Of a stretch of DNA of 54,901 nt, positions 1-54,901 are shown piece by piece. The stretch's first letter is position 1. Every line of letters begins with the position of its first letter. The stretch comes from Gammaproteobacteria bacterium (GTDB lineage Bacteria > Pseudomonadota > Gammaproteobacteria > JAPPPA01). Position numbers and translations under genes: made by a program. The notes under the pieces were generated by a model. It was not told the origin of the DNA, did not search any database, and saw only the letters and a program-made list of their open reading frames with translations. The stretch covers positions 125,100 through 180,000 of the forward strand of contig JAUHZK010000004.1 of the NCBI GenBank assembly GCA_030425645.1, written 5' to 3'.

Positions 1-1
1 C

Positions 2-622
2 TTATACAGTGCGCATGGTGTGCAACATAGTGCCGGTGTTTTTGTCCGCGCTCCCGGCGGCGTGTTACATGAATTTATGTTTTTCCGCTTTGCCGAAGAC
101 TCGCCGTTTACCGAGGATGAGGTCGCCATTGCAGAACGAGCCTGTCGGCATATGTCTGCTGCTGCCAGTCATGCTTATTTCCTGCTGCGGGCCGAGTTAA
201 GTGCGCCTTACGCGCGACGCCCAGCGGCACTAATTGACGCTCGCGGATTGTTTTATGACGTGCAGCCAGCCTTTGTTCAGTTGCTGCGCACGGCCGAGCC
301 GGAGTTTGATGGCGAAACTCTGCCATTTGATATTGAAACCAACCAATACGAGCGCGTGTTTTCCTGGAAAGGACTCAGTGTGTACGCACAGCCAGTAGAT
401 GACCTGACCGTGCTGCGCCTATGGGAGGGCGATTTATTGGCTGCGTTAACTCAGCGCGAACGCGAAATTATTACGTTGGTGTGCGAAGGGCACACGCAGA
501 AGTCGATAGCTGTGCAGTTGGATATTTCAGCATCAACGGTCGCGACCCATATTTATGCCGCGTATGGGAAGCTGGGGGTTGCTACTAAAACTGAGCTATT
601 GAAGCTGTTAAGCCCCAGCTAA
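2..622 (+). CDS. LuxR-family DNA-binding regulator, 5' end cut by window
   Basis: The reading frame is open from base 2, so the gene starts before the window; the GTG at base 20 is only the first internal start codon. The last ~60 residues form a LuxR/GerE helix-turn-helix: LTQREREIITLV, then a helix with QKSIAVQLDIS and the recognition helix STVATHIYAAYGKLG. The preceding ~140 residues are a weakly conserved sensor-like region with no motif I can name. It is probably a transcription factor. No partner kinase or autoinducer synthase is visible. It ends just before a bidirectional terminator shared with the convergent minus-strand cluster. Confidence 0.8.
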   Translation, partial: LYSAHGVQHSAGVFVRAPGGVLHEFMFFRFAEDSPFTEDEVAIAERACRHMSAAASHAYFLLRAELSAPYARRPAALIDARGLFYDVQPAFVQLLRTAEPEFDGETLPFDIETNQYERVFSWKGLSVYAQPVDDLTVLRLWEGDLLAALTQREREIITLVCEGHTQKSIAVQLDISASTVATHIYAAYGKLGVATKTELLKLLSPS

Positions 623-645
623 AGCTTTTGAATCAGCCAAAAAAA

Positions 646-672
646 ACCCGCCAGATGGCGGGTCTTTTTTTA
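646..672. terminator. Bidirectional Rho-independent terminator
   Basis: A 7-bp stem (ACCCGCC, 646-652, with GGCGGGT, 657-663) closes an AGAT loop. It is flanked by an A-run on the left and a T-run on the right, so it can end transcription from both the LuxR gene and the convergent TpsB-like gene. Confidence 0.85.
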
Positions 673-686
673 TTAGCAACCGAGGC

Positions 687-2210
687 TTAGAACGAATGGC
701 GAACTAGGAAGAAGAAGTCTGCTTCTAGTGATTCGTTAACTACGTTGCCGTTCTCGTCTTCATCGTCAATCGGCTCTGCTGCGATTAACTCAAGTGAGGT
801 GTTGTTGCCGTACTGCAAGGAGGCGCGTAGGCCAACGTCGCTTAGGTCGTCAGACGAGCCGTCGACAGCGTTCTGCGCTTCGCCTTGTTCAAAGAACACC
901 GACAAAGTTGGACGCAATTGGCCAACTGGGTTGCCGCGCCATACGAATGCGGCACGAGCAAAGTGGCCTTCGTCAGACGCTAGAATGCCTGGGAACCAAG
1001 CGCTTAGTGATGACAGGCCGCCAAGTACCCACTGTTGGTGACGTGGCACCGCCAAGTCGTCTTCAGTGTATTGAGCAAGAAAATCTAAGTCGGCCCAGAA
1101 ATTGCCAAATAGCGAGAACTTGCCGCCGATTTCCGGCTTGTAGATGGTGAACTTAGTGTCGCCATTGGCAGCGCCACTGCTGTCGTCGCCATGGAGGCCT
1201 TGCTTAACAGATAGGCGGGCAACGGCGCGGCTAAGATTGCCTACTCGCTGCAACCAAGTAAGACCTAAGCTGGCGTAGCTGTGTGGCTCGTCACGTTCGG
1301 TGGCGCCTTTGGTTTGGTCTTCAACGTGACCAATCACTTCACGCAAACTTAGGCGGGTGCGGTCGCTGCGCCACAGCATTTGCTCACCAGTAGCGGAAAT
1401 ATCAACCAAGACGTTCTCATTTTTGCCATTGGCGTCATTAAAACCAAAACGGGTTTGGTTGTACGACAGGCCATATAGACCGTACTGAGTAGGTTGGTCC
1501 AGGCTGATGAGGTAGCGGTTGTAGTCAAGACCACCATTGAGATCGCGTTCTGAGCTTAGGCTGGTGATGGCGGTTTCCCAGCCGATGTTTAGCTGCGCAC
1601 CGTTATCAAACTGTTGGCTAAGCTCAATGTTACCGAAGTAACGACCAACAAAGCGGTTGCCTGGGTTACCTAAAGTGAGGGTAACGCCGGTGGCTTGGTG
1701 GTCTTCGTTTTCTTGGCTTTCCATCACGATAGTGATGTTCTCGGGCTGGTTAGGCTCCATGTGGTAACGAAGGTTTAGGTCAAAACCAGCACGCTCAGAT
1801 TTGAGGTTAGCTAGTAGACGTGCATCTTCGAACTCGTCACGCGTTAGGTTTTCGTCGCCAATTAGATGGTCAAAAAACGGGTAAACGCTTTCTGGCGCGA
1901 TGATGTTGGCTAGGCTGCCTTCGGTAACGCCGATCACAAGCTTCTGGCCGTCAACGGCATATTGCAGTGAGACCAGTAGGTGGCCTGCTTGCCAGTAGGC
2001 GTTGTTCAAGTTCAGAACAGCTTGCGAAGGGTTGCCGGCTTCGCTTAGTGCGGCGGCAATTTGGTCGTGGCTAAGTAGCGTGTTGCCGTGAACGTTAACC
2101 ACGATATCGCCTACCTGGCCTTCGTAGCTGTTGCCTTGGCCCGCTTGTTGCGTAGCGAACTCGACAGTCGCCAGCTGCGGTGGAATGGCTGGAGGTAAAT
2201 CAATCGCCAT
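687..2210 (-). CDS. TpsB-like (ShlB/FhaC/HecB family) outer-membrane barrel protein, divergent
   Basis: 507 residues. A POTRA-like segment covers about residues 35-98 (VHGNTLLSHDQI...VTEGSL). A long beta-barrel-like region follows from about 180 and ends in a terminal Phe, as in many outer-membrane proteins. Residues 390-420 align with the conserved lid-loop region of two-partner secretion transporters (RHQQWVLGGLSSL...DEGHFARA), but the usual SVRGY/F core is replaced by SLSAW. The start at 2210 has an AAAGGA Shine-Dalgarno, yet no signal peptide is visible. This is odd, because a barrel must cross the inner membrane. It starts 34 bases after the OmpA-family gene, so the two are probably cotranscribed. 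By family, the role would be moving a partner protein across the outer membrane. The partner is not proven; the glycine-rich protein upstream is the obvious candidate. Confidence 0.72.
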   Translation of the reverse strand: MAIDLPPAIPPQLATVEFATQQAGQGNSYEGQVGDIVVNVHGNTLLSHDQIAAALSEAGNPSQAVLNLNNAYWQAGHLLVSLQYAVDGQKLVIGVTEGSLANIIAPESVYPFFDHLIGDENLTRDEFEDARLLANLKSERAGFDLNLRYHMEPNQPENITIVMESQENEDHQATGVTLTLGNPGNRFVGRYFGNIELSQQFDNGAQLNIGWETAITSLSSERDLNGGLDYNRYLISLDQPTQYGLYGLSYNQTRFGFNDANGKNENVLVDISATGEQMLWRSDRTRLSLREVIGHVEDQTKGATERDEPHSYASLGLTWLQRVGNLSRAVARLSVKQGLHGDDSSGAANGDTKFTIYKPEIGGKFSLFGNFWADLDFLAQYTEDDLAVPRHQQWVLGGLSSLSAWFPGILASDEGHFARAAFVWRGNPVGQLRPTLSVFFEQGEAQNAVDGSSDDLSDVGLRASLQYGNNTSLELIAAEPIDDEDENGNVVNESLEADFFFLVRHSF

Positions 2211-2244
2211 GATGTATTCCTTTGTGTCTTTGTATGACTACGGT

Positions 2245-3375
2245 TTATTTTTCAGCGGCGCGTAGTTCAACGCGGCGGTTGCGAGCACGGCCTTCGGTAT
2301 TGTCTGAACCGTCGGCGTTGCTGTTGTCGGCGATCGGGTCGCTTTCGCCATAGCCTTGGTAGCTAAGACGCTGCGAAGAAATGCCTTTGCTAAGCAGGTA
2401 CTCGTAAACCGCTTGTGCGCGTAGAGTCGATAGGTTCAGGTTGTAGCTGAAGCTGCCTTTACCGTCTGTGTGACCCGCAACTTCCACCGGAACGCCAGCG
2501 TAGGCGTGTAGGGTTTCGGCAGCGCGATCAAGGATTGGGTAAGAAGTGGTGGTTAGTTCAGCACTGTCGAACTCAAACTCAACGCCTTCCAGAATCATCG
2601 GTGCCTCAGCTGTGATCGGCGCAGCGGCAGGGCCGCTTGGTGTGCAGCCTTTGCCGTCAACCTCGACGCCAACCGGGGTGTTGGCACACTGGTCGCCAAA
2701 GTCGCAAACGCCATCAAAGTCAGCGTCGGCGCATGGCACGTTGCTGGTCCAGTCAGAGGTGGCTGGGCGTTGGGCAACTTTAACGTTACGGTAGTTTTGC
2801 TGACCGTCTAGGGTTGGGTTTAGCGGCTTCGCTGCGCCAAATGGGATCTCGATACCCAGGCTTACCACGTGGTTAACTGGCTCGCTATCGGTACCATCGG
2901 CTTGACTGCGACGAGCACGGTATTCAGTACGAATGCTGCTGCCGTGTTCGGTAAAGGCGTGTACGTAGCCGACACCTAGGTCGATAAAGTCGCTGTCATC
3001 GTTGCTTAGCGACTCGTCGTCACCAATAGAGTAGGCAACCAAACCGTAAAACGGCATGGTGTAGCGGCCTGGGAATAGACGTGCTGCTAGGCCGTAGCCT
3101 TGGTAATCCAGTTTGTTGCCGCCACTGTCTTTTGCTTCTGCACGAAAGGCTTGTAGCTCAAGGTCTAGCCAGCTAAAAATCGGCTTACCTAGGCTGATTG
3201 TGTAGCCTTCTTGGTCTTGCAGGTTGCTGTCGCTATCAAAGTAGTTGTAGTTGGCTTGAAAAGCGCCATAAAAACGCTTGTCGATACCGTGGCCGTGGTC
3301 GTCGGCGTGGCTCACGAGGGTGGTGCTAAGTGCTGTTGCTGCCAATAGGCCGGTAAGCAAGGTGCGTGTATTCAC
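2245..3375 (-). CDS. OmpA-family protein with thrombospondin type-3 calcium repeat
   Basis: 376 residues. A signal peptide (about 1-24) is followed by a beta-rich domain to about residue 180 that resembles an eight-stranded OmpA barrel. Next comes a short linker with a thrombospondin type-3 calcium-binding stretch (about 217-244: DADFDGVCDFGDQC...DGKGC). The C-terminal OmpA peptidoglycan-binding domain (about 262-374) has FEFDSAEL, GHTDGKGS and GRARNRRVEL. It should sit in the outer membrane and hold the peptidoglycan. It lies between the glycine-rich secreted protein and the TpsB-like barrel, but a terminator separates it from the glycine-rich gene, so it probably has its own promoter in 3376-3416. 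Leucines are often encoded by CTA, as in other likely highly expressed genes here. Confidence 0.88.
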   Translation of the reverse strand: MNTRTLLTGLLAATALSTTLVSHADDHGHGIDKRFYGAFQANYNYFDSDSNLQDQEGYTISLGKPIFSWLDLELQAFRAEAKDSGGNKLDYQGYGLAARLFPGRYTMPFYGLVAYSIGDDESLSNDDSDFIDLGVGYVHAFTEHGSSIRTEYRARRSQADGTDSEPVNHVVSLGIEIPFGAAKPLNPTLDGQQNYRNVKVAQRPATSDWTSNVPCADADFDGVCDFGDQCANTPVGVEVDGKGCTPSGPAAAPITAEAPMILEGVEFEFDSAELTTTSYPILDRAAETLHAYAGVPVEVAGHTDGKGSFSYNLNLSTLRAQAVYEYLLSKGISSQRLSYQGYGESDPIADNSNADGSDNTEGRARNRRVELRAAEK

Positions 3376-3416
3376 CGAGTGGCTCCCATAAAAATAAAAT
3401 TTAATTAAGTGTTCTG

Positions 3417-3445
3417 AAAACGGGCCGTAGAAACGGCCCGTTTTT
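3417..3445. terminator. Hairpin terminator downstream of the glycine-rich gene
   Basis: An 8-bp stem (CGGGCCGT, 3421-3428, with ACGGCCCG, 3433-3440) has an AGAA loop, an A-run before and a T-run after. It can end minus-strand transcription of the glycine-rich protein gene before the OmpA gene begins. Confidence 0.8.
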
Positions 3446-3482
3446 GATGGATTTGCTGAATGTTCTCAGTAATCTCTGACTG

Positions 3483-4784
3483 CTAAAGTCGGACGTCTTT
3501 ACAGCCTTCATCACCCGCATTGCGTGAGCTGAACTGCGTTAGTTGGCCAGCGCCTTGTAAACCAGTGTCATTGTGATCGGCATCGGTGCCGCAGGTTTGC
3601 TCGGTTTGATTGTTGTTGCTAACAGGAACGTCAACAGGCGGCTTAGGAATCACACCGCAGTCTGGCCCGGTGCAACCAGTGTTGCTACCGTTGTTGTTGG
3701 CTACGCCAGCGCTTAGTAGGCCGCCGCCGTTGCGAGCAGAGCCTTCGCCACTGTTGGCTGCGCCAACATTGATGTCGCCACCTTTGCCGCCGTTGCCGCC
3801 ACTAATGGCGCCTAGGCTTAGTAGGCCGTTGCCTCCAGCATCGTCACCTGCAAAGGCACCAGCGCCAACAACTTCGCCGTCGCCTTGGCCGCTGTTATCA
3901 CCAATAATGCCAGCGTTAATATCGCTGCCGTTACCGCCGTTGCTGTCACCGGTCACAATCGCATTTAGCAGGCTGCCGGCACCGGCGTTACTAGTGCCGT
4001 CGCCATCAATGCCGACGCCAGCTACTGCGGCTAGTTGATCGGTAACTGGAGCTAGCGCATCACCCAGCGGTGCTACTAGCGCGCCGTCTAGAGTGGTTAC
4101 GAGACCTTCTAGTGGGCCGCTGATTTGGCCGCCGCGCTGTAGGCCGCTTTGCAGGCCATCACGCAATGGTGCGCCTAGAGCGTCTGTTAGTGCGGTGCCA
4201 GAAACGCCGGTCGGGTTAGGAATAATGTCCTGTGACTGACCCGCTAGGCCTGAATTAAGGCCAAGTACGGTATCGCCATTAAGTAGCTCAACACCCAATA
4301 GACCACCTTGGCCGCTGGTGCCGCCGCCATCAGATAGCGCCGACAGTCCTACTAGACCGCCGTTGCCGGAGTTGTCGCCAGTTAAGGCACCAACGCCAAC
4401 CAGGCCGCTATTGCCGCTGCTGCCGCTTTGTAGCGCGCCGAGGCCCACGAGGCCGCCAGTGCCGCTGGCGCCGTTTTGGTTGTCATTGCCCGCGCCAATG
4501 CCGATCAATTGACCGTTACCGGTGGCGGCGCCTTCAAAGGCGCCGAGGCCAATTAGGCTGTTGCCGTTGGCGTCGACGGTTGGCAGCGTAACAAGTTCGC
4601 CTAGTGGGCTGCTGTTAAGTCCGCCGGTAAGCGTATTAAGTGCCGAGCCTGCGCCCGCCGTTAAACCCGACCCCGCGCCAAGCTGGCCACTGACGGTGCC
4701 TAATAAATCGGCTAGTGGGCCGGCCATGGCACCACCGCTAACAAAACCAAGTGTTAACGCGGCTGCTGAAAATTGTTTCTTCAT
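3483..4784 (-). CDS. Secreted glycine-rich repeat protein, function unknown
   Basis: 433 residues. A clear signal peptide is present (MKKQFSAAALTLGFVSGGAMA, cleavage about 21/22). Two blocks of degenerate ~17-residue repeats lie at about 76-170 (GLVGLGAL followed by Gly/Asn/Ser-rich turns, about six copies) and about 268-365 (GAGAFAGD, LLSLGAIS, DINVGA types, about six copies). A helix-prone linker at 195-258 (ALTDALGAPLRDGLQSGLQ...) separates them. The C-terminal tail has four cysteines (371, 376, 398, 428) and a proline-rich stretch. The composition suggests an extracellular fibre or stacked-turn structure. I do not recognise a named family and see no TPS domain. Its neighbours are an OmpA-family protein and a TpsB-like transporter, so it may be exported to the cell surface; this is inference. 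Confidence 0.75.
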   Translation of the reverse strand: MKKQFSAAALTLGFVSGGAMAGPLADLLGTVSGQLGAGSGLTAGAGSALNTLTGGLNSSPLGELVTLPTVDANGNSLIGLGAFEGAATGNGQLIGIGAGNDNQNGASGTGGLVGLGALQSGSSGNSGLVGVGALTGDNSGNGGLVGLSALSDGGGTSGQGGLLGVELLNGDTVLGLNSGLAGQSQDIIPNPTGVSGTALTDALGAPLRDGLQSGLQRGGQISGPLEGLVTTLDGALVAPLGDALAPVTDQLAAVAGVGIDGDGTSNAGAGSLLNAIVTGDSNGGNGSDINAGIIGDNSGQGDGEVVGAGAFAGDDAGGNGLLSLGAISGGNGGKGGDINVGAANSGEGSARNGGGLLSAGVANNNGSNTGCTGPDCGVIPKPPVDVPVSNNNQTEQTCGTDADHNDTGLQGAGQLTQFSSRNAGDEGCKDVRL

Positions 4785-4971
4785 GATTGAATCCCGTAAT
4801 TACCCCAAAACAAGATGTCGAGTGGCCAGTGCCACTTCGGCTTAAAGAACGATAGTTCAGTTACTTATTTAAGGAAACGGTAGTAATCGGTTTATTCAAC
4901 CGCTAGTCGAATTTGTTTGTGATGCCTTCCGTTGGTCGCCGCTTTTGCGCCGCTGGTCCATGAATGCGGAT

Positions 4972-7029
4972 TCATTTTCCGGCCAGCATGGCCTTTAAAG
5001 CATCAAGATGCGACTGGCCACGCTGGTGTTGTTCTTCGGCTGACATGCTTTGGTCTTCCTTGCCTTCCCAGCGTACGTCGGCCGTGGGTAACTCGTCTAA
5101 AAACCGGCTTGGTTCTGGTGTGTATTCTTCGCCAAAGCGCCGCCGCCGTTTGCAATAACTCATGGTTAAGGTTTTGCGCGCGCGGGTAATGCCTACATAG
5201 GCGAGGCGGCGCTCTTCTTCTATGCCAGCCTCGTCCATGCTGTTGCGGTGAGGGAGTAGCTCTTCTTCCATGCCAACGAGGTAGACGTAATCAAACTCAA
5301 GACCTTTGGCCGCATGTAAGGTCATCATCTCGACCGCGTTATTTTCTTCTTCCTCTTTTTCTTGTTTTTGGCGGTCGAGAATGTCCATTAAGCTGAGGTG
5401 GGCGACGACGTCACTTAAAGTGTTGTCTTCGTTTTCAATCTCACGCCTTTCTGCTGTGCGATCAATCCAGTCAATCAGCTCAAGTACGTTTTCGTAGCGC
5501 TTTTCTGCCACGGGAATGCTGCTGGCCGTTTCTTTGAGCCACTCGTCGTATTGGATTTCCTCAATGGCGCGCCGCGCAAGGCTGGCGGCGGGTTCATCGG
5601 GAACGCGGTCTGCAAGCCCGCTTAGCCATTCTGAGAATTGAATTAGTTGGCTGTAGGCGCGAGCGGATAGTAGATCTTCTAGCTCTCTCTCAAAGCTGGC
5701 CTCGAACAGGCTCATGTTTTTGCGGCGTGCGAAGTTGGCTAACTTTTCAAGGCTAACGGCGCCGATTTCGCGCCGTGGTGTATTGACCACGCGTAGGAAG
5801 GCCATGTCGTCGTCGGGGTTGCCCAGTAACCGCATATAGGCCATGCAGTCTTTGATCTCGGTTTTTTCAAAAAAGCTTTGGCCACCGCTCAGGCGGTAAG
5901 GAATGTTGCGTTCGCGTAGAGCGCTTTCGAATAGTCGCGCCTGAAAGTTGCTGCGATAGAGAATGGCGAACTGGCCGTAGCCGGCGCCGAGTCGTATTTT
6001 CTCGGCAATCATTTCGCTGACAATCCGAAAGGATTCATCTTCAGCATTGCGGGTGGGGATCACACGTAGCATTTCACCATCAGCAATGTCGGACCACAGT
6101 GCTTTGTCAAAAATATGCGGGTTGTTGTCAATTACGGTATTGGCGGCGCGCAAGATGCGGCTTGTAGAACGGTAATTTTGCTCAAGTTTGACTAGCTCAA
6201 GCTGCGGGTAGTCCTGCTTCAGGTTGAGCAAGTTTTCTGGTTGTGCGCCGCGCCAAGCGTAAATGCTTTGGTCGTCGTCGCCTACCGCGGTGAGGTTGCC
6301 AGCAGGGCCAATCAATAGTTTTAGCAACTCATACTGGCTGCCGTTGGTGTCTTGGTATTCATCTACTAATAGATGACGAATGCGGTGCTGCCATTTATTA
6401 CGTATGTCGGTATGGCCGCGTAGTAACTCAACTGGCAGTAGTACTAGGTCATCAAAGTCGACCGCGTTATAGGCGCGCAACAGACGTTGGTAATCTCGGT
6501 ACAGCCTTGCGGTAAAGAGGCTGAGCTCTTCTTCGCTTTGTTGTTCGGCGAGGTCGGGCGTAATCAGTGCGCTCTTCCAGTTTGAAATCTGGTGTAGCAA
6601 TGGCCCGGCTTCGAGGTTGTCAGCGGCGCCGGACTGTTTCATTAGGTCGCGAACAATGGCACCGGTGTCGTGCCCGTCGAGGATGGAAAAGCCTTTTCTC
6701 AATCCCAGTGTTTTCAGTTCGCGTTGGATCATACGCAGGCCGAGCGAGTGAAAAGTGCTAACGACTAGTCCCTTGGTGCTGACATTGCGGTCATATTCCG
6801 GCATTACCGCCTGTACGCGCTCTTTCATCTCGCGCGCGGCTTTGTTGGTAAATGTCACTGCACAAACACGGTGCGCACTAATTTGTTCATTGCACAGCAT
6901 GTGTGCAATTTTGTGGGTAATTACCCGCGTTTTGCCGCTACCGGCGCCTGCGAGCACCAAAGTGGCGCCTCGAGTGCGCTCAATGGCCGCTCGTTGGGCA
7001 GGGTTAAGGGTGGCACTGATTGCATTCAT
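4972..7029 (-). CDS. rep: ATP-dependent DNA helicase Rep (UvrD/Rep family, 3'-5')
   Basis: 685 residues, close to the usual size of Rep. Walker A is at residues 28-34 (GAGSGKT), motif Ia follows at TFTNKAAREMKER, and Walker B is at 223-228 (DEYQDT). Later come DDDQSIYAWRGA (motif III), QNYRSTSRIL (motif IV), MTLHAAKGLEFDYVYLVG (motif V) and VGITRARKTL (motif VI). The short C-terminus after motif VI and the start MNAIS..LNPAQ fit Rep better than UvrD. It unwinds DNA ahead of the replisome and removes bound proteins. It is a single gene between the glycine-rich gene and the porin gene, and its own promoter must lie in 7030-7287. Confidence 0.93.
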   Translation of the reverse strand: MNAISATLNPAQRAAIERTRGATLVLAGAGSGKTRVITHKIAHMLCNEQISAHRVCAVTFTNKAAREMKERVQAVMPEYDRNVSTKGLVVSTFHSLGLRMIQRELKTLGLRKGFSILDGHDTGAIVRDLMKQSGAADNLEAGPLLHQISNWKSALITPDLAEQQSEEELSLFTARLYRDYQRLLRAYNAVDFDDLVLLPVELLRGHTDIRNKWQHRIRHLLVDEYQDTNGSQYELLKLLIGPAGNLTAVGDDDQSIYAWRGAQPENLLNLKQDYPQLELVKLEQNYRSTSRILRAANTVIDNNPHIFDKALWSDIADGEMLRVIPTRNAEDESFRIVSEMIAEKIRLGAGYGQFAILYRSNFQARLFESALRERNIPYRLSGGQSFFEKTEIKDCMAYMRLLGNPDDDMAFLRVVNTPRREIGAVSLEKLANFARRKNMSLFEASFERELEDLLSARAYSQLIQFSEWLSGLADRVPDEPAASLARRAIEEIQYDEWLKETASSIPVAEKRYENVLELIDWIDRTAERREIENEDNTLSDVVAHLSLMDILDRQKQEKEEEENNAVEMMTLHAAKGLEFDYVYLVGMEEELLPHRNSMDEAGIEEERRLAYVGITRARKTLTMSYCKRRRRFGEEYTPEPSRFLDELPTADVRWEGKEDQSMSAEEQHQRGQSHLDALKAMLAGK

Positions 7030-7190
7030 GGCGCCGCATTTTAGGGGTAGGGGGCTGTTTTGGCGGTTTTTTTTAAAAGAATAGGCTAAGTTTTTTACAA
7101 CTTGGCCCGTACTTTGCTAAGTTGTTGATGTGCATGTTGAACTGGTTTTCCGGTGAGATGTGCCAAAACGGTTGCAACTGTAACCAAACT

Positions 7191-7224
7191 GTCATATATA
7201 TGACTTCGGTTTTTGTACAAAACC
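7191..7224. promoter_or_regulatory. Two adjacent palindromes upstream of the porin gene
   Basis: A perfect 14-bp palindrome, GTCATATATATGAC (7191-7204), is followed four bases later by GGTTTT-TGTAC-AAAACC (7208-7224). Both lie in the 258-bp space between divergent rep and the porin gene, 64-97 bases before the porin start. Two such symmetric sites in an AT-rich promoter region suggest operators for a dimeric regulator. The regulator is unknown. Confidence 0.4.
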
Positions 7225-7287
7225 AGCCTGTGGAATTCAGTTGACGGGGTTCTACAGGGATTTACTAATAAACTTGGAGAGTGCTCA

Positions 7288-7947
7288 ATGTTTAAAAAAG
7301 CTCTATTAGCTAGTGCTGCTGTAATGGCTGCTGGCGTTGCATCTGCTGAAGTGACTGGTAACTTCGCAATTACTTCTGACTACATCTTCCGTGGCGTATC
7401 TAGCGGTCAAGCTGTACAAGGTGGTCTTGATTGGTCACACGACAGCGGTGCTTACGCTGGCGTATGGCTATCTAACGCTGCTATTGACGACGATACTGAA
7501 AATGAAGATGAAGTTAACTACTACGTAGGTTACGGCCTTGGCTTGAATGACGGTCTAAGCCTAGACCTAGGTTACATTCGTTACACATCTGACGAGTCTA
7601 CCGACGGTGACATCAATGAAGTTTACGTTGGTGTGGCTGGCGAAGCTTGGAGTGCAACTCTGTACTACGGTGACGAAGAGCGCGCAGACAGTACTGAAGA
7701 AGATGAGTTCTACTACCTAGACTTGGGTTACGACGTTGCTTGTGGCGAAACCACCAGTGTTAGCTTGCACGCTGGTTACCTTAGCGACGAGGCTGACGAC
7801 AACGATGCGATTGACCTATCTGTTACTTACAACGTAGGTGACTTCTCAATGGGTCTAAGCTATCTAGATCACGACGACGACGGCGCAGATGACGACGAAG
7901 ACGTTCTGATGGTTGTTGGTTGGGGCACCGAGTTTGACGTTAAGTAA
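7288..7947 (+). CDS. TorF-family putative porin (TIGR02001/Gcw_chp type)
   Basis: 219 residues from the ATG at 7288, which has a GGAG Shine-Dalgarno and begins a clean signal peptide (MFKKALLASAAVMAAGVASA). A longer open frame from 7213 exists but would bury the signal peptide. The mature start, VTGNFAITSDYIFRGVSSGQAVQGGLDWSH, is the hallmark of the TIGR02001 family, predicted outer-membrane barrels of unknown substrate. The barrel is very acidic, with many Asp/Glu runs in loops, which suits a marine protein. Codon use is strongly biased, with about half the leucines CTA, suggesting high expression. A strong terminator follows. Confidence 0.85.
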   Translation: MFKKALLASAAVMAAGVASAEVTGNFAITSDYIFRGVSSGQAVQGGLDWSHDSGAYAGVWLSNAAIDDDTENEDEVNYYVGYGLGLNDGLSLDLGYIRYTSDESTDGDINEVYVGVAGEAWSATLYYGDEERADSTEEDEFYYLDLGYDVACGETTSVSLHAGYLSDEADDNDAIDLSVTYNVGDFSMGLSYLDHDDDGADDDEDVLMVVGWGTEFDVK

Positions 7948-7971
7948 TTAACTGACAACTTAGCCTTATAG

Positions 7972-7997
7972 AGAGCCCGCGAAAGCGGGCTTTCTTT
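7972..7997 (+). terminator. Rho-independent terminator of the porin gene
   Basis: The stem AGCCCGC (7974-7980) pairs with GCGGGCT (7985-7991) around a GAAA tetraloop and is followed by TTCTTTG. It lies 26 bases after the porin stop codon. Confidence 0.85.
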
Positions 7998-8066
7998 GTT
8001 TTAGGGGCGGCAAAATTTGCTAGGATGCGTGGCTTTCCATCCTACTGTCTGACCTCCTTGTTACTT

Positions 8067-10379
8067 ATGTCTACTGCGACTATTTTTGCTCGAATTGCCG
8101 AGGAAATTTCTGCCTCTACCCGTCAAGTTGAAGCCGCTGCCTTATTGCTTGACGAGGGCGCTACAGTGCCTTTTATCGCCCGTTACCGAAAGGAAGTCAC
8201 CGGTGGCCTAGATGATAGCCAGCTAAGGGTGTTGGCTGAGCGCTTGATTTACCTGCGTGAATTAGAAGATCGCCGTGCGGTAGTACTGAAATCGATTGCC
8301 GAGCAGGATAAGTTGACGGCTGAACTTGAGGCCGCGATTAATGAGGCCGACAGCAAAACCCGTCTCGAAGATTTATACCTGCCCTATAAGCCGCGCCGCC
8401 GTACCAAGGCGCAAATTGCGCGCGAGGCGGGCGTTGAGCCGCTGCTTGATGCCTTGCTGGCCAATCCGAACCTCAGCCCTGACGTAGAAGCCGCAGCTTA
8501 TTTGAATGCAGAAGCGGGTTTTGCCGATGCCGAAGCCGTGCTTGAAGGCGCCAAACAAATTCTGATGGAGCGCTTTGCCGAGCATGCTGAACTGCTGGCT
8601 GAGCTGCGTGACCTGATGTGGCGTAAGGGCGAGCTAAAAAGTCAGGTGATGATTGGCAAGGAGCAAGAAGCCGCCAAATTCAGAGATTATTTTGAGTTTG
8701 CTGAGCCTATTCATAAAGTGCCTTCGCATCGGGCTTTGGCCTTGTTCCGAGGCCGTAATGAAAGCTTGTTGATGTTGTCGCTGAGTTTGCCGGAAGAACA
8801 TAAAACCTTGGCGGAGGGCCGCATTGCGCAGGCCTTTGAGATCGAGAATAAAAATCGCCCGGCGGATGCCTGGTTTGCGCAAGCGGTTGTGTGGGGCTGG
8901 AAAGTTAAACTGGCCATCAAGATCGAACTGGACCTATTTAATCAGTTGCGCGAGGCCGCTGAAGAAGAGGCGATTCGTGTTTTCGGTGCCAACCTAAAAG
9001 ACTTGTTGTTAGCCGCGCCGGCGGGGCCACGGGCAACGATTGGCTTGGATCCTGGTCTACGTACCGGCGTTAAAGTTGCGGTGGTGGATGCCACCGGCAA
9101 AGTCTTGGATACCGGTGCTATTTATCCGCATGCACCTAAAAATCAATGGGATCAGTCGGTCGCCATTATCGCTGCGCTGGCCAAGCGGCATGGCGCCGAG
9201 TTAATCGCCATTGGTAACGGCACGGCCTCGCGTGAAACCGACAAGTTGGCGGCGGAAGTGATCAAAAAACACCCGGCGCTGAAGTTAACCAAGGTAGTGG
9301 TCAGCGAGGCCGGGGCGTCGGTGTATTCAGCCAGTGAAGTGGCGGCTAAAGAGTTTCCGGATATGGATGTGTCTTTGCGGGGTGCGGTGTCGATTGCGCG
9401 GCGCTTGCAAGACCCGCTGGCGGAGTTGGTGAAGATCGAGCCAAAGTCGATTGGCGTTGGGCAGTATCAGCACGACGTGAGCCAGATCAAATTGGCGCGT
9501 CAGCTTGAAGGTGTTGTCGAGGATTGTGTAAACGCTGTTGGGGTTGACCTCAACATGGCGTCGGTGCCGTTATTGGCGCGAGTGGCTGGACTAAGTGAGA
9601 GCGTTGCTACGCAAATTGTGATGCAACGCGACAGTGAGGGTGCCTTCCGTTCGCGCGAGGCGCTGAAGGCCGTGCCTCGCTTAGGTGATAAAACCTTTGA
9701 ACAATGTGCCGGTTTCCTGCGTATTAATGGCGGTGATAACCCCTTAGATGCTTCAGCTGTGCATCCAGAAGCCTATCCCTTGGTAGAAAAAATGGCCCAG
9801 GGCGCCAGCACGTCGTTAGCGGATTTAATTGGCAACGCTACCGTAGTTAAAGGTTTACGAGCTGCTGACTTTGCCGATGATCAATTTGGGTTGCCGACTG
9901 TGCAGGACGTGCTGCGGGAATTGGATAAGCCGGGTCGAGACCCGCGGCCGGAATTTGCCACTGCCGCCTTTGACGACAGCGTGCACGAAGTGAAAGACCT
10001 GCGCCCGGGAATGATCTTGGAAGGCACGGTAACCAATGTGGCTAACTTTGGCGCCTTTGTTGACGTGGGTGTGCACCAAGATGGTTTAGTGCATATCTCT
10101 GCCTTGGCGAAAAACTTTGTCAAAGACCCGCGTGATGTCGTTAAAGCTGGCCAAGTGGTTAAAGTCAAAGTCTTGGAAGTGGATGTGGCGCGCAAGCGCA
10201 TAGCTATGACCATGCGCTTGGATGATCCGCTGCCGAGCGAGAAGCCTGCTGATAGCAAGTCGTCAGCGCGTGACGATGCTCGTCAAAGCCGTGATGCGCG
10301 CCAATACCAAAGCCGTCAGCCTGCTGCTGCGGCTAAGGGCTCGATGGCCGCTGCTCTGTCGCAAGCGCTAGGCAAGTAA
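8067..10379 (+). CDS. tex: Tex family RNA-binding transcription accessory protein
   Basis: 770 residues from the ATG at 8067. The frame is open from 8025, but [16 protein letters not shown] is where the family normally begins. The N-terminal Tex domain contains [18 protein letters not shown], the YqgF/RNase H-like domain [19 protein letters not shown] is near residue 325, the helix-hairpin-helix region [16 protein letters not shown] is near 490, and an S1 RNA-binding domain ([26 protein letters not shown]) lies near 640-715. A basic, Gln/Ala-rich tail ends the protein. Tex binds nucleic acid and affects transcription and stress tolerance in several bacteria. It is monocistronic here, between a terminator and a non-coding element. 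Confidence 0.93.
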
Positions 10380-10747
10380 CACAGGGAGTGCTGCCGTTCG
10401 GCAGGTGGCAAGTTGCTAAGCAGTGCATCGCCCTTTGTGCGGCTGAGCAACGGAGCAAAATCGAGATTGAGCCTGCGGCCTGTTTGAGCGTAGCGAGTTC
10501 CGCAGGCGCTCGATTTGGCGAGTAGCGCAAGGAACCGCGAAGCGGCCGCACGGTGGGTAAGGCATTTTTTCGTCTATTTTTGATGCTTCAAAAATAGACT
10601 CGGCCATCGGGAATAAGTAAACGCAACCGTATGAACTTATTGAGGCCGAAACCCGCACCAAGGTGATCTCAAGAAAATCAAACCTCCCTTGATACGAGGA
10701 GGCAGGGGCTTCTTAGGCTGTTAAAAAGTTTGTCTGTGGCGTGCCGA
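10380..10747. repeat. Non-coding hairpin-rich intergenic element
   Basis: These 368 bases hold no credible gene. The stretch 10457-10517 is a compound inverted repeat: an outer arm AAATCGAG pairs with CTCGATTT and an inner arm GCCTGCGG (10471-10478) pairs with CCGCAGGC (10500-10507). A second, perfect 12-bp hairpin lies at 10572-10599 (GTCTATTTTTGA and its complement, loop TGCT). Between them is a GC-rich block with a NotI-type site. The pattern resembles dispersed intergenic repeats of gammaproteobacteria, but no second copy was noticed in this window, so its repeat status is inferred. Confidence 0.5.
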
Positions 10748-11710
10748 TTAGGCGGCGTGTTCTTGCCAGAACAACAGGCCTTGGGTATTGAGCTCAAAGT
10801 CGACAGCAAATAGCTGTTCGATTTCGCGCTCGCTTAGTTTGGCGCCTAGGCGTTGCAAGTCTTCTTTATGCAGTGCTTTCAGTGCGGCTTTTAGATCCTG
10901 ATGAGGGTGGTCGCTATCACGGTGGCGCTGGGCCAATAAGCTGTACTCATGCAGTTTGCGGCGTAGGTCATTAGCCAAGTGCTCAACGTCTTCAATCATG
11001 CCAAAGTGGGTTAGAAACATGCGCTGTGGCTGATAGCTCATCAGCATGTTGATAGTGTCTAGCCAGGCGTCTGGGTCGAACTGTACTGGCGTGCTGGTGG
11101 GGATAATGTAATGCGCCTGAGTCAGTCCGCATTCGGGGCCATCGGTGGCGCGATAGGAGATGCCGAAGGTATCCCCAGTAAACCAGCCTTGGCTTTGGCT
11201 ATCCCAAACCGCGTAGTGGTGTTTAGCGTGGCCGGGGGTGTCGCGTAATTCTAAGCGACGCTGGCCCAGCTGAAAGCTGTCGCCATCTTTGATGCTAACC
11301 ACGCGATTTTCATCTACCGGCAGGATATCGCCAAACTGTTGTTTTAAGCCTTCGGCACCATAGACGGCGGTAGCGCCGGCGATCAACTTGCTAGGGTCGA
11401 TCATATGGCGCGCGCCACGCGGGTGCATGATCAGCTTGGCGTTGGGTAATTCGCGCATTAGGCTGCCAGCACCGCCGGCATGATCAAGATGCACGTGGGT
11501 TGGCATCACATAGTCAACATTCTCTAGGGCGATACCTTTGTTGGCAAGCAAGGCCAAAATGCGCGGCGTGCAAAGGCTATGACCTGTATCAATAATAGCG
11601 GCGTGGCCATCTTCCTCAACTAGGTAGCAGGCGGCTAAGCCAGCGCGATGCTGCATGGTGTCGATGCAGGTAATGCCGTGACCGAGGTCGGTAAATTCAG
11701 AATATTGCAT
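10748..11710 (-). CDS. Metallo-beta-lactamase-fold hydrolase linked to the methionine salvage operon
   Basis: 320 residues from the ATG at 11710. The frame is also open to a TTG at 11797, just after the mtnC stop, but that start has poor support. The metal-binding motif THVHLDHAGG (HxHxDH), a later DTPGHAKHH, FTGDTFG and a final LTHFG supply the usual His/Asp ligands of the fold. The C-terminal third is a helical extension. The substrate is unknown; glyoxalase II-like hydrolysis or another thioester or phosphodiester reaction are all possible. It is the last gene after mtnB-mtnD-mtnC, which suggests a link to sulfur or acireductone by-products, though this is only positional evidence. Confidence 0.8.
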   Translation of the reverse strand: MQYSEFTDLGHGITCIDTMQHRAGLAACYLVEEDGHAAIIDTGHSLCTPRILALLANKGIALENVDYVMPTHVHLDHAGGAGSLMRELPNAKLIMHPRGARHMIDPSKLIAGATAVYGAEGLKQQFGDILPVDENRVVSIKDGDSFQLGQRRLELRDTPGHAKHHYAVWDSQSQGWFTGDTFGISYRATDGPECGLTQAHYIIPTSTPVQFDPDAWLDTINMLMSYQPQRMFLTHFGMIEDVEHLANDLRRKLHEYSLLAQRHRDSDHPHQDLKAALKALHKEDLQRLGAKLSEREIEQLFAVDFELNTQGLLFWQEHAA

Positions 11711-11803
11711 ACCGAAAAAGCGCCTTATTAAGTGACCCTTGTTAAGTGATATGAAGTCGCGTTTTGCAGTGTCGCAGAGCGCTTGCGACAGGGTCAATCT
11801 GTT

Positions 11804-12493
11804 TTATAACTGCCAGTGCTCGCTAACGCTGAAAAAATCGGCGTGGGCGTGGTAGTGCTCGCTCGCGGTACTGCCGTCACGGCATAACCAAGCCGTTTCT
11901 AGGCCGGCATCGGCGGCGGCGTCTAGCTCTTCGGTGACGTCGGATAGAAACAGTAACTGTGAGGCGTTGCCGCCGAGGGCGTCGCGAATGATTTCGTAGC
12001 TGCGACTTTCTCGCTTATGACCAATGCGGGTGTCGAAGTAGCCGTTAAACAAGGGCGTCAGATCGCCATGATTACTATGGCCGTAAATCAGCTGCTGAGC
12101 CCGCACTGAGCCGGAAGAATACACATGCAAATTGAGGCCGGCTTGCTGCCAGCGCAAGAGTTCTGCGGCGGCGTCGTCGTAAACGTGGCCGGTTAGCTGG
12201 CCACTGGCGTAACCTTGTGCCCAGATCAGCCCTTGCAGCGTTTTTAGTGGTTCGACTTTTTTGTCTTCATCAATCCATTGCCGTAGCTGTTGCACTGCTT
12301 CGCTATCGCTGAGTGGGCGGCCGGCCTGGCTGCTGACCGCCTGTAGTTGTAGGCGCACTTCGGGGCTGTTGGCGTTGGCGGCGACAAAGTCGGCAAGCTG
12401 CTGGCGCGCATAGGGGAACAGCACTTGGTGGACAAAGGCGATGTCGGTGGTGGTGCCTTCAATGTCGGTAATAATTTGGCGAATGGCGGGCAT
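11804..12493 (-). CDS. mtnC: Enolase-phosphatase E1 (acireductone synthase)
   Basis: 229 residues, the normal size. It is a haloacid dehalogenase-type protein with an N-terminal DIEGTTTD motif (Asp10 nucleophile; Glu12 replaces the second Asp, as in E1 enzymes). Later motifs are YSSGSVRAQ and LFLSDVTEELDAAADAG. It enolises and dephosphorylates diketo-methylthiopentyl phosphate to acireductone in methionine salvage. It lies 8 bases after mtnD and just before the hydrolase gene, giving the operon order mtnB-mtnD-mtnC-hydrolase. Confidence 0.94.
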   Translation of the reverse strand: MPAIRQIITDIEGTTTDIAFVHQVLFPYARQQLADFVAANANSPEVRLQLQAVSSQAGRPLSDSEAVQQLRQWIDEDKKVEPLKTLQGLIWAQGYASGQLTGHVYDDAAAELLRWQQAGLNLHVYSSGSVRAQQLIYGHSNHGDLTPLFNGYFDTRIGHKRESRSYEIIRDALGGNASQLLFLSDVTEELDAAADAGLETAWLCRDGSTASEHYHAHADFFSVSEHWQL

Positions 12494-12501
12494 GGCAAAG
12501 C

Positions 12502-13065
12502 CTAGTGGTTGTCCAAAAGCGGAAAGCGTGTGGCGATGTCGTCGCCGGTGAAGTCAGCCACCCAGCCTTGGTCGGTGGTAAAGAAGCGAATCGCCGTAAA
12601 GGCTGGTTCGCAGCCCATATCAAACCAGTGTGTCATACCGGCCGGTACTGAAATAAGGTCGCCAGCAGTGCAAAGTATGGCGAAGACCGTGTTAGGCGCA
12701 GTAACCTGCGGACGTAAATAAAATAAGCCTTGGCCACTGGCAAAAAAACGCACTTCAAAGTCTTTGTGGCTATGTTCGCTTAAAAACATTTGCCGAAACT
12801 CGTCTTTCTTGGGGTTGCTTGGGTCGATGCTAGCAACGTCGATACTGTTGAAGCCAAACTGCTGGTTGAGTGCCTCAATCGGTCCGGCGTAGGCCGCCAA
12901 TAGGCTGTCTTGGTCGGTGCCTTGATTGCTGCCTGAGTTGTCCGCTAGCGCCCAGCGTTGATAAATAACGCCGATTTTATCTAACTCCGCCTCGATCGCC
13001 GTGCTGTCGCTTATTTGCTGTAGCGGTTTGGCTTGTTCGTTATAAATGGTGAGTTGGCTTTGCAT
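12502..13065 (-). CDS. mtnD: Acireductone dioxygenase
   Basis: 187 residues from the ATG at 13065, which has a GGGG-type ribosome site and lies next to the mtnB stop. A longer frame to 13098 would overlap mtnB. The cupin metal ligands are H98 and H100, E104 and H146, in HSHKDFEVRFFASGQG and PAGMTHWFDMG. With iron it makes the 2-keto acid precursor of methionine plus formate; with nickel the same fold gives an off-pathway product. The metal cannot be read from sequence. Confidence 0.94.
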   Translation of the reverse strand: MQSQLTIYNEQAKPLQQISDSTAIEAELDKIGVIYQRWALADNSGSNQGTDQDSLLAAYAGPIEALNQQFGFNSIDVASIDPSNPKKDEFRQMFLSEHSHKDFEVRFFASGQGLFYLRPQVTAPNTVFAILCTAGDLISVPAGMTHWFDMGCEPAFTAIRFFTTDQGWVADFTGDDIATRFPLLDNH

Positions 13066-13067
13066 AA

Positions 13068-13658
13068 TTAACCCCAGCGGTGTTTTTGCCATTCGCATTC
13101 GAGTAAAAACTCGAGTGCCTCTAGGCGGTTATAGCACTGGGCGAGGTTGTCGCCCCATACATAGATGCCATGGCCGGCAATAATATAGGCGTGCTCTGGC
13201 TGTTTCTCAGCAACCCTTTGCGCGAGTGCCGGAATATCTTGGTCGTTGGCGAATACCGGTACTGAAATTTCGCTGTGATGACTTTCAATACCGGCAAAAA
13301 TCTTTAACAGCTCGTAGCCGCTGAGTGTGACGCTGCCAAAGTCAGCGGGCATCAGCGTAGAGGCGATGCTATGGGTGTGCAGCACAGCGCCAACGTTTGC
13401 CATGGCCCGGTAGCGCTCACAGTGAAGCAGGGTTTCGGCCGAAGGTTTGTGAGTGCTGCCTTGGGCTTGCCCGGCCATATCAACCGTTAGGAAATCCTGC
13501 GCCGTCATATGGCCTTTGTGAACGCCGCTACGGGTCACCAAGATCGTTTTTTGGTCTAGCTTGGCGGAGAAGTTTCCGCCCGAAGCAGGTACCCAGCCGC
13601 GCTGGTGGCTGGCGTGGCCAATCTGAACCATTTCTTCAGCGAGCGTTTTTTCGAGCAT
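13068..13658 (-). CDS. mtnB: Methylthioribulose-1-phosphate dehydratase
   Basis: 196 residues of the class II aldolase/adducin family. Visible motifs are PASGGNFSAKL (phosphate binding), THKPSAETLLHCERY, VLHTHSIASTLM (metal-binding His pair) and IIAGHGIYVWG (third metal His). It dehydrates 5-methylthioribulose-1-phosphate, the step after MtnA. It is the first gene of the minus-strand operon and diverges from mtnA across ~100 bases, so both arms of the pathway can share control signals. Confidence 0.93.
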   Translation of the reverse strand: MLEKTLAEEMVQIGHASHQRGWVPASGGNFSAKLDQKTILVTRSGVHKGHMTAQDFLTVDMAGQAQGSTHKPSAETLLHCERYRAMANVGAVLHTHSIASTLMPADFGSVTLSGYELLKIFAGIESHHSEISVPVFANDQDIPALAQRVAEKQPEHAYIIAGHGIYVWGDNLAQCYNRLEALEFLLECEWQKHRWG

Positions 13659-13761
13659 GACAGCAACGTTAGGCCAATATTAGGAGGGGCATAATTTTAT
13701 AATGTCGGCCTTAAGGCTACCAAGCGTTGTTGCTGGTAAAACACTAACTGAAGTTATATCT
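13659..13761. promoter_or_regulatory. Divergent mtnB / mtnA promoter region
   Basis: This is the intergenic space between divergent methionine salvage genes. A perfect TATAAT lies at 13698-13703 on the plus strand and overlaps an upstream in-frame ATG at 13702. It is a plausible -10 element for mtnA, but no good -35 was seen 16-18 bases upstream. No SAM riboswitch fold was recognised. Confidence 0.35.
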
Positions 13762-14859
13762 ATGCGTGTAAACGGAAAACCTTGTCGCACTATTTGGCCG
13801 CTGTCTGATGCCGCGGTGGCGGTTATTGATCAGCGCTGTTTGCCGCACCAGTTCAAAACGGTGGAGTTAACTAACGTCGCCGAGGCCGCGGCCGCGATTG
13901 AGAATATGACGGTGCGTGGGGCGCCGTTAATTGGCGCCACAGCGGCCTACGGTATGGCTTTAGCGATGCGAGCAGACTGCTCTGATGCAGCGGTAGCCAG
14001 TGCCGCTGATTTACTACAACAGACACGGCCGACAGCAGTGAATTTGCTATGGGCGCTGTCGCGAATGCGATCGCGCTTATTGGCCCTACCTAGCAGCGAG
14101 CGCCTGCAGGCAGCCTGGCAAGAGGCGGCGGCTTTGTGTGAAGAAGATGTTGCTCTGAATGAGAAAATAGGCCAGCAAGGTTTGGCGCTGATTGAAGCCT
14201 GTTACCAAAAAACTGGCCGTACCGTAAATGTGCTCACGCACTGTAATGCGGGCTGGTTAGGCACGGTAGATTGGGGTACGGCCTTGGCGCCGATTTATCA
14301 GGCTGCTGATGCAGGAATACCCGTGCATGTTTGGGTTGATGAAACCCGGCCTCGCAATCAGGGTGCCAGCTTAAGCTGTTGGGAGTTGGGCCAGCATGGT
14401 GTTGCCCATACTTTGTTGCCGGACAATGCCGGTGGCCATTTAATGCAGCATGGTCAAGTGGATATGGTGATTGTGGGTTGTGACCGCACTGCGCGTAATG
14501 GTGACGTTTGCAATAAGATCGGCACTTATTTAAAAGCCTTGGCGGCGCATGACAATAGTGTGCCTTTTTATGTGGCGTTACCGAGCCCGACGATAGATTG
14601 GCAGATTACGGACGGCGTAAAAGATATTCCGATTGAGCAGCGTAGTGCGGATGAAGTGCTAACGGTTACCGGTCTGTTGGCTGGCGAAGAAAGCAAGTTG
14701 GCAACCGTGCAAATTGCGCCGGCAGAAACAGCAGCGGCGAATTACGGTTTTGACGTAACACCAGCGCGATTGGTCACCGCCTTGATCACTGAGCGCGGCA
14801 TTTGTGACGCCAGCGAGGCTGGCTTATTAAGTTTATTTCCGGAGCAAGCGCATGAGTAA
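13762..14859 (+). CDS. mtnA: Methylthioribose-1-phosphate isomerase
   Basis: 365 residues from the ATG at 13762. The frame opens earlier at 13702, but that ATG overlaps a TATAAT box, and family members normally begin close to [13 protein letters not shown]. Conserved motifs are [29 protein letters not shown] (catalytic Cys in HCNAG), [36 protein letters not shown] (catalytic Asp in GCDR) and [11 protein letters not shown]. It converts methylthioribose-1-phosphate to the ribulose form. It overlaps cmoA by 8 bases, so mtnA-cmoA-cmoB form an operon. Confidence 0.95.
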
Positions 14860-15583
14860 AGATGATATTTACGCGGCACCGCATGACCAGCTCGGCGAGT
14901 TTGTCTTTGACGCGCGGGTAGCCAATGTTTTTGCTGACATGATTCAGCGCTCTGTGCCGGGTTATGCGACCACGATTTCGACGATTGCTGAATTGGCATC
15001 ACGTTATGTGCAGCCCGGCAGCCGGGTTTATGACCTAGGTAGCTCCTTGGGAGCGGCGAGTTTGGCGATGCGCCATGCGATTACGCAGCCGGATGTGGAA
15101 ATTATTGCCGTTGATAACTCTGCGGCCATGGTTGAGCGTTGCTGTTTAAATGTTGAGACCGATACGGCAACCGTGCCGGTTAAGGTTGTGCAGGCTGACG
15201 TGCAGGATGTCGACATCGATAATGCCTCCTTGGTGGTGCTGAACTTTACCTTGCAGTTTATTGCCGTTGAAGAGCGCTTGGCGCTGCTGCAAAAGGCCTA
15301 TCAAGGCTTGCGTCCGGGCGGTAAGTTGCTGTTATCGGAAAAGGTGGTCTTCCCAGACCCGTATCTGGATGAACTGAATATTGATTTGCATCATCGTTAT
15401 AAAAAAGCCCACGGCTACAGCGATCTTGAGATCGCGCAAAAGCGTAGCGCTTTAGAAAATAAATTGATCCCGGAAACGGTGCCGGAACATAAGGCGCGCC
15501 TGCAGCAGGCGGGTTTTGCTCGCGTTGATGTCTGGTATCAGTGTTTTAATTTTATGTCGATGATCGCGGTGAAAGCCGAATGA
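14852..15583 (+). CDS. cmoA: Carboxy-S-adenosylmethionine synthase
   Basis: 243 residues. Family signatures are [27 protein letters not shown], the SAM-binding [24 protein letters not shown] and [10 protein letters not shown], ending in NFMSMIAVK. It makes carboxy-SAM from SAM and prephenate for the wobble base 5-oxyacetyluridine (cmo5U34). It starts inside the end of mtnA and its stop overlaps the start of cmoB by four bases (ATGA), so the three genes are translationally coupled. Confidence 0.96.
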
Positions 15584-16536
15584 GCCAGACTTGGCAGCTC
15601 GCTGATTACCCCTTTGCCGAGGCGCTGCTGCCAGCACTAGCCGCTGTTGAGCGCAAAGGCCATGGCGATCTTGAAAAATGGCGGGCGGCGCTAGCGGCGT
15701 TGCCGGCGGTAGAGAACGCTCGCTATGAATTTAGCCCCATGCTGGCGGTCGACGGCGATTGCTCCGCGACGCAGTCGGCGCAATTAAAGCAAGCGTTATT
15801 GCCATTACACCCTTGGCGCAAAGGTCCGTTCCGGCTGTTTGAACACTATATTGACACCGAGTGGCGCTGCGATTGGAAGTGGCAGCGTGTGTTGCCGCAT
15901 ATCCAGCCGCTAGCAGGGCGCAAGGTGCTGGATGTTGGTTGCGGCAACGGCTACTACATGTGGCGAATGTTGGGTGAGGGTGCTGCACAGGTATTGGGCG
16001 TCGACCCAATGTGGCTGTTTCGCATGCAGTACGAGGTTTTGCATTTCTATTTTGCTGATGCGTTGGAGCCGAGCCAGCAGGTTGAAATGTTACCGCTAGG
16101 CATTGATGACGTGCCTGAAGATACGGCCTATTTCGACACCGTATTTAGCATGGGTGTGCTCTATCATCGGCGCGACCCGGTGCAGCATATTCGGCAGTTG
16201 CTAGGGCAGTTGCGACCGGGTGGTGAATTGGTGCTGGAGACCTTGGTGATACCGGGTAATGATGCCGATGAGCTGACGCCAAATGGTCGCTATGCGCAGA
16301 TGCGTAATGTGCATGCACTGCCAACAGTGGCCCGCTTGCAGCAATGGTTGTTGGAGGCGGGTGCCGGCGTGGCGCGCTGTGTTGATGAGGCCGACACCAC
16401 TACTGAAGAGCAGCGCCAGTCGGCTTGGATGTGGTTCCATTCATTGCCGCAATACCTTGATGCTAAGAATTCCGCATTGACCATTGAGGGTCACCCTGCG
16501 CCCCGACGAGCTGTTATGGTGGCGCGCAGATCTTAG
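15580..16536 (+). CDS. cmoB: tRNA U34 carboxymethyltransferase
   Basis: 318 residues, the family size. An N-terminal helical domain with the conserved GPFRLFEHYIDTEWRCDWKW precedes the Rossmann motif VLDVGCGNGYYMWRMLG, then MGVLYHRRDPVQH and ETLVIPGN. It moves the carboxymethyl group from carboxy-SAM to 5-hydroxyuridine 34 of tRNA. It is the last gene of the mtnA-cmoA-cmoB operon. Confidence 0.96.
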   Translation: MSQTWQLADYPFAEALLPALAAVERKGHGDLEKWRAALAALPAVENARYEFSPMLAVDGDCSATQSAQLKQALLPLHPWRKGPFRLFEHYIDTEWRCDWKWQRVLPHIQPLAGRKVLDVGCGNGYYMWRMLGEGAAQVLGVDPMWLFRMQYEVLHFYFADALEPSQQVEMLPLGIDDVPEDTAYFDTVFSMGVLYHRRDPVQHIRQLLGQLRPGGELVLETLVIPGNDADELTPNGRYAQMRNVHALPTVARLQQWLLEAGAGVARCVDEADTTTEEQRQSAWMWFHSLPQYLDAKNSALTIEGHPAPRRAVMVARRS

Positions 16537-16629
16537 TTTGAATGCAAATTCAGTTTGCAAGTTTGTGCTAAGTGGATTAGGTTATTGTCCTTGCGTTGAT
16601 AATCAAACCCCTAATTTCAGGAGATGCTG

Positions 16630-18072
16630 GTGGAATTCCGCAGCCAAGGCCTAAGCAAACAAGATGTTTTTTCGACCATGGATGAATACGCCATGACCGA
16701 CATGCCGATGCATGACGGGCGCATGATGGCTTATGTCTATGACGCTGGCCCTGAAGTTGATGAGGTGGCTAAGAAAGCCTACACCCGATTTCTAAGTGCT
16801 AATGCCCTTGACCCAACGCAAACGCCTAGTTTGACCCGTTTTGAAAACGAAATCGTAGCCACCTCGATCGCGCATATGCAGGGTGACGAACACTGTGTGG
16901 GCAATTTCACCAGTGGCGGCACAGAAAGTTGCATGTTGGCGGTCAAAACCGCACGTGACTATATTCGAGATAAAAAAACACTAAACGGCAAACCAAATTT
17001 GGTGGTGCCAGCGACCGCGCACGCGGCCTTCCATAAAGCTGCGCATTATTACGATATGGAGCTGCGGTTGGTCGAAGTCGACACCGATAGCTTTATGGCA
17101 ATTCCTGAAAAAATGGCCGCGGCGGTTGATGAGAACACCGTATTGTTAGTGGCGTCGGCGGTTTCTTATGCCCATGGCGTAACAGATCCGATTGAGGCGA
17201 TTGGTAAAATCGCGCTAGAGCATGACATCTGTTTGCATGTTGATGGTTGCATTGGGGCCTTCGTTTTAGGCTGGATGCGACGCATGGGGCGCGAAGTGAC
17301 GCCATTCGATTTTTCGGTGCCGGGTGTGACTTCGATCTCGATGGACTGGCACAAATACGGTTATTGCCCGAAAGGCGCGTCGGTGATTTTGCATAAGAAT
17401 CGCGACATTCGCCGCCACCAAATCTTTACCTGCTCGCAGTGGACCGGTTACACAGTTATCAACACCACCATTCAGTCGACCAAATCAGGTGGTCCAGTGG
17501 CAGCCTGTTGGGCGGTGATGAACTTTCTTGGCGAAGAGGGCTATCAACGTTTGATCGGTCGCACGATGGATGCCACCGACAAAATTTTAGAAGGCCTTAA
17601 GGAAATCCCAGAACTGAAAATGTTGGGCAAACCGGAAATGTCCCTAGTCGCCTTCACTACCGATGAATTTAATGTCTTCCATCTGGTTGACGAAATGAAG
17701 GCCCGTGATTGGATTATTCAGCCGCAGCTGGGTTTTTATGGCAGCAAAGAAAACGTGCATTTGTCGATCACGCAGGCGGTGCTGGAGAACGTTGACGACT
17801 TTATTCGCTGCTTGAAGGAGTCAGTTGCCGCGGCGAAGTTGCTGGATAACAGCGAGCCACCAGAGACGATGTTACAAATGCTTAACCAAGTGCAGCCGAA
17901 GATGCTGCGTGGGCCGGGCTTTAACGCGCTAATGGCGCAGTTTGGTATGACCGAGGACGGTATTCCTGACCGCTTGGCGGGCCTTAACCAAGTATTGAAT
18001 GCGATGCCGCCGGAGCTAACCAAGGCTGCGTTAACAGAGTACTTTAACGAGCTGTTCACGCCAGCTGCCTAG
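16630..18072 (+). CDS. PLP-dependent lyase/decarboxylase similar to sphingosine-1-phosphate lyase
   Basis: 480 residues from the GTG at 16630, which sits six bases after an AGGAG. The ATG at 16624 directly abuts that AGGAG, so it is less likely. It is a fold-type I PLP enzyme with NFTSGGTESCMLAVK (phosphate cup), HAAFHKAAHYYD, SAVSYAHGVTDPIE, HVDGCIGAFVLGW (cofactor Asp) and SMDWHKYGYCPKGAS with the Schiff-base Lys near residue 243. The HKYG..PKG signature and the start DGR..AYVYDAGPEV fit the sphingosine-phosphate-lyase-like group rather than classical glutamate decarboxylase. The likely reaction is cleavage or decarboxylation of an amino-acid-like or amino-lipid substrate. There is no membrane helix at the N-terminus. 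A transporter gene follows after 47 bases. Confidence 0.82.
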   Translation: MEFRSQGLSKQDVFSTMDEYAMTDMPMHDGRMMAYVYDAGPEVDEVAKKAYTRFLSANALDPTQTPSLTRFENEIVATSIAHMQGDEHCVGNFTSGGTESCMLAVKTARDYIRDKKTLNGKPNLVVPATAHAAFHKAAHYYDMELRLVEVDTDSFMAIPEKMAAAVDENTVLLVASAVSYAHGVTDPIEAIGKIALEHDICLHVDGCIGAFVLGWMRRMGREVTPFDFSVPGVTSISMDWHKYGYCPKGASVILHKNRDIRRHQIFTCSQWTGYTVINTTIQSTKSGGPVAACWAVMNFLGEEGYQRLIGRTMDATDKILEGLKEIPELKMLGKPEMSLVAFTTDEFNVFHLVDEMKARDWIIQPQLGFYGSKENVHLSITQAVLENVDDFIRCLKESVAAAKLLDNSEPPETMLQMLNQVQPKMLRGPGFNALMAQFGMTEDGIPDRLAGLNQVLNAMPPELTKAALTEYFNELFTPAA

Positions 18073-18119
18073 CTGTCCCGGCGCATTCCGCTGCGCGCTG
18101 CCTATGCTAGGCTGCGTGC

Positions 18120-19493
18120 ATGCCTGAACCAACCGTGTCTGAACCATTGTCTGTTGCTGAAAGCCGCTTAAGTCATCGCCAATTGGCGGGATATGGCTTG
18201 GGCTCAATTGCCAGCGCCATGTTTAATACCGTGCCGGCCTTGGTCATGTTGTTTTTCTTAACGCAGACCTTAGGTGTCAGCCCCGCATGGGCGGGTGCGG
18301 CGATGTTTTTGCCCAAGCTTTGGGATGTCTTTACTGACCCGATGATGGGTTTTCTGTCTGACCGCACGCGTTCGCGCTGGGGCCGCCGCCGGCCGTGGAT
18401 GCTGTTAGGTGCCTTCACCTTGCCTGTCGCCTTTGTGATGGTTTTCTCCGTGCCAGAGTATGCGCAGTGGCAATCCCGTTTCGCTTGGGTAATGGCTTGG
18501 TATCTGGTCGCCGCGACCTGTTTCACGGTTTATGTCGTGCCCTATGTGTCGATGCCGGCTGAGATGACGGATAACTACCACGAGCGCACCCGCATTTTGT
18601 CTTGGCGTATGGCCTTTGTGGTGGTCGGCATTATGCTCGGTGGCGCCTTGGCACCGCTGCTTATTGAACAGGGCGGCGGTGGCATCGCTGGTCACCGTTT
18701 TATGGCTTTAGTGCTGGGCTCGTTAATGTTTATGGTGATGTTGCTGACCTTTTTCGCCACGGCTCAGTTGCCGCGTAAAAGTTGGCAGCGCTCTGAAACG
18801 GCGGGCTGGCAAGCTGTTGCTATCGCCTTGCGCAATCGGCCATTCAAAGTATTGATGCTGGCTTACCTGTTAATGATGGTAGGTGCTAACTCGTTGTTAG
18901 CGACCGTGCCGTTTTATGTGGCTCATCGTCTGAGTAGTGGCGGTGAGTTGGTAACGCTGTTGTTCTTGTGTCACTTGCTACCGTCGCTTATCTCGATACC
19001 GTTATGGAATAGATGGTCGCGTGTGGTTGGTAAGCAGCAAGGTTTAATGGCCGGTGTCGCCATTTATGCGCTTGGCTGTGTGGCGTTATATTTTGCCGAT
19101 GGTGTGATGTCCTTAGCATTGGTAGTAGCGATCGTGACGCTAATGGGCACCGGCATGGGCGCGATCCAGTTGTATCCCTTCGCTATGGTGCCGGACGTAA
19201 TCGCCTTGGATCGTCGGGCCAGCGGTCTCAACCGCGAGGGCTTGTTTACTGGCGTTTGGATCGCCAATGAAAAGATCGGCATCGCCGCTGGCGCATTTAT
19301 CGCGGCCTTGGTGTTAGAGGTGTTTGGCTTCCTAGAAGGTGGTGCTGAGCAGTCTCAACAAGCCTTGCAGGGCGTGCAGGTGGCGTTTGCACTGCTGCCA
19401 GCGCTATTACTATTTTTGAGTATGGCTGTGCTTAAGGCCTACTCCCTAGACCGGGAACTGTTACGCAGCCCGCGGTCAAACCCCATCACTTAG
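18120..19493 (+). CDS. GPH-type (MFS_2) sodium/cation symporter
   Basis: 457 residues with about 12 hydrophobic segments. The family signature is near the N-terminus: FLPKLWDVFTDPMMGFLSDRTRSRWGRRRPWML, plus GYGLGSIASAMF and VPYVSMPAEM. This glycoside-pentoside-hexuronide/cation symporter family sits in the inner membrane and usually carries sugars or related solutes. Some relatives carry lipids. It follows the PLP enzyme gene on the same strand and may be cotranscribed with it. The substrate is not visible from sequence. Confidence 0.88.
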   Translation: MPEPTVSEPLSVAESRLSHRQLAGYGLGSIASAMFNTVPALVMLFFLTQTLGVSPAWAGAAMFLPKLWDVFTDPMMGFLSDRTRSRWGRRRPWMLLGAFTLPVAFVMVFSVPEYAQWQSRFAWVMAWYLVAATCFTVYVVPYVSMPAEMTDNYHERTRILSWRMAFVVVGIMLGGALAPLLIEQGGGGIAGHRFMALVLGSLMFMVMLLTFFATAQLPRKSWQRSETAGWQAVAIALRNRPFKVLMLAYLLMMVGANSLLATVPFYVAHRLSSGGELVTLLFLCHLLPSLISIPLWNRWSRVVGKQQGLMAGVAIYALGCVALYFADGVMSLALVVAIVTLMGTGMGAIQLYPFAMVPDVIALDRRASGLNREGLFTGVWIANEKIGIAAGAFIAALVLEVFGFLEGGAEQSQQALQGVQVAFALLPALLLFLSMAVLKAYSLDRELLRSPRSNPIT

Positions 19494-19589
19494 TTCAGAT
19501 TAATAAGATTAGTCGAAATTAGTGCTAGCGCGGTGCCTTCGGTAGAATGCGCGCCTCATCGATATGCCCACTAGGGTGGGGAAGCCTAA

Positions 19590-20441
19590 ATGAAGCGAAT
19601 AAAGTTAAAACAACCCCTATTGGTTTTGTTGTTGCTGACCTTGGTTAGCGGCTGCTCTATCACGGGTGGTATTGCTGATGGCCTAAATAAAGGCGTGCAA
19701 AACCAGCGAGATCCACAACTGGTAGCAGAAGCGTTGCCGACTTATATCTTGATGGTTGACGGCTTGCTGGCGCGCAACCCTGATAGTGAAACCTTGCTGC
19801 TAGCTGGTGCACAGTTGTATGGCGCTTATGGCGGTAATTTTGTCGATGAGCCGGCTAGGGCGCAATTGCATACCCGTATTGCTAAGGACTACGCGCAGCG
19901 GGCTTTCTGTTCAACGTTGGATGACCTTTGTGAAGCCGAAAAACAGGGCGCGAACGCGTTCAAAGAGGCCTTGCAGAAAGTTGATGACGACGATGATGTG
20001 AAGTGGATTTACGGTTACGCCACTGCGATGGCGGGTTGGATCCAAACGCATAGCGGCGACTTTAATGCGATTGCGGCGCTACCTAAGGTAACGGCTATGT
20101 TGGAGCGGGTGACGGCTCTGTCGCCGGAGCTTGATAACGGCAACCCTTGGTTGTATCGCGGCGTATTGGCTAGTCAGGTGCCGCCCGCTTTAGGTGGTAA
20201 ACCAGAAGTTGCTCGGGCGCATTTTGAACGCGCTATTGCCGTTTCTGATGGTTACAACTTAATGGCGAAAGCGTTGTTTGCTGAGTTTTACGCGCGCTTG
20301 GTGTTTGACCAAGAGTTACACGACCGTCTTTTGAACGAAGTCTTGGCGGCCGAGGTCGAAGCGCCGGCATTAACGCTGGCGAATGTTTTGGCGCAAGAAA
20401 AAGCCCGCGAGTTGCTGGCTAGTGGCCAGGATTATTTTTAA
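19590..20441 (+). CDS. TRAP transporter-associated TatT-family lipoprotein
   Basis: 283 residues with a lipoprotein signal ending in LVSGC, so Cys22 is the lipidation site. The rest is helical, with the TatT signatures PTYILMVDGLLARNPD, LLAGAQLYGAYGGNFV, NPWLYRGVLASQVPPALGGKPEVARAHFERAI and a final AQEKARELL. TatT proteins form TPR-like assemblies with a TRAP binding protein (first studied in Treponema pallidum). The gene is the first of four TRAP genes in a row (TatT, binding protein, small permease, large permease). Confidence 0.88.
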   Translation: MKRIKLKQPLLVLLLLTLVSGCSITGGIADGLNKGVQNQRDPQLVAEALPTYILMVDGLLARNPDSETLLLAGAQLYGAYGGNFVDEPARAQLHTRIAKDYAQRAFCSTLDDLCEAEKQGANAFKEALQKVDDDDDVKWIYGYATAMAGWIQTHSGDFNAIAALPKVTAMLERVTALSPELDNGNPWLYRGVLASQVPPALGGKPEVARAHFERAIAVSDGYNLMAKALFAEFYARLVFDQELHDRLLNEVLAAEVEAPALTLANVLAQEKARELLASGQDYF

Positions 20442-20484
20442 TCAAATTGTTATGGGGCGCGGATAACGGCGCCAAGTAGGAAAA

Positions 20485-21471
20485 ATGAAAAAGCTATTCT
20501 TGATCATGACTTTGCTAGCGGTGACGCTGCCAAGTCAGGCAACGACCTTAAAAATTGCAACTTTGTTGCCGGACGGCACATCGATCATGCAAGCCATGCG
20601 GGCCGGCGGAAAAGAAATTGAAAGCCTGACAGAGGGTCGGGTGAAGTTTAAATTTTATCCGGGTGGCGTTATGGGTAATGACGCTAGTGTGATGCGCAAA
20701 ATGCGTATTGGGCAGCTGCATGGCGGTGCGTTTACTAGCGGCACCATGGCCGACTTATATCCCGATGCACAGATTTACAGCCTGCCATTTTTGTTGAATA
20801 ACAAAGCTGAGGTTGACCATATCCGCGCTCAGTTCGACGCCGAAATTTTTGCGGGCCTAGAAGAGGCCGGCATGGTGCCGATGGGCTTGGCGACAGGTGG
20901 TTTTGCTTATTTAATGAGCCAGCAACCGATCCGCAAGATGTCGGATCTTGGCGACAAGAAATTGTGGTTGCCGCAAGGCGACAAGTTGATTGCTATTGCT
21001 ATTGAAGAGATTGGCGCCAACGGCGTACCGCTTGGCCTTGGTGATGTTTATACCGGTTTGCAAACTGGCTTGATTGACACTGCCGGCACCTCGCCAGCCG
21101 GCGCCATTGCGCTGCAGTGGTACACCCAAGTGAAATACGTGACCGACTATCCTTTAGGCTATTTGGGTGGCTGGCTAGCGATTGGTGCCAAGGCTTGGAA
21201 AAAGCTAAGCCCGGCAGATCAGAAGATTGTTAAAGACGTGTGGGCTCGCGTATATGCCCAAATTGATGCGGAAACCTGGTCAGGTTCTAGCAACGCTATT
21301 GCTGCCTTAAAAAATCAGGGTATTGAGTTTGTTGCGGTAGATGTTGATGACAAGCTGAACTGGCAAGCCGCGACCGAACGTGCCTTGTTGCGCGCGGGTG
21401 AGGCGGGTGCTTATAACCCTGAAACCTTGCAACGCTTGCGTGACGAGCTTGAGCGCTTTCGGGCGCAATAG
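20485..21471 (+). CDS. TRAP transporter substrate-binding protein (DctP family, TatT-linked)
   Basis: 328 residues with a signal peptide (MKKLFLIMTLLAVTLPSQA). DctP-family landmarks are FKFYPGGVMGND, MRIGQLHGG, IYSLPFLL and VYTGLQTGLIDTAGTSPAG. The position usually held by the carboxylate-binding Arg (GLKxR in sialic-acid and C4-dicarboxylate binders) reads KKLWLP here, with Trp161. The ligand is therefore unlikely to be a standard carboxylate, which fits the hydrophobic-ligand idea for TatT-linked systems. The gene follows TatT by 43 bases. Confidence 0.9.
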   Translation: MKKLFLIMTLLAVTLPSQATTLKIATLLPDGTSIMQAMRAGGKEIESLTEGRVKFKFYPGGVMGNDASVMRKMRIGQLHGGAFTSGTMADLYPDAQIYSLPFLLNNKAEVDHIRAQFDAEIFAGLEEAGMVPMGLATGGFAYLMSQQPIRKMSDLGDKKLWLPQGDKLIAIAIEEIGANGVPLGLGDVYTGLQTGLIDTAGTSPAGAIALQWYTQVKYVTDYPLGYLGGWLAIGAKAWKKLSPADQKIVKDVWARVYAQIDAETWSGSSNAIAALKNQGIEFVAVDVDDKLNWQAATERALLRAGEAGAYNPETLQRLRDELERFRAQ

Positions 21472-21500
21472 ACTGGGCTCACTAGCTAAGCAGTAACACT

Positions 21501-21971
21501 ATGCAAACGTTGTTTCGCCGATTACATCAGCTGGAAGACGCCTTTTTAGCGCTGCTGCTTGGGAGCATGATCGCGCTCGCGGTTCTGCAAATTGTCTTGC
21601 GCAATGTGGCGGGGACCTCGCTAACCTGGATTGATCCCTTGTTGCGCGTTGAAGTCTTGTGGCTGGGTTTGTTGGGCGCCGCAGCTGCCGCACGCACCGG
21701 GCGCCATATCACCATTGATTTGTTAGAGCCGGTGTTAAAAGGCAACGCCAAATTGCAGCTCGCGCGCTTGGCCAATTTTGCCGCCGCCGTGGTTTGTGCG
21801 GTGGTGGCTTGGTATGCCTACCAATTTGTGCTGTTAGAAAAAGAATTTCCAACCCCGGGTGTGTTGGGGCTGCCAACATGGGTGTTTCAAACCGTGATTC
21901 CCTATAGCTTCGGCTTAATGTCGTTCCGTTTTTTGCAAATGGCTTTTGTGCCTCGCGCTAAGGAGTCATAA
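21501..21971 (+). CDS. TRAP transporter small permease (DctQ family)
   Basis: 156 residues with four hydrophobic segments. It has the DctQ features LEDAFLALLLGSMIALAVLQIVLRN, a WIDPLLRVEVLWLGLLGAAAAAR stretch and RHITID. It forms the small membrane subunit that pairs with the large permease. It lies 30 bases after the binding protein gene and 2 bases before the large permease gene. Confidence 0.92.
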   Translation: MQTLFRRLHQLEDAFLALLLGSMIALAVLQIVLRNVAGTSLTWIDPLLRVEVLWLGLLGAAAAARTGRHITIDLLEPVLKGNAKLQLARLANFAAAVVCAVVAWYAYQFVLLEKEFPTPGVLGLPTWVFQTVIPYSFGLMSFRFLQMAFVPRAKES

Positions 21972-21973
21972 CG

Positions 21974-23248
21974 GTGGCTATTTCTTCATTGCCGTTGTTG
22001 GCTTTGGCTGTGGCCGGCGTGCCGTTGTTCGCTATTATTGCCGCCTCTGCGCTCTACGGTTATTGGCAGGCCGATATTGAATTATTGGCGATCGCCGTTG
22101 AGGTGTATCGCTTGGCCGAGATGCCTGTGTTGTTGGCGATTCCGCTATTTACCTTTGCTGGTTATGTGCTCGGTGAAAGTCGCGCGCCGCAACGTTTGGT
22201 GGCGTTAAGCGATGCTTTGCTGGGGTGGTTGCCTGGCGGTTTGGCCATGGTGGCGGTGGCTGTGTGTGCTTTCTTTACGGCGTTCACCGGAGCCTCGGGT
22301 GTGACCATTGTTGCTCTCGGTGCCTTGCTCTATCCGGCCATGCGCGAAGCGCACTACCCAGAAAAATTTGGCTTGGGTCTGATTACCTCGGCCGGCAGTT
22401 TGGGGCTTTTGTTTGCGCCCTCGCTACCGTTGATTTTGTACGGTGTAGTAGCGCAGCAAATGTCGCTGTCGACGCCGGTAAATATTGATGACCTATTCCG
22501 TGCAGGCCTCTTGCCCGGTGCCTTAATGATGCTGGTGTTGGGTGGTTATTGTGTCTGGCAAGGTCGCAAGCTGCCGCGCCAAGAGAAGCGTTTTTCCAGT
22601 GCTGAGGCATTGCAGGGTTTGCGCGCAGCCTGGCCGGAGTTGCCGCTGCCAGTGTTGGTATTAGGCGGTATCTACGGTGGTTTCTTGGCGGTTTCTGAAG
22701 CCGCGGCAGTGGCGGCGGCTTATGTGCTAATTGTGCATGTGTTGCTTAAGCGCGAAATCAGCCTAGCTGAGCTACCAGCGGTGATGCGTGAGTCGATGAC
22801 TTTGGTGGGCGGCATTATGGTCATTCTGGCAGTGTCATTGGCCTCCACTAATGTGTTGATTGACGCCGAAATTCCGCAGCAGTTATTCGCTTGGATTCGT
22901 AGTTGGATTGATAGCCCAACCACCTTCTTGCTGGCGCTGACAATCTTTCTGTTGTTGCTGGGCATGTTGCTGGATATTTTTTCGGCACTAGTGATTGTGG
23001 TGCCGATTATTCTGCCGATAGCGGTGGGCTACGGTATTCATCCCGTGCATTTAGGTATCGTTTTCTTGGCGAATATGCAGCTGGGTTACTTTACGCCGCC
23101 GGTGGGGATGAACCTGTTTATTGCCAGCTACCGCTTTAATAAGCCAGTGATGACTTTATACCGCGCTTCAATCCCATTCTTTTTCTTGTTGCTGGCGGCG
23201 GTATTGCTGATTACTTGGGTGCCTTGGCTGTCGCTTTGGTGGGTCTAA
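21974..23248 (+). CDS. TRAP transporter large permease (DctM family)
   Basis: 424 residues from a GTG start with an AAGGAG ribosome site. It has about a dozen transmembrane segments. DctM motifs are AIPLFTFAGYVLGES, FFTAFTGASGVTIVALGALLYPAM, TSAGSLGLLFAPSLPLILYG and NMQLGYFTPPVGMNLF. It forms the cation-driven channel of the transporter. Its stop codon overlaps the end of the convergent minus-strand gene by four bases. Confidence 0.94.
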   Translation: MAISSLPLLALAVAGVPLFAIIAASALYGYWQADIELLAIAVEVYRLAEMPVLLAIPLFTFAGYVLGESRAPQRLVALSDALLGWLPGGLAMVAVAVCAFFTAFTGASGVTIVALGALLYPAMREAHYPEKFGLGLITSAGSLGLLFAPSLPLILYGVVAQQMSLSTPVNIDDLFRAGLLPGALMMLVLGGYCVWQGRKLPRQEKRFSSAEALQGLRAAWPELPLPVLVLGGIYGGFLAVSEAAAVAAAYVLIVHVLLKREISLAELPAVMRESMTLVGGIMVILAVSLASTNVLIDAEIPQQLFAWIRSWIDSPTTFLLALTIFLLLLGMLLDIFSALVIVVPIILPIAVGYGIHPVHLGIVFLANMQLGYFTPPVGMNLFIASYRFNKPVMTLYRASIPFFFLLLAAVLLITWVPWLSLWWV

Positions 23249-23814
23249 AGCGCGCCTAACTGCTTCGGCTTCAATCTTGGCATTGGGCTGCCGTCAATGT
23301 CGCATTGGCGTGGCCTTGGTCGGCTATCTGGGAAAACGGTGATGCTGACCGGGATGTCATTGGCGACGAAACTAAAGCAGGGGTAGCTAGCTTCGGTTTG
23401 TCGATTTATCCGCACCACGCGTTCTTGCTCGCGGTAAGGGATATGGTGGTCTTGCAGTGTCCACAGCAGCGGTTCGGTGCTGTCGCTATAAAGGTGGATT
23501 TCTAAGCGGTCATCTAGTTTGGCGATATTGCTGGCCAAGCTGCCAGCAATGTAGTGCGGGAATTCGCTAAGGAATGCCGAGGCCTCTTTGGCGCTGCGCT
23601 TTAACTGTGCGGCCCAGTTTTGATCGTCCGCGTTACCGAAGCAGGCGATATAGCGCTGTAGCGCCTCATTGATAAGGCGATTCTCCGGCATTGCGGTCTG
23701 TGGCGTGGTAGCCAATGTTTCCAGCGCCTTGCGTTTGGCAACGCCATAATCTTGCAAGCGTTGCTGGTGCATGATGCGTGCGGCGATTTCTGCCAGTTCT
23801 TGTTTGTTGGCCAT
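23245..23814 (-). CDS. Conserved hypothetical protein, possibly nucleotidyltransferase-like
   Basis: 189 residues, soluble, with no signal peptide. An N-terminal helical part (ELAEIAARIMHQQRLQDYGVAKRKALETL) precedes a mixed segment with FPHYIAGSLASNIAKLDDRLEIHLYSD and FVANDIPVSITVFP. This layout recalls a nucleotidyltransferase-like fold, but the catalytic G[GS]xxxDxD motif is not present. I remember similar proteins across gammaproteobacteria without a firm function. The start codon has GGAGG only one base upstream, which is unusually close. It lies downstream of ponA on the same strand. Confidence 0.65.
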   Translation of the reverse strand: MANKQELAEIAARIMHQQRLQDYGVAKRKALETLATTPQTAMPENRLINEALQRYIACFGNADDQNWAAQLKRSAKEASAFLSEFPHYIAGSLASNIAKLDDRLEIHLYSDSTEPLLWTLQDHHIPYREQERVVRINRQTEASYPCFSFVANDIPVSITVFPDSRPRPRQCDIDGSPMPRLKPKQLGAL

Positions 23815-23827
23815 GCCTCCGCCTGTC

Positions 23828-23862
23828 GGAACTGTTTTAAGGTGACCGCTTAAAACAGTTCC
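23828..23862. repeat. 13-bp perfect inverted repeat at the ponA stop codon
   Basis: GGAACTGTTTTAA (23828-23840) and its exact complement (23850-23862) are separated by nine bases. The right arm encodes the last codons and stop of ponA. It can form a strong hairpin, but the following bases lack a T-run, so it is either an atypical terminator or a transcript-stabilising end. Confidence 0.6.
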
Positions 23863-26489
23863 TCAACAATCTCGCCGCCGCTATTGCCACTAGAGCCGTA
23901 GTTGCCATTGCTATTTGAGTACTGCTCTTGGGGAGCATATTGGCTGCGGAAGGTCTCAAAAATGGCCTCCGGATCGCCGGCCGAGGCCCGTTCGCCGGTG
24001 GTTTTGTTAATGCGTACATTGACGAGCCCATCGGGTAGGTCGGGCAGCACTTGTGGAACGTCTTTGAGTTCTTCGCCCATGTATTCAATCCAAATCGGCA
24101 GTGCCGCGCGGCCGCCGACTTCAGCGCGGCCCAAGGTGTCGACTTCATCAAAGCCAACCCAAGCGACGGCTACGCGTTTAGGTGTGTAGCCTGCAAACCA
24201 GGCGTCTTTTTGGTCGTTGGTGGTGCCGGTTTTGCCGGCTATGTCGCGCCGTTTTAACTGTAGAGCTTTACGCGCGGTGCCTTGGCTGACTACGTCGCGT
24301 AGCATGCTATGCATTAACCAGGCGTTTTCCGGTGTCATGATGCGTTCTGCTAGTACGGGCTCTGGGGCGACAAAGGCGGGTTCTTCGGCGCTGTTGTCTT
24401 CGGTTTCCGTAGTGGTGTCGATTTCGCCGTCAGCGACCGCTTCGTCGTCAGCTGTTTCGGCTAATGTGTTTTCAACGAGGCTGTCGTCAGTCACTAGCGG
24501 CTGTTCTTCCGCGCCTGCCATGCCGACCAATTCTTCGCAGCGATCCTTGCAGATAATCGGCGGGTTGCTTTGCCATACGCGTTGGCCGTTGGCGTCGTTG
24601 ATGTGTTCAATAAAGTGTGCCGGGATACGGAAGCCGCCGTTGGCAAAGGCTGTATAGGCGCTGGCTAATTCGTAGGGGGAGACAACGCTAGAGCCAAGTG
24701 ATAGCGACAGGTCTCGCGGCATATTGTAGGTGTTGAGCCCAAATTTGCCGGCGTAGTTAATGGTGTGATTTAGACCAATGTCTTGCAGGATGCGGATCGA
24801 TACTAGGTTGCGCGAATGCGTTAGCGCCCAACGTAAGCGGGTGGGGCCGAAGAATTTGCCGCTGTAGTTTTCTGGGCGCCAGCTGGTTTCCAGTTTGTCG
24901 TCCTCAAAAACCACCGGCGCGTCATTAATGATGGTGGCCGCGGTATAGCCTTTTTCTAAGGCCGCTGAATACAAAAATGGCTTGAAGCTAGAGCCCGGCT
25001 GGCGGCGGCTCTGTACGGCGCGATTAAACTTACTATGGTAAAAATCGTAGCCTCCGCTTAGGGCTAGTAGAGCACCGTTTTCTGGGTTTAGAGACACCAA
25101 GGCACCTTGGGCTTTGGGGATCTGCGCGAGCGTCCAGTCTTGGCGTTCTGCCTGTGTCTCAGGGTCGGTTTTTTTGCCGCGTGCACGCAGTCGAATGAGG
25201 TCGCCGACTTTTAGTACATCGGTTGCGGTTTGCGGTGCTTCGCCCACTCGGTTGTTGTCTATATAGGCTTTGGCCCAGCTGAGGTCGTCCCAATCTAATT
25301 CGACGGTGCCGATGCTGCGAGCTTCGACCGTGGCACTCTGCTCGCCAAGCGCAGTGACGATGGCGGGTACCAGGTCGCCAACCGTAGTCTTGCTGGATAA
25401 GTAATCCTGTAGCGCATCGGCTTGCGTAATTTGAATATCTTGGTTTTCTTCTTCGCTATTGGCTTTGGCGACAATGGCGGCAATGTCGACATCGGCTTCG
25501 CTGCCGCGCCAACCGTGTCGGCGGTCGTAGTTTTGTAGTCCGGAACGCAGCGCCCGGTTGGCTGCTTGTTGGCTGTCGCTGTGAACGGTGGTGTAGACGT
25601 GGAAGCCGCTGTTGTAAACCTCGGTGCCGTACTCCTTAACCAGTTTGGCGCGCACCATTTCCGCTACGTAGCCAGCGTCAATGTCGGGCTCAATTGACTG
25701 TAGTTCGGCGCTAATGTCTTCGGCCTGCGCGGCGGCGAGCATATTGTCGTCAATATGCTGGAGCTGATGCATGCGGCGCAGCACGTAGTTGCGGCGTTGC
25801 AGTGCACGGCGTGGATTGGCAATGGGGTTGTAGCGCGATGGTGCTTTTGGCAGGCCGGCGATCATTGCGGCCTGGGAAAGGCTTAGCTCGTCGAGAGTTT
25901 TGCCATAGTAGACCTGTGCCGCAGCAGCAACGCCATAGGCGCGTTTGCCAAGATAAATTTTGTTTAGATATAAGGACAGGATTTCTTCTTTGCTGAGTTC
26001 GCGCTCAATCTTTAGCGCTAGGAAGATTTCCAGTAATTTCCGTTTGTAGCTTTTTTCTGGGCTCAGGAAGAAGTTTCGTGCCACTTGCATGGTGATGGTT
26101 GAGCCGCCTTGTCCGCGGGTGCCGGTGGCAATTAAATGCCCGACAGCGCGTACGAGGCCTTGCCAGTCAACGCCGGGGTGTTCGAAGAAGCGATCATCTT
26201 CTGAGGATAGAAAAGCTTGAATGAGTTGCTCGGGTACTTCGTTGTAGGCTACCGGTGTGCGGCGCTGCGTGCCGTATTCGGCAATTAACTTTTGATCCGC
26301 GCTATAGATGCGCAGAGGCACCTCTAGGGCGAAGTCAGTGCGGGTATCTATTTCCGGCAACTGTTTGGACAGTACGCTGTAGGCCACTAAAAAGGCGACT
26401 AGGCCAAGTGCGAGTGCTGCGAACCCCGAGGCGCTTAAAATCGCCAGCAGCTTGAATGCTTTCATAGATCTCTTGAGTAATTTGAACAA
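23850..26489 (-). CDS. mrcA: Penicillin-binding protein 1A, bifunctional
   Basis: 879 residues (ponA in Pseudomonas nomenclature). One N-terminal membrane helix (about 13-37) is followed by the glycosyltransferase domain with SSEDDRFFEHPGVDWQG, GGSTITMQVARNFFL and KIYLGKRAYGVAAAAQVYYGK. The transpeptidase domain has the nucleophile motif SSFKPF (SxxK), SRN and KTGTTND. A long acidic insert (about 60 residues, rich in Asp, Glu and Thr) lies between SRN and KTG. It polymerises and cross-links peptidoglycan in the periplasm. It diverges from pilM, the classical gammaproteobacterial arrangement. Confidence 0.95.
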   Translation of the reverse strand: MFKLLKRSMKAFKLLAILSASGFAALALGLVAFLVAYSVLSKQLPEIDTRTDFALEVPLRIYSADQKLIAEYGTQRRTPVAYNEVPEQLIQAFLSSEDDRFFEHPGVDWQGLVRAVGHLIATGTRGQGGSTITMQVARNFFLSPEKSYKRKLLEIFLALKIERELSKEEILSLYLNKIYLGKRAYGVAAAAQVYYGKTLDELSLSQAAMIAGLPKAPSRYNPIANPRRALQRRNYVLRRMHQLQHIDDNMLAAAQAEDISAELQSIEPDIDAGYVAEMVRAKLVKEYGTEVYNSGFHVYTTVHSDSQQAANRALRSGLQNYDRRHGWRGSEADVDIAAIVAKANSEEENQDIQITQADALQDYLSSKTTVGDLVPAIVTALGEQSATVEARSIGTVELDWDDLSWAKAYIDNNRVGEAPQTATDVLKVGDLIRLRARGKKTDPETQAERQDWTLAQIPKAQGALVSLNPENGALLALSGGYDFYHSKFNRAVQSRRQPGSSFKPFLYSAALEKGYTAATIINDAPVVFEDDKLETSWRPENYSGKFFGPTRLRWALTHSRNLVSIRILQDIGLNHTINYAGKFGLNTYNMPRDLSLSLGSSVVSPYELASAYTAFANGGFRIPAHFIEHINDANGQRVWQSNPPIICKDRCEELVGMAGAEEQPLVTDDSLVENTLAETADDEAVADGEIDTTTETEDNSAEEPAFVAPEPVLAERIMTPENAWLMHSMLRDVVSQGTARKALQLKRRDIAGKTGTTNDQKDAWFAGYTPKRVAVAWVGFDEVDTLGRAEVGGRAALPIWIEYMGEELKDVPQVLPDLPDGLVNVRINKTTGERASAGDPEAIFETFRSQYAPQEQYSNSNGNYGSSGNSGGEIVEELF

Positions 26490-26617
26490 TGCAGGGCCAT
26501 ATTATGCCCATAACCGGTATATTAAGTGTGGCTGTCGGTCACAACAGCCGATATAGTTATGAGTAATACTATAAAAATATAGAGGGGCAAGGGGTTCGCC
26601 TCACACGGGCTTTACGA
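26490..26617. promoter_or_regulatory. Divergent ponA / pilM promoter region with inverted repeat
   Basis: This 128-base AT-rich region holds several TATA-like boxes (around 26550 and 26570) and an inverted repeat GGCTGT-N8-ACAGCC at 26530-26549. The repeat is a candidate operator between the cell-wall synthase and the pilus operon. Confidence 0.35.
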
Positions 26618-27685
26618 ATGGGTTTTTTGGATCGCAAACCAACGTCAGCTGTCGGTATTGATATCAGTACCTCGGCTATCAAAATGCTTGAACTGCGTAA
26701 GCAGGGCAAGGGTTACCGCGTGGAAAGCTACGCAGCCGTGCCATTGGCTGATGACGTGGTGGTGGATCACCAAATCAAAGAGATCGAAGCCGTTGGTACA
26801 GCGATTGCCAAAGCGGTGGAGCGCTCACGTAGTAAGACCAAGCAAGCGGCTGTGGCATTAGCCGGTTCCCAAGTGATTAGTAAGACCCTCACCATGCCCG
26901 CTGGCTTGAGCGATGACGAGCTTGAGCAGCAGATTGCGATTGAAGCTGATCACTACATTCCCTTTCCGCTTGATGAAGTGAATTTTGACTTTGAGGTGCT
27001 AGGCCCAGTAGATGGTGAAGAAGGGCAGGTAGAAGTGCTTTTGGTGGCGTCGCGCACTGAGCAAGTGGAGCAACGTGTTGCCGCGCTTGAGGTGGGTGGT
27101 TTGTTGCCACAGGTGGTGGACGTTGAGCCTTTTGTGATGGAAAACGCGGCGTATTTGCTGCGGCACCAGATGCCGAATGACGGTGAGGGTGCGACCGTGG
27201 CCTTGTTTGACGTCGGTGCAACAACGGCATCCGCCACCATCTTGCATGACCTTAAGGCCGTTTATACGCGTGAACAAGTATTTGGCGGCCGCCAATTAAC
27301 CGACGAAATTATGGACCGTTACGGCCTTACTTTTGCCGAGGCTGGCTTGGCGAAAAAAACCGGTGAAGGCTTGCCAGAGGGTTATCAGCAAGAGGTTATC
27401 CAGCCATTTGTTGCTGATTTGGTGCAGGTTGTGAATCGCGCCTTGCAGTTGTTTTATTCCTCAACCCCGCGTTATGGCAAAGTTGACATGGTTATTTTGG
27501 CCGGCGGCGTTGCCACTATGCCAAACGTAGCGGAGATGGTTGAGGAGCATTTGGATGTGGCCTGTGTGGTCGCAAACCCATTTCAGGATATGCAGGTCAG
27601 CACACACGCCAATCCGAACGCCTTAGAAAGAGATATGCCAGCGCTGATGATTGCGGCGGGATTAGCGATGCGAGGTCTAGACTAA
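26618..27685 (+). CDS. pilM: Type IV pilus inner-membrane platform protein PilM
   Basis: 355 residues, an actin-like ATPase fold. It starts SAVGIDISTSAIKMLELRK (phosphate-1 motif), has ALFDVGATTASATILHD (phosphate-2) and VILAGGVATMPNVAEMVEEHLDV (adenosine motif). PilM is cytoplasmic and binds the N-terminal tail of PilN. It is the first of five pilus genes, with a 2-base gap before pilN. Confidence 0.96.
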   Translation: MGFLDRKPTSAVGIDISTSAIKMLELRKQGKGYRVESYAAVPLADDVVVDHQIKEIEAVGTAIAKAVERSRSKTKQAAVALAGSQVISKTLTMPAGLSDDELEQQIAIEADHYIPFPLDEVNFDFEVLGPVDGEEGQVEVLLVASRTEQVEQRVAALEVGGLLPQVVDVEPFVMENAAYLLRHQMPNDGEGATVALFDVGATTASATILHDLKAVYTREQVFGGRQLTDEIMDRYGLTFAEAGLAKKTGEGLPEGYQQEVIQPFVADLVQVVNRALQLFYSSTPRYGKVDMVILAGGVATMPNVAEMVEEHLDVACVVANPFQDMQVSTHANPNALERDMPALMIAAGLAMRGLD

Positions 27686-27687
27686 CC

Positions 27688-28257
27688 GTGGCGCGTATTA
27701 ATTTGCTGCCATGGCGGGAAGAGCGCCGTGCCGCTAAGCAAAAGCGGCTGGTGATAGCGACCGTGGCGGCTGTGGTAGTAACTGTGTTGGTCGTAGCGGC
27801 GGTTTGGTATGGCTACTTAACAGCCATAGAGCATCAAACTGCTCGTAATGACCGGTTGCGGGCCGAAATTGCCGAGTTAGATAAGAAAATCACCGAGATT
27901 CGTGAATTAGAACGGCTTAAAAGCCAGTTGTTGTCACGTATGGAAGTGGTTGAAAACTTGCAGGCCAGCCGCTCGGCGCCTGTGCACTTCTTTAATGAAA
28001 TTACTCGCACCTTGCCAGAGGGCGTATATCTAGATTCGGTCGCCATGAGTGGTCAGAATCTAACGATTGTCGGAGAGGCGCAGTCGAATGCGCGGGTGTC
28101 GGCCTATATGCGTGCCTTGGAGTCTTCTCCCTGGTTTGCTGAGCCTGAGTTGGTGGTGATTAAAACGCAGGCCAATGGTGTTGTGCGTAGCAGTAGTTTT
28201 ACCCTACGGGTTAGGCAGCTCGCAGAAGAGAAAACGGATGAGGAGGACGCCTCATGA
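27688..28257 (+). CDS. pilN: Type IV pilus alignment protein PilN
   Basis: 189 residues from a GTG start. The N-terminal cytoplasmic motif ARINLLPWREERR binds PilM. A single membrane helix (about 22-44) and a coiled-coil periplasmic part (about 45-95) come before a ferredoxin-like domain. It forms the alignment complex with PilM, PilO and PilP. The end overlaps pilO by four bases. Confidence 0.95.
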   Translation: MARINLLPWREERRAAKQKRLVIATVAAVVVTVLVVAAVWYGYLTAIEHQTARNDRLRAEIAELDKKITEIRELERLKSQLLSRMEVVENLQASRSAPVHFFNEITRTLPEGVYLDSVAMSGQNLTIVGEAQSNARVSAYMRALESSPWFAEPELVVIKTQANGVVRSSSFTLRVRQLAEEKTDEEDAS

Positions 28258-28865
28258 CGTTAGATGACCTACGCAATTTAGACGTCAATGACATTGGCCG
28301 TTGGCCTGGTGTCATGCAGGCAGTGGTGGTTGGTTTGCTCTGTGCCATGCTGGCATTTGGTGGCTACTGGTTTGTGATCAAGGATCAAGTGCAGGCGCTT
28401 GAGCAGGTGCGGGAACAAGAGGGCACCTTGCGAGTGCGTTTTGAAGCCAAGCAACGTAAAGCCGCCGGCTTAGAAGATTACAAGGCGCAGCTTGCCGAGA
28501 TGGAAGAGCGTTTCGGTTATATGTTGCGGCAGTTGCCGGGGCGCAAGGAAGTGGCGAGTCTGTTACAAGACGTATCGCAGTTGAGGGTCTCGAGTGGCTT
28601 GGAAGAGCGTTTATTCCAGCCGCAATCGGAACAGCCGCTCGACTTCTACGCGGAGTTGCCGATTCGTATTACCTTGGTTGGTGGTTTTCATCAGTACGGC
28701 AGTTTTGCCGAAGGGGTCGCTGCGTTGCCGCGTATTGTGACCTTGCACGACATCACTTTGACGCGCGCTAAGCAGCGCGGCCGTAATAAGGATGTCAACG
28801 TCGAGCTGCCGCTAGTCATGACGGCCACTGCTAAAACTTATCGTTACTTAGAGGAGGGCGAGTAA
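28254..28865 (+). CDS. pilO: Type IV pilus alignment protein PilO
   Basis: 203 residues. A short cytoplasmic N-terminus is followed by one membrane helix (about 20-42), a coiled coil and the conserved ELPIRITLVGGFHQYGSFAEGVAALPRIVTLHDI block. It pairs with PilN in the periplasm. The stop codon shares one base with the pilP start. Confidence 0.95.
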   Translation: MTLDDLRNLDVNDIGRWPGVMQAVVVGLLCAMLAFGGYWFVIKDQVQALEQVREQEGTLRVRFEAKQRKAAGLEDYKAQLAEMEERFGYMLRQLPGRKEVASLLQDVSQLRVSSGLEERLFQPQSEQPLDFYAELPIRITLVGGFHQYGSFAEGVAALPRIVTLHDITLTRAKQRGRNKDVNVELPLVMTATAKTYRYLEEGE

Positions 28866-29404
28866 TGCGCCTGGCTTTAAGTGTTGGTTTGTTGCTGTTG
28901 TTGGCGGCCTGCGGGCGCGAGATGGCCGATCTTGAGAGTTATATTGCCGACGTCAAAGAGCGTCCGGCAGGGAAATTACCGCCGATACCCGAGATTGCGC
29001 CCTATGAACCAGCGCCTTATGTGGTGGGTGAATTGCGCGATCCTTTTGTGCCGAACGAAATTTTTAATCCTGAAGAAAGCGTAGAGCCGGATACGCCAAC
29101 CGACGGGCCGCGCCCCGTGGCTGGGCGTGAAAAAGAGCCCCTAGAGGCGTTTCCATTAGATAGCCTGCGTATGGTGGGTAGTCTTCGAATAGCCGGCGTC
29201 CGCTATGCCTTGGTGCGTTCGAGTGAGCCGTTTATTTACCGTGTCCGCGTTGGCGACTATATAGGCCAGAACCATGGTCAAGTACAGTCCGTTAATGATG
29301 CCGGCATGGTCTTGAAGGAATTGTTTGCCGACGGCGCTGGGCGCTGGGTTGAGCGTGAAACGGTGTTGTCATTAACCAACACGGCCGCCGTTGGTACGAA
29401 ATAG
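28865..29404 (+). CDS. pilP: Type IV pilus lipoprotein PilP
   Basis: 179 residues. A lipoprotein signal ends in LLLAACG, followed by a Pro-rich disordered stretch (RPAGKLPPIPEIAPYEP) and a beta-rich domain from LDSLRMVGSL onward, the HR domain that docks on secretin PilQ. It links the PilMNO platform to the outer-membrane secretin. Confidence 0.94.
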   Translation: MRLALSVGLLLLLAACGREMADLESYIADVKERPAGKLPPIPEIAPYEPAPYVVGELRDPFVPNEIFNPEESVEPDTPTDGPRPVAGREKEPLEAFPLDSLRMVGSLRIAGVRYALVRSSEPFIYRVRVGDYIGQNHGQVQSVNDAGMVLKELFADGAGRWVERETVLSLTNTAAVGTK

Positions 29405-29421
29405 ATTTAGGAGATGGTCGT

Positions 29422-31545
29422 TTGAAACATACCAGAGCGAATAGCCAAATGGGTATAACAAAAGCCTTAGCTGCCGTGGTGCTATGGGGGTTGGCTGTAG
29501 CTTTGCCGAGCTACGCTGCTGAACTACAAAGTATTCAGTACCAAGACCTTGCCGGTAGTGGTGGTAATTTGGTGCTGCAATTTGATCAGCCGCCGGGGCC
29601 GGTAAACAGCTTTAGCGTTGAGCAGCCTGCTCGTATTTCCTTGGATTTTCCTGGGGTTTCGGCTGTCTCGGCGGCGCGCAACCAATCTATTAATCAAGGT
29701 GGCGTACGCCAGGTAATCGCGGCAGCAGCCAATGGGCGCGCGCGGGTAGTAGTGGCCTTAGATAACGCCGCGCCCTGGTATGTGTCTGAAAATGGTAGCC
29801 AGGTAGTCTTGCGTATTAACCAAGTTGAACCCCGAAACTCTGGCGCTGCGGCACCTGTATTGGCGGCTGCGCCTACCACAGTGCCGGCGCGTAAAGCGGA
29901 TGCTTTGCCGCAGCTGCAAGACGTTGAGTTCAAACGTGCTGTTAACGGCGCGGCGCAAATTATTATGAAGTTTGATCAGCCAGGTGTGCGTCCTGACATT
30001 AAGCAGCAAGGTACGCGGGTGTTGGTGGATGCCTCAGCGTTAACCGTGCCGACTCGGCTACTGCAAAAGTATGACGTGACCGATTTTGGCACCGCTGTTA
30101 CTAGTTTTGATGTCCTAAAGCGCAAAACGGGTATGCGTTTGCAGGTAAATACGGCGGGTGATTTTGAGCATGTTGCTTGGCAATCTGACCAGCAGTGGGT
30201 GCTTGAGCTGCGACGATTAACCGTTAAGGAGAAGAAAGAAAAATTTCCTTATAGCGGTGAAAAAGTAAACCTCAACTTCCAAGATATTGAAGTGCGAGCG
30301 TTGCTGGAAATTTTGGCCGATGTGGCGAGCCTGAATATCGTTGTCTCTGATACCGTAACCGGCAGTATTACGTTGCGGCTTACTGAGGTGCCTTGGGATC
30401 AAGCTTTAGACATTATTTTGGAAACCAAGGGCTACGACAAGCGTACGGTTGGCAATATTGTCTATGTGGCGCCGTTTGACGAGCTTGCGGCACGCGAGCA
30501 GAAAGAGCGAGAGGTGGCGCTGAAGCAGCAGGAGTTGGCGCCGCTGCGGAGTGAGTTGATTCAGGTGAACTATGCCAAGGCCGATGAAATGGCGGCATTG
30601 TTGCGCGGTGCCGAGAGCGCGAGTCTATTGTCGGACCGTGGCACCGTGTCGGTTGATGAGCGTACCAATGCCTTGCTGGTGAATGACACGCCGGAGAAAC
30701 TGGAAGAAGTGCGGGCTCTGGTGGAGCGTTTGGATATACCGGTGCGGCAGGTGCTGATTGAGTCGCGTATTGTGATTGCCAGCGATAACTTTACTCATGA
30801 GCTAGGTGTTCGGTTTGGGGCGACGACTATTCAGCGTTCTGGCGATGGAGCTATTGCCTTTGGTGGCAGCGCCGAAGCCGCTGACTTCTTAATTGACGGT
30901 TTTCGTCAAAATGGTCTGCCGACTGCGCCGCCAAGCTTGGGCGATCGGCTGAATGTAAGTTTGCCGACGGCTTCCCCGGCCGGGAGCTTTGGCTTGGCCA
31001 TTTTGCAGCCTGACTACTTGTTGGATTTGGAGCTTTCTGCGCTTCAGGCTGAAGGCCAGGGCGAGGTGGTTTCAAACCCAAGGATTATTACCGCGAATCA
31101 AAAGCAGGCGAGCATTGAGCAAGGCGTGGAAGTGCCTTTTCAAACGGCCAGCGACGGCGGCACTAATGTGCAGTTTAAGAAAGCGACTTTGCGTCTGGCG
31201 GTGGTGCCCCAGATTACGCCCGATAACCGCATCATTATGGACTTGGAAGTGAACAAGGATGCCATTGGACAAACGGTACCAAGTGGCGTGGAAGGCGGTT
31301 TTATTCCAAGTATCGATACTCGCCAGGTCAAAACGCAGGTTTTAGTAGAAGACGGCGAGACGGTGGTATTGGGTGGTATTTACGAAACTTCACGAACAGA
31401 AGCGGAGTCCAAGGTGCCGTTGTTGGGGGATATTCCGGTGTTGGGGGCGCTATTTAGAAGCAAGCGCAATACCAACGATAAGGTGGAGTTGTTGATTTTT
31501 GTAACGCCTCGAATCTTGCATGAAGGTTTGGAGGTTGGGCAGTAG
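29422..31545 (+). CDS. pilQ: Type IV pilus secretin PilQ
   Basis: 707 residues from a TTG start; AGGAG at 29409-29413 sits eight bases upstream. An in-frame ATG at 29449 is the alternative. After a signal peptide (ends SYA) there are two AMIN domains (about 35-135 and 160-265) that bind peptidoglycan, then a secretin/TonB short domain (VNLNFQDIEVRALLEILADVA), N1-type domains, and the secretin core with VLIESRIVIAS, GEVVSNPRIITANQKQASIEQGVEVPFQT and VLEDGETVVLGGIYE-like motifs near the C-terminus. It forms the outer-membrane pore for the pilus. Confidence 0.95.
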   Translation: MKHTRANSQMGITKALAAVVLWGLAVALPSYAAELQSIQYQDLAGSGGNLVLQFDQPPGPVNSFSVEQPARISLDFPGVSAVSAARNQSINQGGVRQVIAAAANGRARVVVALDNAAPWYVSENGSQVVLRINQVEPRNSGAAAPVLAAAPTTVPARKADALPQLQDVEFKRAVNGAAQIIMKFDQPGVRPDIKQQGTRVLVDASALTVPTRLLQKYDVTDFGTAVTSFDVLKRKTGMRLQVNTAGDFEHVAWQSDQQWVLELRRLTVKEKKEKFPYSGEKVNLNFQDIEVRALLEILADVASLNIVVSDTVTGSITLRLTEVPWDQALDIILETKGYDKRTVGNIVYVAPFDELAAREQKEREVALKQQELAPLRSELIQVNYAKADEMAALLRGAESASLLSDRGTVSVDERTNALLVNDTPEKLEEVRALVERLDIPVRQVLIESRIVIASDNFTHELGVRFGATTIQRSGDGAIAFGGSAEAADFLIDGFRQNGLPTAPPSLGDRLNVSLPTASPAGSFGLAILQPDYLLDLELSALQAEGQGEVVSNPRIITANQKQASIEQGVEVPFQTASDGGTNVQFKKATLRLAVVPQITPDNRIIMDLEVNKDAIGQTVPSGVEGGFIPSIDTRQVKTQVLVEDGETVVLGGIYETSRTEAESKVPLLGDIPVLGALFRSKRNTNDKVELLIFVTPRILHEGLEVGQ

Positions 31546-31559
31546 CCCTAGGATTAATT

Positions 31560-33320
31560 ATGCGTATTGGTTTTTTGGCCCTAGCAGGGGCGGTATTGGT
31601 GGGCTGTGGCGGCGGTGGCGGCAACGCCTTTATTGGTGGCGATGGCGGCTCCGGTACTGTTGGTGCGGTTAATGTTAGCTTGGGTAGCGGCTTCTCACCT
31701 TTTTCTGAGGGATTGGTTGAGATTGACCAGGCTTCCATTAGTGCCGGTGGCAGTACCGTTATTCGGGTGCGTGTGGTCCAAGATGATGGTGCCCCGTTTG
31801 TACAAGAAAGTTTGTCGGCGACGTTTTCTTCGTCCTGTAGTGCGCGAGGCTTGGGGGCGTTTAGTGCTTCAGCGGGGGGCGCTGAGGCAAATAGTTTTGA
31901 ATTCAACCAAGAAGGCGCGATAAGTATTATTTATACGGACCAGGGCTGTAGTGCCTCTGGTCAGGTTGTGAGCAATACAATATCGGCACAAGTGGTAGTA
32001 GATAGCGGTGAGTTGCAGGCGCAGGGCACAGTATCCATCCAGCCGGGTTCGGCGGGGTCGATTTTGCTGGTTAGCCCGACTACGGTGACCGAATTGGCGT
32101 TGCGCGGAGGTGTGGCGACGCCTGCGCGGCCGCAGAGTGCCAATGTTGATTTTCGGGTGGTTGATGACTCCGGTAGTCAGGCGCCAGTGCAAGGGCAGTT
32201 GGTTTGTTTTCAATTGAGTACCACGGTAGGTGGTCTTGAGTTGTCGGTTGATCAAGCGATTACCGGCTCCGATGGCTTGGCCAGAACAACTGTGCGCTCT
32301 GGTAATGTTTCCACGCCGGTGGTGGTAACCGCATCCGTGGCGGGGCCGGCGGCTTCAGCTAGTTGTACTGCGATTCCGACCAATGCCTTGGTAACTCAGA
32401 ATGACAACATTGTGGTTTCTACGGGCTTGCCTGACCAAGACGGTTTTTCGATAGCGGCTGCCACTCTCAATCCAGAAGCCTATACGGCCAATAACCAAAC
32501 CGTGCCGATATCCGTGGCGCTAAATGATCTTTTCAACAACCCGGTGCGGGATGGCGTGTCGGTGTCATTTGTTACCGAGGGCGGCACTATCGATGCTCAG
32601 TGCACCACGGTTAACGGAGGTTGTACGGTCAACTGGGTATCTAATGGTGATCGGCCGTTTGATGGTCGCACCACGATCACCGCGTTTACGGTAGGCGAGG
32701 AGTCATTTGTAGATGCCAACGGTAACGGTCTCTACGATAGCGGCGAGGCCTTTGGTGATGTTGACGAGCCGTTATTTGATGCGGATGAAAATGGTGTTCG
32801 CAGTAATGGGCTCAAATGCCCTGGTGAGACGAGCCCAGCGGCTCCGCGGTGCATAGAAGAGTTCGAAGACTTTAATAGCAATAGTAGTTACGACCTTGCT
32901 AATGGGGCGTTCAACGGAACTCGTTGCGCTACCGGTTGCAGCGCCGACAATAGTTTGTTCGTTTGGACGGAAACCGTGTTGGTGATGGCGCAATCGGCTG
33001 CGTCATTAAGGGTAACGCCGGGGAGCATCAGTATTCCGCAAGACGGTACAGTTGCCGTGTTGCTAGAGGTTTTTGGCACCATGCCCGATGGCAGTGAGCA
33101 GCCAATGCCTGCCGGTACCACGATTGATGTAACCACTGATGTTGGCACGATTAATGGTGATTCGAGTTTCAGTGTAGTCAACACCAACGCGCCGGGGCCA
33201 ACCTTTTATGTGGTCACGGTGGCAGACTCGGGCGACGCCGAGAGTGGCAGCTTTAGGGTTAAGGTGACTTCGCCACTGGGTTTAGAGACCAGTTTCTTGG
33301 TGCCTATCGAGCAGCCTTAA
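31560..33320 (+). CDS. Ig-like (Big_1-type) lipoprotein between pilQ and aroK
   Basis: 586 residues. The lipobox LVGC puts the lipidated Cys at 16, directly followed by a Gly-rich linker. Several repeated beta-sandwich segments resemble bacterial Ig-like domains of the invasin type, each with runs such as AFTVGEESF, VSVSFVTEGGTIDAQC and GTTIDVTTDVGTINGDSS. A stretch near residues 384-411 (DANGNGLYDSGEAFGDVDE, DADENG) looks like a calcium-binding loop pair, and EDFNSNSSYD follows. It carries more cysteines than is usual. It starts 14 bases after pilQ and its stop overlaps the aroK start, so it is in the pilus operon. It may be a surface adhesin or pilus-associated protein; this is inference. 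Confidence 0.82.
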   Translation: MRIGFLALAGAVLVGCGGGGGNAFIGGDGGSGTVGAVNVSLGSGFSPFSEGLVEIDQASISAGGSTVIRVRVVQDDGAPFVQESLSATFSSSCSARGLGAFSASAGGAEANSFEFNQEGAISIIYTDQGCSASGQVVSNTISAQVVVDSGELQAQGTVSIQPGSAGSILLVSPTTVTELALRGGVATPARPQSANVDFRVVDDSGSQAPVQGQLVCFQLSTTVGGLELSVDQAITGSDGLARTTVRSGNVSTPVVVTASVAGPAASASCTAIPTNALVTQNDNIVVSTGLPDQDGFSIAAATLNPEAYTANNQTVPISVALNDLFNNPVRDGVSVSFVTEGGTIDAQCTTVNGGCTVNWVSNGDRPFDGRTTITAFTVGEESFVDANGNGLYDSGEAFGDVDEPLFDADENGVRSNGLKCPGETSPAAPRCIEEFEDFNSNSSYDLANGAFNGTRCATGCSADNSLFVWTETVLVMAQSAASLRVTPGSISIPQDGTVAVLLEVFGTMPDGSEQPMPAGTTIDVTTDVGTINGDSSFSVVNTNAPGPTFYVVTVADSGDAESGSFRVKVTSPLGLETSFLVPIEQP

Positions 33321-33835
33321 TGGAGCAGCGATCTATTTTTCTAGTCGGCCCGATGGGGGCTGGTAAGACTACGCTTGGGAAGCGTTTGGCGAAGGCGCTA
33401 CGGCGGGAGTTCTATGATTCCGATTATGTGATTGAGGAGCGCACAGGCGTCGACATTCCTTATATTTTTGAGAAGGAAGGCGAGACCGGCTTTCGTAAGC
33501 GCGAAGTGGCGGTGATTGATGAGCTGACCCAGTTGCCGGAGTTGATTGTTGCGACTGGTGGTGGCGCGGTGACTCAAGAGGAAAATCGCCGCAACCTGAT
33601 TAACCGCGGCATTGTGGTTTACTTAGAGACTCCGGTAGAACTGCAAATGGCGCGTACTGCGCGTTGCGACAATCGGCCTCTGTTGGCGGTGGACGACCGA
33701 CAGCAGAAGCTGGCGGAGCTTTATGAATATCGTCATCCGCTGTATCAAGAAGTTGCCGATATTACGGTGCTGACGGGTCAGGAAAGTGCGGCGGCGTTAT
33801 GTAAACGCATTCTGCGAGAAGTAGAAGCTCTATAA
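33320..33835 (+). CDS. aroK: Shikimate kinase
   Basis: 171 residues. The Walker A is GPMGAGKTTLGKRL. Shikimate-binding motifs are FYDSD, EKEGETGFRKRE and VATGGGAV, and the lid contains RCDNRPLL. It phosphorylates shikimate in aromatic amino acid synthesis. The ATG overlaps the preceding stop (TAATG), and aroB follows after 38 bases. Confidence 0.96.
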   Translation: MEQRSIFLVGPMGAGKTTLGKRLAKALRREFYDSDYVIEERTGVDIPYIFEKEGETGFRKREVAVIDELTQLPELIVATGGGAVTQEENRRNLINRGIVVYLETPVELQMARTARCDNRPLLAVDDRQQKLAELYEYRHPLYQEVADITVLTGQESAAALCKRILREVEAL

Positions 33836-33873
33836 TTGCCGCATTCTTAGTCTTTTTGCGTTCTTAAAATTCC

Positions 33874-34953
33874 ATGCAAACACTGAATGTTGATCTAGGT
33901 GATCGCAGCTATCCGATTCATATTGGCGCAGATTTGCTCTCGCAGCCTGAGCTGTTGGCTCCGCATATTGCTGGCAAGCAAGTGCTGGTGGTTAGTAATG
34001 AAACCGTTGCGCCTTTATACCTAGAGACGCTTAAAGCCAGTCTTGCTGATTATCAAGTCGATACCGTGGTGCTGCCAGATGGTGAGCGCTATAAAACCCT
34101 TGAAACTTTAAATCTAATTTTTGACGTGGCGTTGGAAAAGCGGCACTCGCGTAATACAACCTTGATCGCCTTGGGTGGCGGCGTGGTCGGTGACATGTGC
34201 GGTTTCGCGGCGGCTGCTTACCAGCGCGGCGTGAAATTTATTCAGATTCCAACTACCTTACTGTCGCAGGTGGACTCCTCTGTCGGTGGCAAGACGGGCG
34301 TTAATCACGCCTTAGGTAAAAACATGATTGGCGCCTTCTGGCAGCCGCAACTGGTGTTGGCAGACACTACCGTGTTGAGTACCTTGCCGGAACGAGAGCT
34401 ATCGGCTGGTATTGCTGAGGTCATCAAATACGGCCTGCTTGGCGATGCGCCGTTTATTGATTGGCTAGAAGACAATATGTCGGCACTGCTAGCAAAAGAT
34501 GAGGCGGCATTAACTTATGCCATCCATCGCTCTTGCCAGAATAAGGCCGACGTGGTGGCGCGTGACGAACGCGAAGGTAGTGTGCGTGCTTGGTTAAACC
34601 TTGGTCATACTTTTGGTCATGCCATTGAGCACAGTTTGGGCTATGGCGAGTGGTTGCATGGTGAGGCGGTTGGTGCCGGTATGGTGATGGCGGCGGATAT
34701 GTCGGCTCGCTTGGGCTGGATTAGTCGCGCCGATGCGGAGCGGGCAACACAATTGATTGCTGCAGCTAGATTACCTATCAAGGCGCCTAGCAGCATGACC
34801 GAAGAGCAGTTTCTATCAGCGATGGCGGTTGATAAAAAGGTTTTGGATGGCCAGTTGCGCTTGGTGCTGCTAAAAGCCTTAGGTGAGGCAGTGGTAACCG
34901 CCGATTTTGAACCTTCTGCCTTGTTGGCAACTATCAACGAGTCGCTGTCTTAG
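33874..34953 (+). CDS. aroB: 3-dehydroquinate synthase
   Basis: 359 residues. Visible NAD-binding and catalytic motifs are [65 protein letters not shown] and [13 protein letters not shown] (metal-binding His). It makes 3-dehydroquinate from DAHP. It follows aroK in the same operon. The usual next gene in Pseudomonas, the SPOR-domain protein DamX, is missing here. Confidence 0.96.
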
Positions 34954-35262
34954 CTTCTATCGCCGCAATGGCTGATTAGCGCCCGCAAAGCGGCACTTGC
35001 TAAGGCTGCTGGCGTTTGTGTCGCAGCGCACAACTGGAAGCAAATCTCCAAATATGGCAGAATACGCAGCCCGTTTTTGCCCGCCTGGATCTGTTTTTCG
35101 CAGGCTTGTTGGGGCTTAAGTTTTTGATTTAACAGTTTATTTGTCTGGCTTGCTAGCAATTCTATGCGGGAAATAGAACTGCGCGAAAGCATGCTGGAGC
35201 CCGCCTTGCAGCGCGCAAATCGCTATTTGTTGCCTGTGTGGCCGTTACCACAGGAAAAGTTC
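34954..35262 (+). promoter_or_regulatory. aroB-gltB intergenic region, likely gltB promoter and leader
   Basis: There are 309 bases with no convincing gene. The part near 35090-35165 is AT-rich and is the probable promoter and upstream region of gltB, though I could not fix a confident -35/-10 pair. A longer in-frame start for gltB at 35164 exists but lacks family similarity. The true start is preceded by AGGA. Confidence 0.35.
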
Positions 35263-38200
35263 ATGGCTAACACGTCTATGACCTCTTTTGACTTAGAAAA
35301 CAGTTTGTATCGCCCAGAGTTTGAGCGCGATAACTGTGGCTTTGGTTTGATTGCCAATATGGATGGCAAAGCTAGCCACTGGTTAGTTGAAACTGCCATT
35401 GAGGCGCTAGAGCGCATGACTCACCGTGGTGGTATCGCCGCTGACGGTAAAACCGGTGACGGCGCTGGTCTGCTTCTAGGTAAGCCAGATGCATTCTTCC
35501 GTACCGTAGCTGAAGAAGCCGGTATTTCCCTAGCTGAGCTGTACACCGCCGGCATGGTGTTCCTAAACACTGATGAAGCTAAAGCGGATACAGCGCGTAA
35601 AGCCATTGAAGCGGGCCTAACCGCACAAGGTCTAGAAGTGGCCGGCTGGCGTGTAGTGCCTGTTGACCCTGACGTATGTGGCGAAATGGCGCGCGCCGCC
35701 TTGCCGCAAATGGAGCAAGTATTTGTAAACGCTCCAGCAGGCACTAGCGAGCAAGACTTCCAAGTGAAGCTATTCGTTGCTCGTCGTAACGCCGAGAACA
35801 GCATTAAAGATGATGAGATGTTCTACATCCCGTCACTATCAGCCCATGTAATTTCTTACAAAGGCTTGGTGATGCCAGTGGATATGACCAAGTTCTACAA
35901 AGACTTGGGCGACCCACGCATGGAATCAGCCATTGCTGTATTCCACCAGCGCTTCTCAACCAACACCTTGCCGCAGTGGAAATTGGCACAGCCATTCCGC
36001 TACTTGGCGCATAACGGTGAGATCAACACCATTCGTGGCAACCGTAACTGGGCCACTGCGCGTTCATTCAAATTTGATACCGACGCGTTACCAATGGACG
36101 AAATTCGCCCACTGGTAAACCTAGATGGTTCTGACTCATCGTCGCTAGATAACATGCTTGAAGTGTTACTAGCCGGTGGTATGGATATCTTCCACGCCAT
36201 GCGTACTTTGATTCCGCCCGCCTGGCAGAACATTCACAACATGGACTCTAGCTTGCGTGCGTTCTACGAATTCAACGCCATGCACATGGAGCCATGGGAC
36301 GGCCCAGCCGGTATCGTTCTAACCGACGGCCGCTACGCCGCTTGTACGCTAGACCGTAATGGCCTACGTCCAGCGCGTTACGTTGTGACTGATTCGGCTG
36401 CGGCTGGTCGTCACATCACCCTCGCCTCAGAAGTAGGTGTGTGGGAATACGAAGCCGCCGAAGTGGTTGCCAAAGGTCGCTTGAAGCCGGGCCAAATGCT
36501 GGCTGCTGATACCCAAACCGGCGAGCTACTACTGCCTGAAGACATCGACGCCATCGTTAAGTCTGGCAACCCATACAAGCAGTGGCTGCACGAAGGCGTG
36601 ATCCAGCTGGAATCAAGCCTAAAAGACAGCGACATCTCGCCAATGGATGCCGAGCTGTTTGACGTTTACCAAAAAATGTTCTTGCTCAGCTTTGAAGAGC
36701 GCGACCAAGTGGTTCGTGTACTTGCCGAAGCTGGCCAAGAGGCCATCGGCTCGATGGGTGATGACACCCCGTTCGCGGTGCTGTCAGAAAAAGCGCGTAG
36801 CTTGTACGACTACTTCCGTCAGCAGTTTGCGCAGGTAACCAACCCGCCAATCGATCCGCTGCGTGAGCAAATTGTGATGTCGCTAGAGACCATCTTTGGT
36901 CGTGAGCGCAACCTGTTTGATATTAACGCCGATCACGCCAAGCGTATTACCGTTGATAGCCCCGTGCTTTCAACCGGCAAATACCAAAAACTGCTTGAGC
37001 TAGACAATGCTGACTACCAAAAAGTCATCATCAGCCTAAGCTACCCAGAAGGCGGCGATCTAGAAAGTGCAATCAACTCGGTTGCTGACCAAGCTGAAGC
37101 CGCGGTTAAAGCCGGCACCACCATTGTTGTGCTGTCTGACCGTGATCTAGAAAAAGGCCAACTACCTGTTCACGCTTTGCTAGCCACTGGTGCAGTTCAC
37201 CACCGCCTAGTAAAAGCCGGCCTGCGTTGTGACGCAAACATCGTGGTTGATACAGCGACTGCGCGTGACTCACATCACTTTGCATGCCTTATCGGCTACG
37301 GCGCTACCGCCGTGCACCCATACTTGGCATACGAAGCGCTATACGACATGCGCCATCGCACCAGCGAAATCAGCGACGATCGCACTGTTGGCGAGCTTCG
37401 CCGTGCGTTCCGTAAAGGTATTAACAAAGGCCTTTACAAAATCATGTCAAAGATGGGTATTTCCAGCATCGCCAGCTACCGTGGTTCGCAGTTGTTCGAA
37501 TCTGTGGGCTTGGCTGACGAAGTGGTTGACCTATGCTTCACCGGCACCACTAACCGCGTTAAAGGTTCTGAGTTTGTCGACCTGCATGGCGACCAAGCTG
37601 ACCTAGCCAAACTGGCTTGGAACAAGCGTAAGCCGCTCGACCAAGGTGGCCTGCTGAAATACGTTCATGGTGGCGAATACCACGCCTACAACCCAGACGT
37701 GATTCAAACCTTGCACCAAGCCGTGCAAGACACCGACCGCAACGCTTACGACCGTTACGCCGCGCTATGTAATGAGCGCCCGGTAACAACCATCCGTGAT
37801 CTATTCGCGCTGAACTCAGACCGCGAAGCCATCAGCGTTGATGACGTAGAGCCGCTAGAAAGCATCTACAAGCGCTTTGACTCAGCCGGTATGTCGCTGG
37901 GCGCGTTAGCGCCAGAAGCGCACGAAGCCTTAGCTATCGCGATGAACCGCCTTGGCGGTCGCTCAAACTCAGGTGAGGGCGGGGAAGCTGTTGAGCGTTA
38001 CGGCAATGAGAAAGTTTCAAAAATTAAGCAGATCGCGTCAGGTCGTTTCGGTGTTACGCCGCACTACCTAGTAAACGCCGAAGTACTGCAAATTAAAGTC
38101 GCACAAGGCGCTAAGCCGGGCGAAGGCGGTCAGCTGCCGGGTCACAAAGTAGTCGGCATTATTGCCAAGCTACGTTACGCGACCCCAGGCGTGGCCCTAA

Positions 38201-39747
38201 TTTCGCCACCGCCGCACCACGACATTTACTCAATCGAAGATTTAGCCCAGCTCATCTTTGACTTGAAGCAAGTAAACCCGAAAGCACTGGTTTCTGTGAA
38301 GCTAGTAGCTGAGCCGGGCGTGGGCACCATTGCTGCGGGTGTGGCAAAAGCCTATGCCGACTTGATTACCATTTCTGGTTACGACGGCGGTACCGGCGCA
38401 TCACCACTGACTTCAGTGCGTTATGCCGGTTCTCCATTCGAGTTGGGTCTGTCTGAAACGCATCAAACGCTGCGCGCGAATGACCTTCGCGACAAAGTAC
38501 GCGTACAAACAGACGGCGGCCTAAAAACCGGCCTAGACGTGATTAAAGCGGCCATCTTGGGTGCCGAGAGCTTCGGCTTTGGTACCGGCCCAATGGTGGC
38601 GCTAGGTTGCAAATACCTCCGTATTTGTCACCTCAACAACTGCGCGACCGGTGTTGCTACGCAAAACAACGTGCTGCGTATGAAGCACTTCATCGGCCTG
38701 CCAGAAATGGTGATGAACTACTTCCGCTTCGTGGCTGAAGAGACCCGTGAAATTCTTGCCAGCATGGGCTACAGCTCGCTGGAAGAAATCATTGGTCAAA
38801 CACACTTGCTAGAAATTTTAGAAGGCAAAACAGAGAAGCAGAAGAAGCTAGACCTTAGCCCAATTCTGTCGACTGGCGGTTTGGTGGACAAGGCGCAGTA
38901 CTGCGTAGCGCCACAAAACGACCCATACGACAAAGGCTTGCTTGCTGAGAAAATGGTTGAAGACATGCTCTCTACCATTGAAGGCAAAACCGGCGGCGAA
39001 TTTAGCTTTGACGTACGTAACACTGACCGTTCAATCGGTGCGCGTGTGTCAGGCGAAATCGCATTGCGCCACGGCAACTTGGGTATGGATGAGCAGCCGC
39101 TGAATGTACGTTTGAAAGGTACTGCGGGTCAGTCATTCGGTGTATGGAACGCCGGCGGCCTGAACATGTATCTGGAAGGCGACGCTAACGACTACGTTGG
39201 TAAAGGCATGGCAGGCGGCAAACTGGTGATTTACCCACCAGAAGGCTCCGGCTTTAAGTCGAACGAAGCCAGCATCATTGGTAACACCTGTCTATACGGC
39301 GCCACTGGCGGCCACCTATATGCGGCCGGCATGGCTGGTGAGCGTTTTGGTGTGCGTAACTCAGGTGCCACCGCGGTGGTAGAAGGCGTGGGCGACCACG
39401 GCTGCGAATACATGACCGGCGGCTGCATGGTGATTCTGGGTAGCACTGGTGTGAACTTCGGTGCCGGTATGACCGGCGGCTTCGCCTATGTGCTCGACGA
39501 AGATCGTCAGTTTGTTGATCGTTACAACAACGAGCTAATCGATATTCATCGCCTCACCCCAGAAGCGCTAGAAGCGCACCGTCACTACTTGCGCAACATG
39601 ATTGAAGCGCATGTAGCTGAAACCGGCTCAAGCTGGGCGAAAGAAATTCTGGCAGATTTCCGTACTTATCTGCCTAACTTCTGGTTAGTTAAACCTAAGG
39701 CCTCAGAAATTGGTGGCCTGCTAGACGCGCTTCTTAAAGCCGCGTAA
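35263..39747 (+). CDS. gltB: Glutamate synthase large subunit
   Basis: 1494 residues from the ATG at 35263, with AGGA upstream. The glutaminase (GATase2) domain starts at [12 protein letters not shown]; the Cys of NCGFG is the nucleophile after removal of a short propeptide. The FMN-binding synthase domain lies in roughly the third quarter ([39 protein letters not shown]). The 3Fe-4S cysteines are in [26 protein letters not shown] beta-helix closes the protein. It turns glutamine and 2-oxoglutarate into two glutamates with NADPH. Codon usage is strongly biased to CTA for leucine, unlike the neighbouring pilus genes. Confidence 0.97.
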
Positions 39748-39770
39748 GCCAGTAGGAAGGAAAATAATAG

Positions 39771-41180
<1,410 letters not shown>

Positions 41181-41201
41181 ATAACTCCAAAATTCAGAAA
41201 T

Positions 41202-41230
41202 AAAAAAGCCGGGCATTGCCCGGCTTTTTT
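41202..41230. terminator. Bidirectional terminator after gltD
   Basis: GCCGGGC and GCCCGGC form a 7-bp stem around an ATT loop, extended by flanking A6 and T6 runs. It serves gltD and the convergent small membrane protein gene. Confidence 0.9.
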
Positions 41231-41246
41231 ATGCTGAAGGGTGTTG

Positions 41247-41450
41247 TTATCGCGGCTTGCGATCCGAATAGTCGCCCAAATCCTTAGCGCCCATATAAAT
41301 TTCCATGGCTAGGAAAATCACTACCAGTGCGCCAAGCACTAGTGAAATTTTCACAGGGGCGTTTTCGGTGCCAACTAGTAGAAAAGAGATAATCGCGCCG
41401 ATGATGGCGATCACAAGATAAATCGGAGTGAGGTTGTTAGGTCGTTTCAC
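41247..41450 (-). CDS. Small two-helix membrane protein, unknown
   Basis: 67 residues from a GTG start. Two membrane helices (about 9-26 and 33-51) are followed by a charged tail (GAKDLGDYSDRKPR). I do not recognise a family. It is divergent from the next gene across 169 bases. The start has only a weak GGA-type ribosome site. Confidence 0.6.
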   Translation of the reverse strand: MKRPNNLTPIYLVIAIIGAIISFLLVGTENAPVKISLVLGALVVIFLAMEIYMGAKDLGDYSDRKPR

Positions 41451-41619
41451 GGTGTGTATCCGTTTTTAGGGTTGATGAGTACATTTTATCCTGTTTTCTG
41501 CCATCGGTCTTACTCGTCTTTTGTGCTGGGCACGGAGGCTTGTTTATCTTGCCAAGGCATGAGTTTATGATGTGCGCTAAGGCGCTAACCCCTGATGCCG
41601 GTTATATAAAGAAGAATAA

Positions 41620-42231
41620 ATGAATAACACTCGTAGTGAATTGATGCTGTTAGGGCTAACTGTGTTTGCGCAGTTGCTAATTATGATTTTAGTGCCGGCG
41701 ATGGTGGCGATTGATGCGATTTACTATGGCGGCGCTGTGGACGAGTCGTCGGCGACAGAGTATGCGCAAGAAAGCCTAGTGCTATTGGCGGCGTTGTTAT
41801 ACGGCTGGGGTGCTTATAAGCAACCGGCGAGTCGTGGCGCTTTAATTCTGTTGGCGGGCTTGTTGGGATGTATGTTTATCCGCGAGCAAGACGTAGTGTT
41901 TGACCAAATCTCGCACGGTGCTTGGGTTTATCCGGCTTGGTCTTTAGCTTTTCTAAGTATTTTTGGCGCTTGGCGAAACCGTGGTACCACTTTGCCGATG
42001 GTGTTAACGCTAAGAACGCAGCCGTTTTTTGCTTACTTGAGCTTAGGTTTATTGATTCTGATCGGTTTTAGTCGACTGTTTGGCACCGGTTCTTTATGGG
42101 AAGCGGTGGTGCCGGAAGTTAACGACTGGCGGATTAAAACCGCGGTACAAGAAGGCTTGGAACTATTGGGCTACGCGCTGGTGTTTTATAGCGCGCTGGT
42201 TTTTACTGCGCAAAACAAACGCGCGAGCTAA
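41620..42231 (+). CDS. Multi-pass membrane protein, unknown
   Basis: 203 residues with about six hydrophobic segments, including LLGLTVFAQLLIMILVP, VLLAALLYGWGAY, GALILLAGLLGCMFI and a final GYALVFYSALVF. Possible polar pairs inside the membrane are EYAQES and FIREQDVVFDQISHG. No family assigned. AAGAAG lies just upstream of the ATG. A run of nine C follows the stop. Confidence 0.65.
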   Translation: MNNTRSELMLLGLTVFAQLLIMILVPAMVAIDAIYYGGAVDESSATEYAQESLVLLAALLYGWGAYKQPASRGALILLAGLLGCMFIREQDVVFDQISHGAWVYPAWSLAFLSIFGAWRNRGTTLPMVLTLRTQPFFAYLSLGLLILIGFSRLFGTGSLWEAVVPEVNDWRIKTAVQEGLELLGYALVFYSALVFTAQNKRAS

Positions 42232-42282
42232 GCTGCCCCCCCCCTTGCCTTGGCGACGAGGCCCCTGCCTAAGCCTTTTGTA

Positions 42283-42681
42283 CTAGGGTTTCTGTTTCTT
42301 CTCTAAGTGGCGCTGTTTGGCGGCTTTTCTTTCCGCAGGCGTCATGTTTTTCCAGCGCTCTTTCAGCGCGCGCCGTTCATCAGCCGGTAGTTTTTGCCAG
42401 CGTTCACGTAAGGCTTCCCGCTGATGCTTAGGTAGCTGGCGGAAGTTGCGCATCCGCTGGGTTAGCGATTTGCGTTCCTCTGGTGTCATTTGTTGCCACT
42501 GCTGAGCACGCTGCTGCAGTTTGTACTGGCGTGCTTCGGGGATTTTCTGCCAGTGCGGTTTAACCGGCGCTAGTGTTTGTTGCTCGGACTCAGACAGCTC
42601 GTTCCAGTCGAGCGCCCAGGCGCTGGACGCCATGGCGACTAGCAGCAGGGTGCCAATAGTGCGTTTAGCTAGTGCTTTCAT
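42283..42681 (-). CDS. Periplasmic DUF3106-like protein
   Basis: 132 residues. A signal peptide (ends SAWA) is followed by short repeated helical units W..L...E...L, with motifs such as MTPEERKSLTQRMRNFRQLP, LPADERRALKERWKNMTPAERKA. This repeated L-x-P-x-E-R-x-x-L pattern is typical of DUF3106. The charged, helical shape suggests a binding or buffering role in the periplasm. It overlaps the preceding anti-sigma-like gene by 17 bases and is the third gene of the sigma factor operon. Confidence 0.78.
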   Translation of the reverse strand: MKALAKRTIGTLLLVAMASSAWALDWNELSESEQQTLAPVKPHWQKIPEARQYKLQQRAQQWQQMTPEERKSLTQRMRNFRQLPKHQREALRERWQKLPADERRALKERWKNMTPAERKAAKQRHLEKKQKP

Positions 42682-43048
42682 TGTCTAAGCTCCACTCCAA
42701 ATATTCCATGGTTTGAAAGAACTCCAAGTCCTCGTCGGCGGCGATCAGTTCGATCGGCATCGGAGAGGTGGTTGGCGCGTTAGTCGGCAGTCCGGGCGCA
42801 ATTACAACGGCGCTGACGGCGGCAGCTACTAGGCCAGCACCCGCTAACCAGGGTGTAGTACCCCAGCTTTTGCGACGTGCGCTGCGCTGGCCGCGTTCAT
42901 AGTCTTGTACGGCTTGGCGGCGGGCTTGGCTTAGGCGTTCGCTAATATGCTCAGGCATGTCCATGCCTTGGTCTAATGCTTGGCCTTGACGGTTGTCCGC
43001 TTCAGGGTTGCGCCAAGGTTTTTGCGGGTCGTGTTGGAAAGTATTCAT
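42665..43048 (-). CDS. Single-pass membrane protein, anti-sigma-like (DUF3619-type)
   Basis: 127 residues. A soluble N-terminal half (HISERLSQARRQAVQDYERGQRS) is followed by one membrane helix (WLAGAGLVAAAVSAVVIAPGL) and an acidic tail (AADEDLEFFQTMEYLEWSLD). The layout, with a cytoplasmic helix and one membrane segment next to a sigma factor gene, fits an anti-sigma factor or sensor. The name is inferred from position and form. The ATG has GAGG upstream. Confidence 0.65.
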   Translation of the reverse strand: MNTFQHDPQKPWRNPEADNRQGQALDQGMDMPEHISERLSQARRQAVQDYERGQRSARRKSWGTTPWLAGAGLVAAAVSAVVIAPGLPTNAPTTSPMPIELIAADEDLEFFQTMEYLEWSLDNESTS

Positions 43049-43059
43049 AGTGGCCTCGC

Positions 43060-43632
43060 TTATTGGCTGTTGTCTGGGAGCGCTTCTAGGTGTGCTCCGA
43101 GCTGGTGGCGAAGGAATTCTAAGGCGCGGTGCAGATGGGTTTTAACGCTGCCGCCGCTGCAACCCATGGCGGCGGCAGTTTGGGCGACATCGAGCCCCTC
43201 CCAAACGCGTAAGCAGAATGCTTCGCGTTGACGACGGGGGAGTTGGTTGATTGCTGCGTAGGCTTCGTTGGCTGCCACTTCGGCTCCGAGTAATCGCATC
43301 GGGCCGTCGTTATGCTGGCTCAGTTGCTCTAGCGGGTCGTCGCTGCTGGGGTCTTCGTTTTTGCCTATCAGTGCCTGCCAGCGGCGGCGTACATTGCTAC
43401 GCCGCAAATGGTCTTTAATGCGGTTGTTGTGAATGCGCCAGAACAAAGGTGCCCAATCGCTGGCTGGGCGGCTGCCGTATTTGTCGACTAGCGCCAGCAT
43501 GCTGTCTTGGGTGATATCAGCGGCGTCATCGGGATTGTTAACGGCGGCCACGGCAATGCGCCAGGCGCGCTTTTCAACGTCCATTAAAAACAGATTGAGT
43601 TGGTTGGCTTGGCTAAGGCCGCCTCTAAGCAC
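43060..43632 (-). CDS. RNA polymerase sigma factor (sigma-70 family, ECF-like)
   Basis: 190 residues from a GTG at 43632, which has GAGGA seven bases upstream. The frame is open to a TTG at 43701 and the longer form is possible. Region 2 covers VEKRAWRIAVAAVNNPDDAADITQDSMLALVDKYG...LFWRIHNNRIKDHLRR. Region 4 covers LPRRQREAFCLRVWEGLDVAQTAAAMGCSGGSVKTHLHRALEFLRHQLG. It directs RNA polymerase to a small set of promoters. The next genes encode its probable anti-sigma partner and a periplasmic protein. The regulon cannot be deduced here. Confidence 0.88.
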   Translation of the reverse strand: MLRGGLSQANQLNLFLMDVEKRAWRIAVAAVNNPDDAADITQDSMLALVDKYGSRPASDWAPLFWRIHNNRIKDHLRRSNVRRRWQALIGKNEDPSSDDPLEQLSQHNDGPMRLLGAEVAANEAYAAINQLPRRQREAFCLRVWEGLDVAQTAAAMGCSGGSVKTHLHRALEFLRHQLGAHLEALPDNSQ

Positions 43633-43776
43633 GGTGTTTTCCTCGAGGGTTAGGTCTTGGGCGCTAGTGCCGTTGGCTGGTTGATAGTCGTTTGTTTTCA
43701 AAGCATAGTCTTTTCAGAGGACTCTGAATAGAACTAACGCATGGAGAAGCAAAAGGTTGACGTCAACCTGGCTTAT

Positions 43777-44658
43777 TTAGATCAGGTAGTGGTCCAGCAG
43801 CAGGCCGGCAAACAGCACCATGAGGTAAATGATTGAATACCCGAAGGTTTTCATTGGCAAGCTGTTGTCTTCCGGTTTAAGCATCATGGCGATGGCGTAG
43901 CCGAGGAAGATGGCGCCGGTGATAACGGCAGTGCCGAGGTAGAGCCAGCCACTCATTTGGATCAGCCACGGTAGCAGCGTGACGATAATTAGAATGACGG
44001 TGTAAAACAGAATCTGCCAGCGTGTATACCCTGACCCGTGCGTGACGGGCAGCATAGGGATGTCAACCTTGGCGTAGTCTTCGCGGCGGGCGATGGCGAG
44101 CGCCCAAAAATGTGGCGGCGTCCAGGCAAAGATAATCAAAAATAGAATCAGTGCCTCTGGGCCGACATTTCCGGTCACAGCTGCCCAGCCAAGCAACGGC
44201 GGTGCGGCGCCGGCGGCGCCACCAATGACAATATTCTGTGGCGTAGCGTGCTTAAGCCATACGGTATAAATAACGGCGTAGCCCACTAATGAAAAGAAGG
44301 TGAGTACGGCGGTTAATGGATTTACCAGCCAAATTAAAATGGCCATCGACAGGGTTCCGAGCACGCCAGCAAAAATCAGCACTTGGCGGCTATTCACGTG
44401 GCCTTGAGGTAGCGGCCGGCCTTGCGTGCGCGCCATTTTGGCGTCAAAGCGCTGATCCAGTAGCTGGTTAATGGCCGCGGCTGAGCTGGCGGCGAGCCCA
44501 ATGCCGACGGTACCGAATACCAGTACGTCTAATGGCACCATGCCGGGAGTGGCCAAAAACATGCCGATAACGGCAGTAAATAGGATTAAGGCAACTACCT
44601 TGGGCTTGCAGAGCTCTAGGTAATCATTGAATTTTAGGTTGGCGGCGTGTTGGCTCAT
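43777..44658 (-). CDS. cyoE: Protoheme IX farnesyltransferase
   Basis: 293 residues with about nine membrane helices. The UbiA-type Asp-rich motifs are [21 protein letters not shown] and, later, [14 protein letters not shown]. It makes heme O from heme B for terminal oxidases. It follows the rhodanese gene with a one-base overlap (TAATG). No oxidase genes are in this window. Confidence 0.94.
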
Positions 44659-45041
44659 TAGAACGCAATCTCTCTGCCAGAGTCGCGCCAGTCGCGCATG
44701 TCGCCCACTAGGTGGTAAACCTTGTTAAAACCCTCTTCGGCCAACAAAGAGGCCGCTAAATGGGCGCGGTAGCCGCTCTCGCAATAAACTACGATCGATT
44801 TGTCGCGCCAAGCACTAAGCTCTTCTAGGTGATTAGCTAGTTGGTGCTGCGGAATATGCACCGCATCTGGAATGTGGCCACGATTATACTCGTGCCGATT
44901 GCGCACATCTAACACCAGCAGGCTGCCTTCTTCGGCAGCTAATAGCTGCTCAGGGCTCATGTTTGCAAGCGGCTTGGCTGCTAGAGGCAGGCTGGTCGCA
45001 AGGCAGATAAGCGCGGTGGTGATAAGGGCAATAAAACGCAT
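44658..45041 (-). CDS. Periplasmic rhodanese-like protein
   Basis: 126 residues from the ATG at 45041; a longer frame to 45161 runs through the terminator region. A signal peptide ([22 protein letters not shown]) is followed by a rhodanese domain with [23 protein letters not shown] and the active-site loop [16 protein letters not shown] with a catalytic Cys. It likely handles sulfur transfer in the periplasm. It is cotranscribed with cyoE. Confidence 0.86.
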
Positions 45042-45113
45042 GAGTCTGGTGCTGGTTAAGTCGGGGTATTTTAGCAGGCTGCTTAAGCCTCGGCACTCAT
45101 TAGTCGCGGACAT

Positions 45114-45152
45114 AAAAAACCCGCCCCTGAGTAAACCCGGGGGCGGGTTTTT
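45114..45152. terminator. Terminator of the rpmB-rpmG operon
   Basis: A GC-rich stem (CCCGCCCC and GGGGCGGG) with an A-run and T-run on either side lies just beyond the rpmG stop. On the minus strand it ends the ribosomal transcript. Confidence 0.85.
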
Positions 45153-45170
45153 GCGAAACAAGACTAAGCT

Positions 45171-45326
45171 TTACTTAATCTTCGCTTCTTTGTACTCAAC
45201 GTACTTACGAATGGTTGGATCGTACTTTTTAAGTACAAGCTTCTCAGTCGTGTTGCGGCGGTTCTTCATGGTGGTGTAGAAGTGACCAGTGCCGGCAGTT
45301 GAAACCATACGGATCTTTTCGCGCAT
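45171..45326 (-). CDS. rpmG: 50S ribosomal protein L33
   Basis: 51 residues beginning [19 protein letters not shown], with [19 protein letters not shown] and VEYKEAKIK at the end. It lacks the CXXC zinc motifs, so it is the zinc-independent form. It lies 11 bases after rpmB. Confidence 0.95.
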
Positions 45327-45337
45327 TGTTCTATTCC

Positions 45338-45574
45338 TTAAACTTTCTGGCCAGCAGCGCGCATGTCAGCAAGAACGGTGTCGATACCTTTCTTATCGAT
45401 GATGCGTAGGCCTTTAGATGATACGCGCAGGCTGATGAAGCGGTTCTCGCTTTCAACCCAGAAACGCTTGCTGTGCAAGTTCGGCAAAAAGCGACGACGT
45501 GTCTTGTTTTGCGCGTGAGAAACGTTGTTTCCGGTAGCTGGGCGCTTGCCGGTTACTTGACAAACTCGTGCCAT
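45338..45574 (-). CDS. rpmB: 50S ribosomal protein L28
   Basis: 78 residues from the ATG at 45574. It begins [28 protein letters not shown] and contains the typical [14 protein letters not shown]. The open frame extends upstream, but family and ribosome site (AAGGAACTGG) support this start. It uses CTA leucine codons, as a highly expressed gene here would. Confidence 0.95.
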
Positions 45575-45695
45575 TTTTCCAGTTCCTTGTTCTGTAAAAC
45601 GCTTTAAAAACAGCGATTTACGAATATTAAAATCTTGTTGTTGTCGCTTAGTGAAAGCGCATAAAGCTTGCTTTTGCAGCGACAAAGAGGCGCGA

Positions 45696-45724
45696 TTTAT
45701 ACCAGTATGCGGGCGCCATTTCAA
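45696..45724 (-). promoter_or_regulatory. Strong sigma-70-type promoter for rpmB-rpmG
   Basis: On the minus strand TTGAAA (45724-45719) and TATAAA (45701-45696) are separated by exactly 17 bases. Transcription would start near 45689, giving a leader of about 115 bases before rpmB. The fit to consensus is good. Confidence 0.65.
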
Positions 45725-45756
45725 CAAAAACTTGTGTGTAGCTCGTTTGCGGGCCT

Positions 45757-46431
45757 TTAAATTAGCCCGCGCTCGGCCAGTGATTCAACACGTCCGTCGC
45801 CAACAATCATATGGTCAAGCACGCGAACGTCGATGGTTCGTAAGGCTTGTTGTAGTTGTTGGGTGATTTGGATGTCGGCTTGGCTAGGCTCGGCGACACC
45901 TGAGGGGTGGTTATGAGCAAAGATAACGCTGGCGGCATTGTGTTTTAAAACGTGCTTGACGACTTCACGTGGGTAGACCGCGGTACTGTTTAGGCCGCCG
46001 AAGAACAGGTTATCGTAGCGGATGACGCGATTTTGACTGTCGAGTAACAACGCTCCAAAAACCTCGCTACGGTGGTCACGCAATTGTTGCAGTAGGTATT
46101 GGCGAGTGTCATCGGGGTTGTTGAGGGCGCAGCGGTTTTGCAGCGTTTGTTCAAAGTGCCGTCGTGACATCTCCAGCACCGCTTGTAGCTGAGCGTATTT
46201 GGCGCTGCCCAAGCCTTTGCCGGCGCAAAAGTCGGCCTCGCTGGCATCAAGTAGTGGGCGCAGGCCGCCAAAGTCTTGTAACAGTGTTCTCGCAAGGTCG
46301 ACGGCGGAGTAGCCGGTTACGCCGGTACGCAGGAAGATAGCGAGCAGTTCTGCGTCGCTAAGGGCTTGGGCGCCAAGTTGCAGTAATTTTTCGCGGGGGC
46401 GTTCGCCTTCCGGCCAGTCTTTTATAGCCAT
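45757..46431 (-). CDS. radC: RadC family JAB/MPN-domain protein
   Basis: 224 residues. An N-terminal helix-hairpin-helix part ([31 protein letters not shown]) is followed by the JAB1/MPN metal motif: [12 protein letters not shown], and [14 protein letters not shown] (HxHPSG-x-D type). Its true role is not settled despite the name. In Pseudomonas it lies divergent from coaBC; here the four-gene arabinose cluster sits between them. Confidence 0.94.
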
Positions 46432-46491
46432 CTTGGCAAAGTACCGCCGCCGGCCGTGGCTGGCAACGGTACGAACGTCCGCTTATCGAAG

Positions 46492-47235
46492 CTATATATC
46501 GAGCTTCTTAAAGATAAATTCTGGGATGTGCTTAATCACCAGCATCACAAGCCGCCAGATAGGTTTGCTGTAGATAATGTTGCGTTGTTTTTGGATGGCC
46601 TTGCTGATGTCTAGTGCTACCTCGCTGGCCTCGGCCGTGAGCTTTTCTGGCAAGTCCATGCCTTCGGTCATGGCGGTGTTCACAAAGCCGGGTTTAACGG
46701 TAATGACGTGCACACCTTTGCTGGCGAGACGGTTGCGCAATCCGGACAGGTAGGTAGTGAGCGCAGCCTTGGTGGAGCCGTAAATATAGTTTTTCTGCCG
46801 ACCGCGATCGCCGGCGACCGAGGAAATGCCCACTAGGCAGCCCGTGCCGCGGCTTGCCATGCGGGGGGCAAGACCCTCAAATAGGCTCACAACGCCAGCG
46901 TAGTTAGTGTCGATCATTAATTTTGCCAATGCGTAGTCTTGCTCAGCGCTTTGTTGGTCCGGCATAACCCCAGCAACACAAACCACAACATCCGGCAGCG
47001 GTGTTAGTTGCTCGATAAAGTCGGCGTGGCTGTCCGTTGCGGCAACATCTAGCTCGAGGCAGTTGACCTCTCCTTGGTGACGCAGAATTAGGTCAGTGGC
47101 GCTGCGCGCCAGGCGGGCTTGGGCATTGCGGGCGGCGAGTTGCAGGTTGTAACCCTCGCTAGCGAGTTGGTTGGCAATGGCGCGAGCCATGTCGGAGTGG
47201 GCGCCAATAATTAATGCGGTTTGATTCTGACTCAT
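46492..47235 (-). CDS. SDR-family reductase, DprE2-like
   Basis: 247 residues. A Rossmann nucleotide-binding start (IIGAHSDMARAIANQLASEGY) and the SDR active site (GISSVAGDRGRQKNYIYGSTKAAL, with Tyr-x3-Lys) are visible. The C-terminus has hydrophobic residues that may touch the membrane. In mycobacteria DprE2 reduces the keto intermediate from DprE1 to make polyprenyl-phospho-arabinose. Its ATG overlaps the stop of the DprE1-like gene by four bases, and it is the last gene of the cluster. Confidence 0.85.
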   Translation of the reverse strand: MSQNQTALIIGAHSDMARAIANQLASEGYNLQLAARNAQARLARSATDLILRHQGEVNCLELDVAATDSHADFIEQLTPLPDVVVCVAGVMPDQQSAEQDYALAKLMIDTNYAGVVSLFEGLAPRMASRGTGCLVGISSVAGDRGRQKNYIYGSTKAALTTYLSGLRNRLASKGVHVITVKPGFVNTAMTEGMDLPEKLTAEASEVALDISKAIQKQRNIIYSKPIWRLVMLVIKHIPEFIFKKLDI

Positions 47236-48599
47236 GAGTTTTGGGCTTCTTTCGGAGGCTCTGATTGGCGTAATCCGAGTCTGCTAGATTGCTCGGACTG
47301 CCAGCGTTGTTTAGGGTCGTAGAGGTTGGCGATATCTTGCCAATGGCTTAGCTCGCTGTAGCTTTGGCGCAAGGTGTGCGCGCTCATGCGTGCGTCTTTG
47401 GTTAGGTAAATGCGGCCATGATGTTCGAGCATGACTTGATCTAAGCGGTCGAGCAAAGCAAATACTGAGGGTTTGGCCGGAAAGTCGAGCGCGAGGGTGT
47501 AGCCTTCGGTGGGGAAAGATAGTAGCCCGTCTTGCGGGCCAAACAGCTTTAATACCGCTAAGAACGAGCCTTCGCCAGCGCTCGCGATAAGGCCTAGTAG
47601 TTTCTGTAACGCTTCGCGGCTTTCGGCTTTTGGAATCACGCATTGGTATTGCACAAAGCCTTTCTTGCCGTAAATGCGGTTCCAGTTATGGATGGCGTCT
47701 AGCGGATAAAAGAAGCTTTGGTAATCCACAAAGTCAGTGCGTTTTTCCGGCGCGCGCCGGAAATAGACCTCGTTAAAGGCACTCACTGTCCAGCGGTTTA
47801 GCAAGCCGCGAGGGAAATTAAACGGCACATTGAGTTTGCGTTTGGCTTTGGGCGCGAGTGCGCGCTCGGCAAGCGGCATGGGTAGCTCTGCGCGACTGGC
47901 GTGTTCACCACGGAATAGCACTGAGCGGCCAAGATTTTCGCCTTGGCTAAGACAGTCGATCCAAGCCACTGTGTACTTCCAGTGCTGTGACTGCTCAAAC
48001 TCATCCATAACGGCGTCTAGCGAATCGCAGCGCCGGGTTTCTTGCCTGATCCAAGCACTTTGGATGGGTAACATCCGAAAGCTGACAGTAAGAATAATGC
48101 CGGTAAGTCCCATGCCGCCGATGGTGGCGTGGAATAAGTCGGCGTTATCGGTGGCGCTACATTGCTGAATGCTGCCATCCGCCATCATTATCCGTAGTGA
48201 TTGGATATGCTGACCAAAGCTGCCGTCCACGTGGTGGTTTTTGCCATGTACATCCGACGCGACCATGCCGCCAATACTGACAAATTGAGTGCCGGGCGTG
48301 ACTGGTACTATCCAGCCCTGTGGCACAAATGCTGCCAACAGGTCGGCCAGAATCAATCCTGCTTCTACGGTAATCAGGCCGCTGTCGCGGTCGAAGGCGC
48401 GAACGTGGTTAAAGTGTTTGCTATTCAGCATGACTCCGGCCAGCGCGCTGTCGCCATAGGCGCGGCCGCCGCCGCGGGCAATGCAGTGCGGGTGCTCGGC
48501 TACCAACGCGGCGAGTTCTGACTCGCTGCGGTAAAAATGTTGCTGGCCTTGCGCTTTGGGAAAGCGACCCCAGCCGCTAATTTGCTGTTCGGTTGGCAT
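47232..48599 (-). CDS. FAD-linked oxidase, DprE1-like (decaprenylphosphoryl-ribose oxidase family)
   Basis: 455 residues from the ATG at 48599. An extended frame to a TTG at 48653 lies inside the GtrA gene. FAD-binding motifs are ARGGGRAYGDSAL, VPVTPGTQFVSIGGMVASDVHGKNHHVDGSFG and GGMGLTGII. The catalytic Lys of the Mycobacterium enzyme matches the Lys in IYLTKDAR. The Cys that is the target of benzothiazinones there aligns with Ala in YTLALDFP. It likely oxidises a polyprenyl-phospho-ribose. It overlaps the GtrA gene by 23 bases and the DprE2-like gene by four. Confidence 0.87.
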   Translation of the reverse strand: MPTEQQISGWGRFPKAQGQQHFYRSESELAALVAEHPHCIARGGGRAYGDSALAGVMLNSKHFNHVRAFDRDSGLITVEAGLILADLLAAFVPQGWIVPVTPGTQFVSIGGMVASDVHGKNHHVDGSFGQHIQSLRIMMADGSIQQCSATDNADLFHATIGGMGLTGIILTVSFRMLPIQSAWIRQETRRCDSLDAVMDEFEQSQHWKYTVAWIDCLSQGENLGRSVLFRGEHASRAELPMPLAERALAPKAKRKLNVPFNFPRGLLNRWTVSAFNEVYFRRAPEKRTDFVDYQSFFYPLDAIHNWNRIYGKKGFVQYQCVIPKAESREALQKLLGLIASAGEGSFLAVLKLFGPQDGLLSFPTEGYTLALDFPAKPSVFALLDRLDQVMLEHHGRIYLTKDARMSAHTLRQSYSELSHWQDIANLYDPKQRWQSEQSSRLGLRQSEPPKEAQNS

Positions 48600-48993
48600 T
48601 TGGTTGCGTAAAAACGAAGCGTTTATCGAGTTGATATTTAATGTAATAGCCAATGCTAAGGCCTAGGGCGCCGCCTATGTATTTAGCGTACTCGTTGGCT
48701 AACAAATAATGAAAGCTGAGTTCCATGCCCCAAAAAATGGCCGTGGTCAGCAGGCCCATTACGGTATATAGCGTAAAGCGTTCAGCGTCATCTTTGGCGC
48801 CGCTGGTTTGGTAGTAAAAGATCCAGCGTTTGTCGAGTATGTATTTGGCGACCAAACCGGTGGCGGTGCCGGCAAAGAGTGCTAGTAATAACCACAGGTC
48901 GTCGTTGCGGATGAGTAGTACTAACCACTGTGTGCCTAAGTTAATAGCCGTCGCAATAAGTGCGAACAGGCTGTATTTAATTACCAGTTTCAT
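48577..48993 (-). CDS. GtrA-family membrane protein
   Basis: 138 residues with four membrane helices: KYSLFALIATAINLGTQW, LLALFAGTATGLVAKYILDKRWIF, TLYTVMGLLTTAIFWGM and AKYIGGALGLSIGYYIKYQLDKRFVF. The two DKRWIF / DKRFVF ends are the GtrA repeat signature. GtrA proteins help move polyprenyl-linked sugars or act as anchors of such complexes. The mycobacterial Rv3789 of the arabinose pathway is of this family. It abuts the UbiA gene. Confidence 0.88.
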   Translation of the reverse strand: MKLVIKYSLFALIATAINLGTQWLVLLIRNDDLWLLLALFAGTATGLVAKYILDKRWIFYYQTSGAKDDAERFTLYTVMGLLTTAIFWGMELSFHYLLANEYAKYIGGALGLSIGYYIKYQLDKRFVFTQPNANRTAN

Positions 48994-49863
48994 TTATAGG
49001 TAGATGATGGCAGCAAAGCTGGTGATCCAGCCGAATACCGTAAATTGCACAAAGCGGTCCTTTAGCAAGACTCGCGTCGGGTTGCCGCTGTTGCCGTCAA
49101 TATGGGTGATTTGTAGGTAGCGCAGCACTCCCAGCACTACCCAGCCGCCCGTGGTAAATAACCACGGTGCGTTCCATTGCGCTAGCACCTCGGCGGAGTT
49201 GCAGTAATTAAGGTAGGCCACAATCACCACGGCAGCGAGAATAGACATGCCGTGGTTGACCACTTCCATAGAGTAGCCGTCAACGGACTTGCGGGTTTTG
49301 TCGCCGTGGGTAAGGAATAGCTGAACGTCGTCGCGTCGTTTCGCTAGCGCCAAAAATAGCGCCAACAGGAACGTCATGGTAATGATCCAATGCGACAACG
49401 GAATCTGTGCCGCCGCTGAGCCGGCCAGTAGCCGTAGTACAAAGCCAGTGGAAACCATGCTGATATCTAAAATGGCGATGGCCTTGAGTCCAAAACTGTA
49501 GCCAATGTTGAGAAGCAAATAGGCCGCCAGGATTAGCGTGACTTCTAAGGGTAGCGTGCTAATAGCCAGTGCGGCCGCGCCTGCCACTAAGCAGACCAGC
49601 ATGGCGTAGGCTTGCGTTAGGGAAATGCGCTCCGCTGCCAAAGGCCGCATGCATTTCTCGGGGTGTAAACGGTCGAGTTTGACGTCGCGGGCGTCATTAA
49701 TAATGTAGACCGCGCTGGCAATGGCACTAAATGCAACAAATGCAATCAGAGCGGGGAGTAGTGCCTCGGGGTCGGTAATGCTGCCGGCAAAGAATAGCGG
49801 CAACAGTACAAAGCCGTTTTTTACGTAGTGCTTTGGGCGTAGTAGCTTGATCCAGTCGTGCAT
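48994..49863 (-). CDS. UbiA-family polyprenyl-phosphate phosphoribosyltransferase
   Basis: 289 residues with about nine membrane helices. The two Asp-rich motifs NDARDVKLDRLHPEKCMRPLA and YSFGLKAIAILDISMVSTGFVLRLLAG match the decaprenyl-phosphate 5-phosphoribosyltransferase (Rv3806c) type better than those of quinone or heme enzymes; the HPxKxxRP element is the telltale. It would attach phosphoribose to a polyprenyl phosphate at the inner membrane, the first step before DprE1/DprE2. It is the first gene of the cluster, divergent from coaBC. Confidence 0.88.
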   Translation of the reverse strand: MHDWIKLLRPKHYVKNGFVLLPLFFAGSITDPEALLPALIAFVAFSAIASAVYIINDARDVKLDRLHPEKCMRPLAAERISLTQAYAMLVCLVAGAAALAISTLPLEVTLILAAYLLLNIGYSFGLKAIAILDISMVSTGFVLRLLAGSAAAQIPLSHWIITMTFLLALFLALAKRRDDVQLFLTHGDKTRKSVDGYSMEVVNHGMSILAAVVIVAYLNYCNSAEVLAQWNAPWLFTTGGWVVLGVLRYLQITHIDGNSGNPTRVLLKDRFVQFTVFGWITSFAAIIYL

Positions 49864-49921
49864 TATTCTTGTTGATCAGGGTTAGAGCGCATAGGATACC
49901 CGCGTTTTAGACAATAACCAC

Positions 49922-49941
49922 CCTTGGGTTGTCGCCCAAGG
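49922..49941. promoter_or_regulatory. Inverted repeat in the ubiA-coaBC divergent region
   Basis: CCTTGGG and CCCAAGG are separated by six bases, 17 bases before the coaBC start. It could be an operator or a leader hairpin. Confidence 0.3.
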
Positions 49942-49957
49942 CTGTGAGCAAAGCAAT

Positions 49958-51166
49958 ATGAGTTTGGCTGGTAGAAAAGTATTACTTGGCGTGAGTGGCG
50001 GTATTGCGGCCTATAAATCGGCTGATTTAGTGCGTCGCATTCGCGAGCAAGGTGCCGAGGTTCGGGTCGTAATGACCGAAGGCGCGCAGGCCTTTGTGGC
50101 ACCGTTAACGTTTCAGGCGGTGTCGGGCAACGAAGTGCGTACCGAACTGTTTGACCGCGGTGCCGAAGCGGCTATGGGTCATATTGAGCTGGCGCGCTGG
50201 GCAGACGTTATCTGTGTGGCGCCGGCAAGTGCTGACTTTATTGCCCGCTTGCGCGCGGGTATGGCGAATGACTTGCTGACCACGCTTTGTTTGGCGACCG
50301 ATGCAAAACTGGTGATTGCACCGGCGATGAATAGGTTGATGTGGTCAAACCCCGCTACCCAAGAGAACTGCGTGGCGCTAGAGCAGCGTGGCGTTGTGAT
50401 GCTGGGGCCGGGCAGTGGTTCGCAGGCTTGCGGAGAGACCGGCGAAGGGCGGATGCTTGAACCGCTAGAGATAGTGGATGATTTGTCACGTTTGCTAGGC
50501 GACGGCCCTCTGTCGGGTAAGCAAGTGCTGATTACCGCGGGGCCTACTTTAGAGCCGATTGATCCTGTGCGTTACATCAGTAACAACAGCAGCGGCAAAA
50601 TGGGATATGCCGTGGCGGCCGCAGCGGCAGGCTTGGGTGCGGTGGTTACCTTGGTTAGTGGCCCAGTAACCTTGGACGCGCCACCGCATGTGCAGCGCGT
50701 GTGGGCTAATTCGGCCGAGGAAATGCTCAACGCGGTAATGCCGCGAGCGGCAGAGGCGGATATTTTTATTGCTACCGCGGCGGTGGCGGACTACCGCCCA
50801 GCACAGCAGGCCGACAATAAAATTAAGAAGCAAAACGAAAACCTTAATATTGCCTTGGAGCGAACCGAGGATATTCTGGCCACCGTGGCGGCGACTTATA
50901 AAGATGTGTTTTCGGTTGGTTTTGCAGCAGAAACAGATAAATTGCTTGAGTACGCGCGCGGTAAGCTAGAACGTAAACAGCTAGATATGGTGGCGGCCAA
51001 TTGGGTAAACCAGCCGGGTACCGGCTTTGATGCGGATCAAAACGCGTTAACGGTGGTGACTGCTAACGGTGAGCAAGAGTTGCCAGTAATGAGCAAGGCC
51101 GCGCTAGCGACAGAGTTAATGAATTTAATATTGGCTGAGTATCAACAGTCGCCTAAGAACAGTTAA
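49958..51166 (+). CDS. coaBC: Bifunctional phosphopantothenoylcysteine decarboxylase / synthetase
   Basis: 402 residues. The CoaC half has [20 protein letters not shown], the catalytic His in [11 protein letters not shown], the PAMN motif ([11 protein letters not shown]) and the Cys in [13 protein letters not shown]. The CoaB half has [38 protein letters not shown] and VGFAAETD. It makes 4'-phosphopantetheine for coenzyme A. It heads the coaBC-dut-argB run. Confidence 0.97.
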
Positions 51167-51180
51167 AACAAGAATCAATA

Positions 51181-51639
51181 ATGAATACCAAAGTAGAACT
51201 CAAAATATTAGATGACCGGGTTGGTAAAGAATTTCCGCTACCGGAATATGCCACCACGGGCTCTGCCGGTTTGGATTTGCGCGCTTGCCTAGATACAGCG
51301 CTAACGCTGGAACCTGGTAAAACTGAGCTTATCCCCACTGGTATCGCTATTCATATGCAGGACCAGAATATGGCGTCGGTTATTTTGCCGCGCTCGGGCT
51401 TGGGTCATAAGCACGGCATCGTGCTGGGCAATCTGGTTGGTCTGATTGATTCTGATTACCAAGGGCAGTTGTTTGTATCTTGCTGGAACCGTGGCGACAC
51501 CACTTTTACGGTGGAACCGGGTGAGCGGATTGCGCAGTTGGTATTTTTGCCTGTTATTCAGGCCGCTTTTGAGGTGGTGGATGAATTTGATGCCAGCGAG
51601 CGCGGCACAGGCGGTTTTGGTTCAACAGGTACGGCTTAA
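51181..51639 (+). CDS. dut: Deoxyuridine 5'-triphosphate nucleotidohydrolase
   Basis: 152 residues, a trimeric dUTPase. Motifs in order: [11 protein letters not shown] (1), [27 protein letters not shown] (2 and 3), RIAQLVFLP (4) and [10 protein letters not shown] (5). It clears dUTP and makes dUMP for thymidylate. It lies 14 bases after coaBC. Confidence 0.97.
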
Positions 51640-52545
<906 letters not shown>

Positions 52546-52566
52546 CCCGCGGTAGTTGGCTGGTGC

Positions 52567-53658
52567 CTAGGGCTGGTAAACCGCCCCGAGCGGGCAGTGT
52601 TGCCGAGCGCCGGTAACACTAGGCAAATTCCCCGGTTCTTGGGCTAGCCGTTGCTTGGCTAGCCAGGCAAATGCCATGGCCTCTATATGCTGAGGATCGA
52701 TGCCGTGTGCGGCCGTGGTTTCGACAACCGTGTTGGGCAGCGCGTCTTGTATGCCTTGCATAAGTTGACGGTTATAAACGCCGCCGCCGCAAACGATGGC
52801 CCGCTCCGCTTGCTGCTTTTTGATTTCTTTAGCGACGGTCTCTGCCGTCAGCGCTGTGAGCGTCGCTTGTAGGTCGGCGCCCTCGCAGGGTTGCTGGTTT
52901 AGATAGTGTGTTACCCAGCCCCAGCTAAAATGCTCCGGCCCCGTGCTTTTGGGTGCCGCTTGCTCAAAGTAGGGCTCGCTGAGCATATTCTCTAGCAGCG
53001 TTTGCTGAACTGAGCCGCTAGCGGCCCAGTCGCCATTCTCGTCATACGCTTTATCAAAACAATGTCGATAATGTGTATCGAGCAGACAGTTGGCTGGCCC
53101 AGTGTCATAGCCTGAAATGCTATCGCCAGGGTTGAGCACGGTGATATTGGCAATGCCGCCCAAATTGAGAATCACTCGCCGTTCGCTGGGGGCGCTAAAC
53201 AAAGCGCCGTGAAACGCTGGCACTAGCGGTGCGCCCTGGCCGCCATAAGCCATATCCATACGCCGAAAATCCGCCACTGTAGTAATGCCTGTTTGCGCGG
53301 CAATCGGGTTAGCGTTGCCGATTTGCATTGAGCTGCTATGTGGTTCGTGCCAAATCGTCTGCCCGTGACTGCCAATGGCGGCGATGTTGTTTAGTTCGAC
53401 GTCTTGTTTTGCGATGAGCCGCGAAGCGGCGAGCGCGAAGTGTTCACCAACGTTTTGATCAAGTTGCAGCCAGTCGCAAGCGCTAAGAGCGTTGCCGCTG
53501 GCGGCGCGCCGCAGTGAGGTCAATAAGTCCTTCGGGTACGGCAGGCTGTAATGGCCGACAACGCCGGGTTCTTTGTCCAGTCGTGCTAGTACGGCATCAA
53601 CACCGTCCATGCTGGTGCCGGACATTAGGCCAATATATAGCTGATCTTGCGCCGGCAT
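52567..53658 (-). CDS. anmK: Anhydro-N-acetylmuramic acid kinase
   Basis: 363 residues. It starts YIGLMSGTSMDGVDAVLARL (substrate-phosphate loop), with IGSHGQTIWH, VADFRRMDMAYGGQGAPLVPAFHGALF, NLGGIANIT, GYDTGPANCLLD and VCGGGVYNRQLM. It phosphorylates the anhydro-muropeptide sugar during wall recycling. It converges on argB and is followed upstream by the M23 peptidase gene, the familiar Pseudomonas neighbourhood. Confidence 0.95.
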   Translation of the reverse strand: MPAQDQLYIGLMSGTSMDGVDAVLARLDKEPGVVGHYSLPYPKDLLTSLRRAASGNALSACDWLQLDQNVGEHFALAASRLIAKQDVELNNIAAIGSHGQTIWHEPHSSSMQIGNANPIAAQTGITTVADFRRMDMAYGGQGAPLVPAFHGALFSAPSERRVILNLGGIANITVLNPGDSISGYDTGPANCLLDTHYRHCFDKAYDENGDWAASGSVQQTLLENMLSEPYFEQAAPKSTGPEHFSWGWVTHYLNQQPCEGADLQATLTALTAETVAKEIKKQQAERAIVCGGGVYNRQLMQGIQDALPNTVVETTAAHGIDPQHIEAMAFAWLAKQRLAQEPGNLPSVTGARQHCPLGAVYQP

Positions 53659-53688
53659 GAGTTCGGTATTTAGTCCGCGACGACAGCT

Positions 53689-54901
53689 CTAGTCTTTCAG
53701 CGCAACTTGCGTTTGATTGAGCGCATCCAGCCAGGCCATCATCGGTGCAGCATGCGCTTCAAAGTCAGCGCGGTAGCGGTTTTCAATTGGCTGCGCGAGA
53801 GGCAGTTTTACCGTCAATGGGTTGCGGTGTGCGCCATCAACGCGGAACTCGTAGTGCAAGTGTGGACCGGTGGCCCAGCCAGTAGAGCCTACCGTGCCGA
53901 TGGTTTGTCCTTGTTTAACCCGTTTACCCCGGCGCATACCTTTGCCTATACGGTTCATATGTGCGTATAGGGTGCTGTAGCGCTCGCCATGTTTAATGAT
54001 GACGACCTTGCCATAGTCGGTTTTGGTGCCAGCGAAGGTGACGACGCCATCACCAGAAGACATGATTGGTGTGCCGCGCGGAGCCGCATAGTCGACGCCA
54101 CGGTGTGGCCGCTTGGTCTTGTATATAGGGTGTAGGCGGTTGGGGTTGAAACGCGAGCTAATACGGGTGAAGTGCACGGGCGAGCGTAAAAAGGCGCGGC
54201 GCATGCTGCGGCCATCCGGGGTGTAGTAGTTGGTTTTGCCGCCAGCGTCGGTATAGCGCACGGTGCGGAACGTTTTGCCTTTGTTTATGAATTCGGCAGC
54301 GAGAATTTTGCCAACGCCGATTTTCTTGTCGTTTTGATACTTCTCTTCATACAGCACCGAAAAGCTGTCGCCGTAACGGATATCCAGCGCGAAGTTGATG
54401 TCCCAAGCGAACAGGTCGGCGAGCTCCATAATAATATTGTCAGGCAGCTTGGCTTTCTGTGCCGCTAGGTAGAAGGCATTTTCTATCTTGCCAACGGCCG
54501 ACACGGTACGGCGCTCGACGGGCACGCTGCGCGTGCTGACAGTCAGTTCGTCTTGCTGGCGACGAATTTGCAGCGTGTCTTCCGTGTTTAATTGGAAATC
54601 CAAAGCCGCTAGGCGTTGTTCTTCTTGCACCACCTTTAGCTGGTCGCCGACGCGCAGCTGGGTAAGCGCTTTAGTGGCTTCACCTAGGCTGATGACTTCG
54701 TACCAGGCCTGAGTGCTGAAGCCGGCGCGCTCCATTAATGATGAAAAGCTATCGCCACTTTTAACGGTGAGTGTTTTCCACAATAACGGTGCAGCCTCTG
54801 TTGTCGGTGTTGCAACGGGCTCGCTCGCTTTGGGGGCGGCACTTGTGGCGGTAACATTGTTCGGTTTCTGGGTTTTGGCTGTGGTTGGTGTCGGCGCAGT
54901 T
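53689..54901 (-). CDS. M23 family peptidoglycan endopeptidase, 5' end cut by window
   Basis: The frame runs on past the window end, so the N-terminus is missing; the visible part is about 404 residues. A Pro/Thr/Ala-rich linker covers about the first 40, then a LysM-like segment (LTVKSGDSFSSLMERAG...LRVGDQLKV), an OapA-like helical region and the M23 domain at the C-terminal side with HRGVDYAAPRGTPI (zinc His/Asp), TLYAHMNRI and GPHLHYEFR (HxH). It should cleave peptide cross-links in the periplasm, like MepM. It lies 30 bases before anmK and may be coexpressed. Confidence 0.93.
   Translation of the reverse strand, partial: TAPTPTTAKTQKPNNVTATSAAPKASEPVATPTTEAAPLLWKTLTVKSGDSFSSLMERAGFSTQAWYEVISLGEATKALTQLRVGDQLKVVQEEQRLAALDFQLNTEDTLQIRRQQDELTVSTRSVPVERRTVSAVGKIENAFYLAAQKAKLPDNIIMELADLFAWDINFALDIRYGDSFSVLYEEKYQNDKKIGVGKILAAEFINKGKTFRTVRYTDAGGKTNYYTPDGRSMRRAFLRSPVHFTRISSRFNPNRLHPIYKTKRPHRGVDYAAPRGTPIMSSGDGVVTFAGTKTDYGKVVIIKHGERYSTLYAHMNRIGKGMRRGKRVKQGQTIGTVGSTGWATGPHLHYEFRVDGAHRNPLTVKLPLAQPIENRYRADFEAHAAPMMAWLDALNQTQVALKD

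What the first reader, a model, noticed from the sequence alone, without database searches (positions are those of the whole stretch)
687..4784. Three-gene surface cluster: glycine-rich repeat protein, OmpA/TSP3 protein and divergent TpsB-like barrel
Seen: three adjacent minus-strand genes encode a signal-peptide-bearing Gly-rich repeat protein, an OmpA-domain protein with a calcium-binding TSP3 stretch, and a ShlB/FhaC-like barrel with a POTRA-like segment. Known: TpsB barrels export large TpsA proteins that carry an N-terminal TPS domain. Here the nearest candidate cargo has no TPS domain, only ~17-residue Gly/Asn-rich repeats. Inference: this may be a separate export system for a fibre-like surface protein, with the OmpA protein tying the barrel to the wall. 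I cannot name this combination from memory.
Basis: partly seen in the sequence, partly recalled or inferred. Interest (0 to 1): 0.65.

Follow-up and report, generated by a model that had tools for sequence, protein, structure and literature searches.

The report
Signal-less exporter barrel with wall-anchored partner
Three neighbouring genes encode a repeat-rich secreted protein, a cell-wall-binding protein and an outer-membrane export channel; the set recurs in related marine bacteria, and the channel belongs to a family of over 70 proteins that all lack the usual 'export me' tag and begin instead with the same short, strongly conserved peptide.

Summary
The three genes are real and at the stated coordinates. 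The barrel (687-2210) is predicted as a TpsB fold: two POTRA domains and 16 strands, nearest solved structures CdiB and FhaC. It belongs to a well-separated clade: 73 full-length copies in 21 of 21 Spongiibacteraceae genomes, plus a few other gammaproteobacteria. Of 55 barrels examined, 48 have an OmpA-domain gene directly upstream (18-209 nt). In Spongiibacteraceae the repeats and the TSP3/OmpA part are often one protein, so the wall anchor belongs to the cargo rather than to the barrel.

(1) No barrel shows a recognisable signal peptide; all 55 start with MAIDLPPxxPPQ or a variant, whereas twelve ordinary TpsBs have signal-like N-termini. (2) The Omp85 lid-lock pair is replaced: no Arg in the L6 motif, Glu for Asp, in all 55. 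(3) One clade member sits beside a gene with a true TPS domain (TIGR01901), which supports an exporter role.

Best explanation: a two-partner-like exporter displays the repeat protein, whose C-terminus is held back by a Cys-bearing tail or a peptidoglycan-binding OmpA domain. How the barrel crosses the inner membrane is unknown. New variant of a known kind; no experiment exists.

The parts
687..2210 (-). Divergent TpsB-like barrel, 507 aa, no recognisable signal peptide; two POTRA-like domains and a 16-stranded barrel, C-terminal Phe
   Evidence: AF2; Foldseek: CdiB, FhaC; PF03865 in 12 of 13 relatives
2175..2210 (-). Codons of the conserved start peptide MAIDLPPAIPPQ in place of a signal peptide
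   Evidence: 55 of 55 barrels carry the motif or a variant at the start; column conservation; 68 of 69 motif hits in 21 genomes are barrel start codons; 0 in control
1710..2132 (-). Two POTRA-like domains (about residues 27-167)
   Evidence: secondary structure; full-length structural alignment to FhaC and CdiB
987..1007 (-). L6 motif LSAWFPG where Omp85 proteins have (V/I)RG(Y/F); Arg absent
   Evidence: alignment, 0 Arg in 55; motif definition PMC4490367
882..896 (-). Strand-13 motif F-x-E-x-G where Omp85 proteins have (F/G)xDxG; Glu in 55 of 55
   Evidence: motif definition PMC4490367
2245..3375 (-). OmpA/OprF-like protein, 376 aa: signal peptide, N-terminal region that looks like an OM barrel (not tested), TSP3-like linker, OmpA peptidoglycan-binding domain
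2641..2730 (-). TSP3-like Asp-rich stretch CADADFDGVCDFGDQC
   Evidence: sequence; motif scan
2305..2577 (-). OmpA C-terminal domain (PF00691)
   Evidence: E 3.7e-21; (OprF C-terminal domain 5u1h)
3417..3444 (-). Terminator/attenuator-like hairpin between the repeat gene and the OmpA gene
   Evidence: -20.7 kcal/mol, z -7.4; similar hairpin with a changed stem in sister species L004
3483..4784 (-). Secreted Gly/Asn-rich repeat protein, 433 aa, signal peptide, 16-residue repeats; presumed cargo
3501..3674 (-). Cys-bearing C-terminal tail (C371, C376, C398, C428), the only cysteines of the protein; presumed C-terminal anchor
   Evidence: C-terminal Cys also in sister species, L013 and L086
2..622 (+). 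LuxR-type regulator (3' part; full 313-aa gene in L001), convergent with the barrel; also near the barrel in the sister species, L013 and L086
646..663 (+). Terminator-like site between the convergent LuxR gene and the barrel gene
   Evidence: the number of such sites in the region is close to the chance expectation

Best explanation
A two-partner-like (type Vb-like) export and display system. The repeat protein crosses the inner membrane by its Sec signal peptide and is threaded through the TpsB-fold barrel, after contact with its POTRA domains, to the surface. Its C-terminus is held back: in the window by a Cys-bearing tail, probably helped by the co-encoded OmpA/TSP3 protein; in Spongiibacteraceae directly by a fused TSP3 + peptidoglycan-binding OmpA domain. 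The result would be a surface protein tethered to the wall through its own exporter. The barrel is a divergent TpsB with changed lid-lock motifs that reaches the outer membrane without a recognisable signal peptide; a conserved N-terminus, MAIDLPPxxPPQ, stands in its place. Shown by computation: predicted fold, clade, gene linkage, fusions, absence of a detectable signal peptide, motif conservation, one TPS-domain neighbour. Inferred: export of the repeat protein, anchoring, outer-membrane location, and any role of the N-terminal peptide.
For: Predicted TpsB fold. 73 full-length clade members in 21 of 21 Spongiibacteraceae genomes, against partial matches at E >= 2e-17 elsewhere in the order. 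OmpA gene directly upstream of 48 of 55 barrels. Natural fusions of repeats + TSP3 + OmpA. A clade member next to a TPS-domain gene, TIGR01901 E 1e-9, above its cut-off. Signal peptides on the cargo proteins. C-terminal Cys tails in the unfused repeat proteins and secreted thioredoxin-like genes beside two of those clusters, echoing the disulfide C-terminal anchor described for some TpsA proteins (PMC5422565). No recognisable signal peptide in 55 of 55 barrels, with an upstream in-frame stop within 0-36 codons and SD-like sites in 51 of 55, while twelve ordinary TpsBs and the genome's own Omp85 proteins have hydrophobic N-termini.
Against: No TPS domain in the repeat protein, so the recognition signal is unknown. 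Many Spongiibacteraceae paralogs have short OmpA partners (267-375 aa) with little that could be exported. The Arg and Asp of the lid lock, conserved in Omp85 proteins, are absent, so the barrel may not translocate like FhaC. Without a signal peptide, outer-membrane location is not assured. The repeat fold was not resolved (pLDDT 43.6). The sister species' repeat gene carries an in-frame stop. Signal peptides were judged by hydropathy, not by SignalP.
Confidence: 0.5

Rival explanations
1. The barrel is an assembly factor or docking partner for the OmpA-domain protein and the pair is an outer-membrane-to-peptidoglycan tether; nothing large is exported and the repeats stay in the periplasm as a spacer.
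For: The most constant partner is the OmpA gene, not the repeats; many partners are short (267-375 aa); the lid-lock motifs differ from those of known translocases; the window's OmpA protein has its own N-terminal barrel-like region (sequence only).
Against: Clusters with a repeat protein but no OmpA gene found nearby (L086; L091 with another low-complexity secreted protein), and a member paired with a TPS-domain protein, fit export better; the fold is nearest to TpsB translocases rather than insertases.
Confidence: 0.27
2. An ordinary two-partner system that has drifted: the features are sequence divergence and the missing signal peptide has no special meaning (for example a weak signal not seen by hydropathy).
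For: Same fold, PF03865 in 12 of 13 relatives, one member with a TPS-domain partner.
Against: The missing signal peptide is shared by 55 of 55 members across several lineages; the start peptide is among the best-conserved stretches of the protein and is kept through synonymous change; ordinary TpsBs keep signal-like N-termini; Glu for Asp in 55 of 55 is not random drift.
Confidence: 0.17
3. The barrel is not an outer-membrane protein: it stays in the cytoplasm or is a decaying gene.
For: No detectable signal peptide.
Against: 2-5 intact copies in every Spongiibacteraceae genome searched, conserved POTRA and barrel, C-terminal aromatic residue in most members as in outer-membrane proteins, linkage to exported partners.
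Confidence: 0.06

Closest known systems
Two-partner secretion (type Vb) TpsB transporters: FhaC, CdiB, ShlB (PF03865)
   Same: Two POTRA domains and a 16-stranded barrel; paired with a secreted repeat-rich protein; one clade member has a TPS-domain partner
   Different: No recognisable signal peptide, conserved MAIDLPPxxPPQ-type start, no long N-terminal plug helix in the model, no Arg in L6, Glu for Asp on strand 13, cargo without TPS domain in the window, OmpA partner
HMW1- or HxuA-type TpsA with C-terminal disulfide anchor (PMC5422565)
   Same: Unfused repeat proteins have their only cysteines in the last ~65 residues
   Different: No TPS domain; disulfide not tested; fused relatives use an OmpA domain instead
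AtaA-TpgA: trimeric autotransporter adhesin with a peptidoglycan-binding periplasmic partner (PMC13082670)
   Same: A surface fibre partnered with a peptidoglycan-binding protein; relative L006 hits the TpgA model weakly through its OmpA domain
   Different: Type Vc trimeric autotransporter, not a TpsB barrel; here the binding domain can be fused to the cargo itself
OprF/OmpA outer-membrane proteins with TSP3-like linker
   Same: Domain layout of the 376-aa protein; OprF C-terminal domain among its PDB matches
   Different: Encoded as a fixed pair with the TpsB-like barrel; in Spongiibacteraceae the N-terminal barrel-like region is replaced by repeat or low-complexity sequence

Membership tests
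Two-partner secretion TpsB (type Vb) | Two POTRA domains followed by a 16-stranded barrel | tested here: met
   predicted structure
Two-partner secretion TpsB (type Vb) | ShlB (PF03865) profile match | tested here: inconclusive
   12 of 13 relatives match, best 8.3e-13, but the window protein does not
Two-partner secretion TpsB (type Vb) | TpsB-type POTRA profile (PF08479) | tested here: not met
   not listed for any of 13 members at E <= 1
Two-partner secretion TpsB (type Vb) | (V/I)RG(Y/F) at tip of L6 | tested here: not met
   0 of 55 with Arg at that position
Two-partner secretion TpsB (type Vb) | (G/F)xDxG on strand 13 | tested here: not met
   Glu in 55 of 55
Two-partner secretion TpsB (type Vb) | N-terminal Sec signal peptide | tested here: not met
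   0 of 55 by hydropathy and upstream-frame checks; ordinary TpsB controls have hydrophobic N-termini; SignalP not available
Two-partner secretion TpsB (type Vb) | N-terminal plug helix H1 | tested here: not met
   only a six-residue helix (16-21) before POTRA1 in the AF2 model; residues 1-5 below pLDDT 50
Two-partner secretion TpsB (type Vb) | Adjacent TpsA with TPS domain | tested here: not met
   none in the repeat protein; met in distant clade member G959. The genome-wide PF05860 search was uninformative because its controls failed
Two-partner secretion TpsB (type Vb) | Demonstrated export of a partner across the outer membrane | not testable with these tools
   needs experiment
OmpA family (peptidoglycan-binding) | PF00691 domain | tested here: met

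The most novel reading that the evidence does not exclude
A family of outer-membrane beta-barrels is delivered across the inner membrane without a classical signal peptide, using the N-terminal peptide MAIDLPPxxPPQ (or a route tied to it), and exports cargo whose C-terminus is fixed to peptidoglycan by a fused OmpA domain.
Probability: 0.3. Interest if true: 0.87.

Novelty: new variant of a known kind. Interest (0 to 1): 0.64.

Why it matters
Outer-membrane barrels are expected to start with a Sec signal peptide. Here an entire clade of more than 70 proteins, present in every Spongiibacteraceae genome searched, lacks a recognisable one and keeps a fixed 12-residue start instead, so either a new targeting route or a new use of the Sec route is directly testable. 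The changed lid lock gives a natural test of which Omp85 contacts are needed for translocation. The natural fusions of repeat cargo to a peptidoglycan-binding domain suggest a wall-tethered form of two-partner secretion that I did not find described in the library searched.

Tried and rejected
Pfam on the window barrel alone gave nothing even at E 10; the relatives supplied the PF03865 link. The genome-contig scan used N-terminal patterns, so it was biased towards MAIDLPPA starts; profile searches of whole genomes removed that bias. Readings considered and rejected: an upstream in-frame start (stops within 0-36 codons in all 55, no convincing hydrophobic leader); a fusion with the upstream gene (gaps of 18-209 nt); and the motif as a general export tag (only one hit outside barrels in 21 genomes, in an unrelated ORF). 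PF05860 genome search uninformative because control genomes gave no hit. AF2 of the fused repeat-OmpA protein L011 was poor, pLDDT 43.6, though short strands recur in the repeat region. No plasmid record matches the barrel. Paper searches found no account of TpsB-like barrels without a signal peptide or of TPS cargo fused to OmpA; passages read in the Omp85/TpsB survey PMC4104836 describe no such group. The 'LL..G' look of the mature cargo N-termini is too low in complexity to call a recognition motif.

Full report
Observation. The three minus-strand genes are present at the given coordinates. The 376-aa protein has an OmpA domain (PF00691, E 3.7e-21) preceded by a TSP3-like stretch; the 433-aa protein has a signal peptide and Gly/Asn-rich 16-residue repeats; the 507-aa protein hits no Pfam or NCBIfam family on its own. 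A strong hairpin, -20.7 kcal/mol and z -7.4, lies between the repeat gene and the OmpA gene, and the sister species has a similar hairpin with a changed stem. The set is therefore probably a cargo gene plus an OmpA-barrel pair with 34 nt between the two genes. A convergent LuxR-type regulator lies downstream.

What the barrel is. AlphaFold2 on an 11-sequence alignment gives pLDDT 81.6 and pTM 0.74, with two POTRA-like domains and 16 barrel strands. Foldseek's best solved structures are CdiB (6wil, 6wim) and FhaC (4ql0, 4qky), E 4e-20 to 5e-19, query TM 0.59-0.70. Twelve of 13 relatives match ShlB, PF03865, best 8.3e-13. Fold and relatives therefore place it in the TpsB group.

A separate clade. 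A profile of 13 relatives finds 73 full-length copies in 21 of 21 Spongiibacteraceae genomes, 2-5 per genome. In 391 genomes of the order the next matches drop to E 2e-17 or worse and cover only parts of the profile, mostly the C-terminal half. In a quick tree the clade, 57 rows including two distant members, is separated from 13 ordinary TpsBs by a branch of length 1.22 with SH-aLRT 100; some long branches inside it are unsure. Outside Spongiibacteraceae members occur in the window's genus (two genomes), a P11BWT0bin.6 MAG, an Abyssibacter MAG and families f85 and f181. The scan of 398 genomes across the phylum found only one further genome at E <= 1e-20, so the clade is rare.

No recognisable signal peptide. 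All 55 barrels in fetched loci begin at MAID[LF]PPxxPPQ or a variant. Upstream in-frame stops lie within 0-36 codons, the open leaders have no convincing hydrophobic core, and 51 of 55 have an SD-like site just upstream. Twelve ordinary TpsBs from the same order have hydrophobic N-termini (10-mer maxima 1.6-3.4, family median 1.22), and the genome's own Omp85 proteins do too. The start peptide is one of the two best-conserved 8-residue windows of the protein (0.875 against 0.882 for the L6 region). At DNA level its codons vary synonymously while the residues stay: the degenerate pattern hits 69 times in 21 genomes, 68 at barrel start codons, with none for the reversed control; the one other hit is in an unrelated ORF. 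SignalP was not available, so this rests on hydropathy and on the reading frames. The distant members G959 and G1409 lack a clear signal peptide too, but their starts are less certain.

Changed lid lock. Omp85 proteins share (V/I)RG(Y/F) at the tip of loop L6 and (F/G)xDxG on strand 13, joined by an Arg-Asp salt bridge (PMC4490367). In the clade the L6 motif reads (L/I)SA(Y/W)LPG and variants with no Arg in 55 of 55, and the strand-13 Asp is Glu in 55 of 55. Among twelve ordinary TpsB controls ten have Arg and two Lys at the L6 position.

Gene linkage and fusions. Of 55 barrels, 48 have an OmpA-domain gene immediately upstream on the same strand (gap 18-209 nt), two have it downstream and one nearby on the other strand; four have none in the stretch fetched, one of them (L005) only because that contig ends inside the OmpA gene. 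In Spongiibacteraceae the upstream protein is often a single chain of signal peptide, repeats or other low-complexity sequence, TSP3 and OmpA (L006, L010, L011, L012 and others), while other paralogs have a short N-terminal part. In the window's genus, P11BWT0bin.6 and family f85 the repeat and OmpA proteins are separate; an Abyssibacter cluster (L086) has the repeat protein, barrel and regulator but no OmpA gene nearby. These fusions tie the wall-binding domain to the cargo. Family f85 has the order barrel, repeat protein, OmpA.

A link to classical cargo. In G959 the clade member is followed by a gene with a signal peptide and a TPS domain (TIGR01901, E 1e-9, 38.2 bits against a cut-off of 29.1). 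This is the best evidence that the clade exports proteins. Pfam did not report the domain in that protein, and the genome-wide PF05860 search was uninformative because its controls failed.

C-terminal anchors. The unfused repeat proteins of the window, its sister species, L013 and L086 have their only cysteines in the last ~65 residues, and L013 and L086 carry a secreted thioredoxin-like gene beside the barrel. Some TpsA proteins are held at the surface by a C-terminal disulfide loop locked in the TpsB pore (PMC5422565). In the fused relatives a peptidoglycan-binding OmpA domain stands at that end. AtaA-TpgA is a precedent for coupling a surface fibre to peptidoglycan (PMC13082670). Whether either end acts as an anchor here is inference.

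Mechanism and rivals. The most likely reading is a two-partner-like exporter that displays a repeat-rich protein whose C-terminus stays in the periplasm or the pore (0.5). The main rival is an OM-wall tether in which the barrel assembles the OmpA protein and nothing large is exported (0.27). Ordinary drift of a TPS system (0.17) and a cytoplasmic or decaying barrel (0.06) are less likely. Not established: outer-membrane location, route across the inner membrane, export, repeat fold (AF2 of L011 failed, pLDDT 43.6), and any function of the start peptide.

Novelty. No paper found in the library describes TpsB-like barrels without a signal peptide or TPS-like cargo fused to OmpA; subscription papers are mostly absent from that library. 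It works like a TpsB but fails several defining features that were tested, so it is reported as a new variant and not filed as an ordinary member.

Noticed in passing
L004:1501-2673 (sister species G001): The sister species' repeat gene carries one in-frame TAA, so it may be interrupted or the draft assembly may be in error; the window's copy is open.
   Followed up: partly
L013:4612-5043 (-) and L086:9288-9734 (-): A secreted thioredoxin-like gene (WCGxC) sits beside the barrel and LuxR genes in two clusters whose repeat proteins have C-terminal cysteines.
   Followed up: partly
L073 and L076 (G376, G372): Two barrel-OmpA pairs lie in tandem within about 8 kb, suggesting local duplication.
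   Followed up: no
L010, L012, L072, L088, L093, L097, L106, L109: Upstream OmpA proteins with long Asp/Pro/Val-rich repeats (about 110-126 residues in L010 and L012) instead of the 16-residue Gly/Asn repeats; nature unknown.
   Followed up: partly
L014:7416-7874: In an Abyssibacter MAG the gene upstream of the barrel is a small secreted EF-hand protein instead of an OmpA protein, another calcium-binding partner.
   Followed up: no
L018:11073-12176: The repeat protein of family f85 ends in a long run of GGD repeats.
   Followed up: no
window 7213-7947 (+): Gcw_chp-family protein (PF09694, E 1.7e-19), two genes away from the cluster.
   Followed up: no
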